From NCBI GenBank assembly GCA_020059395.1, contig JAGVCC010000351.1:1-49947 (forward strand): a stretch of DNA of 49,947 nucleotides, in the 5' to 3' direction. Below, piece by piece: positions 1-49,947 of this stretch. A program made the position numbers and the translations under genes. This DNA comes from Chitinophagales bacterium (GTDB lineage Bacteria > Bacteroidota > Bacteroidia > Chitinophagales > Chitinophagaceae). The notes beneath the pieces were generated by a model. That model ran no database searches and was not told where the DNA came from. It saw only the letters and a list, made by a program, of their open reading frames with translations. Within the stretch, counting starts at the first letter, position 1. The number at the start of each line of letters is the position of its first letter.

Positions 1-99
1 CGTCCAGACGTAACCCGTACCGCCGAACCGACAGCCAGAGCCCGGCTTGTAGTCTGTAAAATATGGGTACCATTTCCGCTGGTCGCTGTCCTCCCAATC
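1..99. repeat. Left copy of 99-bp terminal identity (circular contig)
   Basis: This stretch is identical to 49849-49947. An exact 99-base overlap is typical of a circular molecule assembled with a 99-base k-mer. Joining the ends restores an intact 159-codon reading frame across the junction. The window is therefore best read as a closed circle with this segment counted once. It also carries most of VR2 (positions 1-43). Confidence 0.95.
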
Positions 100-366
100 A
101 AGCTCAGCACCATCAAGCAATGCTTGGTTAATAATATCAAGCATGTACATTGCGTTTACAGCTCGTTGCCTTGAATTAGTTGGCAAAGTGTAAGGAAGGT
201 CTGTTGGTAAATTCAACTCCTTACAAGCATCCTCATAGGACTTTACTCTTTCAAAAATTGATTGTTTAAAAAAAGAGGCTCCAAATTTTTGTATCAGCTC
301 TGCCCGGTCATTTTCTGAGGCTGATTTGTAAAGGCTTTTCAAGCCATCGGTAATTGATTGTTCCAT
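1..366 (-). CDS. DGR target protein 2, N-terminal part (continues at 49735-49848)
   Basis: ATG at 366; the frame stays open to the window edge and continues through the contig junction to a TAA at 49735, giving 159 aa in total. The N-terminal ~95 residues look helical and have no signal peptide. After a KWYPYF motif comes the variable segment (about residues 109-133, starting GSGCRFGGTGYVW), encoded by VR2, then a constant tail with GGARLCL. The layout (short protein, GSG-x-RF, variable core, GGARL, ~25-residue tail) is the same as in target 1. It belongs to a family of small DGR targets of the C-type-lectin-like class that I recognise from gut Bacteroidota, from memory. The gene starts 22 bp after the methylase-like gene ends and stops 3 bp before target 1 starts, so they form an operon. 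Its function as a displayed binding protein is inferred. Confidence 0.88.
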   Translation of the reverse strand, partial: MEQSITDGLKSLYKSASENDRAELIQKFGASFFKQSIFERVKSYEDACKELNLPTDLPYTLPTNSRQRAVNAMYMLDIINQALLDGAELDWEDSDQRKWYPYFTDYKPGSGCRFGGTGYVWT

Positions 367-387
367 TTTTGTTTTTTTGGTTAATGG

Positions 388-1134
388 TTAAAACAGAAGT
401 ATCTGTCCTTTTTCGGTTGTTTGCAGTTTATCATGTTGGGGAGGATTATTTTCGGAAGAATTAAAGCTTTCTTTTAGCTTCTTGACAAAATGAGTTTCTC
501 CAGCACCTGTAATTGTTAGAAATGGCAGCCAGTGGGTTCCTATTAACTGCAGCTTTACATGATAGCTTTTATAATGCTCCATGCTTAGTGTATTCATCCA
601 AGCCGCCTCGCCTTTCATACAATTGATAAGCATATTCAGCACACACATTTTTATACAGGTAAGGTCATTGTCAGCTCCAAAAAAAGTTAATCGACGTTCT
701 TTTTTCGCCATGGCCAATAACATGCGGCCACTGCCACAAGCGCAGTCTGCAACAGTTTTTTCGGGTTCAAGTTTGTTGCCATGTGTTAATTCGGCCATCA
801 TATCACAAATTGGTTGCGGGGTAAAAAACTGGCCATTACGCCCATGGCTTACACAATCCATAAAAAGATCGCCCAGTGCATCATAAAACCCCTCTCCGTC
901 ATCATCACATGCATAGGACCATGCATCGAACATTTCACAAATCACAGGTGCAAGCTTTTCAGGAAACATTTTATTAAGCCTGTTTAATTCATCCTTCATT
1001 TGTTCTGCACAGTAAGGAGCCAACCGCCATAATGCAAAATCCAAAAAAGCATTAAAGGTGCTGTTGTAATCCTGTGCATAACTAAGTTGTTCAAAGAGCT
1101 TTCTAAATTTTGCGAGTGCTTCAGTTTTTAGCAT
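388..1134 (-). CDS. N-6 adenine DNA methylase-like protein (HsdM-type fold), possibly inactive
   Basis: 248 aa. GQFFTP at residues 101-106 and the SAM-binding motif I ACGSGRM near 132-138 are hallmarks of HsdM-like N6-adenine methyltransferases, and ADND (154-157) fits motif II. The catalytic motif IV (N/D/S-P-P-Y/F), expected roughly 50 residues later, is not seen; the segment there reads NTLSMEHYKS. A late NPPQ (about 230-233) lacks the aromatic residue and is near the C-terminus. Protein length is short for HsdM. It may modify or protect phage DNA, or act as a SAM-binding relic. It lies directly upstream of the DGR targets in the leftward early operon. Confidence 0.8.
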   Translation of the reverse strand: MLKTEALAKFRKLFEQLSYAQDYNSTFNAFLDFALWRLAPYCAEQMKDELNRLNKMFPEKLAPVICEMFDAWSYACDDDGEGFYDALGDLFMDCVSHGRNGQFFTPQPICDMMAELTHGNKLEPEKTVADCACGSGRMLLAMAKKERRLTFFGADNDLTCIKMCVLNMLINCMKGEAAWMNTLSMEHYKSYHVKLQLIGTHWLPFLTITGAGETHFVKKLKESFNSSENNPPQHDKLQTTEKGQILLF

Positions 1135-1217
1135 CGTTTTTTTTAGTGAAAGAAAAATTAAGTGCCACGCAGAAACAGATATTGTTCAAGTAATTTTTTA
1201 ATCGGCCGGCATTATTT

Positions 1218-1829
1218 TTATAAATTAGTTTCAGGATTAATTACTGGTAAATCAATAACAATAATCCCCTTAGCCTTCAATTCAAAAAAGCAATTTTTAC
1301 AAGCCGCCACATCATCCATGGCATCGTGGGCTCCTTCAAAGTCTTTTCCAAAAACACAGTTGTGCAGTTCCATAAGTGTTGGCCATTTTAAACCACGCTT
1401 GCCTGGCAGCTGGCAATACTTGGTTGTTTTCATCATGGTGCAAAACTTTATCATCCCTCGGCGGGGCTCAATACCGGCACGAATAAATTCAGCCCACAAA
1501 ACCCGGTGATCAAAATTTAGATTATGAGCTACCAATACATCAGCTTTCATTTTTGCTGACATAAATGCGTTGAGTTCAGTATCAATAGGGAAGCCTTCGT
1601 TAATACACCTCTGTGTGCTCATGTTGTTATCAGTAAAAAATGGTTCATTTGGTATTTCCCAACCATCGGGAAAAATCAGGTTTTGCCATTGTTCAAGCAC
1701 AGAGCCGTCTTCATCGCAAAGCATCCATGCTAATTGTGTTACCCGTGGCCAGTTGTCAATATCTTCATAACTGGCACTGTAGTCTTTTGGCTTACCGGTT
1801 GTTTCGGTGTCAAAAAATAAATACTTCAT
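1218..1829 (-). CDS. DnaQ-like 3'-5' exonuclease (DEDDh family)
   Basis: 203 aa. The three exonuclease motifs are visible: FDTETTG with D7 and E9 (Exo I), AHNLNFD with D107 (Exo II), and AHDAMDD with H168 and D173 (Exo III, DEDDh type). This is the fold of the DNA polymerase III epsilon proofreading subunit and of RNase T. There is no polymerase domain, so it probably acts as a stand-alone exonuclease in phage replication or recombination. It sits in a leftward run with an annealing protein and an SMC-like ATPase, which suggests DNA-end processing. Confidence 0.88.
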   Translation of the reverse strand: MKYLFFDTETTGKPKDYSASYEDIDNWPRVTQLAWMLCDEDGSVLEQWQNLIFPDGWEIPNEPFFTDNNMSTQRCINEGFPIDTELNAFMSAKMKADVLVAHNLNFDHRVLWAEFIRAGIEPRRGMIKFCTMMKTTKYCQLPGKRGLKWPTLMELHNCVFGKDFEGAHDAMDDVAACKNCFFELKAKGIIVIDLPVINPETNL

Positions 1830-1840
1830 GATTGATTTTT

Positions 1841-2113
1841 TTATGGTAAAGTTTTAATGCGTTGAAAAATTGTTTGCAGTATGTAGCCTACATTAGCTTG
1901 TCCTGCTTCCAGTGTGCTCCATTCCTGCGCAGCATCCATAATTTTTAGTTCATTATTTTGTGTAAGCACACAGCCATAGCAGCGAAACAGTTCATTATGT
2001 GGTGTACTTTTTACAATGATGGGTTGCGGAAAATATATTGGTTGGTCAGGATGCTCAATAAGCATTTTAATATCACTCAATAGTTTCGAGTTGTAACTTT
2101 CGCTGTAATGCAT
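1841..2113 (-). CDS. Hypothetical protein in recombination operon
   Basis: 90 aa, no recognised family. It is acidic-to-neutral, with two cysteines in an FRCYGC segment near the middle and no membrane segment. It starts 4 bp downstream of the SMC-like ATPase gene and ends 11 bp before the exonuclease start, so it is co-transcribed with the recombination genes. No function can be read from the sequence. Confidence 0.7.
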   Translation of the reverse strand: MHYSESYNSKLLSDIKMLIEHPDQPIYFPQPIIVKSTPHNELFRCYGCVLTQNNELKIMDAAQEWSTLEAGQANVGYILQTIFQRIKTLP

Positions 2114-2117
2114 TTGG

Positions 2118-3347
2118 TTAGTTTTGAATTATTTGGTACTCAATTTCCCCGCCTTCAAAATCGGGTCTTTCAATAAGCAACTGCAGGTCATTTTCATTGG
2201 CCCATTTTTCTATATCTGCAAGGGAATTTTTATCGAGATAAGAGGCGTCAAAGTGCAGCGTTTTTACTTCGCCAAGGCCTAATGCAGCAAGCTTTAAAGC
2301 CGCTATGTAAATGCCGCTGGATGAAAGCTGCTCTTTATTAAATGCAAAGCCATTGTAAGTAATTCCTTCATCGCTAAAACCAAAGCCATCAGGCATGGAT
2401 GCGTTTTTAATTACATCCAGTTTTTCTGCTTCAATACTTTTAACTGCTGCATCAGCAGCTTCTGCATCAGTTACGGCTTTATTGTATACGGCCTGCTGTG
2501 CAACTGCTTTGTTATTTTCTTCAATCAGAGCATTACTTTCTTTAATGGTATTAAGTTGTTGTTGTATAGCTGCCACATCGGTTTCGCTCTTAGGCTTATT
2601 AGCGGCTTCATCAAGCCAGGCTTCTAATTCAAACAGCTCACCATTAATAATGGCATTCTTTTGCTGGAGTGCTGTAATCTTTGCTTTCAGCTCTTCAATT
2701 TCAATTTCATTATCTGTAACAGCCTGCTGCTTTTGTGCCAATAAATCTGCCTTGCCTTTGTATATACTATTGTGGGCATCAATTCCGGCCAGCTCTTTTT
2801 CCAAATCTGCAGTGGGCAAAATCTCCTTTGAAAGTTTAGGATCTACAAAACCAAGTTTTGCTTTTTCTTCTACCACTTTTTTATTAGCCCAGGTTCTGTT
2901 TTCGTAAGCCTCTTTATACAGCTTATCTATTTCTGTAAAATCAATTCCTGTTAGTTTTTGCAATGCAGCTTTTTGTTTAGCTGGAGTGCTGTTTAAAAAA
3001 TCATCCACATCAAATACAGCAGGAAAATAATAGGTAGATAAATCCTTTGTGATAGCAGATTTAATATTACGTTCGCTTATAAATGTCAGCTTCTCTTTTT
3101 TGCCATCAAACTGCCAAACAAAACGTTCGCCGGTTGTTAACTCTAATTCTGAAAAGCCTTCCTTTTCTCCTTTCTTTAAAACCAGTTCTGGTTTATTACC
3201 TCTCAGCCTTTCTGGCAATGATTTTAAGAAAGAAGATTTGCCTTTGTTGTTACCACCGGTAATGATGGCCGTGCAGCCGTTAAAGTCTGCAGTAAGAGCT
3301 GCAACGGCTTTTAAATTTGAAACTGTTATTGATTTTATTTTTGCCAT
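2118..3347 (-). CDS. RecF/SbcC-like AAA ATPase with coiled coil
   Basis: 409 aa. The N-terminus has a P-loop, GGNNKGKSSF (residues 31-40), followed by ATPase-lobe strands. A central alanine- and lysine-rich coiled coil covers roughly residues 170-310. A C-terminal lobe contains a hydrophobic strand ending in LHFDASYLD, a likely Walker B or D-loop region. This is the SMC/RecF/SbcC layout in compact form. Such ATPases commonly sit next to phage single-strand annealing proteins, and here the ERF gene ends 9 bp upstream. A role in loading the annealase or processing DNA ends is inferred. Confidence 0.8.
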   Translation of the reverse strand: MAKIKSITVSNLKAVAALTADFNGCTAIITGGNNKGKSSFLKSLPERLRGNKPELVLKKGEKEGFSELELTTGERFVWQFDGKKEKLTFISERNIKSAITKDLSTYYFPAVFDVDDFLNSTPAKQKAALQKLTGIDFTEIDKLYKEAYENRTWANKKVVEEKAKLGFVDPKLSKEILPTADLEKELAGIDAHNSIYKGKADLLAQKQQAVTDNEIEIEELKAKITALQQKNAIINGELFELEAWLDEAANKPKSETDVAAIQQQLNTIKESNALIEENNKAVAQQAVYNKAVTDAEAADAAVKSIEAEKLDVIKNASMPDGFGFSDEGITYNGFAFNKEQLSSSGIYIAALKLAALGLGEVKTLHFDASYLDKNSLADIEKWANENDLQLLIERPDFEGGEIEYQIIQN

Positions 3348-3356
3348 GATATATTA

Positions 3357-4310
3357 TTAAGCGTTAGATAATTTGGTTTGGGTTTCTTTTAAAAGCTTTT
3401 GCAGTTCGGGGTGAGCATCAACCGTTTCTTTATACTGCTTGTACACATCCAGCACATCAGATTTGGTTTTACATTTATCCATTCTTGCATACCAAAGGCC
3501 AGGTATTTCAATGGGTTTATCATCATGGCTGGAAATTGGCACAGCTGTCTGATGTGCAGGTTCAACTTTTATTTTCTCCAACTCCTCTGCAACTGCCTTA
3601 CTTATTTTATACTGCTGCCGCAATTGTGGAAGAGTTGTTATACCAAGGGCAATCTCATTGGTAATAAGAATACCCTGCGGAGTTTGTTCACCATCTTTTG
3701 TTCTGATATTTAACCAAGGGAGATCTGCTGCAGGAGGTTGTGTTTGTTGTGCAGCTGGTGCTGTACCATCACCATCATTATCTTCGCTTGCAGTGGTAAG
3801 GCCTAATGCACCAATTAATGTGTAGCGCTGTAAATAAGAAATGGCACTGGCTCTTGATTGTATTTCGTTTTTATTGCCGCTGCTGTCTTTTAAAGAAGAC
3901 ATGGTGGTGCGTTCTGTGTGGCCGTTGATATGGCTGATTATGCATGTGCATATCAGGCGTTCTCCATCTTCTGTAATTTCCCATCTTTTGCTAAGACCAT
4001 TATCGGCCATTGGTGTTTTAATAGCTTCATCAATTTCACCAAGCTCTGCATATTTATAACCAACAGTGCCACCCGATTTTGAAGTATAACCTACTTGCTT
4101 TTTTTTCTGAATAGCTGGCACATCTTTTTGAAAATTGCTCATTGCAGATAAGAAGGCTTTGTTAGATTGAGCAGCATCATAACGTTCTTTAAGGGCCAAA
4201 AGCTTTTCGATGTAATCAATATTAGCACCGGCCTGAATAGCAATTTGAATTAACCCTTGCGGACTATCGTCCGTTGTTTGTAAATCTTTTTGTTCTACAT
4301 TTGTATTCAT
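3357..4310 (-). CDS. ERF-family single-strand annealing protein
   Basis: 317 aa. The N-terminal half carries the ERF signature: a YKYAELGEIDEAIKTPMADNG segment (about 85-105), a beta-rich core with CTCIISHINGH, and the conserved helix SRASAISYLQRYTLIGALGL (about 142-161) followed by acidic EDNDGDG. The C-terminal third is a low-complexity Q/P/A linker plus a small helical domain, common in ERF proteins for SSB or partner contact. ERF proteins anneal complementary strands in phage recombination and in genome circularisation. It heads the recombination cluster, behind a hairpin-rich 470-bp leader. Confidence 0.9.
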   Translation of the reverse strand: MNTNVEQKDLQTTDDSPQGLIQIAIQAGANIDYIEKLLALKERYDAAQSNKAFLSAMSNFQKDVPAIQKKKQVGYTSKSGGTVGYKYAELGEIDEAIKTPMADNGLSKRWEITEDGERLICTCIISHINGHTERTTMSSLKDSSGNKNEIQSRASAISYLQRYTLIGALGLTTASEDNDGDGTAPAAQQTQPPAADLPWLNIRTKDGEQTPQGILITNEIALGITTLPQLRQQYKISKAVAEELEKIKVEPAHQTAVPISSHDDKPIEIPGLWYARMDKCKTKSDVLDVYKQYKETVDAHPELQKLLKETQTKLSNA

Positions 4311-4339
4311 CTTATTACTGTTTTACTTTTTTTAATTAA

Positions 4340-4364
4340 ACAGCCCGGCGCCACACCGGGCTGT
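4340..4364. terminator. Strong 9-bp GC-rich hairpin (terminator or attenuator)
   Basis: A perfect inverted repeat, ACAGCCCGG and CCGGGCTGT, flanks a 7-nt loop. On the plus strand it is followed by TTGCTTTTTTGG, a good intrinsic-terminator tail, but no rightward gene lies upstream. On the minus strand the T tail is weak. The hairpin sits about 30 nt before the ERF start codon, so attenuation of the leftward early transcript is also possible. Confidence 0.6.
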
Positions 4365-4592
4365 TGCTTTTTTGGCTTTTCACCTTGTGGTTACTTCAGC
4401 TCATCAGGGGTGTCCTTTCTCATGCTTGACTTTTTTTTAGTGGTTAAATAATGTGAAGGATGTCCGCAGTTTATCCAAGAAGTTTGCCCTGGCGAATGCA
4501 AAACCCTCTCCCTTATTTCCGGCTGCGTTACCGTTAGCCGCATCCTTTACAAATAATTTATAGTCTTTCAGCGTTTTTTAATTCATTTAAAG

Positions 4593-4611
4593 TGCCGGTT
4601 TAGGTCCGGCA
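4593..4611. other. 6-bp hairpin in the ERF leader
   Basis: TGCCGG and CCGGCA pair around a 7-nt loop. With the neighbouring hairpin at 4340-4364 it suggests a folded leader RNA. No known riboswitch class is recognised. Confidence 0.4.
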
Positions 4612-4782
4612 ACCGGTTTGTATTTACTTGCATTTATCTGGGAGCTTTCCTCACCCTCAAATCAAGGCTGCAAGCCGCCCGCCGGTTGTTATTTACGCTT
4701 CCTTCCGGACACCTTTCCCGATTACAGACTTGCAGGCTTACCATGCTGTAACCTCTTTGCGTAGTCGGTAATCTCTTAAGCC

Positions 4783-5091
4783 TTACTCACCTGGCACATC
4801 CGGCACAATATCATCTGTGCCCTGTACCGATGTTTTCAGGCTTGCCAATGCTTCTTCCATTGCAGGTGTAACATTGCCTGCTGCAATAATGGCTTCTTCT
4901 AATGAAGCAAGCTTTGCAACAATCTCAGCTTTCGCTTTTTCGTTCTGTTCTTTTACGGCTGCTAATTCAGCCGCAAATTGTTCCTGGGTCATGTGTATTT
5001 GTTTTAATTGTGAAGAAACTTTTTTTAATACCTCCAGCACTTCAGTATTATTTGAAGTATGGTGGTGAGTGTGGTAATATTTATCAAACAT
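4783..5091 (-). CDS. Small coiled-coil protein of unknown function
   Basis: 102 aa. A His/Thr-rich N-terminus (MFDKYYHTHHHTSNN) is followed by a predicted coiled coil (about 15-75, rich in Leu, Glu, Gln, Ala) and an acidic proline-containing tail. Proteins of this shape, with a QEQFAAELAAVKEQN-type heptad stretch, recur in phages of many hosts without assigned function. There is no signal peptide or membrane segment. It probably forms oligomers through the coiled coil. Confidence 0.75.
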   Translation of the reverse strand: MFDKYYHTHHHTSNNTEVLEVLKKVSSQLKQIHMTQEQFAAELAAVKEQNEKAKAEIVAKLASLEEAIIAAGNVTPAMEEALASLKTSVQGTDDIVPDVPGE

Positions 5092-5197
5092 GATTATAAT
5101 TTTAAGCGATGAATAAATTTTAAAAAGTGCCCCCCTTTAGATAAAGGGCGGCACACCCTAATAAAACCCTAAACCAGCAAAATTTTTATAAAGGCCC

Positions 5198-5503
5198 TCA
5201 TGTGGAAACATCAGGCCGGTTAACGATTGCTTGTGTGTGAAAAAATTCTTTCTTTAAAAAAACCAACACCTCTTTCATAAAAAAAAGTGTGTACATGCCT
5301 GCAACTATCCAGCTTGTAAGCAAAACCGCACATAAAAAAATGTAGGTTAATTCAAATGCGGCACGTAGTACAAATATTGTTGCACTGCATATTGCTGCTC
5401 CTTTACTGTTACAAATCTTAACCCCCGAGCCAGCGCCCATTCTTTTGCCCGGCGGTAAACCGGCAGTGCTTTTAATTGTGTTTTTATTATTAACATAACT
5501 CAT
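5198..5503 (-). CDS. Hypothetical membrane protein
   Basis: 101 aa. A polar N-terminal 35 residues (with GAGSGVKICNSKGA) precede one or two hydrophobic segments covering about residues 38-78 (IFVLRAAFELTYIFLCAVLL and the following stretch). The C-terminus is short and charged. It starts at the stop codon of the next gene upstream (shared base at 5503). It may be an inner-membrane protein of the early region, for example superinfection exclusion, but nothing in the sequence proves this. Confidence 0.65.
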   Translation of the reverse strand: MSYVNNKNTIKSTAGLPPGKRMGAGSGVKICNSKGAAICSATIFVLRAAFELTYIFLCAVLLTSWIVAGMYTLFFMKEVLVFLKKEFFHTQAIVNRPDVST

Positions 5504-5904
5504 TAGCTTACTTTTTGTAATTGTTGTTTGTGAAGGCTGTTTATAATAAAGGAGGCTTCTGTTTCAAGCTGGCGCCCACCCATTTTAGCGTTATGCAAAA
5601 AGTCACCAACCATTACTATTTTCATCAGGTCCATAAGCATAATCCAGTTATGTATATTGAAGTGGCTGATGCCAGTATGGCTTTGCTCAAAAACCCACTT
5701 TTCATTTTCCTGTCCTGGTTCTTCCGGATGGTACCCGTAACAGAACACACTATCGTTAGCTACGATTACTTTTATTTTTTCATTATAAAAACAAATTTGT
5801 CCTTTTCGTTCGCTTACAAAAAACCCATTGGATATTAAGTACTCTGCAAAAGCAGGAGCAAAAAATGGGTTGGCATAATAAACACCGTTGCTAAGAGTTG
5901 GCAT
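5503..5904 (-). CDS. Hypothetical early protein
   Basis: 133 aa, no recognised domain. Mixed alpha/beta composition with several aromatic residues, YYANPFF near the N-terminus and a WVFEQSHTG segment in the middle; no membrane segment. It overlaps the next upstream gene by 14 bp and the downstream gene by 1 bp, which supports translation as part of a tight early operon. Confidence 0.65.
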   Translation of the reverse strand: MPTLSNGVYYANPFFAPAFAEYLISNGFFVSERKGQICFYNEKIKVIVANDSVFCYGYHPEEPGQENEKWVFEQSHTGISHFNIHNWIMLMDLMKIVMVGDFLHNAKMGGRQLETEASFIINSLHKQQLQKVS

Positions 5905-6097
5905 TGTTTAACTTTTTACTGTGTATAAAAATGTTTCTTTGTTGCACAATAATGCTGTTGTTCTTTTTGAGATTTTTGGGAGGAGTAGAAACCCCTCCCG
6001 TAATCTTTTCAATCAGCATTGTAGCTTTTTGCAAGCCTGCTTCATGTAATGCTTTCAGGCTTAAAACTTCTTGTAATATTTCTTTATTAGTTGCCAC
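5891..6097 (-). CDS. Small hypothetical protein
   Basis: 68 aa. The N-terminal 35 residues form an amphipathic helix (KEILQEVLSLKALHEAGLQK) and the rest is basic and low-complexity. It overlaps the gene on each side by 1 and 14 bp. It is probably translated with them, but no function can be assigned. Confidence 0.5.
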   Translation of the reverse strand: MATNKEILQEVLSLKALHEAGLQKATMLIEKITGGVSTPPKNLKKNNSIIVQQRNIFIHSKKLNNANS

Positions 6098-6306
6098 TAT
6101 TTAATGGGCTTTATATTTATAATGCACGTATCGGAACTACTGCGGATATAGATATGCTTCTTTGTGCCCTGTGGTACCGAGTAACCAAGGCGCTGCAATT
6201 TTTTTACACTATACCAGCCAGCACGTAATTTTTTGGGCGGCGCAAAGCTGCAAAGCAGTGCTACGCAGGTTGCAGCTAAAAGCAGATGGAATAATTTCTT
6301 ATACAT
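6097..6306 (-). CDS. Small secreted or periplasmic protein
   Basis: 69 aa. A clear N-terminal signal sequence (MYKKLFHLLLAATCVALLCS, then FAPP) is followed by a basic domain of about 45 residues with paired strands (AGWYSVKKLQRLGYS) and two cysteines in total after the signal. The cysteines within the hydrophobic stretch do not form a standard lipobox. A periplasmic role is inferred from the signal alone. Confidence 0.6.
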   Translation of the reverse strand: MYKKLFHLLLAATCVALLCSFAPPKKLRAGWYSVKKLQRLGYSVPQGTKKHIYIRSSSDTCIINIKPIK

Positions 6307-6324
6307 GTTGATGTGTTTATGGTT

Positions 6325-6540
6325 TTAAGCAGCCGTGTTTTCAAGGCTAAATAATTCAGCATCTGCTGTAATTCCGGTAATTGATTTTATAACCTCTACC
6401 GCTGCATATTTTGTTAGTACATCGCTATTTCTCTTAATAGCTTTTTTTACTGCAGCCTCCCCAACACCGAGTGCCGACGCTATGGCTATGCGAGCCTGTA
6501 CGTTGTCAATTTTTGGTAATACTTCAACTCTTAGTTTCAT
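6325..6540 (-). CDS. Cro-like small DNA-binding regulator
   Basis: 71 aa from the ATG at 6540; an upstream ATG at 6594 would add 18 residues, but it lies in the operator, and AAAGAAG before 6540 is a plausible ribosome site. The helical segment ASALGVGEAAVKKAIKRNSD fits a helix-turn-helix in the Cro style. The gene is divergent from the XRE repressor, with palindromic operators in between, and is the first gene of the leftward transcript. This is the classic lytic-switch position, so a Cro role is inferred mainly from context. Confidence 0.65.
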   Translation of the reverse strand: MKLRVEVLPKIDNVQARIAIASALGVGEAAVKKAIKRNSDVLTKYAAVEVIKSITGITADAELFSLENTAA

Positions 6541-6592
6541 CTTCTTTGATTTGCGGTTGTAACTTTTTTTACTACCTTTATGAAGACAAAAC

Positions 6593-6612
6593 AATGAAAC
6601 ATTTGTTTCATT
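6593..6612. promoter_or_regulatory. Operator 1: perfect palindrome between divergent regulators
   Basis: AATGAAACA-TT-TGTTTCATT is a perfect 9-bp inverted repeat with a 2-bp centre. It lies in the intergenic space between the Cro-like gene and the repressor, as expected for a phage operator. Confidence 0.7.
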
Positions 6613-6624
6613 TCAAAATTTTTT

Positions 6625-6640
6625 TGAAACATTTTTATCA
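6625..6640. promoter_or_regulatory. Operator 2: imperfect copy of the same half-site
   Basis: TGAAACA-TT-TTTATCA keeps the left half-site of operator 1 exactly and matches 5 of 7 positions of the right half. Its centre is 30 bp from operator 1, close to three helical turns, which would suit cooperative binding of repressor dimers. Confidence 0.55.
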
Positions 6641-6656
6641 AAAGTTATTAACATCT

Positions 6657-6938
6657 GTGGATAGCGAAGTAAAAGAGAGAAGGCTGAAGGCTGGTTTAAC
6701 ACAGCAAGAACTGTCTGAAAAGACGGGAATACCACGTGGTAGAATTAATGCTTGGGAACAGAGAGGCACTGTTCCAAGGGCTGATGACTATGCGCTCTTA
6801 ATGAAAGTATTTAAGGAAACAAAAGTTTCAAAAAAAGATAAAATCCTAAACCTGATTTTAGAAGAACCAGAGGCTGATTACAGTATTTTAATAAAAGTAA
6901 AATCAACTTATGTACAAAGATTTACCAGCTTACATTAA
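6657..6938 (+). CDS. XRE-family repressor (CI-like)
   Basis: 93 aa from a GTG at 6657. An in-frame ATG at 6594 exists, but it begins inside operator 1 and would add a hydrophobic, aromatic-rich leader not typical of the family, so GTG is preferred. The HTH_3 domain occupies the N-terminus: RRLKAGLTQQELSEKTGIPR is followed by GRINAWEQRG. There is no C-terminal peptidase domain, so induction would not use the LexA-type self-cleavage route. It is the first gene of the rightward lysogeny operon, divergent from the Cro-like gene. Confidence 0.8.
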   Translation: MDSEVKERRLKAGLTQQELSEKTGIPRGRINAWEQRGTVPRADDYALLMKVFKETKVSKKDKILNLILEEPEADYSILIKVKSTYVQRFTSLH

Positions 6939-7146
6939 GGTTAACAGCAAAAAGGCGCAGGAATACCGCACCGAAATATTATTTGCTAACTGGGTAAACA
7001 ACCAGGTTATTTTAAACCGTTTGGCGAGACTGGAGGCTTCTTTAACAAAGGCTCCTTTGGAGAAGGTAAAACAAGAAATAGACCAAGAAGCCGAGCGTAT
7101 AGCGGCGGCTGGGTTGCAGGAACTTGAGGCTTTTTACGGGGAGTAG
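6910..7146 (+). CDS. Small helical hypothetical protein
   Basis: 78 aa, overlapping the repressor 3' end by 29 bp in another frame. It is mostly charged helix (Lys, Glu, Gln, Ala-rich) with no membrane segment. The overlap and shared direction suggest translational coupling to the repressor. Function unknown. Confidence 0.6.
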   Translation: MYKDLPAYIKVNSKKAQEYRTEILFANWVNNQVILNRLARLEASLTKAPLEKVKQEIDQEAERIAAAGLQELEAFYGE

Positions 7147-7226
7147 TTTTTTGTTGCTTAGTTTTGGGCATGGTAAAATTTATTAGGACGGTAAACCTAA
7201 TATATAAAAATTAAAGTAATTGTTAA

Positions 7227-7742
7227 ATGAAGCTTATTTTATTTTTCTTTTTAATGCTGCCATTAGCAGGCAATTCGCAAAACAATTGTGAGCATACTTT
7301 TATAGACAGCTCAGCCCTTAATAAAGCTGATATTTATAAACATGTAAGATTATGGGTATCAAAAATTTTCATTGATTCGAAAGACGCTATTGAACTGGAT
7401 GATAAAGAACTGGGCTCAATACTATGCAAAGGAAGGTTAGCTGTACCAGGAGCAAAAAATTTTATCGGAACAGCTGTTGGTAATGATTATATTTCTTTCA
7501 CACTAACCGTGGATATCAAAGATTTCAAGTACAGAATTGTTTTTAATGAATTAGTTCATAAAGCCGGCAATTACGATGGCGGTCGTTCAGGTGGTAGTTT
7601 ATGTAATGAAAAGCCTGCACATGGAGGCAGTATTGAATTTTCAAAAAAAAGGTGGCAAAAAGTTAAAGAGCAGTCTTCAGAAAAAATTGCAGAATTAATG
7701 CAGCAGCTTCAATCTTCCCTTAAAAACAAAGATAATTTCTAA
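7227..7742 (+). CDS. DUF4468-type secreted protein (lysogenic conversion candidate)
   Basis: 171 aa. A signal peptide (MKLILFFFLMLPLAGNSQ) is followed by a domain with VRLWVSKIFIDSKDAIELDD, ELGSILCKGRL and ISFTLTVDIKDFKYRIVFN. This order matches the DUF4468 (TBP-like fold) proteins common in Bacteroidota envelopes. It has its own 80-bp upstream gap and lies in the lysogeny operon, so it is likely expressed from the prophage. A role in changing the host envelope is inferred. Confidence 0.75.
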   Translation: MKLILFFFLMLPLAGNSQNNCEHTFIDSSALNKADIYKHVRLWVSKIFIDSKDAIELDDKELGSILCKGRLAVPGAKNFIGTAVGNDYISFTLTVDIKDFKYRIVFNELVHKAGNYDGGRSGGSLCNEKPAHGGSIEFSKKRWQKVKEQSSEKIAELMQQLQSSLKNKDNF

Positions 7743-7997
7743 ATGCCAGAAGAACCAGTAAGTATAACAGAACTACAGGGTGCTAAAGCCATATTATACA
7801 TGATGTTTGCAATTGAAGCAAGATTGCAAGCTCAAACTGAATTGTTGATAGAAATGGCCGAAATTATCACTCAAAAAGATGCTGGAGTAATTACAAAAGA
7901 ATATGCCCAGAAAACTTTGGTGGAGCTAAAGAATATAAAAAACCGGTTTGTTGAAGACGACGATATATTAGCTTTTATAAACAACCTTAAAGCGTAA
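7743..7997 (+). CDS. Hypothetical helical protein
   Basis: 84 aa, starting immediately after the DUF4468 stop codon and ending 1 bp before the next HTH gene. It is helical throughout (AKAILYMMFAIEARLQAQTE, then a second Lys/Glu-rich helix) and has no signal or clear membrane helix. Function unknown; the spacing puts it firmly in the operon. Confidence 0.65.
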   Translation: MPEEPVSITELQGAKAILYMMFAIEARLQAQTELLIEMAEIITQKDAGVITKEYAQKTLVELKNIKNRFVEDDDILAFINNLKA

Positions 7998-7998
7998 C

Positions 7999-8316
7999 AT
8001 GCAATTTATTGGGCAAAATGTAAAGTGGTACCGGGAGCACAAAAGGTTAACACAGCAGGAAGTAGCAGACACATTGAATACAACATTAGGTAGGGTTAAA
8101 ACATACGAGTCAGGCGCTGCAATACCACCAGTTGAAATACTTATCAATATTGCAACGTGGATTGATGTAAGCATAGATGCACTTATAAAAGTGAAACTTT
8201 CAGAAAAAAACTACCTGAAACTTAAGAAAGAAACAGAAAAAGAAAATTCTTTATTCAGTAAGTTAAAAGCTTTAGAACAAAGGGTTTGTGATTTAGAAAT
8301 GAAAATAAAAAAGTAA
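7999..8316 (+). CDS. XRE-family HTH regulator 2
   Basis: 105 aa. The N-terminal HTH_3 domain is clear: NVKWYREHKRLTQQEVADTL, then GRVKTYESG, IPPVEILINIA and DVSIDALI. A C-terminal Lys/Glu-rich coiled coil (about 75-105) could mediate dimerisation. It sits between the lysogeny genes and attP/integrase and may control excision or integrase expression. This is a second regulator in addition to the repressor at 6657. Confidence 0.85.
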   Translation: MQFIGQNVKWYREHKRLTQQEVADTLNTTLGRVKTYESGAAIPPVEILINIATWIDVSIDALIKVKLSEKNYLKLKKETEKENSLFSKLKALEQRVCDLEMKIKK

Positions 8317-8324
8317 CCCATTGC

Positions 8325-8348
8325 GTTCACATAAACGTTCACATAAAC
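8325..8348 (+). repeat. Tandem 12-bp repeats, candidate integrase arm sites (left arm)
   Basis: GTTCACATAAAC occurs twice back to back (8325-8336 and 8337-8348). A related copy, CGTTCACACAAC, lies at 8562-8573 on the other side of the att core. Repeats on both sides of a core next to the integrase gene fit arm-type binding sites. Confidence 0.55.
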
Positions 8349-8436
8349 TAAAAAGATACACAACTTTTTGTAACACGAGCAAAATGAAATGCACTACTGG
8401 CGCAGGTTTCAACTTTCAAAAATCATCTCCTTCGTT

Positions 8437-8480
8437 CTACGGATCAGAAGGTTTTAGGTTTGAATCCTAACGCGGTCACA
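8437..8480 (+). other. attP core: 3' half of a tRNA-Arg-type gene
   Basis: The sequence begins with an anticodon-loop-like CTACGGA (anticodon ACG), continues through TCAGAAGG, has a perfect T arm (TTAGG-TTTGAAT-CCTAA) and ends with an acceptor strand CGCGGTC plus A. No 5' half of the tRNA is present upstream. Phages that integrate into tRNA genes carry exactly such a 3' portion to restore the host gene. It lies 111 bp upstream of the integrase start. Confidence 0.85.
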
Positions 8481-8485
8481 AAACA

Positions 8486-8532
8486 AAAATCACCAACTAC
8501 ATTGATTACAAATGTCTTTGGTGATTTTTTAA
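8486..8532 (+). terminator. Extended hairpin terminator after attP core
   Basis: AAATCACCAA pairs with TTGGTGATTT around an inner ACATT/AATGT stem, and a T run follows on the plus strand. It resembles an intrinsic terminator and may replace the host tRNA terminator after integration or insulate the integrase gene. Confidence 0.65.
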
Positions 8533-8561
8533 CCAATCAGTCAAAGTAGCATTTTATTTAA

Positions 8562-8573
8562 CGTTCACACAAC
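8562..8573 (+). repeat. Third arm-type repeat (right arm)
   Basis: CGTTCACACAAC matches the 8325-8348 repeat in 10 of 12 positions (counting the preceding C of that repeat). It lies 19 bp upstream of the integrase start, on the other side of the tRNA-like core. Confidence 0.45.
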
Positions 8574-8591
8574 CGTTAACAAAAGCTACTT

Positions 8592-9839
8592 ATGATTAAA
8601 AAACTGAAAAGGTCAAAAGAAAAAATTTTTCTCCCCCATGGCTGCTGGTGCAGTAGGCCAAATGTTTCTCCCCAAAATTGGAACGACAAAAAAGACAAAA
8701 CTGTTACCACTGAAAAAGACTGGAGTGTACAGTATCGCTTTTATGATCCTGGTATTTTAGGGCCTGATGGCAAGCCTAGGCCACACCATGAAGTTTTTAA
8801 AAAAATAAATCATGTAAAAAACATAGCCGACCGGCGGGCCTTGTGCCAAGATTTAATAGACAATGAAATTGAAAACCTGCGTCGTGGATATAACCCGGCC
8901 AGGCAAGCATTTACTCCGTTGCCTTCTAACAATATTTCTGATATTGAGCCTTCCACAGTTTTCATTACAGCTTGTGAATTAGCCAGGCTAAAACTAAAAT
9001 GCTCAGAAACTACAAAGAGTGATATTAAAAGCGCTTTAAAATATATTGGTAAGTCAGCATTAAATTTAAGCTACCACCATTTACCTGTGGGTGAAATTAA
9101 ACGAAAGCACATAAGCTTGATTTTGAATAATTGTGTAAACATTAAGCCATACTGGAGCCCGCATTTATTTAACCACTACCGGGCTTATTTACGAATGATA
9201 TTTAACAAGCTGGAAGAACTGGAAGCAATTGAACACAACCCGGTTGATGACAAACTGCCGAAAGAAATTGCAGAAAAAAAACTAAAAAAATTACCCACTG
9301 ATAATGAGGTGGCCACAATACTGCAGCATTTTGAAAGTGATAAATATTTCCTGCAGTTCATTCATATTTTTTTTCACTCTGGCTCAAGAGAAGTGGAGCT
9401 GTTGCGTTTAAAAACAACGGATGTTGACTTAGAAAAGCAAATATTCAGGGTAACAGTAAAAAAGGGTAATAAGATAAGGCAAGATGAAAGGCCAATAAAG
9501 AAAGTAGCGCTGCAGTACTGGCAGCAGGTAATAAATGAAGCCGCACTAGGGCAGTTTTTATTTGGCAGAAAAACTATGGCACCAGCTACAGTACCAGCCA
9601 CCCGTGATTATGTAACAAAGAAATGGCAGCGGGAAGTTAAAATAGCGTTGAATATAAATGTAGACCTGTACAGCCTTAAGCACAAAAACCTTGATGAAAT
9701 TGCAGCTTACCTTTCTATACAGGAAGCGCAAAAAATGGCTGGCCATGGAAGTAAGATTATTACTATGCGGTATGCCATAAATGAAAAACAAAGAGAGAAT
9801 GACAGGCTAAGAGAGGTGCCTAATGTGTTAGGTGGATAA
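8592..9839 (+). CDS. int: Tyrosine integrase
   Basis: 415 aa. An N-terminal arm-binding region is followed by a SAM-like core-binding domain (about 115-225) and the catalytic domain. Catalytic residues visible are R266 (HSGSREVELLRL), lysines in VTVKKGNK (about 288-294), H385 (AGH) and the nucleophile Y404 (TMRY). The usual HxxR box reads YSLK (360-363), a variant I associate with Bacteroidota phage integrases. It lies next to the tRNA-like attP, which it should recombine with a host tRNA gene. It is the last rightward gene of the lysogeny module. Confidence 0.93.
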   Translation: MIKKLKRSKEKIFLPHGCWCSRPNVSPQNWNDKKDKTVTTEKDWSVQYRFYDPGILGPDGKPRPHHEVFKKINHVKNIADRRALCQDLIDNEIENLRRGYNPARQAFTPLPSNNISDIEPSTVFITACELARLKLKCSETTKSDIKSALKYIGKSALNLSYHHLPVGEIKRKHISLILNNCVNIKPYWSPHLFNHYRAYLRMIFNKLEELEAIEHNPVDDKLPKEIAEKKLKKLPTDNEVATILQHFESDKYFLQFIHIFFHSGSREVELLRLKTTDVDLEKQIFRVTVKKGNKIRQDERPIKKVALQYWQQVINEAALGQFLFGRKTMAPATVPATRDYVTKKWQREVKIALNINVDLYSLKHKNLDEIAAYLSIQEAQKMAGHGSKIITMRYAINEKQRENDRLREVPNVLGG

Positions 9840-9936
9840 TTTGCAAAATACCGAAAAAGTATTCCCAGAAATTGTAAAAAAATATTCCTGTCACAAAAAA
9901 AATGTAAAGATACAGTTGATTTTTACTCAGCTTTTC

Positions 9937-9949
9937 ATTGATAATCAAT
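9937..9949. other. Short palindrome between convergent int and endolysin genes
   Basis: ATTGAT-A-ATCAAT is a perfect palindrome, flanked further out by CAGCT and AGCTG. A second small hairpin, CCATTT-ATC-AAATGG, follows near 9982. Both lie in the 222-bp gap where rightward and leftward transcription converge. They could help termination or bind a protein. Confidence 0.35.
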
Positions 9950-10061
9950 AGCTGTAAACATTTTTAATGTAAGGATACACTACCATTTATCAAATGGCAA
10001 TCACATAAAAAAGCCATAGTGTAAACCACGGCCGTTAACGATTGATTGCTATATGAAAATT

Positions 10062-10529
10062 TTAAATTTTTGCCAGTTGAAAGTGCATTCCATCTTTCCG
10101 TTTAAATAAGCCTCCCCAATCAAACTCGGCATCTGTAAAACATTTTACAAATTCAGCAGATAGATTAGGCACCATGCCCAGCTGGTTTTCCTCCAGATTA
10201 ACATCGAATGCCACAGCCCAGGAATGAAGACTCATTTTAGTTGCAGAGCCTCTTTGATTACGGATGATAAAACAACCATCCCATGTTTTCATCTCCTTAC
10301 TATGGCCTCTTACAATTAAATTGTTCAACCCTTTTTCTAAAGCCGCTTTCAGGTCCTTATTTAAAAATATTTTTTTAGGAAAGCCAACTGTGCCAGCTGC
10401 TGAAAATCTAACGTGTGCAAAGGCTTTCTGTATATTTTCAGGTACCATCCATAATTCAAAGTGCTTGCTTTGCGTTGAAAGTAAAACAGGGTTGCCGTAT
10501 TTTTTCAGGCAGTCTGCAGGAGTTATCAT
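10062..10529 (-). CDS. M15-family peptidase endolysin
   Basis: 155 aa. The zinc-peptidase signature is present: SLHSWAVAFDV with H102 and D109 (HxxxxxxD), and DGMHFQL with H149 as the third ligand; E135 or D137 in AEFDWGG is the likely catalytic acid. This matches M15 (VanY or L-Ala-D-Glu endopeptidase) phage lysins, which cut peptidoglycan cross-links or stems. There is no signal peptide, so release depends on a holin. It is the last gene of the leftward lysis cassette. Confidence 0.9.
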   Translation of the reverse strand: MITPADCLKKYGNPVLLSTQSKHFELWMVPENIQKAFAHVRFSAAGTVGFPKKIFLNKDLKAALEKGLNNLIVRGHSKEMKTWDGCFIIRNQRGSATKMSLHSWAVAFDVNLEENQLGMVPNLSAEFVKCFTDAEFDWGGLFKRKDGMHFQLAKI

Positions 10530-10532
10530 TAG

Positions 10533-11123
10533 TTATTTTTTTATCAGTAATACAAATGCGGCCACGGTTGCCGCTTTCCATACAAAATTTCCAGCCCGGC
10601 GCTTACGAATATCTTTCTTGAGATTTTTATTATAATCAAGCAGTAGCTGGCTTTGGTTTAAACTAAACTGAAACGAATTATTCAGCTTACTGTAAAGGCT
10701 GTCTTTAGCCGTTACAATACTATCCTTAATAATCAGTTGCCTGTCTTTAATTGCCGCCAATGCAGTACACAGGCTATCTGCTGCATTGCTATGTTCAATG
10801 TAATCTGCTATATATTGCACTACCGGTTCAGGCTCAGTGCTTATTACTTCATTAAGCGCATGTTCGGCCATTTTACGGCTACTCTTTTCTTTTTGTAATT
10901 GTTGTGCAACCGTAACAGACTTTTCTTTTAGCTGGTTGTTTGTGTTAACCAGGCTGTCAATCTTTTTTTGCAGCGGCTTTGTTTCCTTTTGCAAATCAGC
11001 TACTATTTTTTTAACCAGAACAATTTCCGGTGCAACAGGCGTGCTGCCGCATTTACTAAAGAGTAAAGCACCGATAATAATACCGATGCCTACCCAAATT
11101 AATGTTTTCACGACCTTATTCAT
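10533..11123 (-). CDS. Coiled-coil membrane protein, possible inner-membrane spanin
   Basis: 196 aa. An N-terminal membrane helix (about 7-24, LIWVGIGIIIGALLF) is followed by a long helical coiled coil (about 38-175) and a short hydrophobic C-terminal stretch (AAFVLLIKK). It starts inside the 3' end of the next upstream gene (8-bp overlap) and ends 3 bp before the endolysin start. Topology and position fit an Rz-like spanin that disrupts the outer membrane, but no separate outer-membrane lipoprotein partner was identified. Confidence 0.55.
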   Translation of the reverse strand: MNKVVKTLIWVGIGIIIGALLFSKCGSTPVAPEIVLVKKIVADLQKETKPLQKKIDSLVNTNNQLKEKSVTVAQQLQKEKSSRKMAEHALNEVISTEPEPVVQYIADYIEHSNAADSLCTALAAIKDRQLIIKDSIVTAKDSLYSKLNNSFQFSLNQSQLLLDYNKNLKKDIRKRRAGNFVWKAATVAAFVLLIKK

Positions 11124-11379
11124 GGTCCTTACCTTTGGTGGACCTGTCTGGCACTAAAAATTTAAAAATTCGTATCGCCAGAGTAACAATTGAATAACTG
11201 CTTACAGTTGGGAAATAACGAATTACCAGCTCATAAGCTGACAATAGAATTGTAATCCAAAAAGTGATTTTTGATGGCAACGAAAAACTGCCGCCACCTG
11301 TAGTCGTGCTGTCTGTTTGTGCAAAACAAAAAGCTGCTGTTAAAACAAGCAGCGTTGTTAAAATTGATTTTACTTTCAT
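11116..11379 (-). CDS. Small membrane protein of the lysis cassette
   Basis: 87 aa. A signal-like N-terminus (MKVKSILTTLLVLTAAFCFA, then QTDSTTTGGG) is followed by a second hydrophobic segment (about 38-55, ITFWITILLSAYELVI) and a third weak one, then a basic C-terminus. It lies between a holin candidate and the spanin-like gene, so a role in lysis is likely but not assignable. Confidence 0.55.
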   Translation of the reverse strand: MKVKSILTTLLVLTAAFCFAQTDSTTTGGGSFSLPSKITFWITILLSAYELVIRYFPTVSSYSIVTLAIRIFKFLVPDRSTKGKDHE

Positions 11380-11404
11380 GATTGTATTATTGGTTTAAAA
11401 AAAA

Positions 11405-11656
11405 TTATTCCTTTTCAAGCAATAACTCGAATTTTTCAAATGCCTTGGTATTATTTGCAATAACATTCAGCATCTCTTTTCTGTCTTCTTTCAAATACTG
11501 TGTTTGGCTTTCCTCCAGCTTGTTTACACGCTTCCAAAGCACATAGATTACGAATATCATTATGATTGCGAATAGGCCTAAAATGCCATACTGAAAAAGC
11601 GTATCGGTACCTTTTTGAATAGTAGTTTGTGCCTGTAAAAAAATAATGCCTTTCAT
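11405..11656 (-). CDS. Putative holin (BhlA/UviB-like)
   Basis: 83 aa. One strong membrane helix (about 22-42, YGILGLFAIIMIFVIYVLWK) is followed by a charged amphipathic coiled coil of about 40 residues. This single-helix plus coiled-coil plan is that of BhlA/UviB-type holins. It is the first gene of the lysis cassette after the spike gene. The assignment rests on topology and context rather than a conserved motif. Confidence 0.55.
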   Translation of the reverse strand: MKGIIFLQAQTTIQKGTDTLFQYGILGLFAIIMIFVIYVLWKRVNKLEESQTQYLKEDRKEMLNVIANNTKAFEKFELLLEKE

Positions 11657-11670
11657 TTTTATTGCTTTTT

Positions 11671-13560
11671 TTAATTACCAATCTTGAACCTTCTTTTCCT
11701 TAGTTTTAAACCTGTGCTTAGATTCGCCTGTACTGTTACGGTTAAATCAGCATAACCGGTTGCGTTGTTGTTATCAGTAACCGTAAACCTAAACAAATAC
11801 ACGCCTGCTGTAAGGCCGGTAATATTTGTTGTGTTAGCTGCAGGGCTAACAATGATACATGGTGCGCCGCTTATCTGCTGCCATAGATAACCGCTAATTG
11901 TACCATCTGTATCTGTACCGGCGCCTGTTAGTGTTGTAGTTGTAGTACCGGCGCTTAATGCCTGGTTACTTCCTGGGTTTGCAGTCGGTGGCAAATTACC
12001 AGAGCCTTCACCCCCGGTATGCCCAATATTTGTTCCATCCAAAGCACCGTTTAGCGCTTGGCTTCCGGCTTGTGGTACAAACAAACTGTTTAAAAGTGGG
12101 TCAACGTTTATTATATTGCCAGATGTCGTAAGCCCAACAATAGGAACTTGAGTAACAAAGTCATCAGGTATAATTTGTTCAAGTAATTTGTTACTTTGGA
12201 ATGTCATGTTGTTTCGGGCCCAGACATTGGTAACCCTGCTAGATGGCATACCAACAATAGCCCCTTGCTCATCACCAATTAAAATATTGTCATCAATATA
12301 AAATCTTTGACAAAGGTTACCCACATACACGGGCAGCCTGAATACATGAGCCATATTTGCACCAGCTGCTTTTGTTACTGTGTTATGTCTAAAATAAATG
12401 TCAGTAACATCAGCATTTTCTGCATCTGGGGTTCCAATGTTATTAAAGTCAATAACTGCACGGGCATCTCCAGTAGTACCACAATTTGACATCAAATTTC
12501 TGTCAATGTAAATTCTTTTAATAGTGATGCCTCTTGGGTTATTGTTTCTTGGAGAAAATACTACAGGGGTAGTTAGTTTGTCAAATACATTCGCAAATAC
12601 ATACACGTCTTCCTCACCTTGCTCCAGTTCTATTCCATAGCTTATAAAAGGAGATGGTGTAATTAAAGGTTGCGTAATAGTGTTGCCGTAAAATAACCAG
12701 CTGTAAAATTCTGTTGTAGTGTTGTGGTTCCTAACTATATCGACAGCGCCTTGGCAAGTGTTATTATAGAATTGGTTACCGCCCAGAGTGTTCCACATCT
12801 CGAAGCAGAAATTCCAGTTTTCTGAATCTCCATGATATGCAAGCATTCTGTAACGTACTAGTCTGTTATTGTAGATACGGCAATTTTTAATCCAACCTTC
12901 GTTAGCCATTTTAATCGGCCATCCAATATCATAGTTGGTTGCGCTGATTCTTTGAGGCTGCTCTAAATCATTTCCGTAACCTTCAAAACCATCTTGGCCG
13001 CCAAACTGCATTATTCCTCTTCCATACAAAAATCCATCAACATTATAAAGACCTGCTGAATCGTAACCAACATTGTTGTAAAATTTATTACCAGTAGCGT
13101 AGACAGTTGGTTCACCTGCACCAAGATGATAAGTAATAGCGCTAAAATTGCAACCAAACAAACGGAAGTTTGTAAACCTGCAATCGTAAACTTCTACATT
13201 ACTTCTTGCAGCTATAGATACGCCAAAATGTGTAGTATGAGGAGCTGTTGTAAAATGAATACCACGAATATGCTGATTGCCGTTAGTGCCTTCAGCACCT
13301 GAAAACAACTCTAATAATCCATTGTTTAAAGTGTTTACAGTACAAGTTATAGTAGTAACATTCCTACCATCTCCTTCTAAAGTAACACCTATTGCTAAAG
13401 AACTTGTTTGGCTTTCAGAGTAATTACCAGCATTAACGTGAATAATATCACCCGGCGTATTTACCTGAGATGTAGCATGATACAAAGTTCTCCAAGGATT
13501 TATTGAAGAACCTGTACCAGTAGTGTCATTACCTGTTAAGGATATATAGTATGTTGCCAT
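11671..13560 (-). CDS. Beta-helix tail spike with C-terminal PKD-like domain
   Basis: 629 aa. MATYYISLTGNDTTGTGS followed by NPWRTLYHA and DIIHVNAGNY is the usual start of right-handed parallel beta-helix proteins. Asn/Gly-rich rungs continue to about residue 510. A linker (LPPTANPGSNQ) leads to an Ig/PKD-like domain (about 525-610) with GTDTDGTISGYLWQQISG. Beta-helix spikes usually bind or depolymerise surface glycans; no catalytic residues are claimed. It lies between the fibre protein and the lysis genes. Confidence 0.8.
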   Translation of the reverse strand: MATYYISLTGNDTTGTGSSINPWRTLYHATSQVNTPGDIIHVNAGNYSESQTSSLAIGVTLEGDGRNVTTITCTVNTLNNGLLELFSGAEGTNGNQHIRGIHFTTAPHTTHFGVSIAARSNVEVYDCRFTNFRLFGCNFSAITYHLGAGEPTVYATGNKFYNNVGYDSAGLYNVDGFLYGRGIMQFGGQDGFEGYGNDLEQPQRISATNYDIGWPIKMANEGWIKNCRIYNNRLVRYRMLAYHGDSENWNFCFEMWNTLGGNQFYNNTCQGAVDIVRNHNTTTEFYSWLFYGNTITQPLITPSPFISYGIELEQGEEDVYVFANVFDKLTTPVVFSPRNNNPRGITIKRIYIDRNLMSNCGTTGDARAVIDFNNIGTPDAENADVTDIYFRHNTVTKAAGANMAHVFRLPVYVGNLCQRFYIDDNILIGDEQGAIVGMPSSRVTNVWARNNMTFQSNKLLEQIIPDDFVTQVPIVGLTTSGNIINVDPLLNSLFVPQAGSQALNGALDGTNIGHTGGEGSGNLPPTANPGSNQALSAGTTTTTLTGAGTDTDGTISGYLWQQISGAPCIIVSPAANTTNITGLTAGVYLFRFTVTDNNNATGYADLTVTVQANLSTGLKLRKRRFKIGN

Positions 13561-13564
13561 TAAA

Positions 13565-14920
13565 TTATACTTTATTGATGATATACCATTCTCCAGTAAC
13601 TGCTTGTAAAGTACAAGATTGCCATTGAGTAGTTAACGGGTATGTTGTTGCGCCATCAATAGTTTCTACACCATTCGCTTTGACTGTTATAGGATGAATC
13701 CCAACATTTTTTAGAGTAAAAATTTTACCTACAACAGTGCTTGCAGCAGGTAAATTCAAGTCAAAAGCCCCGCCACCACTTGAAAGAAATATTTTTGATG
13801 GGCTATTGGCAGGTAAATTATAACTTGAACCAGAAACACTTGTACTTGCATAATCAGCAAATTCAACCAATGAAACTCTTTTCCAATAATTAATTCCAAC
13901 ACACACATACATGTAATTGTCATCCCAATGTATTTTTCCAATATCGTTAGATGTAGCCTGCTCATTTTGTGCCGGTACTGTAACCAATAAAGTTTTAAAA
14001 TGTCCTCCAGTTAATCTTAGTAAGCCGTTTATTTCAGTAAGTCCCGCAACATAAAGTTTTGTCCCCATTATAGGATTCGTCCCTATAGCTATATTGCCAT
14101 TAGAATCTGTAAGAATTACTGGCGTAACACTGTTAGCAATAATAACGGGGGTTGAAGTTGTAACAGCATATTCCGCATTCTCTACACTTGTTAATTGAAT
14201 GTCGGCTAAATACAGATTTCCAGTAAGGTTTCTAACTGGAAATATTCTAACACTTGTACAGCCTGCAGGTGCAGTAAAAGAAAACATTAATCTGATTACT
14301 GTGCCACCCGTAGAAGAAAAAATATCAGTCGGCGCAATGATATCGACAAAATTTATTAAGTCTCTTACACTGAACGTATGAGCTGTATTAGTGCCACGTC
14401 TTACATCCATGTATAAAAAATATTCAGTTCCTGGCACAACAGTTACTGTTTGATGGAAAAAGTTGTCGCCAGCGTTGCTACCAGTCATTAGGTATAATGT
14501 GTCAGTTCCTAAAGTTCCGTCTTCTGTTGTAGCAACAGCAGCAATATTGCTTGCTACTTCCCAATAAGTACCATTCGATAAATCTCTTGAACTCAAAACT
14601 AAATTTTGAGTAGCTGGAGTTACTTTTTGCACTTGCAGGGATGATAAATTACTAATGCCAAATTGAGCACCATCAACATTTTGCAAAAGTGGTGTTTGGC
14701 TTTGGCCGGCGCTTGGGTTCTTTAATCTGAATTTATCAAGCGCTGTGCCGGCGCCTTCAAAATCATTCGGATCAAATTCAAATTCCGGCACTATTTCTTC
14801 TGCGTCAATTAATTTCGTTGAAACCGCCGGTAATGCAGTAAGGTCATGCACCATAAGTTTTTTTCCAGTTAAATCATAATTAACTGGTACTGCTGGTACT
14901 TCGAAAATATTTTTTGCCAT
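13565..14920 (-). CDS. Tail fibre protein
   Basis: 451 aa. The sequence is Thr/Ser/Asn/Val-rich and beta-type. It has a short N-terminal attachment region, a carbohydrate-binding-like beta-sandwich (about 130-260, with the NGTYWEVASN and RRGTNTAHTFSVRDL segments) and a C-terminal repeat-rich part (NIAIGTNPIMGTKLYVAG) typical of fibre tips. It starts 13 bp after the stop of the upstream structural gene and is followed 4 bp later by the spike. Host-surface recognition is inferred. Confidence 0.7.
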   Translation of the reverse strand: MAKNIFEVPAVPVNYDLTGKKLMVHDLTALPAVSTKLIDAEEIVPEFEFDPNDFEGAGTALDKFRLKNPSAGQSQTPLLQNVDGAQFGISNLSSLQVQKVTPATQNLVLSSRDLSNGTYWEVASNIAAVATTEDGTLGTDTLYLMTGSNAGDNFFHQTVTVVPGTEYFLYMDVRRGTNTAHTFSVRDLINFVDIIAPTDIFSSTGGTVIRLMFSFTAPAGCTSVRIFPVRNLTGNLYLADIQLTSVENAEYAVTTSTPVIIANSVTPVILTDSNGNIAIGTNPIMGTKLYVAGLTEINGLLRLTGGHFKTLLVTVPAQNEQATSNDIGKIHWDDNYMYVCVGINYWKRVSLVEFADYASTSVSGSSYNLPANSPSKIFLSSGGGAFDLNLPAASTVVGKIFTLKNVGIHPITVKANGVETIDGATTYPLTTQWQSCTLQAVTGEWYIINKV

Positions 14921-14933
14921 TGTTTAAGTTTTA

Positions 14934-15288
14934 CTAATTAATAGTGATTAAGTAGCTATTTATAATAAAGAGCTCCGCATTAATTTCAAAGCCATCTGCT
15001 TCAATTGCTAACACATTTGAAGGTGGCAGCAAGCTTGTTGTTTTTAAATAAAAACAAAAGGCACCTGGGCCCACATACAGCTGCCCAAATGCCTGATTAT
15101 CTAAATCGCTGTTCCAGAGGGCAGCGTATTCGTCCGGCGTGTCTGCATTACCCAGATCAACTTCGTTTACATTTAATACTGTTACAGGAAAATCTGTGAT
15201 ATCAACATTATCCACCGTTTGCAACGGCAGGTTGTACCCGATAATACAACCACAAGAGTTTTGAATAATTGAGAAAACACAGGCCATA
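14934..15288 (-). CDS. Hypothetical virion-region protein
   Basis: ATG at 15288 gives 117 aa (MACVFSIIQNSCGCIIGYNL); an upstream start at 15314 would add 9 residues. It has a cysteine-rich N-terminus (CVFSIIQNSCGC) and then beta-type sequence. It lies between fibre and capsid-proximal genes, so it may be a small tail or capsid accessory protein. No family was recognised. Confidence 0.6.
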
Positions 15289-15335
15289 AAAAAAAATTTA
15301 AGCTGCAGGTGCAACAGTACCTGCAGCTAATGTTA

Positions 15336-15722
15336 TTATAGGTGTAGTGCCCAAATTTTGTAATTGGCAACTTGATTGCCCGTTGTGGTTATTGTCACCT
15401 TATAACGTGTGTATCCATTGTAGTCATAAGAAATGGCTGTGCTGGCGGTAGCATCGGTTAATGTGTAGCTATTTAACGTAACGTAATTAACACCATCTAT
15501 TGTGCCAGATAGTACAATAGTACCGGCTACCGTGCCAGATGTTTTTGTAATTACATACTGAAAAGTAACATTAGTTTTTGCGCCAACAACCTGCAGGTTG
15601 TATGATGGTGAGGCAGCATTAGTAATTGTAGTGTCACCAATCTTTCCATTATAAGATTGTGCGCTTACTGATGCAAAAAGCACACAGCTTGCTATCAGCA
15701 TAAGAAAAAGTATTTTTTTCAT
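15336..15722 (-). CDS. Small secreted beta-rich protein next to the capsid gene
   Basis: 128 aa from the ATG at 15722. A clear signal peptide (MKKILFLMLIASCVLFASVS, then AQ) is followed by a Thr/Val-rich beta-sandwich-like domain. An upstream start at 15755 would extend it, but the signal begins at MKKILF. A signal peptide on a gene 67 bp after the capsid gene is unusual for a virion component, so it may be exported to the envelope or be an Ig-like adhesive protein. Confidence 0.65.
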   Translation of the reverse strand: MKKILFLMLIASCVLFASVSAQSYNGKIGDTTITNAASPSYNLQVVGAKTNVTFQYVITKTSGTVAGTIVLSGTIDGVNYVTLNSYTLTDATASTAISYDYNGYTRYKVTITTTGNQVANYKIWALHL

Positions 15723-15789
15723 AATTTTTTTTTGAAGATTAAAAAAGAAATACACTGCAGTTTACTGCAGTGTATAAAACCAATTAATA

Positions 15790-16881
15790 TTAAACAGGGC
15801 AAACAGGCATTGCAATTGAATTACTGCAATCATGGTACCTGATGATGCCATTAGTAGTGGCAAGAGCACCACAACCACCAGCTTTGTTAACTGCAAGCTC
15901 TAAATGCAGATAAGCTTCAAATGTCCAGGCCTTACATTCGTAGTCATACCTCCAATCCCAATCTACAGTTAAGCCGGTGGTTGGTAAAACCACACTGCCA
16001 TTACTGTACAGGTCTGTTACTTCAGTTTTGTAAGGTCCTGCATTTTCATTGTAGCTTACCAGTTGCACAGCGCCTGGGCTTAACTGCAGAAAATCAGACA
16101 AGCCAATAGAGGCATCCATATTTCTGTTGTAGTAAGCGTAAGGAGTTGAATCATCAACTTTGGTAAGGTCTATACCGGCACTGTTTAAGCCGCTCCATTT
16201 TAAGAATGAAGAAATCTTGTTCAAAATTTTACCGCCAACTAAAGCATATTGGCCTTCACCCATAATATCAGCATAATTCTGATCCATCCACCACAATGCG
16301 TCAGGGTTTAAAACAGAGCTGTTGGTGATGGTATTTTGGTTAAAGAAAGGCAGGTTTGTTAAAGCCTCGCCGGATGCATTGGTACCAACAAAAGTTAACA
16401 ACAATTCACCAAGCTTCTTATCAAGCGCCTCTTCAAAACGCATCAAATACCTGATGATATGGCGCTGAATATAACTTTGGTCTGTTTCTGTGCAATACTT
16501 TGACATGTCTGCACGGGTAAATTGCAGCTTAAGTGGATTGCCGACACCATCGCAATGGCGGAAGGCATTTCCTGTTAAATCAAAAACAAGCTCTTTAGAT
16601 GGGTTGCTGAAAACTTGTTTAACAGTAGTGCAATCCACTGCTGGGCTGCATACATCAAAACAGTAAGGCTCATCAACTAAAAAAGCAACCGGCCTTTTTT
16701 TACCAGGCACAGAGGTTAAATCTATCTGTTTAAATCCACGGGTATTTTGCGGGCTCAGCAAATATTTAATTAAGGCAGTTGAACCGCCTGTTTTAAACTG
16801 AGCCGCATTCATTTTGTAAAAATCAACATAATTGGCCTGTAAGGCCCTGCAGGCGTATGTGCCTATATTGCTAAATGGCAT
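15790..16881 (-). CDS. Major capsid protein (probable)
   Basis: 363 aa, directly downstream of the scaffold gene, in the expected place and size for an HK97-fold capsid protein. Features include a long helix around RHIIRYLMRFEEALDKKLGE (spine-helix-like), mixed alpha/beta throughout and a Cys-rich C-terminus. I do not recognise a diagnostic motif, so the call rests on size, scaffold neighbour and the leader element at 16920-16965. No capsid protease gene is evident. Confidence 0.7.
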   Translation of the reverse strand: MPFSNIGTYACRALQANYVDFYKMNAAQFKTGGSTALIKYLLSPQNTRGFKQIDLTSVPGKKRPVAFLVDEPYCFDVCSPAVDCTTVKQVFSNPSKELVFDLTGNAFRHCDGVGNPLKLQFTRADMSKYCTETDQSYIQRHIIRYLMRFEEALDKKLGELLLTFVGTNASGEALTNLPFFNQNTITNSSVLNPDALWWMDQNYADIMGEGQYALVGGKILNKISSFLKWSGLNSAGIDLTKVDDSTPYAYYNRNMDASIGLSDFLQLSPGAVQLVSYNENAGPYKTEVTDLYSNGSVVLPTTGLTVDWDWRYDYECKAWTFEAYLHLELAVNKAGGCGALATTNGIIRYHDCSNSIAMPVCPV

Positions 16882-16919
16882 AATAAATCATTTTTAAATG
16901 TTAGAAAATCACCTTTAAA

Positions 16920-16965
16920 GCCAGTGTGGGCTGAGTGGTTTTCGCATTTAAGCCATGCGGTAGCG
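16920..16965 (-). ncRNA. Structured 5' leader element A, upstream of capsid gene
   Basis: On the minus strand this reads CGCTAC, a 5-bp stem (CGCAT/ATGCG) closing a GGCTTAA loop, then AAAACC and CACTGGC. The same order, with an identical loop but a different, still fully paired stem, occurs at 27714-27761 upstream of the putative tail-tube gene. The element ends 38 nt before the capsid start codon. Covariation between the two copies argues for a conserved RNA hairpin. Confidence 0.6.
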
Positions 16966-17004
16966 ATTGTATTATACCTTTGAGGCGGGCAGCCAATTCT
17001 AAAA

Positions 17005-17880
17005 CTAAGCTTTAGGTGCGTTAGCGTTAATTTTGTCCATAATGTGGCTGCTAATACCTAAGCCGCCTTTTTCATCAGGATGAACATCAACCGTAACTTT
17101 ACCACCTGTTTTGCCGGGTGCTGCAGGCGCAGCAATTAAACCATCGGCTGTTAGTTTTTTTACCATCAGCTCTTTAAGCGTTACCGCTTTAGAACCATCA
17201 AGTACATCAAGATTAGGATTAGCCTTTTGCTTTGGCAATGCGGATAAACCGTTCACAACAAAAGCATATTCATCTTTCAACTCCGCAGCTAATTTTGCCA
17301 CCAAGTATTGCGCCGGTGCTTTTAAATTTTCTACTGTGGCCAGTTCGGCAAGTATGATAAAATCTAACTTTTCGCTGTTAAACTTTGTTTCATAATCCTG
17401 TTTAATCTTGCCTTCCCTGGTGGGTATATCTAATTCTAAATCTTCCAGTTTTTTACGTGTTTCAACTAACTGCTGCTGCAGTTGTTTATCACTCGATTTT
17501 GTGGCCGCAAATTTTTCTGCAGCTTTTGTAACAAACACTTCCAGTTTGTTTTTATCTTCCTCTGGCAAGTCAGTAATATCAGCTTCTGTAAGGCCAAGGC
17601 CTTTTAAAACTTTTTGCCTGGTAATATTGGCAGCACGGCCATATTGCTCACTTTCCAGTTTCTTCTTAAAATCCGCATGCACATTTTCTGTACTCAGGCT
17701 TTCCCAAAATTTTGGATCATTCTTTACCTGCGTTTCAATATTGGTTTTTATTTTACCAACGTAATCATCCACTTTAAAATCTTCGGGCTTGGCATCAGCG
17801 GGCAGTGCTAAAATTGCTTCAATGTCTGCGGCTTCAATACCAGCAGATGTAATCAAGGTGTTTAGATGTTCTTGTGCCAT
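17005..17880 (-). CDS. Capsid scaffolding protein
   Basis: 291 aa, highly charged and mostly helical. A long central coiled coil (about 125-175, KLEDLELDIPTREGKIKQDY) and a glycine/proline linker before the C-terminal end (PGKTGGKVTVDVHPDE) are typical of phage scaffolds. It lies immediately before the probable capsid gene. Scaffolds guide procapsid assembly and then leave or are degraded; no protease domain is seen here. Confidence 0.75.
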   Translation of the reverse strand: MAQEHLNTLITSAGIEAADIEAILALPADAKPEDFKVDDYVGKIKTNIETQVKNDPKFWESLSTENVHADFKKKLESEQYGRAANITRQKVLKGLGLTEADITDLPEEDKNKLEVFVTKAAEKFAATKSSDKQLQQQLVETRKKLEDLELDIPTREGKIKQDYETKFNSEKLDFIILAELATVENLKAPAQYLVAKLAAELKDEYAFVVNGLSALPKQKANPNLDVLDGSKAVTLKELMVKKLTADGLIAAPAAPGKTGGKVTVDVHPDEKGGLGISSHIMDKINANAPKA

Positions 17881-17885
17881 CGAAT

Positions 17886-18104
17886 TTATTTAATTTGTGA
17901 CTTTAAGTACTCAATTTTATCTTTCAGCATGTTAATGGTTGCTGATTGTGCCAACCATTTTTGCTTATACCAATTTGCAGCTTCGGTATCATTTTCAAAA
18001 TCTATTATTACAACTTTTCCGTCTTTATCAACAAGTTCAAACTTGTTATTCCTTATCCCCTTTGTAAGTTCATCTCCATTTTTATCATAAATACCTAAAC
18101 CCAT
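17886..18104 (-). CDS. Small hypothetical protein
   Basis: 72 aa. An N-terminal part with beta-hairpin character (IYDKNGDEL, FELVDKDGKVVIIDF) is followed by a helical C-terminus. It sits 5 bp before the scaffold gene and 13 bp after a tRNA gene. No family recognised. Confidence 0.6.
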   Translation of the reverse strand: MGLGIYDKNGDELTKGIRNNKFELVDKDGKVVIIDFENDTEAANWYKQKWLAQSATINMLKDKIEYLKSQIK

Positions 18105-18117
18105 ATTAAATTTTTAG

Positions 18118-18189
18118 TTGCACTGGCAGGAATCGAACCTGCGGCCTTGAGATTATGAGACTCACGAGCTACCGCTGCTCTACAGTGCG
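18118..18189 (-). tRNA. tRNA-Met-type (anticodon CAT), initiator-like C1-A72
   Basis: 72 nt without an encoded CCA. The cloverleaf is readable on the minus strand: acceptor CGCACTG/CAGTGCA, D stem GAGC/GCTC, anticodon loop CTCATAA (anticodon CAT), T arm GCAGG-TTCGATT-CCTGC. The first acceptor pair is C1-A72, the mismatch that marks bacterial initiator tRNA-fMet. The three G-C pairs of an initiator anticodon stem are absent (TGAGT/TCTCA). It could be an elongator Met or a CAT-anticodon tRNA-Ile (lysidine type). Confidence 0.85.
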
Positions 18190-18197
18190 ATGTAATT

Positions 18198-18788
18198 TTA
18201 AGCTTTTGGTAGTTTTAATTTTAAAGCTTCAATATCTTTTTCAAGCTTTTTAATTTTTTGCGGATGCTCCTTTTTTTCAACCGCTTGCTTTAACTCACCT
18301 TCAAGAGAGGTTATTTCTTTTTTTAAAGAAATCACCTCTTCGCTCTCACCTTCTGCAATGGCAGCTTCGGCGGCAACTGCACCAGTTAAAGTTTCAGCAG
18401 CAGATGCTGCAGTGGCAACTTTTACACCTTCTGCAATGGCAGCTTCGGCGGCTGATAGATCAACCGTTCTTTCTGCTGAAGTTTTTGCAACAGGTGTCAC
18501 CAATTTTAAATTGGTGGCTAATTTTTTATTAAATGCAAAAGGCAGCACATCATTGCGGCCAAGTTTACGAAGCTCATGTAAATTTTTCCATGTACCCAAA
18601 GGGAAACGTTGCGCTTTCGCATCTTCGCTGGTAATGTAATATTTTAAATAAGCATTACCGCTGGGCTGGTTGGGGAAGTTTTCGGCCAGTTGTGCTATTT
18701 GCTCATTACTTAAGTCTTTCATGGCAGCTTCTTGTTCAGCAGTTAACTTGTCAGCATTTGCGGGGTTATATACTTCTAAAATATTCAT
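18198..18788 (-). CDS. Hypothetical structural-region protein with internal repeat
   Basis: 196 aa. A globular N-terminal half with KYYITSEDAK and FPLGTWKNLHELR is followed by an alanine-rich linker containing two copies of AAEAAIAEG and a C-terminal coiled coil (about 155-196). The repeat is also visible in DNA (18347-18374 and 18425-18452). A promoter-like sequence lies 55-83 bp upstream (18843-18871). Lying before the scaffold and capsid, it is probably a head-associated protein. Confidence 0.65.
   Translation of the reverse strand: MNILEVYNPANADKLTAEQEAAMKDLSNEQIAQLAENFPNQPSGNAYLKYYITSEDAKAQRFPLGTWKNLHELRKLGRNDVLPFAFNKKLATNLKLVTPVAKTSAERTVDLSAAEAAIAEGVKVATAASAAETLTGAVAAEAAIAEGESEEVISLKKEITSLEGELKQAVEKKEHPQKIKKLEKDIEALKLKLPKA
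18347..18374. repeat. 28-bp direct repeat, copy 1
   Basis: Identical to 18425-18452. It encodes the AAEAAIAEG motif of the 196-aa protein. The period is 78 bp, in frame, suggesting a recent internal duplication or slippage. Confidence 0.85.
18425..18452. repeat. 28-bp direct repeat, copy 2
   Basis: Second copy of the 18347-18374 repeat, in frame within the same gene. Confidence 0.85.
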
Positions 18789-18789
18789 T

Positions 18790-19236
18790 TTAAAACTTTT
18801 TAATTATTCGTAAAACCAGATGGCTTAACAGCAAGTGAAAACCAAAGGTAATAATATTTACTTTAAAGCAAAAAATATTTACCGTGCCTAAAAATATAAG
18901 GCTCACCCAAAAGTGTGTACAAATTGGACACATGCCCAAAATCATTTCGTAAGTAAAAAAAGGGCGTGCTGTTATAAAAACAATCTCTTTAAACGAATTA
19001 ATGACTGTTGCTTTTTGCATGGGTGTGCTGGCCATACTCAATTGCTCATCTAACTGCTGCTTTAAATTTGGCCACCCTTCCATTTTTATAAGCCTTCGTT
19101 TGGCTAAAAAAAAGGACCAAAAAAACAGCAAACTTTTATAGTTTGGTTTTTCATCTCCCGGTTTGCCTAGGCCATAATCTAAAACATAAATTAACATTGC
19201 TGAGATAGTAGAGAGTAAAAAAAATTGATTGAGCAT
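18790..19236 (-). CDS. Hypothetical membrane protein
   Basis: 148 aa. An N-terminal hydrophobic segment (about 3-22), a cytoplasmic charged stretch (about 48-85), a CPIC motif (around residue 108) and two further membrane-like stretches towards the C-terminus. Membrane proteins are unusual inside a structural cluster. CPIC recalls a redox or metal site, but this is not demonstrable. Its 3' end overlaps an AT-rich regulatory sequence (18847-18883). Confidence 0.6.
   Translation of the reverse strand: MLNQFFLLSTISAMLIYVLDYGLGKPGDEKPNYKSLLFFWSFFLAKRRLIKMEGWPNLKQQLDEQLSMASTPMQKATVINSFKEIVFITARPFFTYEMILGMCPICTHFWVSLIFLGTVNIFCFKVNIITFGFHLLLSHLVLRIIKKF
18843..18871 (-). promoter_or_regulatory. Promoter for the 18788 leftward genes (Bacteroidota type)
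   Basis: On the minus strand TACCTTTG (18850-18843) matches the TAnnTTTG -7 box, with TTG (18871-18869) 18 nt upstream as the -33 element. Transcription would start about 45-50 nt before the 18788 start codon. It is embedded in a 37-bp quasi-palindrome. Confidence 0.6.
18847..18883. promoter_or_regulatory. AT-rich quasi-palindrome, site 1
   Basis: 37 bp with GGTAAtAATATTTA at one end and AAATATTTACC at the other. Closely related 38-bp sequences occur at 27780-27817, 34756-34793 and 39277-39314. It overlaps the predicted promoter, so it may be an operator. Confidence 0.5.
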
Positions 19237-19246
19237 TTTTTAAAAT

Positions 19247-20281
19247 TTAGTAATCAGTTTCAATGTAGTCACTCATAATATCTAAACCGCAAGCTGCCGC
19301 AGTAGTATTATTAAACCTCCAAATTTGTGAATAAGTTAACAGTGTAGTATTTGCAGGCAGGGCTGTACCCGGATTACCCGATAGTGTTCCAATTGCAACA
19401 TGGCCGGTGTTCAATCTAGTTACTTCATAATATACAGTACCATCTACAGATGGCGGAGAAAACAATGCCAATTCGTACGCATCAGTATTTGTTGTGTTGG
19501 CAGGAAAATTTGCACCTAAATCAATAGGTGGTTGAGCAACTGAACCTCCATAAAATATTTTCATAGTTGTATCAGCGGCACCATGGCCCATGCCAATAAT
19601 ATTTGTAAGCGTTGACGGCTCAACATTTGTTGGTGCTGTGGTGGCAGCTGATATTCCATTAAAAGTTCTTGCATTAGAAACTAAAGCGGCATCGCTTATC
19701 CCCCAACGGATAATTTTATGAAATCCTCCTAGTCCGCTACCATTGCCTACTGTTATTTGTGCAACTGCAACTCTTGCAGCAGCGGCACTTCCTGCAGTTG
19801 CAGCACCAACAAAACCAAGCCTCCTCATTCTTGTAAATAAATTTGTAGCTGCAACGTTTCTTAACGTTGCAGTTCCTACTGCCGTAAAAGCCGAAAATCC
19901 AAGTACACCGGGAACTGTTGTGGCATTACCTGGTGGCAACCAAATCCCTACTTTATTCCTTGCGATAAATGGCTGTAAGGCTGAGTCTAATCCGCTAGGG
20001 CCCACAAACTTTGGCATCATTCGGCCAGAGATTGTTTTTGCATAAAGCCGCATCTTTCCAGTTGGTGCAGCCCCAGGTTCAGCAATAGCATTCATTAAAG
20101 AACTTTCAAAAATACCGTTGCTTCCCGTTGCATATTGTAAGGTGTTATAAGCAGCAGCACCATTACCAATTTTATAAAGGCCTGTATTGCTTTCAAAACC
20201 TAATTCGCCATCTGCTAATATTGGATTAACCGATGCCCAGTTTGCTGCGGTATCTCTTCTAAATTGTATTGTTTGTGCCAT
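19247..20281 (-). CDS. Tail fibre protein with tropism-determinant-type N-terminus
   Basis: 344 aa. The start IQFRRDTAANWASVNPILAD, followed by GELGFESNTG and LYKIGNG, is the common N-terminal adaptor seen in phage fibre and receptor-binding proteins. The C-terminus, with IWRFNNTTAAACGLDIMSDY and a terminal IETDY, is a recurrent fibre-tip ending. The middle is Gly/Ala/Thr-rich beta structure. Its start shares one base with the upstream stop. Confidence 0.8.
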   Translation of the reverse strand: MAQTIQFRRDTAANWASVNPILADGELGFESNTGLYKIGNGAAAYNTLQYATGSNGIFESSLMNAIAEPGAAPTGKMRLYAKTISGRMMPKFVGPSGLDSALQPFIARNKVGIWLPPGNATTVPGVLGFSAFTAVGTATLRNVAATNLFTRMRRLGFVGAATAGSAAAARVAVAQITVGNGSGLGGFHKIIRWGISDAALVSNARTFNGISAATTAPTNVEPSTLTNIIGMGHGAADTTMKIFYGGSVAQPPIDLGANFPANTTNTDAYELALFSPPSVDGTVYYEVTRLNTGHVAIGTLSGNPGTALPANTTLLTYSQIWRFNNTTAAACGLDIMSDYIETDY

Positions 20282-20508
20282 TATGCATTACCTCCGTCTA
20301 TGTTTAATAATGAATTTGAATTTGCATTACCTCCGTCGATATTGCTACTTGCTACTCCGTTTGAACTGGCTGGATAAGCAACAATAGTTCCGCTGTCATT
20401 GGTTACATAAACATCTACACTGCTGCCTGATTTTACATAATAAACAGTATTAGCCACCAGCGTAACGGGTAGATTATTTACATACTTTTCGCTTCTTAAC
20501 TCAGCCAT
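20281..20508 (-). CDS. Small fibre-associated protein
   Basis: 75 aa. The N-terminal half (YVNNLPVTLVANTVYYVKSG, then VYVTNDSG) resembles the start of the next upstream fibre gene (GVLPGTLEANAVYFIENG and HYVTNSAG), so the two are probably related. The C-terminus has two NIDGGNA units, also visible as a DNA repeat at about 20283-20305 and 20321-20344. It may be a truncated fibre-adaptor paralogue. Confidence 0.65.
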   Translation of the reverse strand: MAELRSEKYVNNLPVTLVANTVYYVKSGSSVDVYVTNDSGTIVAYPASSNGVASSNIDGGNANSNSLLNIDGGNA

Positions 20509-20511
20509 TTA

Positions 20512-21066
20512 TTACCAGTTTACAGTATTCCAGTTTTTAATTTGGTCACCATTGTACGTAGCAGCTCCATTACCATCAACATTAATTAAATCAAGCTGTG
20601 CTTTATTTGTATGAGTGTGCGAATTGGTTACAGCGGCATCAATTGCACCGGGTGTGCTTGTTGGCTTTCCGCTGACATTACTCCAGCTTACTGCCGCATC
20701 TAAACTTTCAAATTCTGAAATCTTAATCCAAGTATCATTTGAATTATTAAACAGGTATGAAGCAGCACCACTGATTACCGTGCCATCACCAGTTGCATCA
20801 ATAACATATACCAACGTATTTCTGTTTAAACCAGCACCTAATGCATCCCTTGCGGCTATATTCGCCACAATTTCGGTACTGTTTAAACCAGAAAGCTGCG
20901 TTGATATTAATGCGTTTATCATGGTAGTATTACCCACCATTTTAGCAACACCAGCACTGTTAGTTACATAGTGCTCAGCATAACTACCGTTTTCTATAAA
21001 GTAAACTGCATTTGCTTCCAACGTTCCTGGAAGTACTCCCAGTTTATAAAATTTTACCTCTGCCAT
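20512..21066 (-). CDS. Tail fibre or baseplate adaptor protein
   Basis: 184 aa. An N-terminal adaptor like that of the 75-aa neighbour is followed by a segment with IAARDALGAGLNRNTLVYVI and DGTVISGAASYLF. The C-terminal SHTHTNKAQLDLI motif is frequent in phage fibre proteins. It is separated from its small neighbour by 3 bp. Together with the 344-aa fibre it forms the receptor-binding block. Confidence 0.75.
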   Translation of the reverse strand: MAEVKFYKLGVLPGTLEANAVYFIENGSYAEHYVTNSAGVAKMVGNTTMINALISTQLSGLNSTEIVANIAARDALGAGLNRNTLVYVIDATGDGTVISGAASYLFNNSNDTWIKISEFESLDAAVSWSNVSGKPTSTPGAIDAAVTNSHTHTNKAQLDLINVDGNGAATYNGDQIKNWNTVNW

Positions 21067-21089
21067 TTTGTTTTATTTTAAAGTGTAAA

Positions 21090-21479
21090 TTACCATTCGA
21101 TTAAATCCCAGTTGTCTTCAATAATAATTACATCAGGGCTTATACTGCTGCCGTCTGTTTCGCCGTCCACACCTGCAATTATCACTGTATCAAACTGAAA
21201 GCAATCGTACTGCACCGTTTCAACAACAAATGGCACCAATTGCCCTAGGTTGTTAAATACTCTGCCTGTGTATGTATGCTTTTCATTAAGAGTAGGGCCA
21301 GTAATTGTAAAAACTGTACCGGCTACCACCATTTGTATTTTAATTATTGAGCCTAAAAAATTAAGCTCTATAATGTAGGTACCATCTGGCATATTCTTAA
21401 AAAGCGCCTTCAGATTTTGTAAACTACAGGCACTAATTTTTTTGCAAAATTTATATGTTCTGTTACAACAGCAGCTCAT
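21090..21479 (-). CDS. Hypothetical virion protein
   Basis: 129 aa. A Cys-rich N-terminus (MSCCCNRTYKFCKKISACS) is followed by a beta-sandwich-like domain and an acidic C-terminus. Co-translated with the upstream gene (1-bp overlap). Position between tail-completion and fibre genes suggests a structural or assembly role. Confidence 0.65.
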   Translation of the reverse strand: MSCCCNRTYKFCKKISACSLQNLKALFKNMPDGTYIIELNFLGSIIKIQMVVAGTVFTITGPTLNEKHTYTGRVFNNLGQLVPFVVETVQYDCFQFDTVIIAGVDGETDGSSISPDVIIIEDNWDLIEW

Positions 21480-22012
21480 TAGTTACAAATGGGATTTGAG
21501 TGAATAATACAGCTATCTTCTTTACACTGCCTTTCAGTTAGCCAAACTGAAATCTTAACATCAATTGCCAAATAAAAAGTAGTGGCATCAAAAGCAAAAT
21601 CACCCATTGGGCTCTCTTGTTGTGCCAGCTTAAAGGCATCGTTTGTAAATGAAACTAACACTACATCTTTTACGAATACACAAAACAATAACTGCTGCAC
21701 TAAAGCATCAAAATTGCCAGCTTCTTTATCTTTAAAAACAACAACCCGGTGCGGTGCTGAAACCTTGTATATTTTACTGCAGCCGCTTTCCATCTTTTGA
21801 TCTACAACCTGCACGGTACCATTTTGACGAATATACCCATACATTAATTTACTATCATCAGGGCCAATATAAAACTGCTCAGCGCCCTGTTTATAAGCAG
21901 GGTACTTTTCTTCTTTTTCATCCCTTACAATTTCAACAGAGTGATAAACATTATTTACCAAACCTGTCGCAATTAGCTTGCGGGCAATTTCTATTTGTTT
22001 TTCAACTATCAT
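21479..22012 (-). CDS. Hypothetical head-tail joining region protein
   Basis: 177 aa, no recognised motif. Mixed alpha/beta; it has a basic/acidic KEEKYPAYKQG segment, a run of beta strands and two C-terminal cysteines close together (RQCKEDSC). It overlaps the gp10-like gene by 4 bp. In siphovirus gene order such a protein often acts as a neck or tail terminator, which is inferred here from context only. Confidence 0.6.
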   Translation of the reverse strand: MIVEKQIEIARKLIATGLVNNVYHSVEIVRDEKEEKYPAYKQGAEQFYIGPDDSKLMYGYIRQNGTVQVVDQKMESGCSKIYKVSAPHRVVVFKDKEAGNFDALVQQLLFCVFVKDVVLVSFTNDAFKLAQQESPMGDFAFDATTFYLAIDVKISVWLTERQCKEDSCIIHSNPICN

Positions 22013-22656
22013 AAAACAGCTATTCGCTTTATTACATCAGTAACCAATCTGTTGCCTTGCACTTTCACTTGTTCAAATTCTTCTTCGCTCAACTGAAATA
22101 TTTTTGCCGGTTCAGCGCCTCCGGTATTGGCATTTAGGCCAGCCCTTATATTACCAATTTGCTTTTCGTTATTCCTGGCCTTCTCTAAATCTTCCGCATT
22201 GGTAATTGCAATTACAACTTTAGCACCATCTTTCTTTACCGTTTCAATACTTCGTCTTAAAGAGCCCTCAAGTTCCAAATCCTTTTTTTCAATTTGCCGT
22301 CCACGGCCAATCCTGAATTTTTCATATTCAGTGTACAATTCGTCAGGGTTTGCTTTTACCGCTTTATTAAATAGCCGCTTTTGTTTTTTTCTTTCTTTTT
22401 CAACAGCAGCATCTAAAGGGTCATCTGCATTTATTGAAAACTTCTTTTTGGTAAGTCTTGTTTTTTTACCATGATACTTTCCAAGTGGCTTACCTTCCGC
22501 ATCTTCCGATTTGTTAAAAACCCTTCTTTTCATCAGCCCCATGCCGGTATTTAAAGCAGCAAAAACAGCGTCACTAAAATCAGGAGATGCGGTAACATCT
22601 GCTTTTAATTTTTCCAGCTTCTTTATAAAATCCGGTATGTTGCTCTTTATTTCCAT
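22009..22656 (-). CDS. Tail-completion / virion morphogenesis-type protein
   Basis: 215 aa. The layout fits the Mu virion-morphogenesis / HK97 gp10 type: an N-terminal helical DFIKKLEKLKAD region, a long basic middle, then LEGSLRRSIETVKKDGAKVV followed by IAITNA, and a C-terminal FQLSEEEFEQV. Such proteins work in head completion or head-tail joining. It is 6 bp downstream of the Cys-rich structural gene. Confidence is moderate because the basic insertion (about 60-125) is atypical. Confidence 0.6.
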   Translation of the reverse strand: MEIKSNIPDFIKKLEKLKADVTASPDFSDAVFAALNTGMGLMKRRVFNKSEDAEGKPLGKYHGKKTRLTKKKFSINADDPLDAAVEKERKKQKRLFNKAVKANPDELYTEYEKFRIGRGRQIEKKDLELEGSLRRSIETVKKDGAKVVIAITNAEDLEKARNNEKQIGNIRAGLNANTGGAEPAKIFQLSEEEFEQVKVQGNRLVTDVIKRIAVL

Positions 22657-22662
22657 TAGCCA

Positions 22663-23667
22663 TTAGCCAGTAGCCCACGCAATCCCAACGGGGTTGTTGC
22701 ATGTAACGCATTTATCTTTTATGTTTTTTAAATTTTGATTAACCGCCTGCGAAATACCCAATATGCTTTTTTTAGAATTGCCCATTAATCGCTCCCGATA
22801 TAAAGCATAATACCTTTCGCTTTCACTTAACTTTTCTTCCTGATCAAAGCTGGCTGTTCTGTTTACCCTTTGGCTGCTGGCGCTTTCATCAAATATTTTA
22901 CTTGCCACCAAATACAAAAGGGATAAGCCAAACAAACGTGGGGATGATGAAACCAAATCGCATATAATATCATCGTAGCTGCATTTTAATTTAATGCAAG
23001 GAAGTATGCCGCTTTGCACAGCAGTTTCAATTCCGTTGGCATAACCGGCAATAATTATATCGGTTGGTATAACTGTTGCAGCGCCACCACAGCCGCAACC
23101 AGTGCCTGCAGTGCATGACACCGTAAACAGCTCTACAGTTGTATTAGTAAAAAATACAGATACCTGTTTAGCTTTGGTTTCAAAGTTTATACCTGTAATG
23201 TTAAGCGTTTCACCAGCTATAAAATCTTGTTCAATATCCTTTACAAGCCCGTTAGTATCTGCAATGCGAAGTGTAAAAGTTCCAGTTGTGTTAACTTTTA
23301 TTTTTAGTGAATCAATAATTAAAGAACTAAACCGGCTGTTGCTGGTATTTTTTACGGTTATTCCAGTACCGGCAGTAGTGGCATTGCTGTAAAATCCAGT
23401 AAACGTACAGCTGCTGCACACTGAGGTTATTTCATTATTTATACGATAATTGGCTGGTATTATACTGTCAATATCTGCCAGCATCAACCTTACGCTGCTT
23501 TCAATTAAAAAATCGGCAAGGGCTTTACCGCTACCATCTCTCTCTGTAGCCAATTGTGCTAGCTTTGCCTGTGTTACGCCTTCAATATCATCCAGATAAA
23601 ACAAAGGCGCTGTGCCAGCTGTGCAAAGGCTTTTTAAAGCAAGTAAATTATTTAAACAGTTATTCAT
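22663..23667 (-). CDS. Cys-rich structural protein with internal Ig-like insert
   Basis: 334 aa. Helical N- and C-terminal parts (KLAQLATERDGSGKALADFL; KIFDESASSQRVNRTASFDQ) flank a Thr/Val-rich beta domain (about 80-190) that looks like an inserted Ig-like module ending in GTGCGCGG. Thirteen or so cysteines are unusual for a cytoplasmic virion protein. It lies between the head morphogenesis and gp10-like genes and may be a head-tail connector. Confidence 0.6.
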   Translation of the reverse strand: MNNCLNNLLALKSLCTAGTAPLFYLDDIEGVTQAKLAQLATERDGSGKALADFLIESSVRLMLADIDSIIPANYRINNEITSVCSSCTFTGFYSNATTAGTGITVKNTSNSRFSSLIIDSLKIKVNTTGTFTLRIADTNGLVKDIEQDFIAGETLNITGINFETKAKQVSVFFTNTTVELFTVSCTAGTGCGCGGAATVIPTDIIIAGYANGIETAVQSGILPCIKLKCSYDDIICDLVSSSPRLFGLSLLYLVASKIFDESASSQRVNRTASFDQEEKLSESERYYALYRERLMGNSKKSILGISQAVNQNLKNIKDKCVTCNNPVGIAWATG

Positions 23668-23699
23668 TTTTTTGTTAATTTTGCATTGTTAGCAATAAC

Positions 23700-23740
23700 G
23701 GCTACCTTTTGGGCCACAACAACTGGACGGGTGGAGCGAC
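23700..23740 (-). other. Possible divergent leader element C upstream of the 334-aa gene
   Basis: On the minus strand TCGCTC, a CCAC/GTGG stem and CCCAAAAGG follow the same order as leader elements A and B, but the loop is different and longer. It begins about 33 nt upstream of the start codon. The match is weak and may be chance. Confidence 0.25.
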
Positions 23741-23755
23741 AAGTGCCACCCAATT

Positions 23756-25282
23756 TTATTTTACTAAGTTTATAAATGCTTTTTCATTAAATAGTATATC
23801 CTTACTTATACTCCTAAACTGCCCACGGTAATAAACCAAAATCTTTCTTATTTCATCATTCCATCCGGCTCTCAAGTTCAGCATCAGCGTCCTTATAGAT
23901 AAATTTGGCAAAACATCAACAACTACCACATTTGCTTGTTGGCCTGCTTTTCCCATTTGAGTAATAAATGTTTTTGCAGAACCACCAGTTATTCTTTTTA
24001 ATTCAATAGCTTCCGAATAAAAGGTTTTACTATCAATAATAAATGCATCATTGTTTTTTGATTCTCTTCTTTTTTCAAAAGCCGAAATGTTTGGTATTAT
24101 AACATGCTTGCCTGCGTTTGCCAACTTTATAAAACTCTGCAATTCATCATCAGAATATTTTGAACCTTCAACAGCAAAAACTTTTGCATTAATTTTTTTA
24201 TTTTCAAAAAGCACACCATGCTTATTTTTTCGCAAAAAATTATTCATTGCATTCTTTCTCACAATTGGCGCCACCTTCGCCTTCATAGTATCATACATAT
24301 TTTTCATTGGGCCAATCAATAATGGGTCTGCTGTAAGGATTAATGGCTTGCTCACAGCTTCTTTTTCTATTTTAGAGGTATCCCCTTTTTTTACTGCTGT
24401 TGGCTTACCATTTATTATATCTTCGTTCACCCCTATTTGGTCACCTTCTTTCAGCATAGCCGGCGTAAACTCATGCCTGCATCCCCAATGCAGTTTATTA
24501 AATGGCAAATTATTAAACGTGGTGCCTTTTACCAATCCATTCTTTTCTGCAATCTCTTTTAGTGCTGGCCAGTCTTCCAACTTTATAATACCATCCAGGT
24601 TATTAATACCGTAACGGCACTGGGCACTGCTGGTTGCAATTAAACTGCCGCTCATAATTAAGTGGCTGTAATCAAAAGTATCCATCAACTTTTTATTAAT
24701 GGCGCCAGTATAACTATCTACTGCCTGTTGACTTGTTTGTGTTAAGTAGTTTTTCAGCTTGCCGCTTTTATCACCCGGACCAAGTATGTAATCGTTAAGC
24801 TGTTTTTTTGCATCTGTCATGTTAGTGCCGGCTGCAATATTTTGATACAATTGGTCCCGGAGTGGCTGCACAAATTCAGCATTCAATCCATTTTCTGTGT
24901 AAGCATTTATTATTTCTCCCACCACAAGCTTTTGGGCTGGGCCAATATCTGCCTTACTCCAATCAATACCATTTGTTCCCTCTTGGTATTGCTGCATTAC
25001 GGTTCCAATTTTTGGCAGTTCTTTTACGAAAGATGTTACAGCTCCTTTGTAAGATTGAAGCTGCGTTAACACTTTCATAAAACCTTCATCAAACTGGTTT
25101 AAAATCTGCAATGTGTCTTCAGTTGCTGTCAAAGAGCCTGCCTTAACATCAAGGCTATTATCCATCCATTCAATTAAAGCATCGTAAGCAAAATTTTCAA
25201 TTTCAGGTATTACCGTTATAATCCTGTTTTCGTTAGCCAGCTTCAACGCTTCCAGTGCCTTTATATATTCCGCATAACTCAT
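23756..25282 (-). CDS. Mu gpF/SPP1 gp7-like head morphogenesis protein with C-terminal nuclease-like toxin domain
   Basis: 508 aa. The N-terminal about 290 residues are a minor head protein: helical core and the signature LHWGCRHEFTPAM (264-276). After a linker (about 290-340) a second domain (about 345-495) has DAFIIDSKTFYSEAIELKRI and KTFITQMGKAGQQANVVVVD. This strand-Asp-x-Lys-strand-Glu-x-Lys layout resembles the nuclease domains of polymorphic toxins (CdiA tRNase and phage-Barnase/ColicinE5 groups). Fusions of this type to head proteins are known in phages. Co-ejection with DNA is inferred. The gene overlaps the portal gene by 4 bp. Confidence 0.8.
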   Translation of the reverse strand: MSYAEYIKALEALKLANENRIITVIPEIENFAYDALIEWMDNSLDVKAGSLTATEDTLQILNQFDEGFMKVLTQLQSYKGAVTSFVKELPKIGTVMQQYQEGTNGIDWSKADIGPAQKLVVGEIINAYTENGLNAEFVQPLRDQLYQNIAAGTNMTDAKKQLNDYILGPGDKSGKLKNYLTQTSQQAVDSYTGAINKKLMDTFDYSHLIMSGSLIATSSAQCRYGINNLDGIIKLEDWPALKEIAEKNGLVKGTTFNNLPFNKLHWGCRHEFTPAMLKEGDQIGVNEDIINGKPTAVKKGDTSKIEKEAVSKPLILTADPLLIGPMKNMYDTMKAKVAPIVRKNAMNNFLRKNKHGVLFENKKINAKVFAVEGSKYSDDELQSFIKLANAGKHVIIPNISAFEKRRESKNNDAFIIDSKTFYSEAIELKRITGGSAKTFITQMGKAGQQANVVVVDVLPNLSIRTLMLNLRAGWNDEIRKILVYYRGQFRSISKDILFNEKAFINLVK

Positions 25283-27066
25283 GCCGTTGCAGCTTTAACA
25301 GCTTCTTTTAATGGCGCTGCTGCAGGCTGCAACTTTTCAATAGCTGCTGTGATTAGCGCAACAATCACATCATCTGTTTTTTCAAACAATAACTTATCCT
25401 GTTCATATAGCTGCATTAAAATCGAATAGGCATAAATATGAGTAGTCCACGCACTCACAGTTACAGCATTATTACTTTTAAATGTTTGCACATCTTTGTT
25501 GCTGTAAAACAATAAAGGATCTACAAGCTTTAATATTTTCAATGCTTTTACAACTGGCGAAGATTTTGATACAAACTTGTGTACAAAGTTTTCCACTTGC
25601 TGTGCCTTAACAAATATGGGAGCTTCACTGCTGATTATTGTATCTAATGCATCAAAAGCTTCTGTTTCTGTTACCAACGCAAAAGAAATCGGCTGCTCCA
25701 AACTCACCTCTGCCGGGGTGCCATTTTCGTATGCCTCAATTATTTGAATTACCTGTTTTAAATCGGTATTCAAGGCCTTACTTATATTTTGTATCCAAGA
25801 GTACTCCCCTTCCTTGTCTAACTGTTTTGCCTTGGCGCTTTCAGTGTTACCCGTAAGTTGTTTTTGCTGAATAAAAACGGACTCTTCGGCCATGGATAAA
25901 TAAGTTTTCCAGCTATCCTTTGAATAGTTAAGAATTGAAGCATCCGGAGTATGAAAGCTAACAGGGTCAGCAGCTAAAAGATTTTTTACAATCTCTGGAT
26001 CAGTTAAGCCAGTATCAATCTTTTTTTGATATACTTTATAGGGACTTTGCACCGTCATATAACCAGAACCTTTACAGCGGGAGCATGTTGTTTGTTTGCC
26101 TTCCGCATCTGTTATATGTCCATCAGTACATGTAAGGTTATCACATGGTGTTTGAATTTCACTCATGCGTGGATAGCTATACATTAAATCAACTGCACGG
26201 TGGTTCCGGTGCTGCAACAATGCAAGGTTGCCGAACGGGATAAAGGAATTAACAAAACTTTCATTAATATCAAGCTGCAGGTTTAGTGCAGAAACTTTAA
26301 AGGCTGGTATAGCGTCTAGAGGCGCATCGAAAAAATACACATCATACTCATACTCCTTGCTATCTTTAATTTTAGCAAAGCGTAAAATATACTCCTTGGT
26401 GAAAACATGATAAACCGCGTTTGTAATACTGCAAATTACCTGCTGGTTATATGTTCGCTCAACCAAAGTTTTTGCATTTACATTCTTTATTTTCTCATCA
26501 TAAAAAACCTCACGTTTAACTACACTATCAGTAACCCTGTATTCTTTTTCGCTTTCGCTTTCGCTCACAAATACAACCATATCCTGGCCAATTTCCTTTA
26601 TATTCTTGTGGCTTAAAAAACGCACCATTTCGCCACCATGGATTTCTGTATATCTTTTAGGATATACGGCACACAAGCTGTTCGGGTCGGTAGCTATCGC
26701 TGCATCAATCCACTGTTGCAGAAAAAAGGAAAAAAGATTTTGATTGCAAAAATTGCTGCTGTTTATAAAAGCAATAGTGCCATCGCTGGCACTTACTGAA
26801 AAACTGCTGTTTGAAAAGATTCGGGTAATGTTATTGATGGCCTTCCAGATACTGGCTTTAGTAATTGGCTCGTATGTGTTAACACAATGATTTTTACTTT
26901 CCGGGTGTTCGTTCGGAAAAAGCGTATCTACTTTAGTAAACAGCAGGCCCTTAGAATGTACCTGCAGGTTATTGCAGATACGGCTCATATAGTCTTTCTT
27001 CCATTGCGGCATATCAAATTGTACAGCTTTTTTTATAAGCTGTACAATTTCAATTTCTGTAGGCAT
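25279..27066 (-). CDS. Portal protein with zinc-ribbon insert
   Basis: 595 aa, in the usual place before the minor head protein, and of portal size. An N-terminal region with WKAINNITRIF, a clip/stem region, and a long C-terminal helical part support the call. A four-cysteine insert (C308, C313, C328, C331; CDNLTC and CSRCKGSG) looks like a DnaJ-type zinc ribbon and is unusual in portals. A Ser/Glu repeat (SESESE) lies near residue 170. The call rests on position, length and general layout. Confidence 0.75.
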   Translation of the reverse strand: MPTEIEIVQLIKKAVQFDMPQWKKDYMSRICNNLQVHSKGLLFTKVDTLFPNEHPESKNHCVNTYEPITKASIWKAINNITRIFSNSSFSVSASDGTIAFINSSNFCNQNLFSFFLQQWIDAAIATDPNSLCAVYPKRYTEIHGGEMVRFLSHKNIKEIGQDMVVFVSESESEKEYRVTDSVVKREVFYDEKIKNVNAKTLVERTYNQQVICSITNAVYHVFTKEYILRFAKIKDSKEYEYDVYFFDAPLDAIPAFKVSALNLQLDINESFVNSFIPFGNLALLQHRNHRAVDLMYSYPRMSEIQTPCDNLTCTDGHITDAEGKQTTCSRCKGSGYMTVQSPYKVYQKKIDTGLTDPEIVKNLLAADPVSFHTPDASILNYSKDSWKTYLSMAEESVFIQQKQLTGNTESAKAKQLDKEGEYSWIQNISKALNTDLKQVIQIIEAYENGTPAEVSLEQPISFALVTETEAFDALDTIISSEAPIFVKAQQVENFVHKFVSKSSPVVKALKILKLVDPLLFYSNKDVQTFKSNNAVTVSAWTTHIYAYSILMQLYEQDKLLFEKTDDVIVALITAAIEKLQPAAAPLKEAVKAATA

Positions 27067-27072
27067 CGGTAA

Positions 27073-27666
27073 TTACGCTTTAGGTACTATTGCAGATAAT
27101 CCGGTAACGGTATACAATTTGGGTTTTTTAAATTCCACCCAGCTAATCTCAAATGTTACAGACTGCAGGTCTTCAGAGCTTTCGGGAACTATCCAGTCGA
27201 AATCACTTACGCTGAATGTGCCAATTGGCAATACAACATCTGCGCCATCGCACATGCGTGCAATAATTTGAAAATTATTATACCTTGTTAACAATGCGTT
27301 TACCTGCTCAGTGGTAACATCAGCACTTGTTTTGTCAAAACTTTTTATGGTATACTTCAGTGCCCAGGTAGTGCTAATAATTTGTTCGCCCCGGCAACTG
27401 CCAACCTTTTCTTTTTTATCAGATTTTTTTGCAATGGAACCAAGGCCTATACCTAAGTTTCCTAATTTTCCTGCGCCAACAAGCGTGGTCCACCATGCGG
27501 TGTTCAATATGTTTACCTGACTTAAAGTTTCAGTACATGGCACAACATAAATGTCGTTAACACCGCCGTATAAAAACTCAAGAATACAGGATGCGTCCCT
27601 TGTAGGCATCGGTACTACCGGGCAGGCTACGCTTACTAAACAAGCAGGCCCTGTTGATACTGGCAT
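27073..27666 (-). CDS. Putative major tail tube protein
   Basis: 197 aa. Beta-rich with a Gly-rich middle (LVGAGKLGNLGIGLGSIAKK) and a C-terminal beta domain (PIGTFSVSDFDWIV and VTFEISWVEF). Size fits a tail tube protein. It follows the tail genes leftwards, and its leader shares the structured element and an AT-rich site that otherwise precede or accompany the capsid and structural genes. High expression is therefore expected. No sequence motif is diagnostic. Confidence 0.5.
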   Translation of the reverse strand: MPVSTGPACLVSVACPVVPMPTRDASCILEFLYGGVNDIYVVPCTETLSQVNILNTAWWTTLVGAGKLGNLGIGLGSIAKKSDKKEKVGSCRGEQIISTTWALKYTIKSFDKTSADVTTEQVNALLTRYNNFQIIARMCDGADVVLPIGTFSVSDFDWIVPESSEDLQSVTFEISWVEFKKPKLYTVTGLSAIVPKA

Positions 27667-27713
27667 AATTTTATTTTTTTGTGTGAGAAGAAATTGTTGT
27701 TCTTAGCACAGTT

Positions 27714-27761
27714 AGCCAGTGCAGGCGATGGAGTTTTGCCGATTTAAGCCATCGGCGAAGC
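27714..27761 (-). ncRNA. Structured 5' leader element B, upstream of tail-tube candidate
   Basis: On the minus strand: CGCTTC, a 6-bp stem (GCCGAT/ATCGGC) closing the loop GGCTTAA, AAAAC, and CACTGGCT. The loop and flanks match element A at the capsid gene, while the stem sequence differs in a compensated way. It ends 47 nt before the start codon. A promoter-like TACCTTGC lies at 27783-27776, so the element would be near the 5' end of the mRNA. Confidence 0.6.
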
Positions 27762-27779
27762 GAAACAGGATGGATGCAA

Positions 27780-27817
27780 GGTAAATAATAATTATTTTAA
27801 AGTAAAAAATATTTACT
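27780..27817. promoter_or_regulatory. AT-rich quasi-palindrome, site 2, with weak -7 box
   Basis: 38 bp with GGTAAATAATA and ATATTTACT at the ends. It is nearly collinear with site 1, including TTTTTTA/G-CTTTAAA. On the minus strand TACCTTGC fits the -7 box at 4 of 6 fixed positions. It ends at the stop codon of the upstream gene. Confidence 0.5.
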
Positions 27818-28085
27818 AAACAGCAACGCCTGAAATATTGATGGTTATTTTAGATCCGGTTGTATTACCATCTGCTGTTAAGTATGTATGCAATACGTAT
27901 ATGCCATCAGGCATTGCCGCAGCATCAAAAAAAGGATAGGTAACCCCCATTTTTGTTTGAGTGGTGGTAACAACAGTGTAAGAGCCGGAAACATCGGGGT
28001 CGCTGGCCAGCCGGTAGCGCATGGTAAATTCAGCGGTAATGTCATCACCTGTCTCCCTGTCAATATTTGTTATTTGAAATTCCAT
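27816..28085 (-). CDS. Small beta-rich tail protein
   Basis: 89 aa from the ATG at 28085 (an upstream ATG at 28100 adds 5 residues). It has beta-sandwich character (EFQITNIDRETGDDITAEFT; YVLHTYLTADGNTTGSKITI). It lies between the Ig-containing tail protein and the tail-tube candidate, and its start overlaps the end of the upstream gene. Function unknown; a tail accessory role is likely. Confidence 0.6.
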   Translation of the reverse strand: MEFQITNIDRETGDDITAEFTMRYRLASDPDVSGSYTVVTTTQTKMGVTYPFFDAAAMPDGIYVLHTYLTADGNTTGSKITINISGVAV

Positions 28086-28086
28086 A

Positions 28087-29628
28087 TTAACAATTTCCAA
28101 TGTTTATTAAGAACCCAGAACCTGGGCCTGATAAAGTACCCGGCCTTACACAAGCTGATTGGCCAGGGGTTAAAGCATAATCAAAAAACACACTGCCGTT
28201 ACAAGAAGTAAAGCTGATAACTTGAGTAACACCAGAATTATTATACCAATCTTCGCATACATACTGTGCAATCTCAGCATTTGCGTTTACAGTAGCAGTG
28301 CCACATTGATTGGATACTTGAAATTCAATACTAAAAATTCCTTCAACTGAAGGCGTGCCAGTTATTTGAACATTAATTCCAGATATTATAATATTCATCC
28401 ACGACGGCTTATTGACTACATTAAGAGAGAATGAAGGAGTGCCTGAAATTCCAATGCTGTAAGAATATGCTTGTCCAACAGCGCCTGTAGGCAAATCATA
28501 ATTGTTAAAGCCAACAGATATACATAAATCCTCTGTAATATTAACAGATCCATCAAAGCTATCTGTACCGCATGTGTTTGCAATATCAAATGTCACAGCA
28601 CTTGCCGCTACAGCATTTGGAGTTCCGGAAAGAGTGATTGTATTCCCCGATAACACTACCGTCATCCATGTAGGTTTAACAATATTTGAAATAGAGAAAG
28701 GGCCACTACCAGAGATTGTAATAACTTTATTGTATGGCATTGCAATAGTGGCATTGCCCAAAGCTGTATCTGATATTATCGGAGGGTAACACACACACAA
28801 ATCTTCACAAATAATGGGCGCACAACCAAAAGAGCCTTTCGTTTCCTTCTCAATTCTTACCCATGGTTTCCATAAATCTGCGTCTTCCAAAACATTTTCA
28901 AAACTCAAATCAACAGCTTTTGCAGCTGTATCATTTATAAAAAAGTTTCCCCTAAAATAGACTGCAGCAATATAATCTTTGTACCAGCCCGGCACCAGCT
29001 CTGTTCTAAATTCCCAAATGCGGCTAAGCTTTGTTGCAAAATTTTTCCTGCTGTTAGCAGTGTAGGTAATTTTATTCTGAACCTCAATAATCTCAGTATC
29101 CCTGATCCAATATTGATGCTGATAAAATATATCAGGATTGCCGAATATTGTTAATGAAGATAATGGCTCACCTACGTAAATACCATTTAAATCTTCATCC
29201 ATGTAGTTGTCCGGATAACATACATGTAGCTTTGTTAGCCGGTCACATTCTATTGCATTGGCATACTCTTCAGAAAAGAATGTAGCTTGAGAGGTGTTAG
29301 CGTAAACAACTTCCAGCGCAATTACATAAGATTGAAAAACAGCTGCAGCTTCAAAATTTCTGAATACTCCATACCAATAACTGCCATTATTCGCTACTAT
29401 AAAACAATCAGAGGTTAATTCAACTGAAACAGGCTCGCCACTGCATAAATCAATTATTGTAAATGTAAAAGTTTGGGGTTCATTAATGCCAAAATTCACA
29501 AATAGTTGCACATTATTTAATGCTGGCACTGGAACCATATAGGGCCGCTTACATTGGCCAACGTTACAGTTTTTGCTGTACTGAGGATAGTCGGTTATAT
29601 CAGCCGTACCGGCATAATTCATTTTCAT
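28087..29628 (-). CDS. Tail protein with two He_PIG/cadherin-like Ig domains
   Basis: 513 aa. The N-terminal part (about 1-280) has no known family but has YQHQYWIRDTEI and WEFRTELVPGWYKDY, consistent with a distal tail or baseplate protein. Two tandem Ig-like domains follow (about 285-370 and 375-460), each with a PxWM motif (KPTWMTVVLSG and KPSWMNIIISG) and a GTP turn (LSGTPNA and ITGTPSV), typical of He_PIG domains. Such domains on virions often bind carbohydrate or stabilise contacts. Confidence 0.7.
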   Translation of the reverse strand: MKMNYAGTADITDYPQYSKNCNVGQCKRPYMVPVPALNNVQLFVNFGINEPQTFTFTIIDLCSGEPVSVELTSDCFIVANNGSYWYGVFRNFEAAAVFQSYVIALEVVYANTSQATFFSEEYANAIECDRLTKLHVCYPDNYMDEDLNGIYVGEPLSSLTIFGNPDIFYQHQYWIRDTEIIEVQNKITYTANSRKNFATKLSRIWEFRTELVPGWYKDYIAAVYFRGNFFINDTAAKAVDLSFENVLEDADLWKPWVRIEKETKGSFGCAPIICEDLCVCYPPIISDTALGNATIAMPYNKVITISGSGPFSISNIVKPTWMTVVLSGNTITLSGTPNAVAASAVTFDIANTCGTDSFDGSVNITEDLCISVGFNNYDLPTGAVGQAYSYSIGISGTPSFSLNVVNKPSWMNIIISGINVQITGTPSVEGIFSIEFQVSNQCGTATVNANAEIAQYVCEDWYNNSGVTQVISFTSCNGSVFFDYALTPGQSACVRPGTLSGPGSGFLINIGNC

Positions 29629-29665
29629 TTTCTGTCAATTTTTGCAAATGAAAAAAGTTTCATTT

Positions 29666-31654
29666 TCATTTTTTAATCACCTTACCTTTTACTTTAATAG
29701 TGTAGTCTTTATAACTCAGCTCTAAGTGTTCTATGCGGCCATACACATTATATCCCGGCCGAACTTCCAGCTTTAGTAAATAGCCAATCTTAACAAAATC
29801 GTTTTCCCATAAACCAAAAAGGTCAATAGCATCGCAGCACAAATCTGTAAAAAACTCAAAGCTCTGGTTTGTCTCCAGGCTTTTTAATGGGTTGTCAATT
29901 GCATCATGAAAACGGCCAAACATATTGCCATTGTATTTGCTGTCAAAATACAATTGATAATTAAATATATTCAAGGCCGGATTGTTATTGCCGATATTGT
30001 TATTGTCGCCATAAGCAACACCTGCAGCATTGTAATAAGTATTGGGTACGGGGTTATTTGTTTTAGTAACCTTTGCTCTGTTAGCCTGAGCGCCATCCCA
30101 AATTAAAACCCGAGGCGTCATTGTTTGATTACCACTTACCAGCCTTACTGCACCTGTGTACGTGCCATTTGGGTCTGTAAAGTGGTCCCTCATATTATCA
30201 GCTTTACCAGAAATTGCAATAGCCCAGGCAGCAACAGCTGCTATTAGCAAAATGGCTGATGCCGTTGTGAAAACACCGGGCAGAAGCACAGTTATTATGA
30301 TTGCTAATACAGCAAGTAAAATGTAGGCACCGGTTTCACCATCATTAATTAACACCCTTATATAATCAGCGGTGCGGCCGTCTCTTACAAAAGCGGTTGG
30401 CGCAAATTCGAACGATTTATTTTTTTCTCCTTCCAGCATGGGGTTATTGCTCGGCCCGTCATAGTCAGTAATGTCATTATACAAATTACTTATCTCTTGG
30501 CTGCCTAAGTCGCTTCCGTCCTGCTGATACTGGTACCTGCCGTATGCAGCTTTTTTATCACCGCTAAAAGTATATTTCAACCCTTCCATACTTAGGGTGC
30601 CGGTTGTAAAATCATAAATTGGTGCAAGGTTTATTAATTCAGCAATCGGCTTAAATACAATAGTATTATTTGGCGTAACGTACCATTCTGCACAATACAG
30701 CAGTTTTAATTTATCCAGCATTTCAGCCAGCGTAACGCTCCACCTGTTTTCAAAAATAAAAGCTGTTGAAGGGCTGGTTTCGTCATCTTCATCGTTTTCA
30801 TACTTATCGCCGCTCTCACTGTGAAATATACAGGCATTGTATTCAGGTGTGCCCACCCGGTGAAATATAGTATCAGTCAGCAATCCGCATTTTGCGGCCA
30901 CATTATCAATGTAATCTCTAATGAGTGGCGCCGGAGTAAAATTGTTGAGCTCCAGTATTCGCCTGATGTCATCTTTAATATTACCATTGGTAATAAAATC
31001 AATTAAAGCAATAGCAGGGTTTGAGTGAATAAAAAAAACAAGGGCCACCCTCACACTATTTAACAGGCGGGGCCGTGGCTCAATGCAAGTGATAAATGTA
31101 GGATGTTGCTTCGTGCTGGTACCCGTTTGGTTAAACCAGTTTTGATGATTATCCCAAATCATTGTTTTGTGAACGCAGTGCCATACTAAATCCTGCTCCC
31201 GTAGTTTGCATTCAATACGGCAACTGTCATCGTATGGCTGATAAGAAAGGTTATCGCATTTAATTTCAAACAGGCGGTAATTTTTTTTACAGATAACATC
31301 GTAAATCCTTACATCAATAGCGTTAAGTATTTGGCATTTATTTGTAAGCAGCCAGTCCCATATATATTTAAATGCCGCATCGGTAAAAAATAAATCAAGG
31401 CTTATGCCTTTATCATAATTACTGCCACCGGCATTAGTACTGGTAGTGGTAGATGATTGGTTTACGCTGTCCCAGCTCAATTGCAAATTATCAAGCCCCT
31501 CAGTATGTTCAGTCATATCCACCCAATTATGATTAGGCACATTGCCGGGTATGTATGCCGCCACCGGTCCAGTGCAATCCACCACTACATTAGTGCTGCC
31601 GGTTTCTGTATCAACTAACTGATGCTGCCTGAAATATATTCGTAATCCTTCCAT
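29666..31654 (-). CDS. Tail hub / baseplate protein with hydrophobic hairpin
   Basis: 662 aa. The position directly after the tape measure gene and the size fit a tail hub or tail-associated protein (Dit/Tal region). A long hydrophobic stretch (about 440-482, AYILLAVLAIIITVLLPGVF and AILLIAAVAAWAIAI) looks like a two-helix membrane hairpin, rare in hub proteins. It could help membrane passage of DNA. The C-terminus ends with short strands (YKDYTIKVKGKVIKK). Confidence 0.65.
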   Translation of the reverse strand: MEGLRIYFRQHQLVDTETGSTNVVVDCTGPVAAYIPGNVPNHNWVDMTEHTEGLDNLQLSWDSVNQSSTTTSTNAGGSNYDKGISLDLFFTDAAFKYIWDWLLTNKCQILNAIDVRIYDVICKKNYRLFEIKCDNLSYQPYDDSCRIECKLREQDLVWHCVHKTMIWDNHQNWFNQTGTSTKQHPTFITCIEPRPRLLNSVRVALVFFIHSNPAIALIDFITNGNIKDDIRRILELNNFTPAPLIRDYIDNVAAKCGLLTDTIFHRVGTPEYNACIFHSESGDKYENDEDDETSPSTAFIFENRWSVTLAEMLDKLKLLYCAEWYVTPNNTIVFKPIAELINLAPIYDFTTGTLSMEGLKYTFSGDKKAAYGRYQYQQDGSDLGSQEISNLYNDITDYDGPSNNPMLEGEKNKSFEFAPTAFVRDGRTADYIRVLINDGETGAYILLAVLAIIITVLLPGVFTTASAILLIAAVAAWAIAISGKADNMRDHFTDPNGTYTGAVRLVSGNQTMTPRVLIWDGAQANRAKVTKTNNPVPNTYYNAAGVAYGDNNNIGNNNPALNIFNYQLYFDSKYNGNMFGRFHDAIDNPLKSLETNQSFEFFTDLCCDAIDLFGLWENDFVKIGYLLKLEVRPGYNVYGRIEHLELSYKDYTIKVKGKVIKK

Positions 31655-34600
31655 TAAGATTTTTTTGCTTTAGCTATTTCTTGGGTTGCCTCTAAAACAG
31701 AAACGGCAATGCCATTTTTATCCATACTTACATTAATACCCATACTGCTAAGCAGCCGGTGTGTCTTTCTTTGCAACTGGTTATTTTCCTCCAGCTTATT
31801 GTTCTGCTCTTCCAGCAATGCAGCCATCCTTACGTTTTGTGTAGCAGTTACATTATTGGCCATATCCATGGCAGCTAAATTTAAACCTGGTATAGATGAT
31901 TTGGTTTGATGCATTAACCGGCTGGCAGTAACTGTGTTAACAAGCTGTTCGTTCGTTAAGCCCTTTAATTTTTTATTCTGCTCTTTTGTAAGTACCCTTT
32001 CGTGTGGGTGAAGTATGGCATGAAAACCACCTTTGCCATCCGCTTTGCCGCCGGTGCCAGTATCTTCAGTACCTACAAAAAAAGATGGCTGCTGTGGCTT
32101 CAAACTTTGTACGAGTGCATAACCTGCAGCAATGGCACCAAGTACAGCAGTAAGTGCAATGATGCCACCTATTGGGCCACCTGTTTCAATACCCTTTGCA
32201 ATACCTGTAACTACAGCAGTGATTGCCTGGCTTGCCTGCAATGCTGCATTAATTGCAAGGGTGCGGCGGGCCGCATTTTCTTGCTTTAATTGTAAAGCCT
32301 GCAGCCGCTCTTCTTCTAAACGCAAATATTCTGCATTACCTCTTTCTGCAACACGGCGGGCAGCATCCACCCTTCTGTTTTGCAAACCGATGGAACGCTC
32401 CAGTGCCCTTTGTTCTGCATCGTTGGCTTTTTGCCAAAAAGAAACAACAGTTTCAACAAGTCCGCTTAAAGCTTGTGTGTATTTTACAAGCCGCTGCAAA
32501 CCTTCGTTTTTACCGTCGCTATTATTTGAAGTGGATGCAATTACATCTCCTTTCTCCGCATCAATCAGTTGTTTACGCAGTCGGGCAATTTCATCCTGCA
32601 GTTGTTTAATTTGCTTATCGGTAAGCTGCTTATCGGTAAGTAACTTTTGCTCCCGAATACGAATTTCTGCTTCCAGAAATAGCTTCTCAATTAAAAAACG
32701 TTCATGTGCTTCAAACTTCGCAATCTTGCTCAGTTCTTTTTGATACTCCTGGTAACTTATTTTACCTGCAGTAAATAAAGCAGCCTGTTCTTTTATGTTA
32801 ATTAACGAACCCTGAGAAATACCAAGGTTTCCAGCATCCAGCAAACGTTTGGCGTCCTCACTTAATTTTTCAAACGTGTCAAACGAAAGCTTTTGCAGCT
32901 TTTGGTTTTTCAACACCTCCAAATCATCCAGCAGCTGTCCATACGTATTTGTAATTGCATCTACCTGTACCTTAACCTCTGCATCCGTAACACCATTTTT
33001 TGCCGCATCTTTTTTTATGTCGGCTATCAGCTTTTCCCTTTTGCGTTTAATGGCCGCAGCGGTTTTATCTGCTTCCGCTTCTATCAGTTGCCGCTCCCTT
33101 TCGTAATCATTTTGCAGGCCGGCAATTCTTTTCAGGCTTTCATCATATTGCACAGCTTCCAGCTCATCAGCAATTTTTTGCAGGTAGGCTTTGCGCTGTT
33201 CGCCAAAATCTTTAAGCTGTTTATTGAGCGTTAGTGTTTGCAGATTGGATAAATTATCCTTTAATGAAGATAGTTGAGCACTTGACAGCTGTCCTTTTTT
33301 AAATGCTTTATCAAAAGCTAATTCACGTTTTTTAAAATCTTCCTCTACAGCCTTGGTAATAGTGGCTTCGTCCGTAAACCCTTTTTCATCCAGTTTTGCA
33401 ATATCTGCTTTTAGTTTTTGGAGTTCCTGCTCGTAAATGTTTTCTATTACTTTAGCTTTTGCGGTAAGTCGCTTTTTGCTGTTTTCCGCTTCATCCTTTT
33501 CGGTTTTAGTATCACCGAAAAAATTAAGTCCATTGTCTTTTGCAAACTTTGCAGCATCTTTTTGAAATTGTTCAAATGAGCCAAATAGGCTTTTACTCCT
33601 GTCTTGTGCTTTTTTCTCAGCTTCTTTAGCATTAGCATCTATTGCTTGGTCAACCACCTGTGCCTGTTTAAGCACCAGGTCAGGGTCATAAGCAGCGGTA
33701 GGGGAGAATTGCTTTATTTTTTCAAAAAATGTTAACCCCTCTCGATAGGCTTTAATCTGATCAAATACCCCGAAATTATCCTGCGCATCTAATTGAGCCG
33801 TGGAAGCCTTTTCCGCTTCTTTTACTGCAGCATTATAAGCACCTTGTGCTTTAGCTTTCAAAAACATCAATTGTATAAAGGCCGGGCCTTTAGCAATTAA
33901 CTGAGCTTCTGCTTCTTCAAGGCTGTTAACTAAACCAGTAGTTTTTCCAATGGTTTCGTTATATTCTTTTAAAACTTTGTCTTTATCAAGAAACCCTTCT
34001 TTAGCAAGCTGAATTTCGGTTGCCATTTTATTAACCTGCAACCCGGCATCGGCAAAAACTTTATTGGCTTCATTCTGAGATTCCAATAATATGCGCTGTG
34101 TAATTTCGGCTTCGGTAGAAGCGGTAACCCATTCGTATAATTTCTTTATTATGAAACCAAGCGCAGCTCCTGCCGCAATACCTAATGGCCCAAAGGATCC
34201 AGCAAGCCCTTGTACAGAGCCGGTAACATTATCAACCAAACTTGAGCCATTACCAAGGTTATCAACTATAGCACTCCCCGCCTCCTTAACCTTATCTTTA
34301 ATATTACCAATCTGCTGTGTGATAGCACCGCTGTTAATTGCTGGGGCAATAGGCTTTCCCGCTGCAGCTTCTAGTTTCTTTACAGATTCTACTGCAGCAT
34401 CATACCCCTTTTGCATTTTGCCCATTTGTTCGGCAACCTTTGCATAATCCTGCTGCTGTTTTTGTAGCTGAGTAGAAAGTTTTGTATTGTAATCTCCCAG
34501 TGCTTTTAGCCGGCTTTCAAGCTGTTTGTTTTTGGAATAATAATCTGAGTTTGTTTTGTCCAGTTTGGCAATTTCTGCAGTAAGCTTTTTAATGCCTTCG

Positions 34601-34755
34601 CTATTATCTTTCAGCGTTTCGGTAGTAACATTTAGGTCGTTATTCAGCTCCTTTTCCTTCTGCTGCATTTTACCCAACGCTGCCACCATTTCATCAATAC
34701 CCTTTTTAAATTCGGTACTGTCAAAATCACCGGTAAATAAAATATCGTCTGGCAT
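31654..34755 (-). CDS. Tape measure protein
   Basis: 1033 aa, the longest gene. Long coiled coils (about 30-150 and 380-830, Lys/Glu/Gln/Leu-rich), a hydrophobic segment (about 185-215, LGIAAGAALGFIIKKLYEWV) and a second one (about 865-900, GGIIALTAVLGAIAAGYALV) are characteristic. By the usual scaling of about 0.15 nm per residue, tail length would be near 150 nm. It follows the two overlapping tail-chaperone frames, as in lambda-like tails. Confidence 0.9.
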   Translation of the reverse strand: MPDDILFTGDFDSTEFKKGIDEMVAALGKMQQKEKELNNDLNVTTETLKDNSEGIKKLTAEIAKLDKTNSDYYSKNKQLESRLKALGDYNTKLSTQLQKQQQDYAKVAEQMGKMQKGYDAAVESVKKLEAAAGKPIAPAINSGAITQQIGNIKDKVKEAGSAIVDNLGNGSSLVDNVTGSVQGLAGSFGPLGIAAGAALGFIIKKLYEWVTASTEAEITQRILLESQNEANKVFADAGLQVNKMATEIQLAKEGFLDKDKVLKEYNETIGKTTGLVNSLEEAEAQLIAKGPAFIQLMFLKAKAQGAYNAAVKEAEKASTAQLDAQDNFGVFDQIKAYREGLTFFEKIKQFSPTAAYDPDLVLKQAQVVDQAIDANAKEAEKKAQDRSKSLFGSFEQFQKDAAKFAKDNGLNFFGDTKTEKDEAENSKKRLTAKAKVIENIYEQELQKLKADIAKLDEKGFTDEATITKAVEEDFKKRELAFDKAFKKGQLSSAQLSSLKDNLSNLQTLTLNKQLKDFGEQRKAYLQKIADELEAVQYDESLKRIAGLQNDYERERQLIEAEADKTAAAIKRKREKLIADIKKDAAKNGVTDAEVKVQVDAITNTYGQLLDDLEVLKNQKLQKLSFDTFEKLSEDAKRLLDAGNLGISQGSLINIKEQAALFTAGKISYQEYQKELSKIAKFEAHERFLIEKLFLEAEIRIREQKLLTDKQLTDKQIKQLQDEIARLRKQLIDAEKGDVIASTSNNSDGKNEGLQRLVKYTQALSGLVETVVSFWQKANDAEQRALERSIGLQNRRVDAARRVAERGNAEYLRLEEERLQALQLKQENAARRTLAINAALQASQAITAVVTGIAKGIETGGPIGGIIALTAVLGAIAAGYALVQSLKPQQPSFFVGTEDTGTGGKADGKGGFHAILHPHERVLTKEQNKKLKGLTNEQLVNTVTASRLMHQTKSSIPGLNLAAMDMANNVTATQNVRMAALLEEQNNKLEENNQLQRKTHRLLSSMGINVSMDKNGIAVSVLEATQEIAKAKKS

Positions 34756-34793
34756 AGTAAATATTATTACCGTAAAAGTAAATAATATTTATC
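34756..34793. promoter_or_regulatory. AT-rich quasi-palindrome, site 3
   Basis: 38 bp (AGTAAATATTATTA at one end, AATAATATTTATCT at the other), filling the gap between the tape-measure start codon and the chaperone stop codon. It is related to sites 1, 2 and 4. No -7 box could work here without a leaderless mRNA, so protein binding is more likely. Confidence 0.45.
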
Positions 34794-35124
34794 TCTTGCT
34801 TTTTAGTTTTTCAAGCTCCTCGTTTTTTTGCTTGCACTCCATTAAGAAAAGGCTCATCTCCTGGTAAAATTCGCCAATGGTGTAAGTAAGCAGGCGGTCC
34901 CTGTCTGCCAGCTGGCCGTTAGCCATGGCACGAATGAATAATTGCTGTTTGGTATCGGCATTAACATTTCGGGATAGCTGGCTGTAAGCTCCCGGCTTAG
35001 CGCCATTTATTTTTGCAGTGTCGAAGCAATTTGAGTAATACTGCTGTAGTGTTTCGTAAAGTCGTTCATTCCATCGGTCAGCCAGTTCAAAAAAAAAGCC
35101 TGCAAATCTGGCTGCAGCGCCCAA
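34789..35124 (-). CDS. Tail assembly chaperone, C-terminal frame (gpT-like, reached by -1 frameshift)
   Basis: This frame overlaps the end of the 180-aa chaperone in the -1 frame and probably has no start of its own. It is entered by slippage at a T9 run (35097-35089). From there about 100 residues follow (ELADRWNERLYETLQQYY; LTYTIGEFYQEMSLFLMECK). A fusion of about 250 aa would be the gpGT equivalent, which recruits the tape measure protein during tail assembly. This arrangement just upstream of a tape measure is standard in siphoviruses. Confidence 0.75.
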   Translation of the reverse strand: MGAAARFAGFFFELADRWNERLYETLQQYYSNCFDTAKINGAKPGAYSQLSRNVNADTKQQLFIRAMANGQLADRDRLLTYTIGEFYQEMSLFLMECKQKNEELEKLKSKR

Positions 35125-35549
35125 AGGTTCATTTTCTCTATAGCATCAGTAAATGAAAATGTATCCACCCTTTCAGTATCAGCAAGTATATACACGGCAC
35201 ACAGGCTGAGGCTTTGCTTAACCGGATCAGCTGTTTCATTAACAACAGCCTCCAGCTGCAGTAACTCACTATATGCCTTTTCGTACTTTTCAGCATCATT
35301 ACCTTTTAACACAGCCTTGGTTTTATTTATAAAAACTGCAAGGTCTTCTTTTGTTAAGCCTACCCCATACAGCTGTGTTACCTTCTCCCCCGCTTTTTTA
35401 CGAATAAAAGGAATTTGCAGCAGGTCATCAAAAGCCCACCACTTAGCGCCATCTTCCCCGTTATGTAACAAATGAGTGCCTATTTCTGTGCCGGTAATGG
35501 TGCTGCGGTAGGTTCTTTTTTCTGCTGTTTCTGTTTCAAGTTTATACAT
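35007..35549 (-). CDS. Tail assembly chaperone, N-terminal frame (gpG-like)
   Basis: 180 aa. It starts ETETAEKRTYRSTITGTEIG and contains a helical chaperone-like core (FADL-type segments, KEDLAVFINKTKAVLKGND). The region around residue 150 reads LQAFFLNWLTDG and contains the T9 slippery site. Continuing in frame gives the short protein ending QIASTLQK; slipping -1 gives the long form. Size, frameshift layout and tape-measure neighbour support the assignment. Confidence 0.75.
   Translation of the reverse strand: MYKLETETAEKRTYRSTITGTEIGTHLLHNGEDGAKWWAFDDLLQIPFIRKKAGEKVTQLYGVGLTKEDLAVFINKTKAVLKGNDAEKYEKAYSELLQLEAVVNETADPVKQSLSLCAVYILADTERVDTFSFTDAIEKMNLWALQPDLQAFFLNWLTDGMNDFTKHYSSITQIASTLQK
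35089..35097 (-). promoter_or_regulatory. T9 slippery site for programmed -1 frameshift
   Basis: On the minus strand GGC is followed by nine T and GAAC. Zero frame reads GCT TTT TTT TTG AAC; the -1 frame reads GGC TTT TTT TTT GAA. tRNA-Phe can re-pair after a one-base slip, linking the two chaperone frames. Confidence 0.65.
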
Positions 35550-35589
35550 CCTGCATAATTTAAAATGGTGAAGATTATTATAATAATAA

Positions 35590-35614
35590 CAGCCGGGTAA
35601 AGGACCGGCTTAAT
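35590..35614 (-). terminator. Hairpin between terminase-side gene and tail chaperones
   Basis: AGCCGG and CCGGCT pair around an 11-nt loop (AGCCGG on each strand), followed on the minus strand by GTTATTATTATA. It lies in a 94-bp gap and may cause partial termination before the tail genes. Confidence 0.4.
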
Positions 35615-35643
35615 TCGGTTATTCCAAAAATTGCTTTCGTAAC

Positions 35644-35892
35644 TCATTCAAATGGATTTTCTGTAAATAAAGATACGGGCGGCATTCCGGTACCACAGAT
35701 TGAAAGGTAAATACCTTGGCCATTATTTATAGCGTCAATATCCTCTTTGCTGGGTTGCCATTTAGAAATTATTACCGGGTTACCGTCGGAGTCATTCCCT
35801 TTAAATACAGGTAGATCACCACAGGCCTCATCTTCCCATCCTTTAGGTTTAGTGAACACGATATTGGCTGCGTCAAAGTTAGTTGGGAGCAT
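35644..35892 (-). CDS. Hypothetical protein between terminase and tail genes
   Basis: 82 aa. MLPTNFDAANIVFTKPKGWE then GDLPVFKGNDSDG and ISKWQPSKEDIDAINNG; it reads like a compact soluble domain with a conserved-looking SKWQPS motif. Starts 3 bp after the terminase stop. Function unknown. Confidence 0.65.
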   Translation of the reverse strand: MLPTNFDAANIVFTKPKGWEDEACGDLPVFKGNDSDGNPVIISKWQPSKEDIDAINNGQGIYLSICGTGMPPVSLFTENPFE

Positions 35893-35894
35893 GT

Positions 35895-37214
35895 TTAAAT
35901 TTTTTTTAAAAATGATTGATGAAATTGCCAGTTGTAATATCTCCAGCAGTCTAATAAGTGAGTTTTATGAGCATCCTTCTTTTTGTCAATTTCCCCATTA
36001 TCGTCAATAGTAACACTGCGTATGTCATTAATCAAATGATTGCAGGTGCTATTAATTAAATAAGCCGGATGCTTTGCTAACAAACTATTGCAAAGTACAC
36101 GGGTATTTGCAATTGAAGGATTTGCGCCCGGTAGCTTAAACTGATTATCCTTTACCTTGAATTTTTGCTTTATAAAGTGGTAATAATTCTTATTGCCTTT
36201 GGTAATAGCTGTCCTGTTCCTTCCGCTGGCATCACCGGTAATAAGCCAGAATGCGCCATTGTAATCATTTATTATTCTATCGCACAATTCAAATATATCG
36301 CTATTCATTAAACGGTATTCCTGTATAATGCTCACCCAGCTAAGGTCTTTGGCGTGCTGGTTAATAAGGCAGGTAATTGGCTCCACATTAAAGTCAAATG
36401 AAGGTATAAGCGGCAGTGATGAATCAGCAAAAAGCCCGTCAGTGATATGACTGTAACCCGGATTCTTATTTACATAATTTTTCTCCCTTAACGAATAAAT
36501 AAAAGTATTGCCGGCCTGCTCAAACTCCCAACTTCCTTCAATTAAATTACGGTAACTGGCTTCATCCATGTTATCCCAGGCAGCCCATTGGTCATCGGTA
36601 ACATATTTGTTGTCTGATGTAAGGGCCTGAATATAATAAAAAGGGGAGTTCAGTTTTCCATCAACCCACTTATCATAAATGGCCGATTTTACCCACTTGT
36701 TAGTGGGGTTGAATGAAGAAAAAATAAATGCCGGTGGCATTTTTTCAACATACCAGCTTCCACCCCTTTCAATAGCCCTCTTCCATAAATTTTCAGAAAG
36801 CTCCTCAATTTGCTCCAAAAAAAAACCGTTGGTTTCCAATCCTAAAAAGTCATTTAGTTCGGGGTCGCTGTTTAAACTTTCCGGCTTAAAATAAACCTTT
36901 GAGTTTGTGGGTAAGTAAGTAACATGATAGTTTCCTGCTGATCGGGTCCACTTCCACCGCCTGTCTTCGCCAATTATCTTTTCAAACGAAGGAATAGTTG
37001 TTGCCAGCAGTACCGTCATATCTTTTCGTATTACATGCCATTTGCTTTTTGGGAACATAGCACATAGCATTTTTAAAATAACAATAATACCAAACGTTTT
37101 GCCTCCCCTTATAGCACCGCCGTAAAAAAAATAACGAAGCTCATTTTTTTTAAGAATGGCTTCCAAAACTTTATTAAAAAGTTCCGATTGTTTTAACGAA
37201 AGTTCTATCTCCAT
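35895..37214 (-). CDS. terL: Terminase large subunit
   Basis: 439 aa. The ATPase has a Walker A at GGAIRGGKT (32-40) and a Walker B-like FFLEQIEE (131-138). The nuclease domain has SFDFNVEP, ITGDASGRNR and a late KKDAHKTHLLDC with acidic residues in the RNase H-like order. The protein pumps and cuts concatemeric DNA during packaging. Its start shares a base with the terminase small subunit stop. Confidence 0.92.
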   Translation of the reverse strand: MEIELSLKQSELFNKVLEAILKKNELRYFFYGGAIRGGKTFGIIVILKMLCAMFPKSKWHVIRKDMTVLLATTIPSFEKIIGEDRRWKWTRSAGNYHVTYLPTNSKVYFKPESLNSDPELNDFLGLETNGFFLEQIEELSENLWKRAIERGGSWYVEKMPPAFIFSSFNPTNKWVKSAIYDKWVDGKLNSPFYYIQALTSDNKYVTDDQWAAWDNMDEASYRNLIEGSWEFEQAGNTFIYSLREKNYVNKNPGYSHITDGLFADSSLPLIPSFDFNVEPITCLINQHAKDLSWVSIIQEYRLMNSDIFELCDRIINDYNGAFWLITGDASGRNRTAITKGNKNYYHFIKQKFKVKDNQFKLPGANPSIANTRVLCNSLLAKHPAYLINSTCNHLINDIRSVTIDDNGEIDKKKDAHKTHLLDCWRYYNWQFHQSFLKKI

Positions 37215-37663
37215 TAAATTGTTACCACAGTTCCATCTGCTGTTTTTATGATCGTTTGGGTTAATTTTTCGCCATCGGTAGTAATGTCAATTTTGTTAAT
37301 CAAAACACCATCCATTTTAGCCATTGAGTCGAGCACCCCATTTATTACTCTCACACCTGCAGCAGTTTTCTTTTCTGCCGGGTCCATGCTTCTAATCAGC
37401 CTCTGCTTCCTTGCAATGTAGTAAGCTGTTTTGCGCTTTAAACTTAATTCGTTTTTTTCCTCTAAAAAAGCATTGGCAACATACAGGTATCTTTCAGCAG
37501 TCCTTATGCACACGTTGTATTTTTGGGCAAGTGCCTTTTTCGCTTCACTGGGGTGCAAGTCTGCCATCAAAAGTTCATGAGCATAGGCTATGCGGTCACT
37601 TAATGCCTTTTTTGTTGCCCTTTGCAGCTCCTGTTTTGCCAGCTGTTTCTGTTGTTGATTCAT
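37214..37663 (-). CDS. terS: Terminase small subunit
   Basis: 149 aa. A basic N-terminal helix precedes a helix-turn-helix (SEAKKALAQKYNVCIRTAER), a central helical oligomerisation region and a beta-rich C-terminus (INKIDITTDGEKLTQTIIKT) often used to contact the large subunit. It overlaps the large-subunit gene by one base. The pac or cos site cannot be identified from sequence alone. Confidence 0.8.
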   Translation of the reverse strand: MNQQQKQLAKQELQRATKKALSDRIAYAHELLMADLHPSEAKKALAQKYNVCIRTAERYLYVANAFLEEKNELSLKRKTAYYIARKQRLIRSMDPAEKKTAAGVRVINGVLDSMAKMDGVLINKIDITTDGEKLTQTIIKTADGTVVTI

Positions 37664-37895
37664 TTGCTGGAAATAATCTTTTAATAGAAGATATATGCCT
37701 TGTCATTTCGTAAATCCTGTCCTTTAGCTTTATAGCTTCAATTTCCCTGATGCGTAAAATTTCAGTAGGTAAAGATGTTGGCAACAAGCCGTCCGTTTCA
37801 TATTTTTTTAACTCGTCGCTGCTTATCTGCAACTGCTCAGTTAAGTAATCAATCACAGAATCTTTTACCATAAGGATAGTTATTTTGTTATTCAT
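37596..37895 (-). CDS. Hypothetical small helical protein upstream of terminase
   Basis: 99 aa, overlapping the terminase small subunit start by 68 bp in a different frame. The body is helical (DYLTEQLQISSDELKKYETD; IEAIKLKDRIYEMTRHISSI) and the C-terminus is basic and Gly/Lys-rich. The first part has HTH-like spacing. It may be an accessory packaging or DNA-binding protein, but this is inference. Confidence 0.55.
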   Translation of the reverse strand: MNNKITILMVKDSVIDYLTEQLQISSDELKKYETDGLLPTSLPTEILRIREIEAIKLKDRIYEMTRHISSIKRLFPANESTTETAGKTGAAKGNKKGIK

Positions 37896-37927
37896 ATTTC
37901 CGGTATTTTATCCGAAAATAATAAAAG

Positions 37928-38000
37928 AGCGGCAAGGTGGAATCGAACCCCATCTCCCAGCTGGATGGCCGGGCACTATAACCAGTTAAGCTATTGCCGC
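37928..38000 (-). tRNA. tRNA-like gene with an 8-nt anticodon loop (anticodon uncertain)
   Basis: 73 nt. The acceptor stem GCGGCAA/TTGCCGC is perfect, D-arm GCTTAACTGGTTATAGT is normal-looking, and the anticodon stem CCCGG/CTGGG encloses CCATCCAG, 8 nt instead of 7. The T stem (TGGGG/CCACC around TTCGATT) has two mismatches. No single anticodon can be set with confidence. It may be a +1-frameshift-suppressor-like tRNA, a degraded one, or act as an mRNA punctuation signal. It overlaps the end of the Mom-like gene by 15 bp. Confidence 0.6.
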
Positions 38001-38606
38001 AGGTATGGCCTTTGGGTATGGCTTATGCAGGCTTTTGCATAAGGGCACCATACTTTTATCAGCCGGAAAAATGTATTTGAATTTATCAGTGCCTTTTATC
38101 TCAATGCAATCACTAACCTTTGGGCACCGCTTAGTATTATTATCCTTAAACCCACTATTACTAACGTTTCTGTTGTGATACTTACGCCCGGTTCTTTTAT
38201 GTATATAACTAGGGGTATCACCCTTTGAAACACCTGTATAATACCAGTTTGTTGCCTGGTATATGGTACCAATATGTTTCTGGCCGGTATCTGCAAAGCT
38301 GATGATTAGCTTTACCAATGGGTTTAATTTTTTAACAAGATTTAAGGAAATGGAAATGGCTTTACTGGTACTCTCCTGCTTACCATTCAATGCCACACGT
38401 ACCAGCTCTATCACCTGCCCCTGCATTAATTTGTAAGGCATGGCTATTTTATTACTGGCTCCTTTACTGTACAAAATTACCCCACACCATTCACCAGTAC
38501 TATTAAAAACAGAAAAGCTACAGCCAAACGGCGGCATTGTTTTACTGTAGTGAAAATTCATTACAGCGTACTTAGTGGCTTTGTATGTGGCAATTTCAAG
38601 TTTCAT
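37986..38606 (-). CDS. Mom-like DNA-modification protein
   Basis: 206 aa. The region EWCGVILYSKGASNKIA (about 39-55) and the block ISFADTGQKHIGTIYQATNW followed by YYTG (about 102-124) match the Mu Mom family, a GNAT-like enzyme that modifies adenine in phage DNA and blocks host restriction. A C-terminal Cys pair (CPKVSDC) may bind metal. It overlaps the ParB-like gene upstream by 4 bp and the tRNA-like gene downstream by 15 bp. Confidence 0.8.
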   Translation of the reverse strand: MKLEIATYKATKYAVMNFHYSKTMPPFGCSFSVFNSTGEWCGVILYSKGASNKIAMPYKLMQGQVIELVRVALNGKQESTSKAISISLNLVKKLNPLVKLIISFADTGQKHIGTIYQATNWYYTGVSKGDTPSYIHKRTGRKYHNRNVSNSGFKDNNTKRCPKVSDCIEIKGTDKFKYIFPADKSMVPLCKSLHKPYPKAIPAAIA

Positions 38607-39247
38607 AATTCACCGCCGCCAACAGAGTAAAATGCTTCCGGGCAATACTCCTGCAGTAGGGCTTTAATTTTTGGCTCAGCCGTTTCGTATTCAGCTTTTG
38701 TTTTAAAAGTAATCTTCATAGTTAGCGGATTATGCTTTGCCAATCCAATCAGCTCAGTTTCCGGCACCGGCGGTAAAAACCAATCCTGCATTTGGTCCAG
38801 TTCAAGATTAGGCAAGTCAACCCTTTCTTTAATATCCTCAAAGTCCAAGCCGTACATTGTAGCAAAGTCAAAAAAGCCCTGCTGGCTAATTTTTGCATAA
38901 GCAGATGAATACTGCAGCACTAGTTCCGCAGCTTCCTTTTTATCCCTGCAGTTAATAAATATGGCGGGTAATTCATCGGGAACCGTTACGCCTTCATAAA
39001 TCAATTCCTTTAATATCAATATCCTGTGGCGGCCATCTAAACAATAGATTACAGCTTCGTTTGGATTTTGCCACACATAAAAAGGCTGTGTAAACTGATT
39101 TTTAACAACGCTATTCTTTAAATGAGACTTGGCTTCATCAGTCCAATATTTAAAATCATCCTGCTGTATAAACTGTAATTCCTGCCAGTTTATACTATCC
39201 ATCTTTAAAACATTGGATTTCAGTATTTTGATTTTTTCAATTGCCAT
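38603..39247 (-). CDS. ParB/Srx-fold protein paired with the Mom-like gene
   Basis: 214 aa from the ATG at 39247 (a TTG at 39271 and ATG at 39259 are possible but lie in or before the promoter). The core CLDGRHRILILKELIYEG is the ParB-like DGxHR motif. A Zn-independent C-terminal part follows. ParB-domain proteins near phage DNA-modification genes are common. The pairing with Mom suggests a partner in modification or its targeting. Confidence 0.8.
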   Translation of the reverse strand: MAIEKIKILKSNVLKMDSINWQELQFIQQDDFKYWTDEAKSHLKNSVVKNQFTQPFYVWQNPNEAVIYCLDGRHRILILKELIYEGVTVPDELPAIFINCRDKKEAAELVLQYSSAYAKISQQGFFDFATMYGLDFEDIKERVDLPNLELDQMQDWFLPPVPETELIGLAKHNPLTMKITFKTKAEYETAEPKIKALLQEYCPEAFYSVGGGEL

Positions 39248-39268
39248 TAGCTCCGACATTAATTGACA

Positions 39269-39276
39269 CAAATGTA
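39269..39276 (-). promoter_or_regulatory. -7 box (TACATTTG) for the ParB-like/Mom-like operon
   Basis: On the minus strand TACATTTG is a full match to the Bacteroidota TAnnTTTG -7 element, about 20 nt before the 39247 start. No clear TTG at the -33 position is visible, but a 38-bp quasi-palindrome (39277-39314) lies just upstream, so an activator or repressor may act there. Confidence 0.55.
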
Positions 39277-39314
39277 GGTAAATATAATTAACCTAATAAG
39301 CAATTATATTTACT
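39277..39314. promoter_or_regulatory. AT-rich quasi-palindrome, site 4 (best-formed copy)
   Basis: 38 bp. GTAAATATAATT and AATTATATTTAC form a perfect 12-bp inverted repeat around a 12-bp centre. It lies between the leftward ParB-like gene and the rightward 90-aa gene and abuts the -7 box at 39269. It is the clearest member of the four-site family. Confidence 0.6.
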
Positions 39315-39348
39315 ATGCCTGCTAACACTAAATGTAAGTACTTTTAGC

Positions 39349-39621
39349 ATGATGCCGGTAAAATCATTTATTATTTCATTTCGTAAACTGTACGACTCAA
39401 AGCAATATCATGCCAATGTGGAAGTGGTGGCAGAAACAAAGCATGTGTACCGCATTAAAGTAACGGCAGGAACAAAAGAGCTGCTGCTTGTAAAGTATAA
39501 GTTTAGAAAGCAAAATGCCTGGAAGGTTATTAATACAAATTTTCAAATGCTTGATACGGGAAAAGTAAACACACAGCTAATGAGCGATATTATTGAAGCT
39601 GTAAATGAAGGGTTAAAATAA
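39349..39621 (+). CDS. Hypothetical protein, lone rightward gene in the early region
   Basis: 90 aa, rightward and so opposite to all surrounding genes. Beta-rich N-terminus (VKSFIISFRKLYDSKQYHAN) with basic character, no membrane segment. It faces the site-4 palindrome and the ParB-like promoter, so it might be a regulator of that divergent pair or an unrelated moron. Function unknown. Confidence 0.6.
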   Translation: MMPVKSFIISFRKLYDSKQYHANVEVVAETKHVYRIKVTAGTKELLLVKYKFRKQNAWKVINTNFQMLDTGKVNTQLMSDIIEAVNEGLK

Positions 39622-39678
39622 TTTACGTTTACAGCAACTAATTTGCACGAAAGCGAAATTGATTTACATTAAGTGCAA

Positions 39679-39882
39679 TTATTTTTCTTGGAATATAGCC
39701 CAGCCATCCCCCCACTCCTCTGTATTTCTATCACTCCAAAATACAAATGGCAAAAACTCATAACCATTTTCAAAAACGTAGCATCCATCTTTACCTTTAG
39801 TTATATATTCTTCATCTGTAAAAAATCGGTGACTTACTTTCTCTCCAGCTTCAATAGCTTCAACAGCTTCTTGCTTTGTCAT
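39679..39882 (-). CDS. Small conserved-type protein of the helicase operon
   Basis: 67 aa. MTKQEAVEAIEAGEKVSHRF, then a central DGCYVFENGYEFLPF and WGDGWAIF at the end. This short pattern (opening TKQEAVE-, closing W-x-x-GWAIF) recurs in phages as a small protein of unknown function, as far as I recall. It overlaps the helicase start by 4 bp. Confidence 0.65.
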   Translation of the reverse strand: MTKQEAVEAIEAGEKVSHRFFTDEEYITKGKDGCYVFENGYEFLPFVFWSDRNTEEWGDGWAIFQEK

Positions 39883-41294
39883 ATTTTTAATATTGATTGA
39901 GTTGATAATTCCACAGCCCTTTGCAAGCTTTCATCCACCGGGTGGCCATCAATTACTATAGCAGTAACTGCAGCACGGGTTAAAGCGGTGTACATACTTT
40001 GCGATTTTGATTTATTGCTCGTCATGGTAACACTCATAATATCCCGTTCATCCACCACCACAGTATTGTAAGTAGAACCCTGAGATTTATGAGAAGTAAT
40101 AGCATAAGCATATTCAACCGGCGCAAATCTTCTCTTAAGTCCCCAGGCTTTTGAAAGTGCTTCTTTCCTTTCATCAGTGCCAGGCCTGAATTTTTTAGCA
40201 TATTCAAAGCGCTTGCTAACATCTGCTGCATGCCGTTTAATTTCTGTATTATCCAGCACTTCTATAAAAACCGGTTTTGCTTCATAAATAAATTCCAGCA
40301 CCCACACTTTATAATCATCTGTTTTTTGAGCTACACCGGTAACCTGTATTTCAAAACTGTTGGAAATTGGTTCGTCGATATCATTCAGCTGGTGGTTATC
40401 CTGAAACATCAGCAGCTCACCTGTCAGGTATTCAGCTTTTACATCAGTGCCAAAAACATAATCCCTCACCAGGTTATTAATTTTTTTACGGGTATCGTTA
40501 CGGTAAGTAACAGTTTTAATCACATTCATGTCTTTATGCTCCACAGCATGTTTATACAGCGGCAATACTGTTTCAATCACATCGTAAATATTATCAGCAA
40601 AAACCAGTGCACCCTTATCATTTACAATATTTTTCCTGCTCTCCGGCGGTACCGGGTTCAACCGTGGAAATTGCATACGGGAATTATCGCCAAAATAATC
40701 AGCAAATGGAAGTATAGGGTTTTCTTCACCCTGTCTTATCCTTTCTGTAAGCACAACATAATTGGGGCCAAAAAAAACAGGCGACGGCCTGTCAATAAAC
40801 TTACTGCCGGCTTCCCGTATAGGTGGCAGCTGCCTTATATCACCAAGGTATATCACTTTTGCTTTTTTGCGCTTCTCCTTCATAATCAGGTCATGCGACT
40901 CTTCATTTATCATACTACCTTCATCAACAATTATAATAGTTGCTTTTTTTATAGGTGGATCAAAATGGTTGGCGCCATCCAGTGTAAAGGCGCCGGTCTC
41001 CTGGTCCATATTCATACCTAAAGCACCTGCCACAGATTTTGATACAATGGCTTTTTGTCCAAAAGCTTTTACCAGCTTTTCAGATATAACCAGCTTCGCC
41101 TTGTGACTTAAAGCACACACCAGTATATTTTTCTTTTCAATAAAAGGTTCAAGTATAGCCTGTGCAATGGTTGTTTTACCGGTACCAGCTTTACCGCCAA
41201 TAATAAGCCATTCGTCCGGGCTGCCTTTTTCTATAAACTCAATGCCCTTTTTTATTCCCTGTTCCTGCTCAGGGTTACGTGCTTGTACTTTCAT
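39879..41294 (-). CDS. RecD/Dda-like SF1 DNA helicase
   Basis: 471 aa. Walker A GGKAGTGKTT (33-42), DEG-type Walker B IIVDEGSM (121-128), GDIRQLPPI (151-159, motif III), and a C-terminal UvrD_C_2-like AYAITSHKSQGSTYNTVVVD. This is the SF1B (RecD2/Dda) layout with 5'-3' translocation. It probably unwinds DNA during replication or recombination. It is followed by small early genes and preceded by the replication block. Confidence 0.9.
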   Translation of the reverse strand: MKVQARNPEQEQGIKKGIEFIEKGSPDEWLIIGGKAGTGKTTIAQAILEPFIEKKNILVCALSHKAKLVISEKLVKAFGQKAIVSKSVAGALGMNMDQETGAFTLDGANHFDPPIKKATIIIVDEGSMINEESHDLIMKEKRKKAKVIYLGDIRQLPPIREAGSKFIDRPSPVFFGPNYVVLTERIRQGEENPILPFADYFGDNSRMQFPRLNPVPPESRKNIVNDKGALVFADNIYDVIETVLPLYKHAVEHKDMNVIKTVTYRNDTRKKINNLVRDYVFGTDVKAEYLTGELLMFQDNHQLNDIDEPISNSFEIQVTGVAQKTDDYKVWVLEFIYEAKPVFIEVLDNTEIKRHAADVSKRFEYAKKFRPGTDERKEALSKAWGLKRRFAPVEYAYAITSHKSQGSTYNTVVVDERDIMSVTMTSNKSKSQSMYTALTRAAVTAIVIDGHPVDESLQRAVELSTQSILKI

Positions 41295-41296
41295 AT

Positions 41297-41752
41297 TTAT
41301 TGTTTCGCTGGCCCAAGTAATGCTTTAAAACCGCCTTCTTTTAAACTGTTATAAAATGTTTTTTCTGTAGCCGGGTTGTAAGCATAAGGTAGAAAAACTT
41401 CCAGCGCATCGGCCTGCTCCAGCATAATCATACTCATTTGTATCTCCACCCAATCACTAATAATCTTCCACGCAGTGCGTTCAGCCTGCTCCCTTGTTTT
41501 CTGCTTACTGTCAGGCCGTGGCCGCTTTATTTCCTTCCAAAGCACATTAAAGCAGGGTTCAATTTTAGCAGGAAGTTGAAAAAACAGCGGTTGGCCCTGC
41601 ACCATCATGCGAAAAGTAATAGCCTTACAAATACCATCTTCGTATTTTTTACTAATATCGGTGGCGCCACTTTTTACCAGGCATTGTTCAATTCTACCCA
41701 TACTGGTTACTGCAGGTACGGTACTGGTGTAGTTTTTTAAATTAATATCCAT
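41297..41752 (-). CDS. Hypothetical replication-region protein
   Basis: 151 aa from the ATG at 41752 (start MDINLKNYTS); the longer frame would add a 20-residue tail-like leader. It contains GQPLFFQLPAKIEPCFNVLW and a helical C-terminal half (EQAERTAWKIISDWVEIQMS). It stops 2 bp before the helicase start. I recall similar proteins next to phage helicases but cannot name a function. Confidence 0.65.
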   Translation of the reverse strand: MDINLKNYTSTVPAVTSMGRIEQCLVKSGATDISKKYEDGICKAITFRMMVQGQPLFFQLPAKIEPCFNVLWKEIKRPRPDSKQKTREQAERTAWKIISDWVEIQMSMIMLEQADALEVFLPYAYNPATEKTFYNSLKEGGFKALLGPAKQ

Positions 41753-41954
41753 ATTTATTTGGTGATTTAAGTTTGATTTTATTACAGCCCCTATCAGTAT
41801 GCAATTTTGCAAAACCGTCTAAAATTTTAGTTAGCTGCACCATAGATAATGGTGAAGCTACCACAGTGGTTTCACCACAACACCAGCACACTGTACCTAT
41901 TTTATCAATTGGTAAATCCTGCATCATATACTGGTTAGTTATTTTTTTTGCCAT
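41742..41954 (-). CDS. Small Cys-containing hypothetical protein
   Basis: 70 aa. CWCCGE near residue 24 and a late Cys suggest a possible metal-binding site. It overlaps the next gene's start by 11 bp. Function unknown. Confidence 0.55.
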   Translation of the reverse strand: MAKKITNQYMMQDLPIDKIGTVCWCCGETTVVASPLSMVQLTKILDGFAKLHTDRGCNKIKLKSPNKYGY

Positions 41955-41959
41955 AGTTT

Positions 41960-42256
41960 TTAAATTGGATCAATTGCTAATTCTATGCATATATCATAAA
42001 ACGCCTCACTATCGGCAGCCATTATTTGTTCCGGCGTTATTTCCCCAAGTTTCCAGCAAGGAGCCAATAGGTGATATCTGTAGTAATCATTAATCAGTTT
42101 AACATCAGGATCATTATCTCCTAAATCACAATCACAGATATCTAAAAAAATTTCCTGAATAGTTCTGCCATCTACCGTAACCTTATCAGCAGGTACAGGA
42201 TAACCACCCGGGTAAAATTGTTGGCCAAACATCGTTGGCATTGTTTCAATAATCAT
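41960..42256 (-). CDS. Hypothetical protein
   Basis: 98 aa from the ATG at 42256. It is acidic, with NDYYRYHLLAPCWKLGEI and a C-terminal EAFYDICIELAIDPI. It overlaps the end of the upstream gene by 4 bp and ends 5 bp before the Cys-containing gene. No family recognised. Confidence 0.6.
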   Translation of the reverse strand: MIIETMPTMFGQQFYPGGYPVPADKVTVDGRTIQEIFLDICDCDLGDNDPDVKLINDYYRYHLLAPCWKLGEITPEQIMAADSEAFYDICIELAIDPI

Positions 42257-43149
42257 TGTATTTCCTCCCATATTTTATTTATGCCACAAGTATTCATGGC
42301 GGTTAAAAATTCATAATACACATGGCGCCGCACCATATCCAACAGCGGCCGGTAATCTTCTTTATTAACCAGTAGATCGTACACCTGTTTAAAACTTATA
42401 AACTTTACATTACTTAAATCTGCAGTAGCAGGCAGCATAGTTTTATTAAGGTTGCGCTGCAGTATCATTTTCATGTAATACAGCCATACTTTTTTAACCG
42501 GGTACCGGTATTTAATAAACCGGCGCAGCGCTATATATTTTCTGGCATCCCAATACACCATGGGAGCAGGTATATCTTTAAAACAATTATTATACTCAAT
42601 CTGTACCAGCTCCCGGTAATAATCCCAGTCAACAGGCGGTAACCGCCCCACTACCTTAGGTAAAGCTTTCTCTATAATGTGGCCATAATTTTCCCGTATA
42701 TACACTTTATACTTCAGGTAGGCACGAAGCACATCACCCAAAAATTCAGCGTTCAATTCCTTGTTATAATGCCGGTACTGTTCATCATACTTACCCTGCA
42801 TATTCAGGTAAAAAGCCTTTACTATCTCATCTTTAGTAAGCATACTAAAGCCGCTCCATAAAAATATCTTTACCATCTGTATCTGCGCCTGCAACTCATT
42901 ACCCGTAAGCATCAATGCACCGGTAACCAGTTTAATTTCCGTCATAATATCCACCACAGCATTGTGCAGCTCATCCTCATTCAATAATTTCAGGGCTCTC
43001 CCATTCATGCTGGCTGCTATCACCATCAGCTCTGCCGGGCTCAGCTGCTGCAGTACTTCGTTTGAGGCTTTGTAAATCGCTGATTGTGCCTCCGGTTTTT
43101 TTACCAAATCCATTTTGCTTAATGCTACCGCCATCGGTTTGGGTTCCAT
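42253..43149 (-). CDS. Hypothetical replication-associated protein
   Basis: 298 aa from the ATG at 43149 (a longer frame to 43215 is out of phase with the initiator gene). It is helical and basic. A middle segment (LSPAELMVIAASMNGR; FLWSGFSMLTKDEIVKAFYL) and a C-terminal WLYYMKMILQRNLNKTM suggest an accessory to the initiator, possibly a helicase loader. It overlaps the 3' end of the initiator gene by 173 bp in another frame. No ATPase motif is present. Confidence 0.6.
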   Translation of the reverse strand: MEPKPMAVALSKMDLVKKPEAQSAIYKASNEVLQQLSPAELMVIAASMNGRALKLLNEDELHNAVVDIMTEIKLVTGALMLTGNELQAQIQMVKIFLWSGFSMLTKDEIVKAFYLNMQGKYDEQYRHYNKELNAEFLGDVLRAYLKYKVYIRENYGHIIEKALPKVVGRLPPVDWDYYRELVQIEYNNCFKDIPAPMVYWDARKYIALRRFIKYRYPVKKVWLYYMKMILQRNLNKTMLPATADLSNVKFISFKQVYDLLVNKEDYRPLLDMVRRHVYYEFLTAMNTCGINKIWEEIQ

Positions 43150-43801
43150 TTTTAATAGGTTTTTCTTTGTTGTAATTGGGCATCCAGAATAAAAAGTGTT
43201 TTCTAGCTTGTGCAAAGTCGCCGTAATTAGATCCGTTGTTTTGTATCATCCACTGCTCCACCCCATCCCTGAATTTTTCCGGCGGATGAAATTTTTGTGC
43301 CCAGTTCAATTTCAGGCCAGCATCCTGGGAAAACAATTCCTGTAAGTAGTTAAAATTTTTTACTTCTTTATTTACAAAAACAAAAAGCTCTTTCTCTGTA
43401 CTCTGTTTATGTATAAAGTCGGAAGTAAAGTCAGAAGTAAAGTCGGAAGTAAAATTTTTTAACTTCTCATCTTTATGTAGTAAAATTTTTTTACTACTTA
43501 CAACATCAATAATTCTGTAACTGATGTTACTATCCCCCTTTCCTTTGCTGAAAAATTCAATTAGGCCAGACTGTTTTAAAATATTACGCTGATTAATCAG
43601 TGTTGGTTTACTTATGCCTAATTGTGCCATAATTAAATTATTCTGGTGGCGGAATATGTTAAGCCGGCCCGAAGCATTCCAAACTTTTACAAGGTAAAAG
43701 TAAAGGCCCATGCTTGCAGTAAGGCTTCGCTTATCCATATTATCTCTAACCGTCCAATACTGGTTAAAGGCATCAATTAGTGTAAATGTATTAATCAGCA
43801 T
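42977..43801 (-). CDS. Replication initiator with internal iterons (O-like)
   Basis: 274 aa. An N-terminal winged-helix domain (LIDAFNQYWTVR; MAQLGISKPTLINQRNILKQ; LIEFFSKG) fits a DnaD/O-type initiator. The middle carries three TSDF repeats, encoded by three 12-bp tandem DNA repeats (43415-43450), followed by a perfect 21-bp inverted repeat. The C-terminal half is a proline/Glu-containing extension. Lambda O has its origin iterons inside its own gene, and the same plan is suggested here. Confidence 0.7.
   Translation of the reverse strand: MLINTFTLIDAFNQYWTVRDNMDKRSLTASMGLYFYLVKVWNASGRLNIFRHQNNLIMAQLGISKPTLINQRNILKQSGLIEFFSKGKGDSNISYRIIDVVSSKKILLHKDEKLKNFTSDFTSDFTSDFIHKQSTEKELFVFVNKEVKNFNYLQELFSQDAGLKLNWAQKFHPPEKFRDGVEQWMIQNNGSNYGDFAQARKHFLFWMPNYNKEKPIKNGTQTDGGSIKQNGFGKKTGGTISDLQSLKRSTAAAEPGRADGDSSQHEWESPEIIE
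43415..43450. repeat. Three tandem 12-bp iterons, candidate replication origin
   Basis: AAAGTCGGAAGT, AAAGTCAGAAGT, AAAGTCGGAAGT in tandem (one mismatch in the middle copy), followed by AT-rich DNA. They lie inside the initiator gene, in frame (TSDF repeated), and next to a 21-bp inverted repeat (43477-43497). Confidence 0.6.
43477..43497. repeat. Inverted repeat next to the iterons
   Basis: GTAGTAAAA and TTTTACTAC are a perfect 9-bp inverted repeat around TTT, in a very AT-rich stretch. With the iterons it makes the best origin candidate in the genome: iterons, AT-rich unwinding DNA and a hairpin. Confidence 0.55.
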
Positions 43802-43803
43802 AA

Positions 43804-44145
43804 TTAAAATAATCCAGTCTGTTTAGGTTTTTCCTGTTTAAATCTTTCAATACTATAGCCGCCCTGGCTGCATAAGTACATTATCTTTTTATCCATCGCA
43901 GTCTCTAGGTCTTTGCAAAGTTTCAGTTTGTCTTTATGGCCACCCCAGTAAAGGCGCTGCTGTTGTCTCAGCTCATCCACTTTAAACATCAGCCGCTCCA
44001 ACTGGTGCTTATGCTGTGCACCTGTATCGCTTTGTTCTTTAATAATGGTGAGTATGTGGCTATAAAACTCCTTTTCTTCATAGGTTTCATCATGCAAAAA
44101 ATCAATGGCTTTTTTTACCTCAGCCAGTATTTCTAATTCATTCAT
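43804..44145 (-). CDS. Hypothetical early protein
   Basis: 113 aa, helical and charged (LEILAEVKKAIDFLHDETYE; HQLERLMFKVDELRQQQRL). It ends 2 bp before the initiator start and overlaps its upstream neighbour by 4 bp. Function unknown. Confidence 0.6.
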   Translation of the reverse strand: MNELEILAEVKKAIDFLHDETYEEKEFYSHILTIIKEQSDTGAQHKHQLERLMFKVDELRQQQRLYWGGHKDKLKLCKDLETAMDKKIMYLCSQGGYSIERFKQEKPKQTGLF

Positions 44146-44384
44146 GCGTCTTCATTTAATAGTGAAGTAAAATTCATTTTACTCTGCCTTATAATAAACA
44201 CCTTACCACGCCTGCCGTACTGGCTGTAAAAACTATTTATTAAAAAACACAGCTCCTCCTCTTTTTTGCTCACCCTGTTTACCACCACACTATTTACTTC
44301 AAGCTCTACAGTTACATTGTCTACCATTTCACCGGCTGGGCACTGTTTCTTTTTTAAAAGCAGTTTAGATTGCAGCCACTCCAT
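44142..44384 (-). CDS. Small hypothetical protein
   Basis: 80 aa. Basic N-terminus (LQSKLLLKKKQCPAGEM), beta-rich middle and YGRRGKVFIIRQSK near the end. It overlaps the neighbour by 1 bp upstream and 4 bp downstream, so it is probably translated with them. No family recognised. Confidence 0.6.
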   Translation of the reverse strand: MEWLQSKLLLKKKQCPAGEMVDNVTVELEVNSVVVNRVSKKEEELCFLINSFYSQYGRRGKVFIIRQSKMNFTSLLNEDA

Positions 44385-44875
44385 TAGTCTTTATTTAAAA
44401 CCTTACTGTAGTTTTTAAAAAATCTGGCCTTTACAGCTTCAACGTTTTCACCCGGCTTTGCGTAAATAATTGTTTTATTATTTATGCGTATAGATGTCAT
44501 CTGTGCGTAATCCACCTTATTATTTTTAAACTTTTTCTCCCTGTTTAAATTACCGGTACGCTGCTGGCGCCATTCATTTTCTACATTACCCCGTTTCTTT
44601 TTTTCATCAAGTATTTTTTTACGCAATTCTTCTTGCCGGCGTAACTCTTTCTTAGGCACCCTTATTTTTTTAGGTGGCTTTATTTTTGCCGGCCGTGCTG
44701 CTATGCGTTCTGCAGTTAACTGCTGCTTACTTTTTACGGAGGGCTGCAGCCTGTTTATCTCCGCTTCTACTGCCGCCGCCGGACAGTCTAATAATGCGGC
44801 AATTTGTTTGGCTGTTTTACTTATGTAGCTGTTCTGTATAATACCCAATTCGTCCGGGCTAAATTCATGTAGCAT
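44384..44875 (-). CDS. Basic hypothetical protein with HTH-like start
   Basis: 163 aa from the ATG at 44875. The start EFSPDELGIIQNSYISKTAK and QIAALLDCPAAAVEAEINRL reads like a homeodomain-type helix-turn-helix, followed by a long Lys/Arg-rich region (KPPKKIRVPKKELRRQEELR). A DNA- or RNA-binding role is inferred. It overlaps the previous frame's stop by about 14 bp if the longer start is used. Confidence 0.6.
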   Translation of the reverse strand: MLHEFSPDELGIIQNSYISKTAKQIAALLDCPAAAVEAEINRLQPSVKSKQQLTAERIAARPAKIKPPKKIRVPKKELRRQEELRKKILDEKKKRGNVENEWRQQRTGNLNREKKFKNNKVDYAQMTSIRINNKTIIYAKPGENVEAVKARFFKNYSKVLNKD

Positions 44876-44885
44876 GGTAATAGTT

Positions 44886-45647
44886 TTAATAAATGGCAAC
44901 CCTTATTTTCTTTCCAATGTTTACAATTCCCTCCAGTTGTGTCAGGTGATCCTTCCAATGTGCTTTATCCTGGTAACTTTCTTTATGCTTCTCAAAAGCA
45001 GCTACTATTTCATCAAAGGGGTATTTATCAGCCTGTAGCAGCCTTACAATAGCAAATACAAAAACACGGCTGCGCCAATTGGTGAAAGCGCTAAACCTTT
45101 TAACTTTTTCTGCAAGCTCCCTAGCTTCTTTCGGTGTTTTTACTTCAAAGGCGCCATTTTGAAAATCGCTTTGTAAATGCCTGCTGCCGCCGGTTGCATT
45201 TCCGCTGGTACCGTTACTCAGCATGTTAAGGCACACACCCACGCTAAAGCCATATTCATCTATATAATTTTTAAGCGTGATATAATTTTGATTTTTAGCC
45301 TGAACATAGCAGTTAATATAATTTCCGTTGGACCACTTTTCAGTATTGCTGTTAATTTTTGCAATCTCCACCATCGTTTTGTTTTCATGTACCAAAATGT
45401 AATACACGGGCCGCTTCAATTTTTTACTTATAAAAAAGCGATGCTGCCCATCCAGTATCAGCATTTTATTATCTTCTACCTTTACCTGTATGGGGTAATA
45501 CTGCAGCACATCGTTGCCGCCTTCAATCTCTTTAATTATATTTTTTATTTTGTTCTCATTCAGCGGCCTGTTGCCGGCAATGAAGGAAAAGTTTTTGTAA
45601 TTGTCGCTTTGAAAAACAGCAACAGTAGATGTTAAGTGTAAGAGCAT
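44886..45647 (-). CDS. DGQHR-type ParB-like protein
   Basis: 253 aa. ILDGQHRFFISKKLKRPVYY (about 68-88) is the DGQHR motif of DndB/ParB-like proteins. A beta-rich N-terminus and a helical C-terminal part (about 165-253) follow. Such proteins are known in phosphorothioation control (DndB) and in phage partition-like genes. It is one of three ParB-fold proteins here, between the initiator and the large ParB-like gene. Confidence 0.75.
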   Translation of the reverse strand: MLLHLTSTVAVFQSDNYKNFSFIAGNRPLNENKIKNIIKEIEGGNDVLQYYPIQVKVEDNKMLILDGQHRFFISKKLKRPVYYILVHENKTMVEIAKINSNTEKWSNGNYINCYVQAKNQNYITLKNYIDEYGFSVGVCLNMLSNGTSGNATGGSRHLQSDFQNGAFEVKTPKEARELAEKVKRFSAFTNWRSRVFVFAIVRLLQADKYPFDEIVAAFEKHKESYQDKAHWKDHLTQLEGIVNIGKKIRVAIY

Positions 45648-45678
45648 GTTGTTTTGTTTGTGAGTTAGTTAATTGTGT

Positions 45679-46050
45679 TTAAAAAAGGTACAGCGCTGCA
45701 TCATTATTAACTGCAGCAGCTTTTTTGCCGGCCCTTTGTTTTTTATTATTGGTTTCATCCTTAAGCCCCTGCCTGTTTTTATAAAGCTGCTTAATAGTAC
45801 AGCGGCCATGCAGCTGCCGCACCGTAGTAAGGTTAAGTGTAAGCCTGCCAATGCTGTCTTTTTTAAACAGTTTCTTTTTGTACCCTCCATACCTTTTTAA
45901 TTTATCTACTGTGCGGCATTGCACATATTCAGTAGTGGTACCCTTTGTATCAATAAGGCGGTAACACCACTTGCGGTTAAATGTGTAATGCTTAACCAGG
46001 CTGTAGCCAATAAGCAGCTTTTTTATTACAGATTTTTGTGCAGGTGTCAT
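45679..46050 (-). CDS. Basic hypothetical protein
   Basis: 123 aa, rich in Lys, Arg and Tyr. It has an HTH-like middle (SIGRLTLNLTTVRQLHGRCT) and a basic C-terminus (KKQRAGKKAAAVNNDA). Its start overlaps the end of the large ParB-like gene by 4 bp. A nucleic-acid-binding role is likely from composition only. Confidence 0.6.
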   Translation of the reverse strand: MTPAQKSVIKKLLIGYSLVKHYTFNRKWCYRLIDTKGTTTEYVQCRTVDKLKRYGGYKKKLFKKDSIGRLTLNLTTVRQLHGRCTIKQLYKNRQGLKDETNNKKQRAGKKAAAVNNDAALYLF

Positions 46051-47819
46051 TTCTTTTTAGCAGGCTTTTTGGTGGAAGTGGCGGCTTTCTCTTTAACTGC
46101 AGGTTTTTTATTCAGGTTGTTTTTTATCACCCGTAAATCAGCAATGCGTTTAAACACCCGTTCCTTTCTCTTAGCCGAAATTTCTGTTTGCGCTTTAATA
46201 ATATCTTCCTGTACAGATGGAAAATATTCTTTACCAAGTTTTAAGCAAAGCTTACTATCGCAGGTGTGGCCATTATAAATAACAACCGGCGGCAATTCTG
46301 CCAGTATAAAAAAGCGAATAAACTGATTAAGCTGTGCAGCAGTAAATGTGGAAAAATCTATTTCAGCATCTATTTTGCTTTTTTTAATATTGAAAAAGCT
46401 GCGAAAATCATCTTTGTTTTTGTAATCCAGTTTATTAAAAAGTACCGCAGCAGCAGCTTCTATTTCCACAGGTTTTAATTCAGCGCCAGTTATTAAAGGA
46501 GCATTAGGGTTTGGCCTAAAGTGTGTTCTCAACTGCTCCCAAATTTTATTATCATCAAGCTGGCTTTTACGGGCCTCCATTTCTTCAAGCCGTTTAATTT
46601 CAGCCTGAATTTCATCAGCAGTGGCCACATTGCTTTCTCCTTCAATTTTTTTACCTGCAGCAGCTTTGCCTTTTTGGGTATTGGTAATGGAAACATACAG
46701 GTATTTACCAACATCATTGCCGGTTAGCATAAAAGCCTTTTTGTATTTGCCCGATGCTAATTTGCTTTCATAAGCAGCAAGCTGTTTTTTATAATTCTCC
46801 TGTTCTTCTGCATAAGCATTACGGGCTTCCTCCTCTGTATATTCATCATCGTTATAGCTAAACCATTCTTCAAAACTTTCAGCCTCCGGAGCTTCCAGTG
46901 GGGTATAGTTATACCCGTTATAAACAACAGCGCCTGCTTTTATGGCTTTCTTTACCCAATTGTTATTATTATCATCTGCGTAGCTTTCCTGCACCAGTAC
47001 CACCTCCGGGTCTTCAATAGCAATATTAAATGCAAGGTTTAAATGCAGGTCGCATTTGTTTTTAAAGCAGCTCACATTAGTACACCTGGCATCCAGTGCT
47101 GCATCTTTAAATAAAACAGCAGTGGCACTGTTAAACTTACAACCGTTGCATGCTCCAGCTTTTTTATCAAGCCCTGCATCATTCAAATCAAAAGGAGCTT
47201 TTTTTAAATTACCCTGATACTTTCTAAAATCATAGTCGCCTAATTCAATAGGGCCTTTTTCACCTGCATTTTCTTCAAACAGTTCTGTTTGTATCTCATC
47301 AGTAAACAACGCAATTTTTAAAGCAAGTGTATTGGTAATTTTGCTGTGAAAAAAAGCTTCCTGCCATTCCTTTGTAAGGCTGCAAAGCTTAATGCGCTGC
47401 CTTGCATAAAAATCACTCTTGCCAACCTTTGCTGCAATTTCAGCCACATCTTTTCCAGCATCCAGCAGGCTTTTAAAAGCCACAGCTTCTTCCATTGGGT
47501 GTACATCCTTACGCTGCAGGTTTTCCACTATCTGTGCCTCCAATGCTTCATTATCATTCAGCTTTCGGATTATTGCAGGAATGGTGTTGCGGTCCTTAAT
47601 TGCAGTGTTTACAGCAAGTGAAGCCTTGTACCTTCTTTCACCACACACTATCATGTATGTTTTTCCGGTTGGCCTTACAAGTATTGGCTGTATTACTCCC
47701 TTTTCTTTAATAGATGAAGTGAGATCATCCATACCCTCTTTATCAAAAAAAGTACGTGGCTGATTAGGATCGGGTTTAATGTCCTTCAGCAAAATGTTTT
47801 TAAACTCTGTTTGTTCCAT
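46047..47819 (-). CDS. Large ParB/Spo0J-domain protein
   Basis: 590 aa. The N-terminal ParB domain has IKPDPNQPR and CGERRYKA (59-66), followed by the helical KorB-like part (EIAAKVGKSDFYARQRIKLC). A cysteine cluster (C224, C227, C246, C251, C256) may bind zinc. The C-terminal 330 residues are helical and acidic with a basic tail (KKPAKKK). Chromosome-type ParB uses CTP to slide; whether this one does is unknown. It might segregate or anchor phage DNA, or act as a plasmid-like partition factor. Directly downstream of the DGR accessory gene. Confidence 0.85.
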   Translation of the reverse strand: MEQTEFKNILLKDIKPDPNQPRTFFDKEGMDDLTSSIKEKGVIQPILVRPTGKTYMIVCGERRYKASLAVNTAIKDRNTIPAIIRKLNDNEALEAQIVENLQRKDVHPMEEAVAFKSLLDAGKDVAEIAAKVGKSDFYARQRIKLCSLTKEWQEAFFHSKITNTLALKIALFTDEIQTELFEENAGEKGPIELGDYDFRKYQGNLKKAPFDLNDAGLDKKAGACNGCKFNSATAVLFKDAALDARCTNVSCFKNKCDLHLNLAFNIAIEDPEVVLVQESYADDNNNNWVKKAIKAGAVVYNGYNYTPLEAPEAESFEEWFSYNDDEYTEEEARNAYAEEQENYKKQLAAYESKLASGKYKKAFMLTGNDVGKYLYVSITNTQKGKAAAGKKIEGESNVATADEIQAEIKRLEEMEARKSQLDDNKIWEQLRTHFRPNPNAPLITGAELKPVEIEAAAAVLFNKLDYKNKDDFRSFFNIKKSKIDAEIDFSTFTAAQLNQFIRFFILAELPPVVIYNGHTCDSKLCLKLGKEYFPSVQEDIIKAQTEISAKRKERVFKRIADLRVIKNNLNKKPAVKEKAATSTKKPAKKK

Positions 47820-47842
47820 TTTAAAATTTTATAAGTGATTAA

Positions 47843-48145
47843 TTATGTAAACTCAAACCGCCTGTTAATTTTCTGTATCGTTGTAAAAAAAGGCATTTCA
47901 TGTTCGGGCACCTGCTTTATTGTTTCCATCAGTACACCAGAGCCGGTAAACAGTACACGCATTTCATTATTCACTTCTATTTGCAGGTGCAGGCACATGC
48001 CATTTCCCTTCTCTTTGTACTTTGATGTTTCTATTTTGTATGCCAGTACTTTTATCTGTTTGCCTATCACCGATTCCGGAGAAATTTTGTCTCCCGTAAA
48101 ACTTTTTGAGGGTACTGTTATTCCCAGTTGACTGAACTGTTTCAT
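47843..48145 (-). CDS. Small beta-rich protein, candidate DGR accessory factor
   Basis: 100 aa, starting inside the 3' end of the RT gene (179-bp overlap, different frame). It is beta-rich (GKQIKVLAYKIETSKY; GMCLHLQIEVNNEMRVLFTG; FFTTIQKINRRFEFT), resembling an OB-type or single-strand-binding fold. There is no four-helix Avd protein in this DGR, so this may take its place. From memory, proteins of this pattern (GK-CLHLQI-FTGS) lie next to DGR RTs in other Bacteroidota; not checked. Confidence 0.65.
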   Translation of the reverse strand: MKQFSQLGITVPSKSFTGDKISPESVIGKQIKVLAYKIETSKYKEKGNGMCLHLQIEVNNEMRVLFTGSGVLMETIKQVPEHEMPFFTTIQKINRRFEFT

Positions 48146-49091
48146 TAATTAGTTTTTTGATAAGGTTTTTACTATTACAATGTTTTGCCCATCCCCAATA
48201 AGCAGCAATCGTTTCAGGTGCAGCATTGCGGCTCACCTTACGGGCAAAATTTTGTTTGATGGATTTACGCAACCTGATGTGTGTATGATAAAACACATAG
48301 CCCACGAAATCAATACCACGGCTGGCCACCGGAAACACCTGGTAGTTATCTTTCAGCTGCAGTCTTAAGTTATCCTGCAAATAATTGGAAATATCAATTC
48401 GGAGCTGGTGCAGCAATTTTTTATCCGGCCCAAGTATCACAAGGTCATCGCAGTAACGGAAGTAATATTTTACACCCTTCACTTCTTTTAACCAATGATC
48501 AAAGTAGCAGAGATAAAAATTTGCAAAATACTGGCTCATAAGATTACCAATCGGCAGGCCATCAGCAGAGTCAATAATTTCATCCAACAGCTGCAGCAGC
48601 TTTTCATCTTTAAACTTTTTTCGCAGCAGTTGTTTTAAAACAACATGGTTAACGCTTGGGTAAAATTTTCTAATGTCCAGCTTTAAGCAGTACCGGGTAC
48701 AGGTTTCATCTGTTAATGCCTTTTTTACATTATTAGCAGCAGCATGTATGCCACGGCCCTTAATGCAACTGTAAGTATCTGCAGTAAAGCAAGCCGTAAA
48801 CACAGGCTCCAGTACATTCATTATTGCATGGTGTGTAATCCTGTCCGGGTAATAAGGCAAAGCATATACAAGCCGTTCCTTTGGCTCATACACTGTAAAT
48901 GTGGAGTAATTTGATGTAGTGTAAGTTTGGCTGCTTAGGCTGTTGTGCAGCGCTTCAATATTGGCATCCCTGTTTTTGTCATGAATGATAACACCTGTTT
49001 GTTTAGATTTTCCCCTGCGTGCAATGGCATCTGCGGCCTGCAGGTTTTGTAAATCTGCTATTTGATTATATGTGTTGTTTATCCTTTTCAA
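47967..49091 (-). CDS. DGR-type reverse transcriptase
   Basis: 374 aa from a TTG at 49091. The RT palm motifs are LKLDIRKFYPSVNH (D139), GLPIGNLMSQYFANF and FRYCDDLVIL (D215, D216). The motif-4 IGxxxSQ, in place of the QGxxxSP of other RTs, is the DGR signature. A finger motif and C-terminal thumb (AAYWGWAKHCNSKNL) follow. The last about 59 residues overlap the next gene and may be dispensable. The enzyme copies the TR RNA with errors at adenines. TR lies about 120 bp upstream and two targets further upstream in the same operon. Confidence 0.95.
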   Translation of the reverse strand: MKRINNTYNQIADLQNLQAADAIARRGKSKQTGVIIHDKNRDANIEALHNSLSSQTYTTSNYSTFTVYEPKERLVYALPYYPDRITHHAIMNVLEPVFTACFTADTYSCIKGRGIHAAANNVKKALTDETCTRYCLKLDIRKFYPSVNHVVLKQLLRKKFKDEKLLQLLDEIIDSADGLPIGNLMSQYFANFYLCYFDHWLKEVKGVKYYFRYCDDLVILGPDKKLLHQLRIDISNYLQDNLRLQLKDNYQVFPVASRGIDFVGYVFYHTHIRLRKSIKQNFARKVSRNAAPETIAAYWGWAKHCNSKNLIKKLINETVQSTGNNSTLKKFYGRQNFSGIGDRQTDKSTGIQNRNIKVQREGKWHVPAPANRSE

Positions 49092-49210
49092 TTTGGGGGA
49101 GCCTTTGCTTTTACAGGTCTTCTTCGCACATATAGCGCTACCAAAGCCCTTTCAAAAAATTTATTTTTTGCCAAGAGGCAGGGTTTGTGATGCGTAAAAA
49201 CTTTAGCCTG

Positions 49211-49280
49211 GTGAGCCCTGCCGTTCGTATTCGTATTCGTCCAGTCGTAATTCGTATCGTTGAACTGAAAGCCAGAGCCT
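49211..49280 (-). repeat. DGR template repeat (TR)
   Basis: 70 bp with 21 adenines on the minus (coding-sense) strand, many in AAY or AAT codons, which maximise diversity on mutagenesis. It is nearly identical to VR1 and VR2 except at adenines. It lies between RT and target 1. A 69-codon ORF crosses it, but its N-rich peptide is simply the template reading. Confidence 0.93.
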
Positions 49281-49323
49281 GAATGCGAAAGAACCACAGA
49301 ACAGCATCACACAACCTTTTCAG

Positions 49324-49731
49324 TTAATCCAACATCAGGTACAATTCCTTATACCAGTCGCTGAAAAATTCATTCATGTGTTCGGCTCGTTCTTCGTCTT
49401 TCAAAGCAAGGCGAGCCCCGCCGCTCGTAGCCGTACCCGCCCAGCCGCAATCCGCACCGCTGAACCGAAAGCCAGAGCCCGTTGAGTCTCCGCCACGGTA
49501 CCAAGGAAACCACTTTTCCTGATCTTTATTATTATAATCAGGTTTCCACTCTGCTTCTTTTGGGTTATCATTATTAACCACAAAGCAGGCGGCTTGTAAT
49601 ACCATCAATGCCAGCATCCCACTGCTTATTTTTTCCGGCAGGTAAGCCAATAGATCCTTTGCTTTTTGCAGATTTAATTTGTCAGGATGCGCTGCAAATA
49701 CCGCATCTACTGTTTTGATGTCTTTGTACAT
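49324..49731 (-). CDS. DGR target protein 1
   Basis: 135 aa. The N-terminal 80 residues are helical with a moderately hydrophobic stretch (SSGMLALMVLQAACFVV). After KWFPWYRG comes the variable region (about 84-108, TGSGFRFSGADCGWAGTATS) encoded by VR1, then a constant GGARLALKDEERAEHMNEFF tail. It shares layout with target 2 and is separated from it by 3 bp. No signal peptide is present, so it is not an obvious secreted or virion fibre; a displayed or intracellular binding role remains open. Confidence 0.92.
   Translation of the reverse strand: MYKDIKTVDAVFAAHPDKLNLQKAKDLLAYLPEKISSGMLALMVLQAACFVVNNDNPKEAEWKPDYNNKDQEKWFPWYRGGDSTGSGFRFSGADCGWAGTATSGGARLALKDEERAEHMNEFFSDWYKELYLMLD
49411..49480 (-). 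repeat. DGR variable repeat 1 (VR1)
   Basis: Aligned with TR, it has 16 substitutions in 70 bp, all at TR adenines: 15 A-to-G and one A-to-C. It ends in GGCGGGGCTCGCC, which corresponds to TR GGCAGGGCTCACC. These two fixed A-to-G differences are shared with VR2 and could mark the IMH/IMH* boundary. Confidence 0.93.
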
Positions 49732-49734
49732 TTT

Positions 49735-49947
49735 TTATTTTTTTGGGTTATTGAAATCGTTCCAAATAGCAAGGAACTGAGTGCCGAAATATTTTGCCTT
49801 CTCCTGCGTATCAAGGCAAAGGCGAGCCCCGCCGCACGTATTCGCATACGTCCAGACGTAACCCGTACCGCCGAACCGACAGCCAGAGCCCGGCTTGTAG
49901 TCTGTAAAATATGGGTACCATTTCCGCTGGTCGCTGTCCTCCCAATC
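49735..49947 (-). CDS. DGR target protein 2, C-terminal part (wraps to start at 366)
   Basis: The 3' portion of the 159-aa target 2. It encodes the variable region and the tail (DTQEKAKYFGTQFLAIWNDF) ending NNPKK. Positions 49849-49947 repeat 1-99. The stop TAA at 49735-49737 is 3 bp from the target-1 ATG. Confidence 0.88.
   Translation of the reverse strand, partial: DWEDSDQRKWYPYFTDYKPGSGCRFGGTGYVWTYANTCGGARLCLDTQEKAKYFGTQFLAIWNDFNNPKK
49822..49891 (-). repeat. DGR variable repeat 2 (VR2)
   Basis: 70 bp homologous to TR with 15 differences: 14 at TR adenines (A to G or T) and one T-to-G (Phe to Cys codon) that is not at an adenine. Part of it is repeated at the window start (1-43), so the contig ends inside this hypervariable stretch. 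Confidence 0.92.
49849..49947. repeat. Right copy of 99-bp terminal identity
   Basis: Identical to 1-99; see that entry. It should be removed when the circle is closed. Confidence 0.95.

Follow-up and report, generated by a model that had tools for sequence, protein, structure and literature searches.

The window, by which we mean the whole 49,947-nt stretch of DNA that was analyzed, carries a putative major capsid gene of 363 amino acids at positions 15790 to 16881 and a putative tail-tube-like gene of 197 amino acids at 27073 to 27666, both on the minus strand. The capsid gene was assigned by its place and its distant homologues. The putative tube gene lies directly upstream of the portal gene (25279 to 27066), in the same place as the 211- to 217-amino-acid genes of relatives (alignment A3). 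Both identities are drawn from place, size, and homologous position and are putative. The genes of the window are very divergent: the portal has no close match, and the capsid candidate has no match in the databases. Profile, PDB, and fold searches with both putative gene products came back empty. Structure prediction of both gene products gave confidence that was too low, and the tube fold was poor.

Other features of the window were also recorded. A tRNA-Met(CAU) gene (18117 to 18189, minus strand) lies within the structural gene block, upstream of the open reading frame at 17005 to 17880. A second tRNA-like match to Rfam (37 bits; 37928 to 38000, minus strand) was not called by ARAGORN and adjoins a Mom-like DNA-modification open reading frame at 37986 to 38606. 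The Rfam RT-17 RNA motif is present at 49104 to 49185 (minus strand), directly upstream of a reverse transcriptase gene (47967 to 49091, minus strand; phrog_1423); motif and gene possibly form a diversity-generating or other reverse transcriptase system of the prophage.

Two matching leaders in the window

Copy A (minus strand, 16919 to 16964) reads CGCTAC-CGCAT-GGCTTAA-ATGCG-AAAAC-N11-CACTGGC and is followed 38 nt downstream by the capsid ATG at 16881. Copy B (minus strand, 27714 to 27761) reads CGCTTC-GCCGAT-GGCTTAA-ATCGGC-AAAAC-N11-CACTGGC, with the ATG of the putative tube gene at 27666, 47 nt downstream. The stems of the two copies differ in two pairs on both sides, and pairing is kept. 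The original prediction was thus right about both copies, their positions, and their differing yet fully paired stems. The word GGCTTAA is itself not rare in the window, with 19 sites versus 14 expected; a stem of at least 5 pairs surrounds 2 of the 19, which are copies A and B only. Local alignment of leaders A and B gave a score of 32, which was equalled by 1 of 2,000 shuffled pairs.

The exact copy pattern has two matches in the host genome assembly, copies A and B, and its matches in IMG/VR are confined to this same contig. With a looser pattern searched against IMG/VR and GTDB contigs, none of the matches listed had the stem and its context. In the other genomic matches to the copy sequence, the combination of stem and context is missing. 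A sequence-based model of the two copies had been proposed for finding relatives; it found none in IMG/VR or among the GTDB matches listed, and the architecture alone is shared.

The same predicted fold in relatives

Relatives were reached through distant portal matches in other genomes, where the same module was found in prophage stretches. In these relatives, the leader of the capsid homologue resembles the leader of the pre-portal gene within one phage but not across phages. The twin leaders of G492 (GAGTAT-CCGCGCCTGTGCGAAGGCGCC-TAAA..TATCGCAGCAGG) aligned with a score of 76, whereas the best of 500 shuffles scored 30, and those of G134 (GAGGC..GTTGAGCCTATC-AATCAACCCA) scored 52, compared to 28 in shuffles. 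Twin leaders thus recur before this pair of genes.

The hairpin loop of the relatives' leaders is predicted to pair with downstream sequence, which gives H-type pseudoknots. In the tube leader of G505, knot 1 is predicted as ACGC-c-[GGUUGU]-GCGU-uaaa-[ACAGCC] and knot 2 as CUACGU-uguga-[GGAGGC]-ACGUAG-cgaa-[GCCUCU]; in that of G134, knot 1 is AGGC-aac-[GUUGA]-GCCU-auccaa-[UCAAC] and knot 2 is AGGG-caa-[GGUCUG]-u-CCCU-gagaaaauc-[UAGACU]. Tandem pseudoknots, unrelated in sequence, are predicted ahead of the putative capsid and putative tube genes of the distant prophages and ahead of their tape-measure genes, an identity that PHROGs support in G286. The knots are about 21 to 35 nt each and recur with a period of about 30 to 36 nt.

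This period is one of two points in favor of a type III antitoxin-like decoy, in which the tandem knots would mimic ToxI repeats and neutralize a host RNase toxin during infection. The other is that ToxI is a series of repeats, each of which folds as an H-type pseudoknot (PMC8860590). The two knots of a leader are not sequence repeats of each other and differ between phages, and they are followed by virion genes rather than by a terminator and toxin gene. We consider a decoy highly improbable.

Several further observations were made in the relatives. The capsid leaders of G286 (L024, upstream of 10940) and G605 (L164, upstream of 7541) may hold three to four pseudoknots in a row. In G492, a tRNA gene (L170, 7427 to 7499) lies between the promoter-like sequence TATTTTTG and the capsid pseudoknot leader; processing of the tRNA would therefore create a 5' end some 14 nt ahead of knot 1. 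The same structural module occurs in several species of two genera (G286, G605, G572, G1034, and G1088; G387, G593, and G508) and could represent a prophage that is widespread or has been domesticated. In G286, opposite-strand genes are inserted between portal and capsid.

Predicted anatomy of leaders A and B

When the topology seen in the relatives was applied to the window, each of the two leaders was predicted to form two tandem H-type pseudoknots, with 28 nt (A) or 39 nt (B) between the end of the fold and the start codon. All leader coordinates in this section are on the minus strand. In leader A, pseudoknot 1 (16943 to 16964) consists of S1 GCU (16964 to 16962)/GGC (16954 to 16952), L1 AC, S2 CGCAU (16959 to 16955)/AUGCG (16947 to 16943), and L3 UUAA. 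Its S1 has three pairs only, including one G-U, and pairs 3 and 4 of its S2 are changed on both sides relative to copy B. Pseudoknot 2 (16910 to 16932) consists of S1 AGCC (16932 to 16929)/GGCU (16922 to 16919), L1 CA, S2 CACU (16926 to 16923)/GGUG (16913 to 16910), and L3 UUAAA, and is followed by an A/U-rich spacer of 28 nt (16882 to 16909) up to the ATG. In leader B, pseudoknot 1 (27738 to 27761) has S1 GCU (27761 to 27759)/GGC (27750 to 27748), L1 UC, S2 GCCGAU (27756 to 27751)/AUCGGC (27743 to 27738), and L3 UUAA. Pseudoknot 2 (27706 to 27726) has S1 GCC (27726 to 27724)/GGC (27717 to 27715), L1 U, S2 GCAC (27722 to 27719)/GUGC (27709 to 27706), L2 U, and L3 UAACU; an A-rich spacer of 39 nt (27667 to 27705) leads to the ATG. 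The S1 helices of the window leaders are short, at three to four pairs. The tandem-knot score was equalled by 1 of 200 shuffles for leader A and by 0 of 200 for leader B.

With loop and flank predicted to pair and a second structure behind them, the element is longer than first described, extending over 16910 to 16964 (A) and 27706 to 27761 (B). The variable stem of the hairpin noted originally is S2 of knot 1. The model also explains why CGCU, GGC, and CACTGGC are conserved: the first two would supply the S1 strands of knot 1, and CACTGGC would be the core of knot 2. The hairpin had been described with a conserved, unpaired GGCTTAA loop, but in the pseudoknot model GGC pairs with the GCU flank; CACTGGC, taken to be a flank of the hairpin, instead belongs to the second fold. 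Plain minimum free energy (MFE) folding was weak, with leader z scores of -0.17 and -2.27, and the S1 helices of leader A were absent from the MFE fold, since pseudoknots fall outside such folding.

An alternative in which the loop GGC pairs downstream with (A)GCC was discarded: it would have no L1 loop, and its topology differs from that of the relatives. A strong single-pseudoknot candidate, AAUGGU-[UCAGCA]-ACCAUU-aaca-[UGCUGA], was also seen at 17923 to 17960 (minus strand), 43 nt before the open reading frame at 17005 to 17880. It overlaps a small open reading frame (17886 to 18104) and was not counted as a member.

Statistics and covariation

The tandem-knot score was reached by no more than 2 of 200 dinucleotide shuffles in 14 of 20 capsid and tube leaders, A and B among them. 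An even scan covered 272 genes with at least 80 nt of free upstream space, using up to 150 nt and 100 shuffles each, and a pass was defined as a P value of ≤0.02 with the fold ending 20 to 50 nt before the ATG. Capsid, tube, and tape-measure leaders passed in 15 of 23 cases, compared to 8 of 249 other leaders (Fisher P of about 1e-13). Pseudoknot energy alone was not specific in a genome-wide scan. With S1 held fixed, native S2 helices had a mean energy of -7.9 kcal/mol, versus -3.1 kcal/mol when partners were swapped between phages (0 of 5,000 permutations). These statistics have limits: leaders from relatives do not count as independent cases, S2 partly steered the choice of S1, and some of the leaders scored had been used to develop the method.

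For covariation, the structure was specified in advance and scored on families that could be aligned; the MAFFT alignments A5, A7, A8, and A10 were left unscored because the knot strands were misplaced. In the capsid knot 1 family (seven sequences), 93.9% of the cells were paired and 4 pairs were changed on both sides, compared to 1.4 in shuffles and 0 to 2 in slid structures. In the tape-measure knot 2 family, 89.1% of the cells were paired, and the 4 pairs changed on both sides compare with 0.9 in shuffles and 0 to 1 in slid structures. S2 of capsid knot 2 provides a clean U-A to C-G change, from UCCGC/GCGGA in G387, G555, and G593 to CCCGC/GCGGG in G508.

Once the model had been made, 12 additional capsid leaders were retrieved and scored with fixed settings. 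Four of these (G1034, G1088, G859, and G759) were equalled by no more than 5 of 200 shuffles, and G508 and G737 were equalled by 9 and 20 of 200, respectively. The fold is clear by inspection in the capsid leaders of G555 and G593, which have an L1 loop of 11 nt, too long for the settings. It is absent from the remaining 4 of the 12, in G802 (two genes), G458, and G1001. Among further leaders of other genes, the fold is present before the tube genes of G1034 and G1088, the tube gene of G859, and the tape-measure genes of G1034 and G1088. The tube leaders of G387 and G593 (where the best pair ends 91 to 95 nt away) and the capsid leader of G251 gave no convincing fold. The unrelated Bacteroidota phages B124-14, 6H, FCL-2, and phi10:1 had no consistent tandem fold with this spacing.

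These results bear on whether the two window copies arose by plain duplication of one leader within one phage, with no selected structure and with a stem difference that reflects chance or drift. Such a history would fit the presence of this sequence in two copies only and the weak simple folding of the leaders (z scores above). Against it, two double changes preserve pairing, and the same architecture stands, in other sequences and with strong statistics, before the same genes in distant relatives. We strongly disfavor plain duplication and assign it a low probability. A conserved RNA structure, as had been proposed, is supported instead: the copies are leaders of virion genes, their stems show compensatory change, and the element recurs before the same genes in relatives.

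Position, promoters, and spacer

Knot 2 usually ends about 22 to 47 nt before the ATG. In 7 of 22 leaders, knot 1 is preceded at 11 to 26 nt by a TAnnTTTG promoter. In other leaders (G387, G232, and the IMG/VR capsid), the fold stands directly behind the stop codon of the upstream gene, with no promoter match within 90 nt. The position of the fold is thus tied to the start of translation and not to that of transcription, which favors a posttranscriptional role; we infer that the elements act on the mRNA after transcription.

An antitermination mechanism like that of put would have the nascent double fold bind RNA polymerase, allowing read-through of terminators in the long late operon. This is improbable, since several copies lie between genes without a nearby promoter, the position follows the start codon and not the promoter, and put consists of two stem-loops at early promoters rather than pseudoknots. 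In its favor, some copies are close behind a promoter, and paired RNA early in a transcript recalls HK022 put, whose RNA elements act without a phage protein (PMC11658703).

The posttranscriptional reading can be set beside data from Prevotella, where a hairpin at -21 did not reduce expression (1.34-fold) but structure in the start region did, and where S1 binding to unstructured leaders has been proposed (PMC3155529). By these results, structure should be tolerable at the position of the knots.

The spacers hold 1.15 UUAA per 35 nt, versus 0.31 before other genes (P = 4e-7), an enrichment to which base composition contributes (shuffles predict 0.69); the leader B spacer has no UUAA. UUAA-containing spacers behind a knot may point to a translational operator like that of T4 gene 32, where a phage RNA-binding protein would read the knot shape, spread over the A/U-rich UUAA spacer, and delay or limit late-gene translation. 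In the T4 gene 32 leader, an unstructured region of more than 40 nt with UUAAA/UAAA repeats comes after an H-type pseudoknot of about 28 nt (PMC535899; PMC3014915), and the geometry predicted for the leaders here appears to match. The twin leaders of one phage also have unpaired bases and flanks in common, which a shared ligand would require. Several points make this operator rather unlikely: the genes served do not encode single-strand-binding proteins, no candidate regulator was identified, leader sequences are wholly different between phages, and the UUAA excess is in part compositional, as noted.

Proposed role and significance

The predicted anatomy of the leaders, the way they recur ahead of the same genes in relatives, and their compensatory changes are evident from the sequence. 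Our preferred reading, held tentatively and with a confidence just short of even, is that the leaders are cis-acting tandem-pseudoknot elements that would protect virion messages, leave an A/U-rich ribosome site open, and set yield. Behind the two tandem H-type knots, a short A/U-rich stretch that is free of structure would lead up to a late virion gene and its start codon. The knots would label the 5' side of the messages for capsid, tube, and tape measure and would shield it from ribonucleases as well as from structure that invades the start region. Judging from promoter type and company, the host is probably a Bacteroidota; a search of the assembly gave no 16S rRNA. Bacteroidota ribosomes are thought not to rely on Shine-Dalgarno pairing, and the A/U-rich spacer would serve as an open landing site for the ribosome. 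The outcome would be that the yield of capsid, tube, and tape-measure proteins is raised or set. Higher translation or mRNA stability, as suggested in the original prediction, is plausible; sequence data do not separate the stability, translation, and operator readings.

More broadly, we regard it as an evenly balanced proposition that these leaders constitute a new class of cis-regulatory RNA, in which tandem-pseudoknot leaders with conserved architecture and almost free sequence would coordinate the output of abundant virion genes in a Bacteroidota prophage lineage through the shape shown to a ribosome, ribonuclease, or phage protein. A recurrent double-pseudoknot leader before several virion genes, in hosts that supposedly do without Shine-Dalgarno pairing, would give a tractable handle on high capsid output in such phages. 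Similar elements may be common yet unseen: because sequence is nearly free and structure alone is kept, motif and covariance searches miss such leaders.

Comparison with known systems

Rfam 15, searched at the gathering score, gave no relevant family match in the window, the leaders, or the relatives, and the open-licence literature searched did not yield any account of phage virion genes with tandem-pseudoknot leaders. The Mu-gpT-DE motif of Rfam has been reported upstream of phage capsid genes and is alike in being an RNA motif upstream of phage head genes; the leaders described here have no relevant Rfam match. HK022 put is likewise a short paired RNA near transcript starts in a phage, whereas the elements here are predicted pseudoknots tied to late-gene start codons, often without a promoter. 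ToxI, the RNA of type III toxin-antitoxin systems, shares tandem H-type pseudoknots and a similar unit length; unlike ToxI, these virion-gene leaders have no near-identical repeats and no terminator with a ToxN-like toxin gene.

The closest known parallel is the gene 32 leader of T4, T2, and RB69. There as in the leaders predicted here, an H-type pseudoknot stands in a phage mRNA leader, and the unstructured, A/U-rich UUAA stretch that runs to the start codon there may have a counterpart in the A/U-rich spacers. The gene 32 leader has one knot and precedes a single-strand-binding protein gene, whereas two tandem knots precede putative capsid, tube, and tape-measure genes here; the sequences are unrelated, and the host here is thought to work without Shine-Dalgarno pairing. 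That the architecture recurs before the same genes in distantly related prophages, in almost completely changed sequence, points to a previously undescribed RNA element, one that would control the amount of virion proteins.
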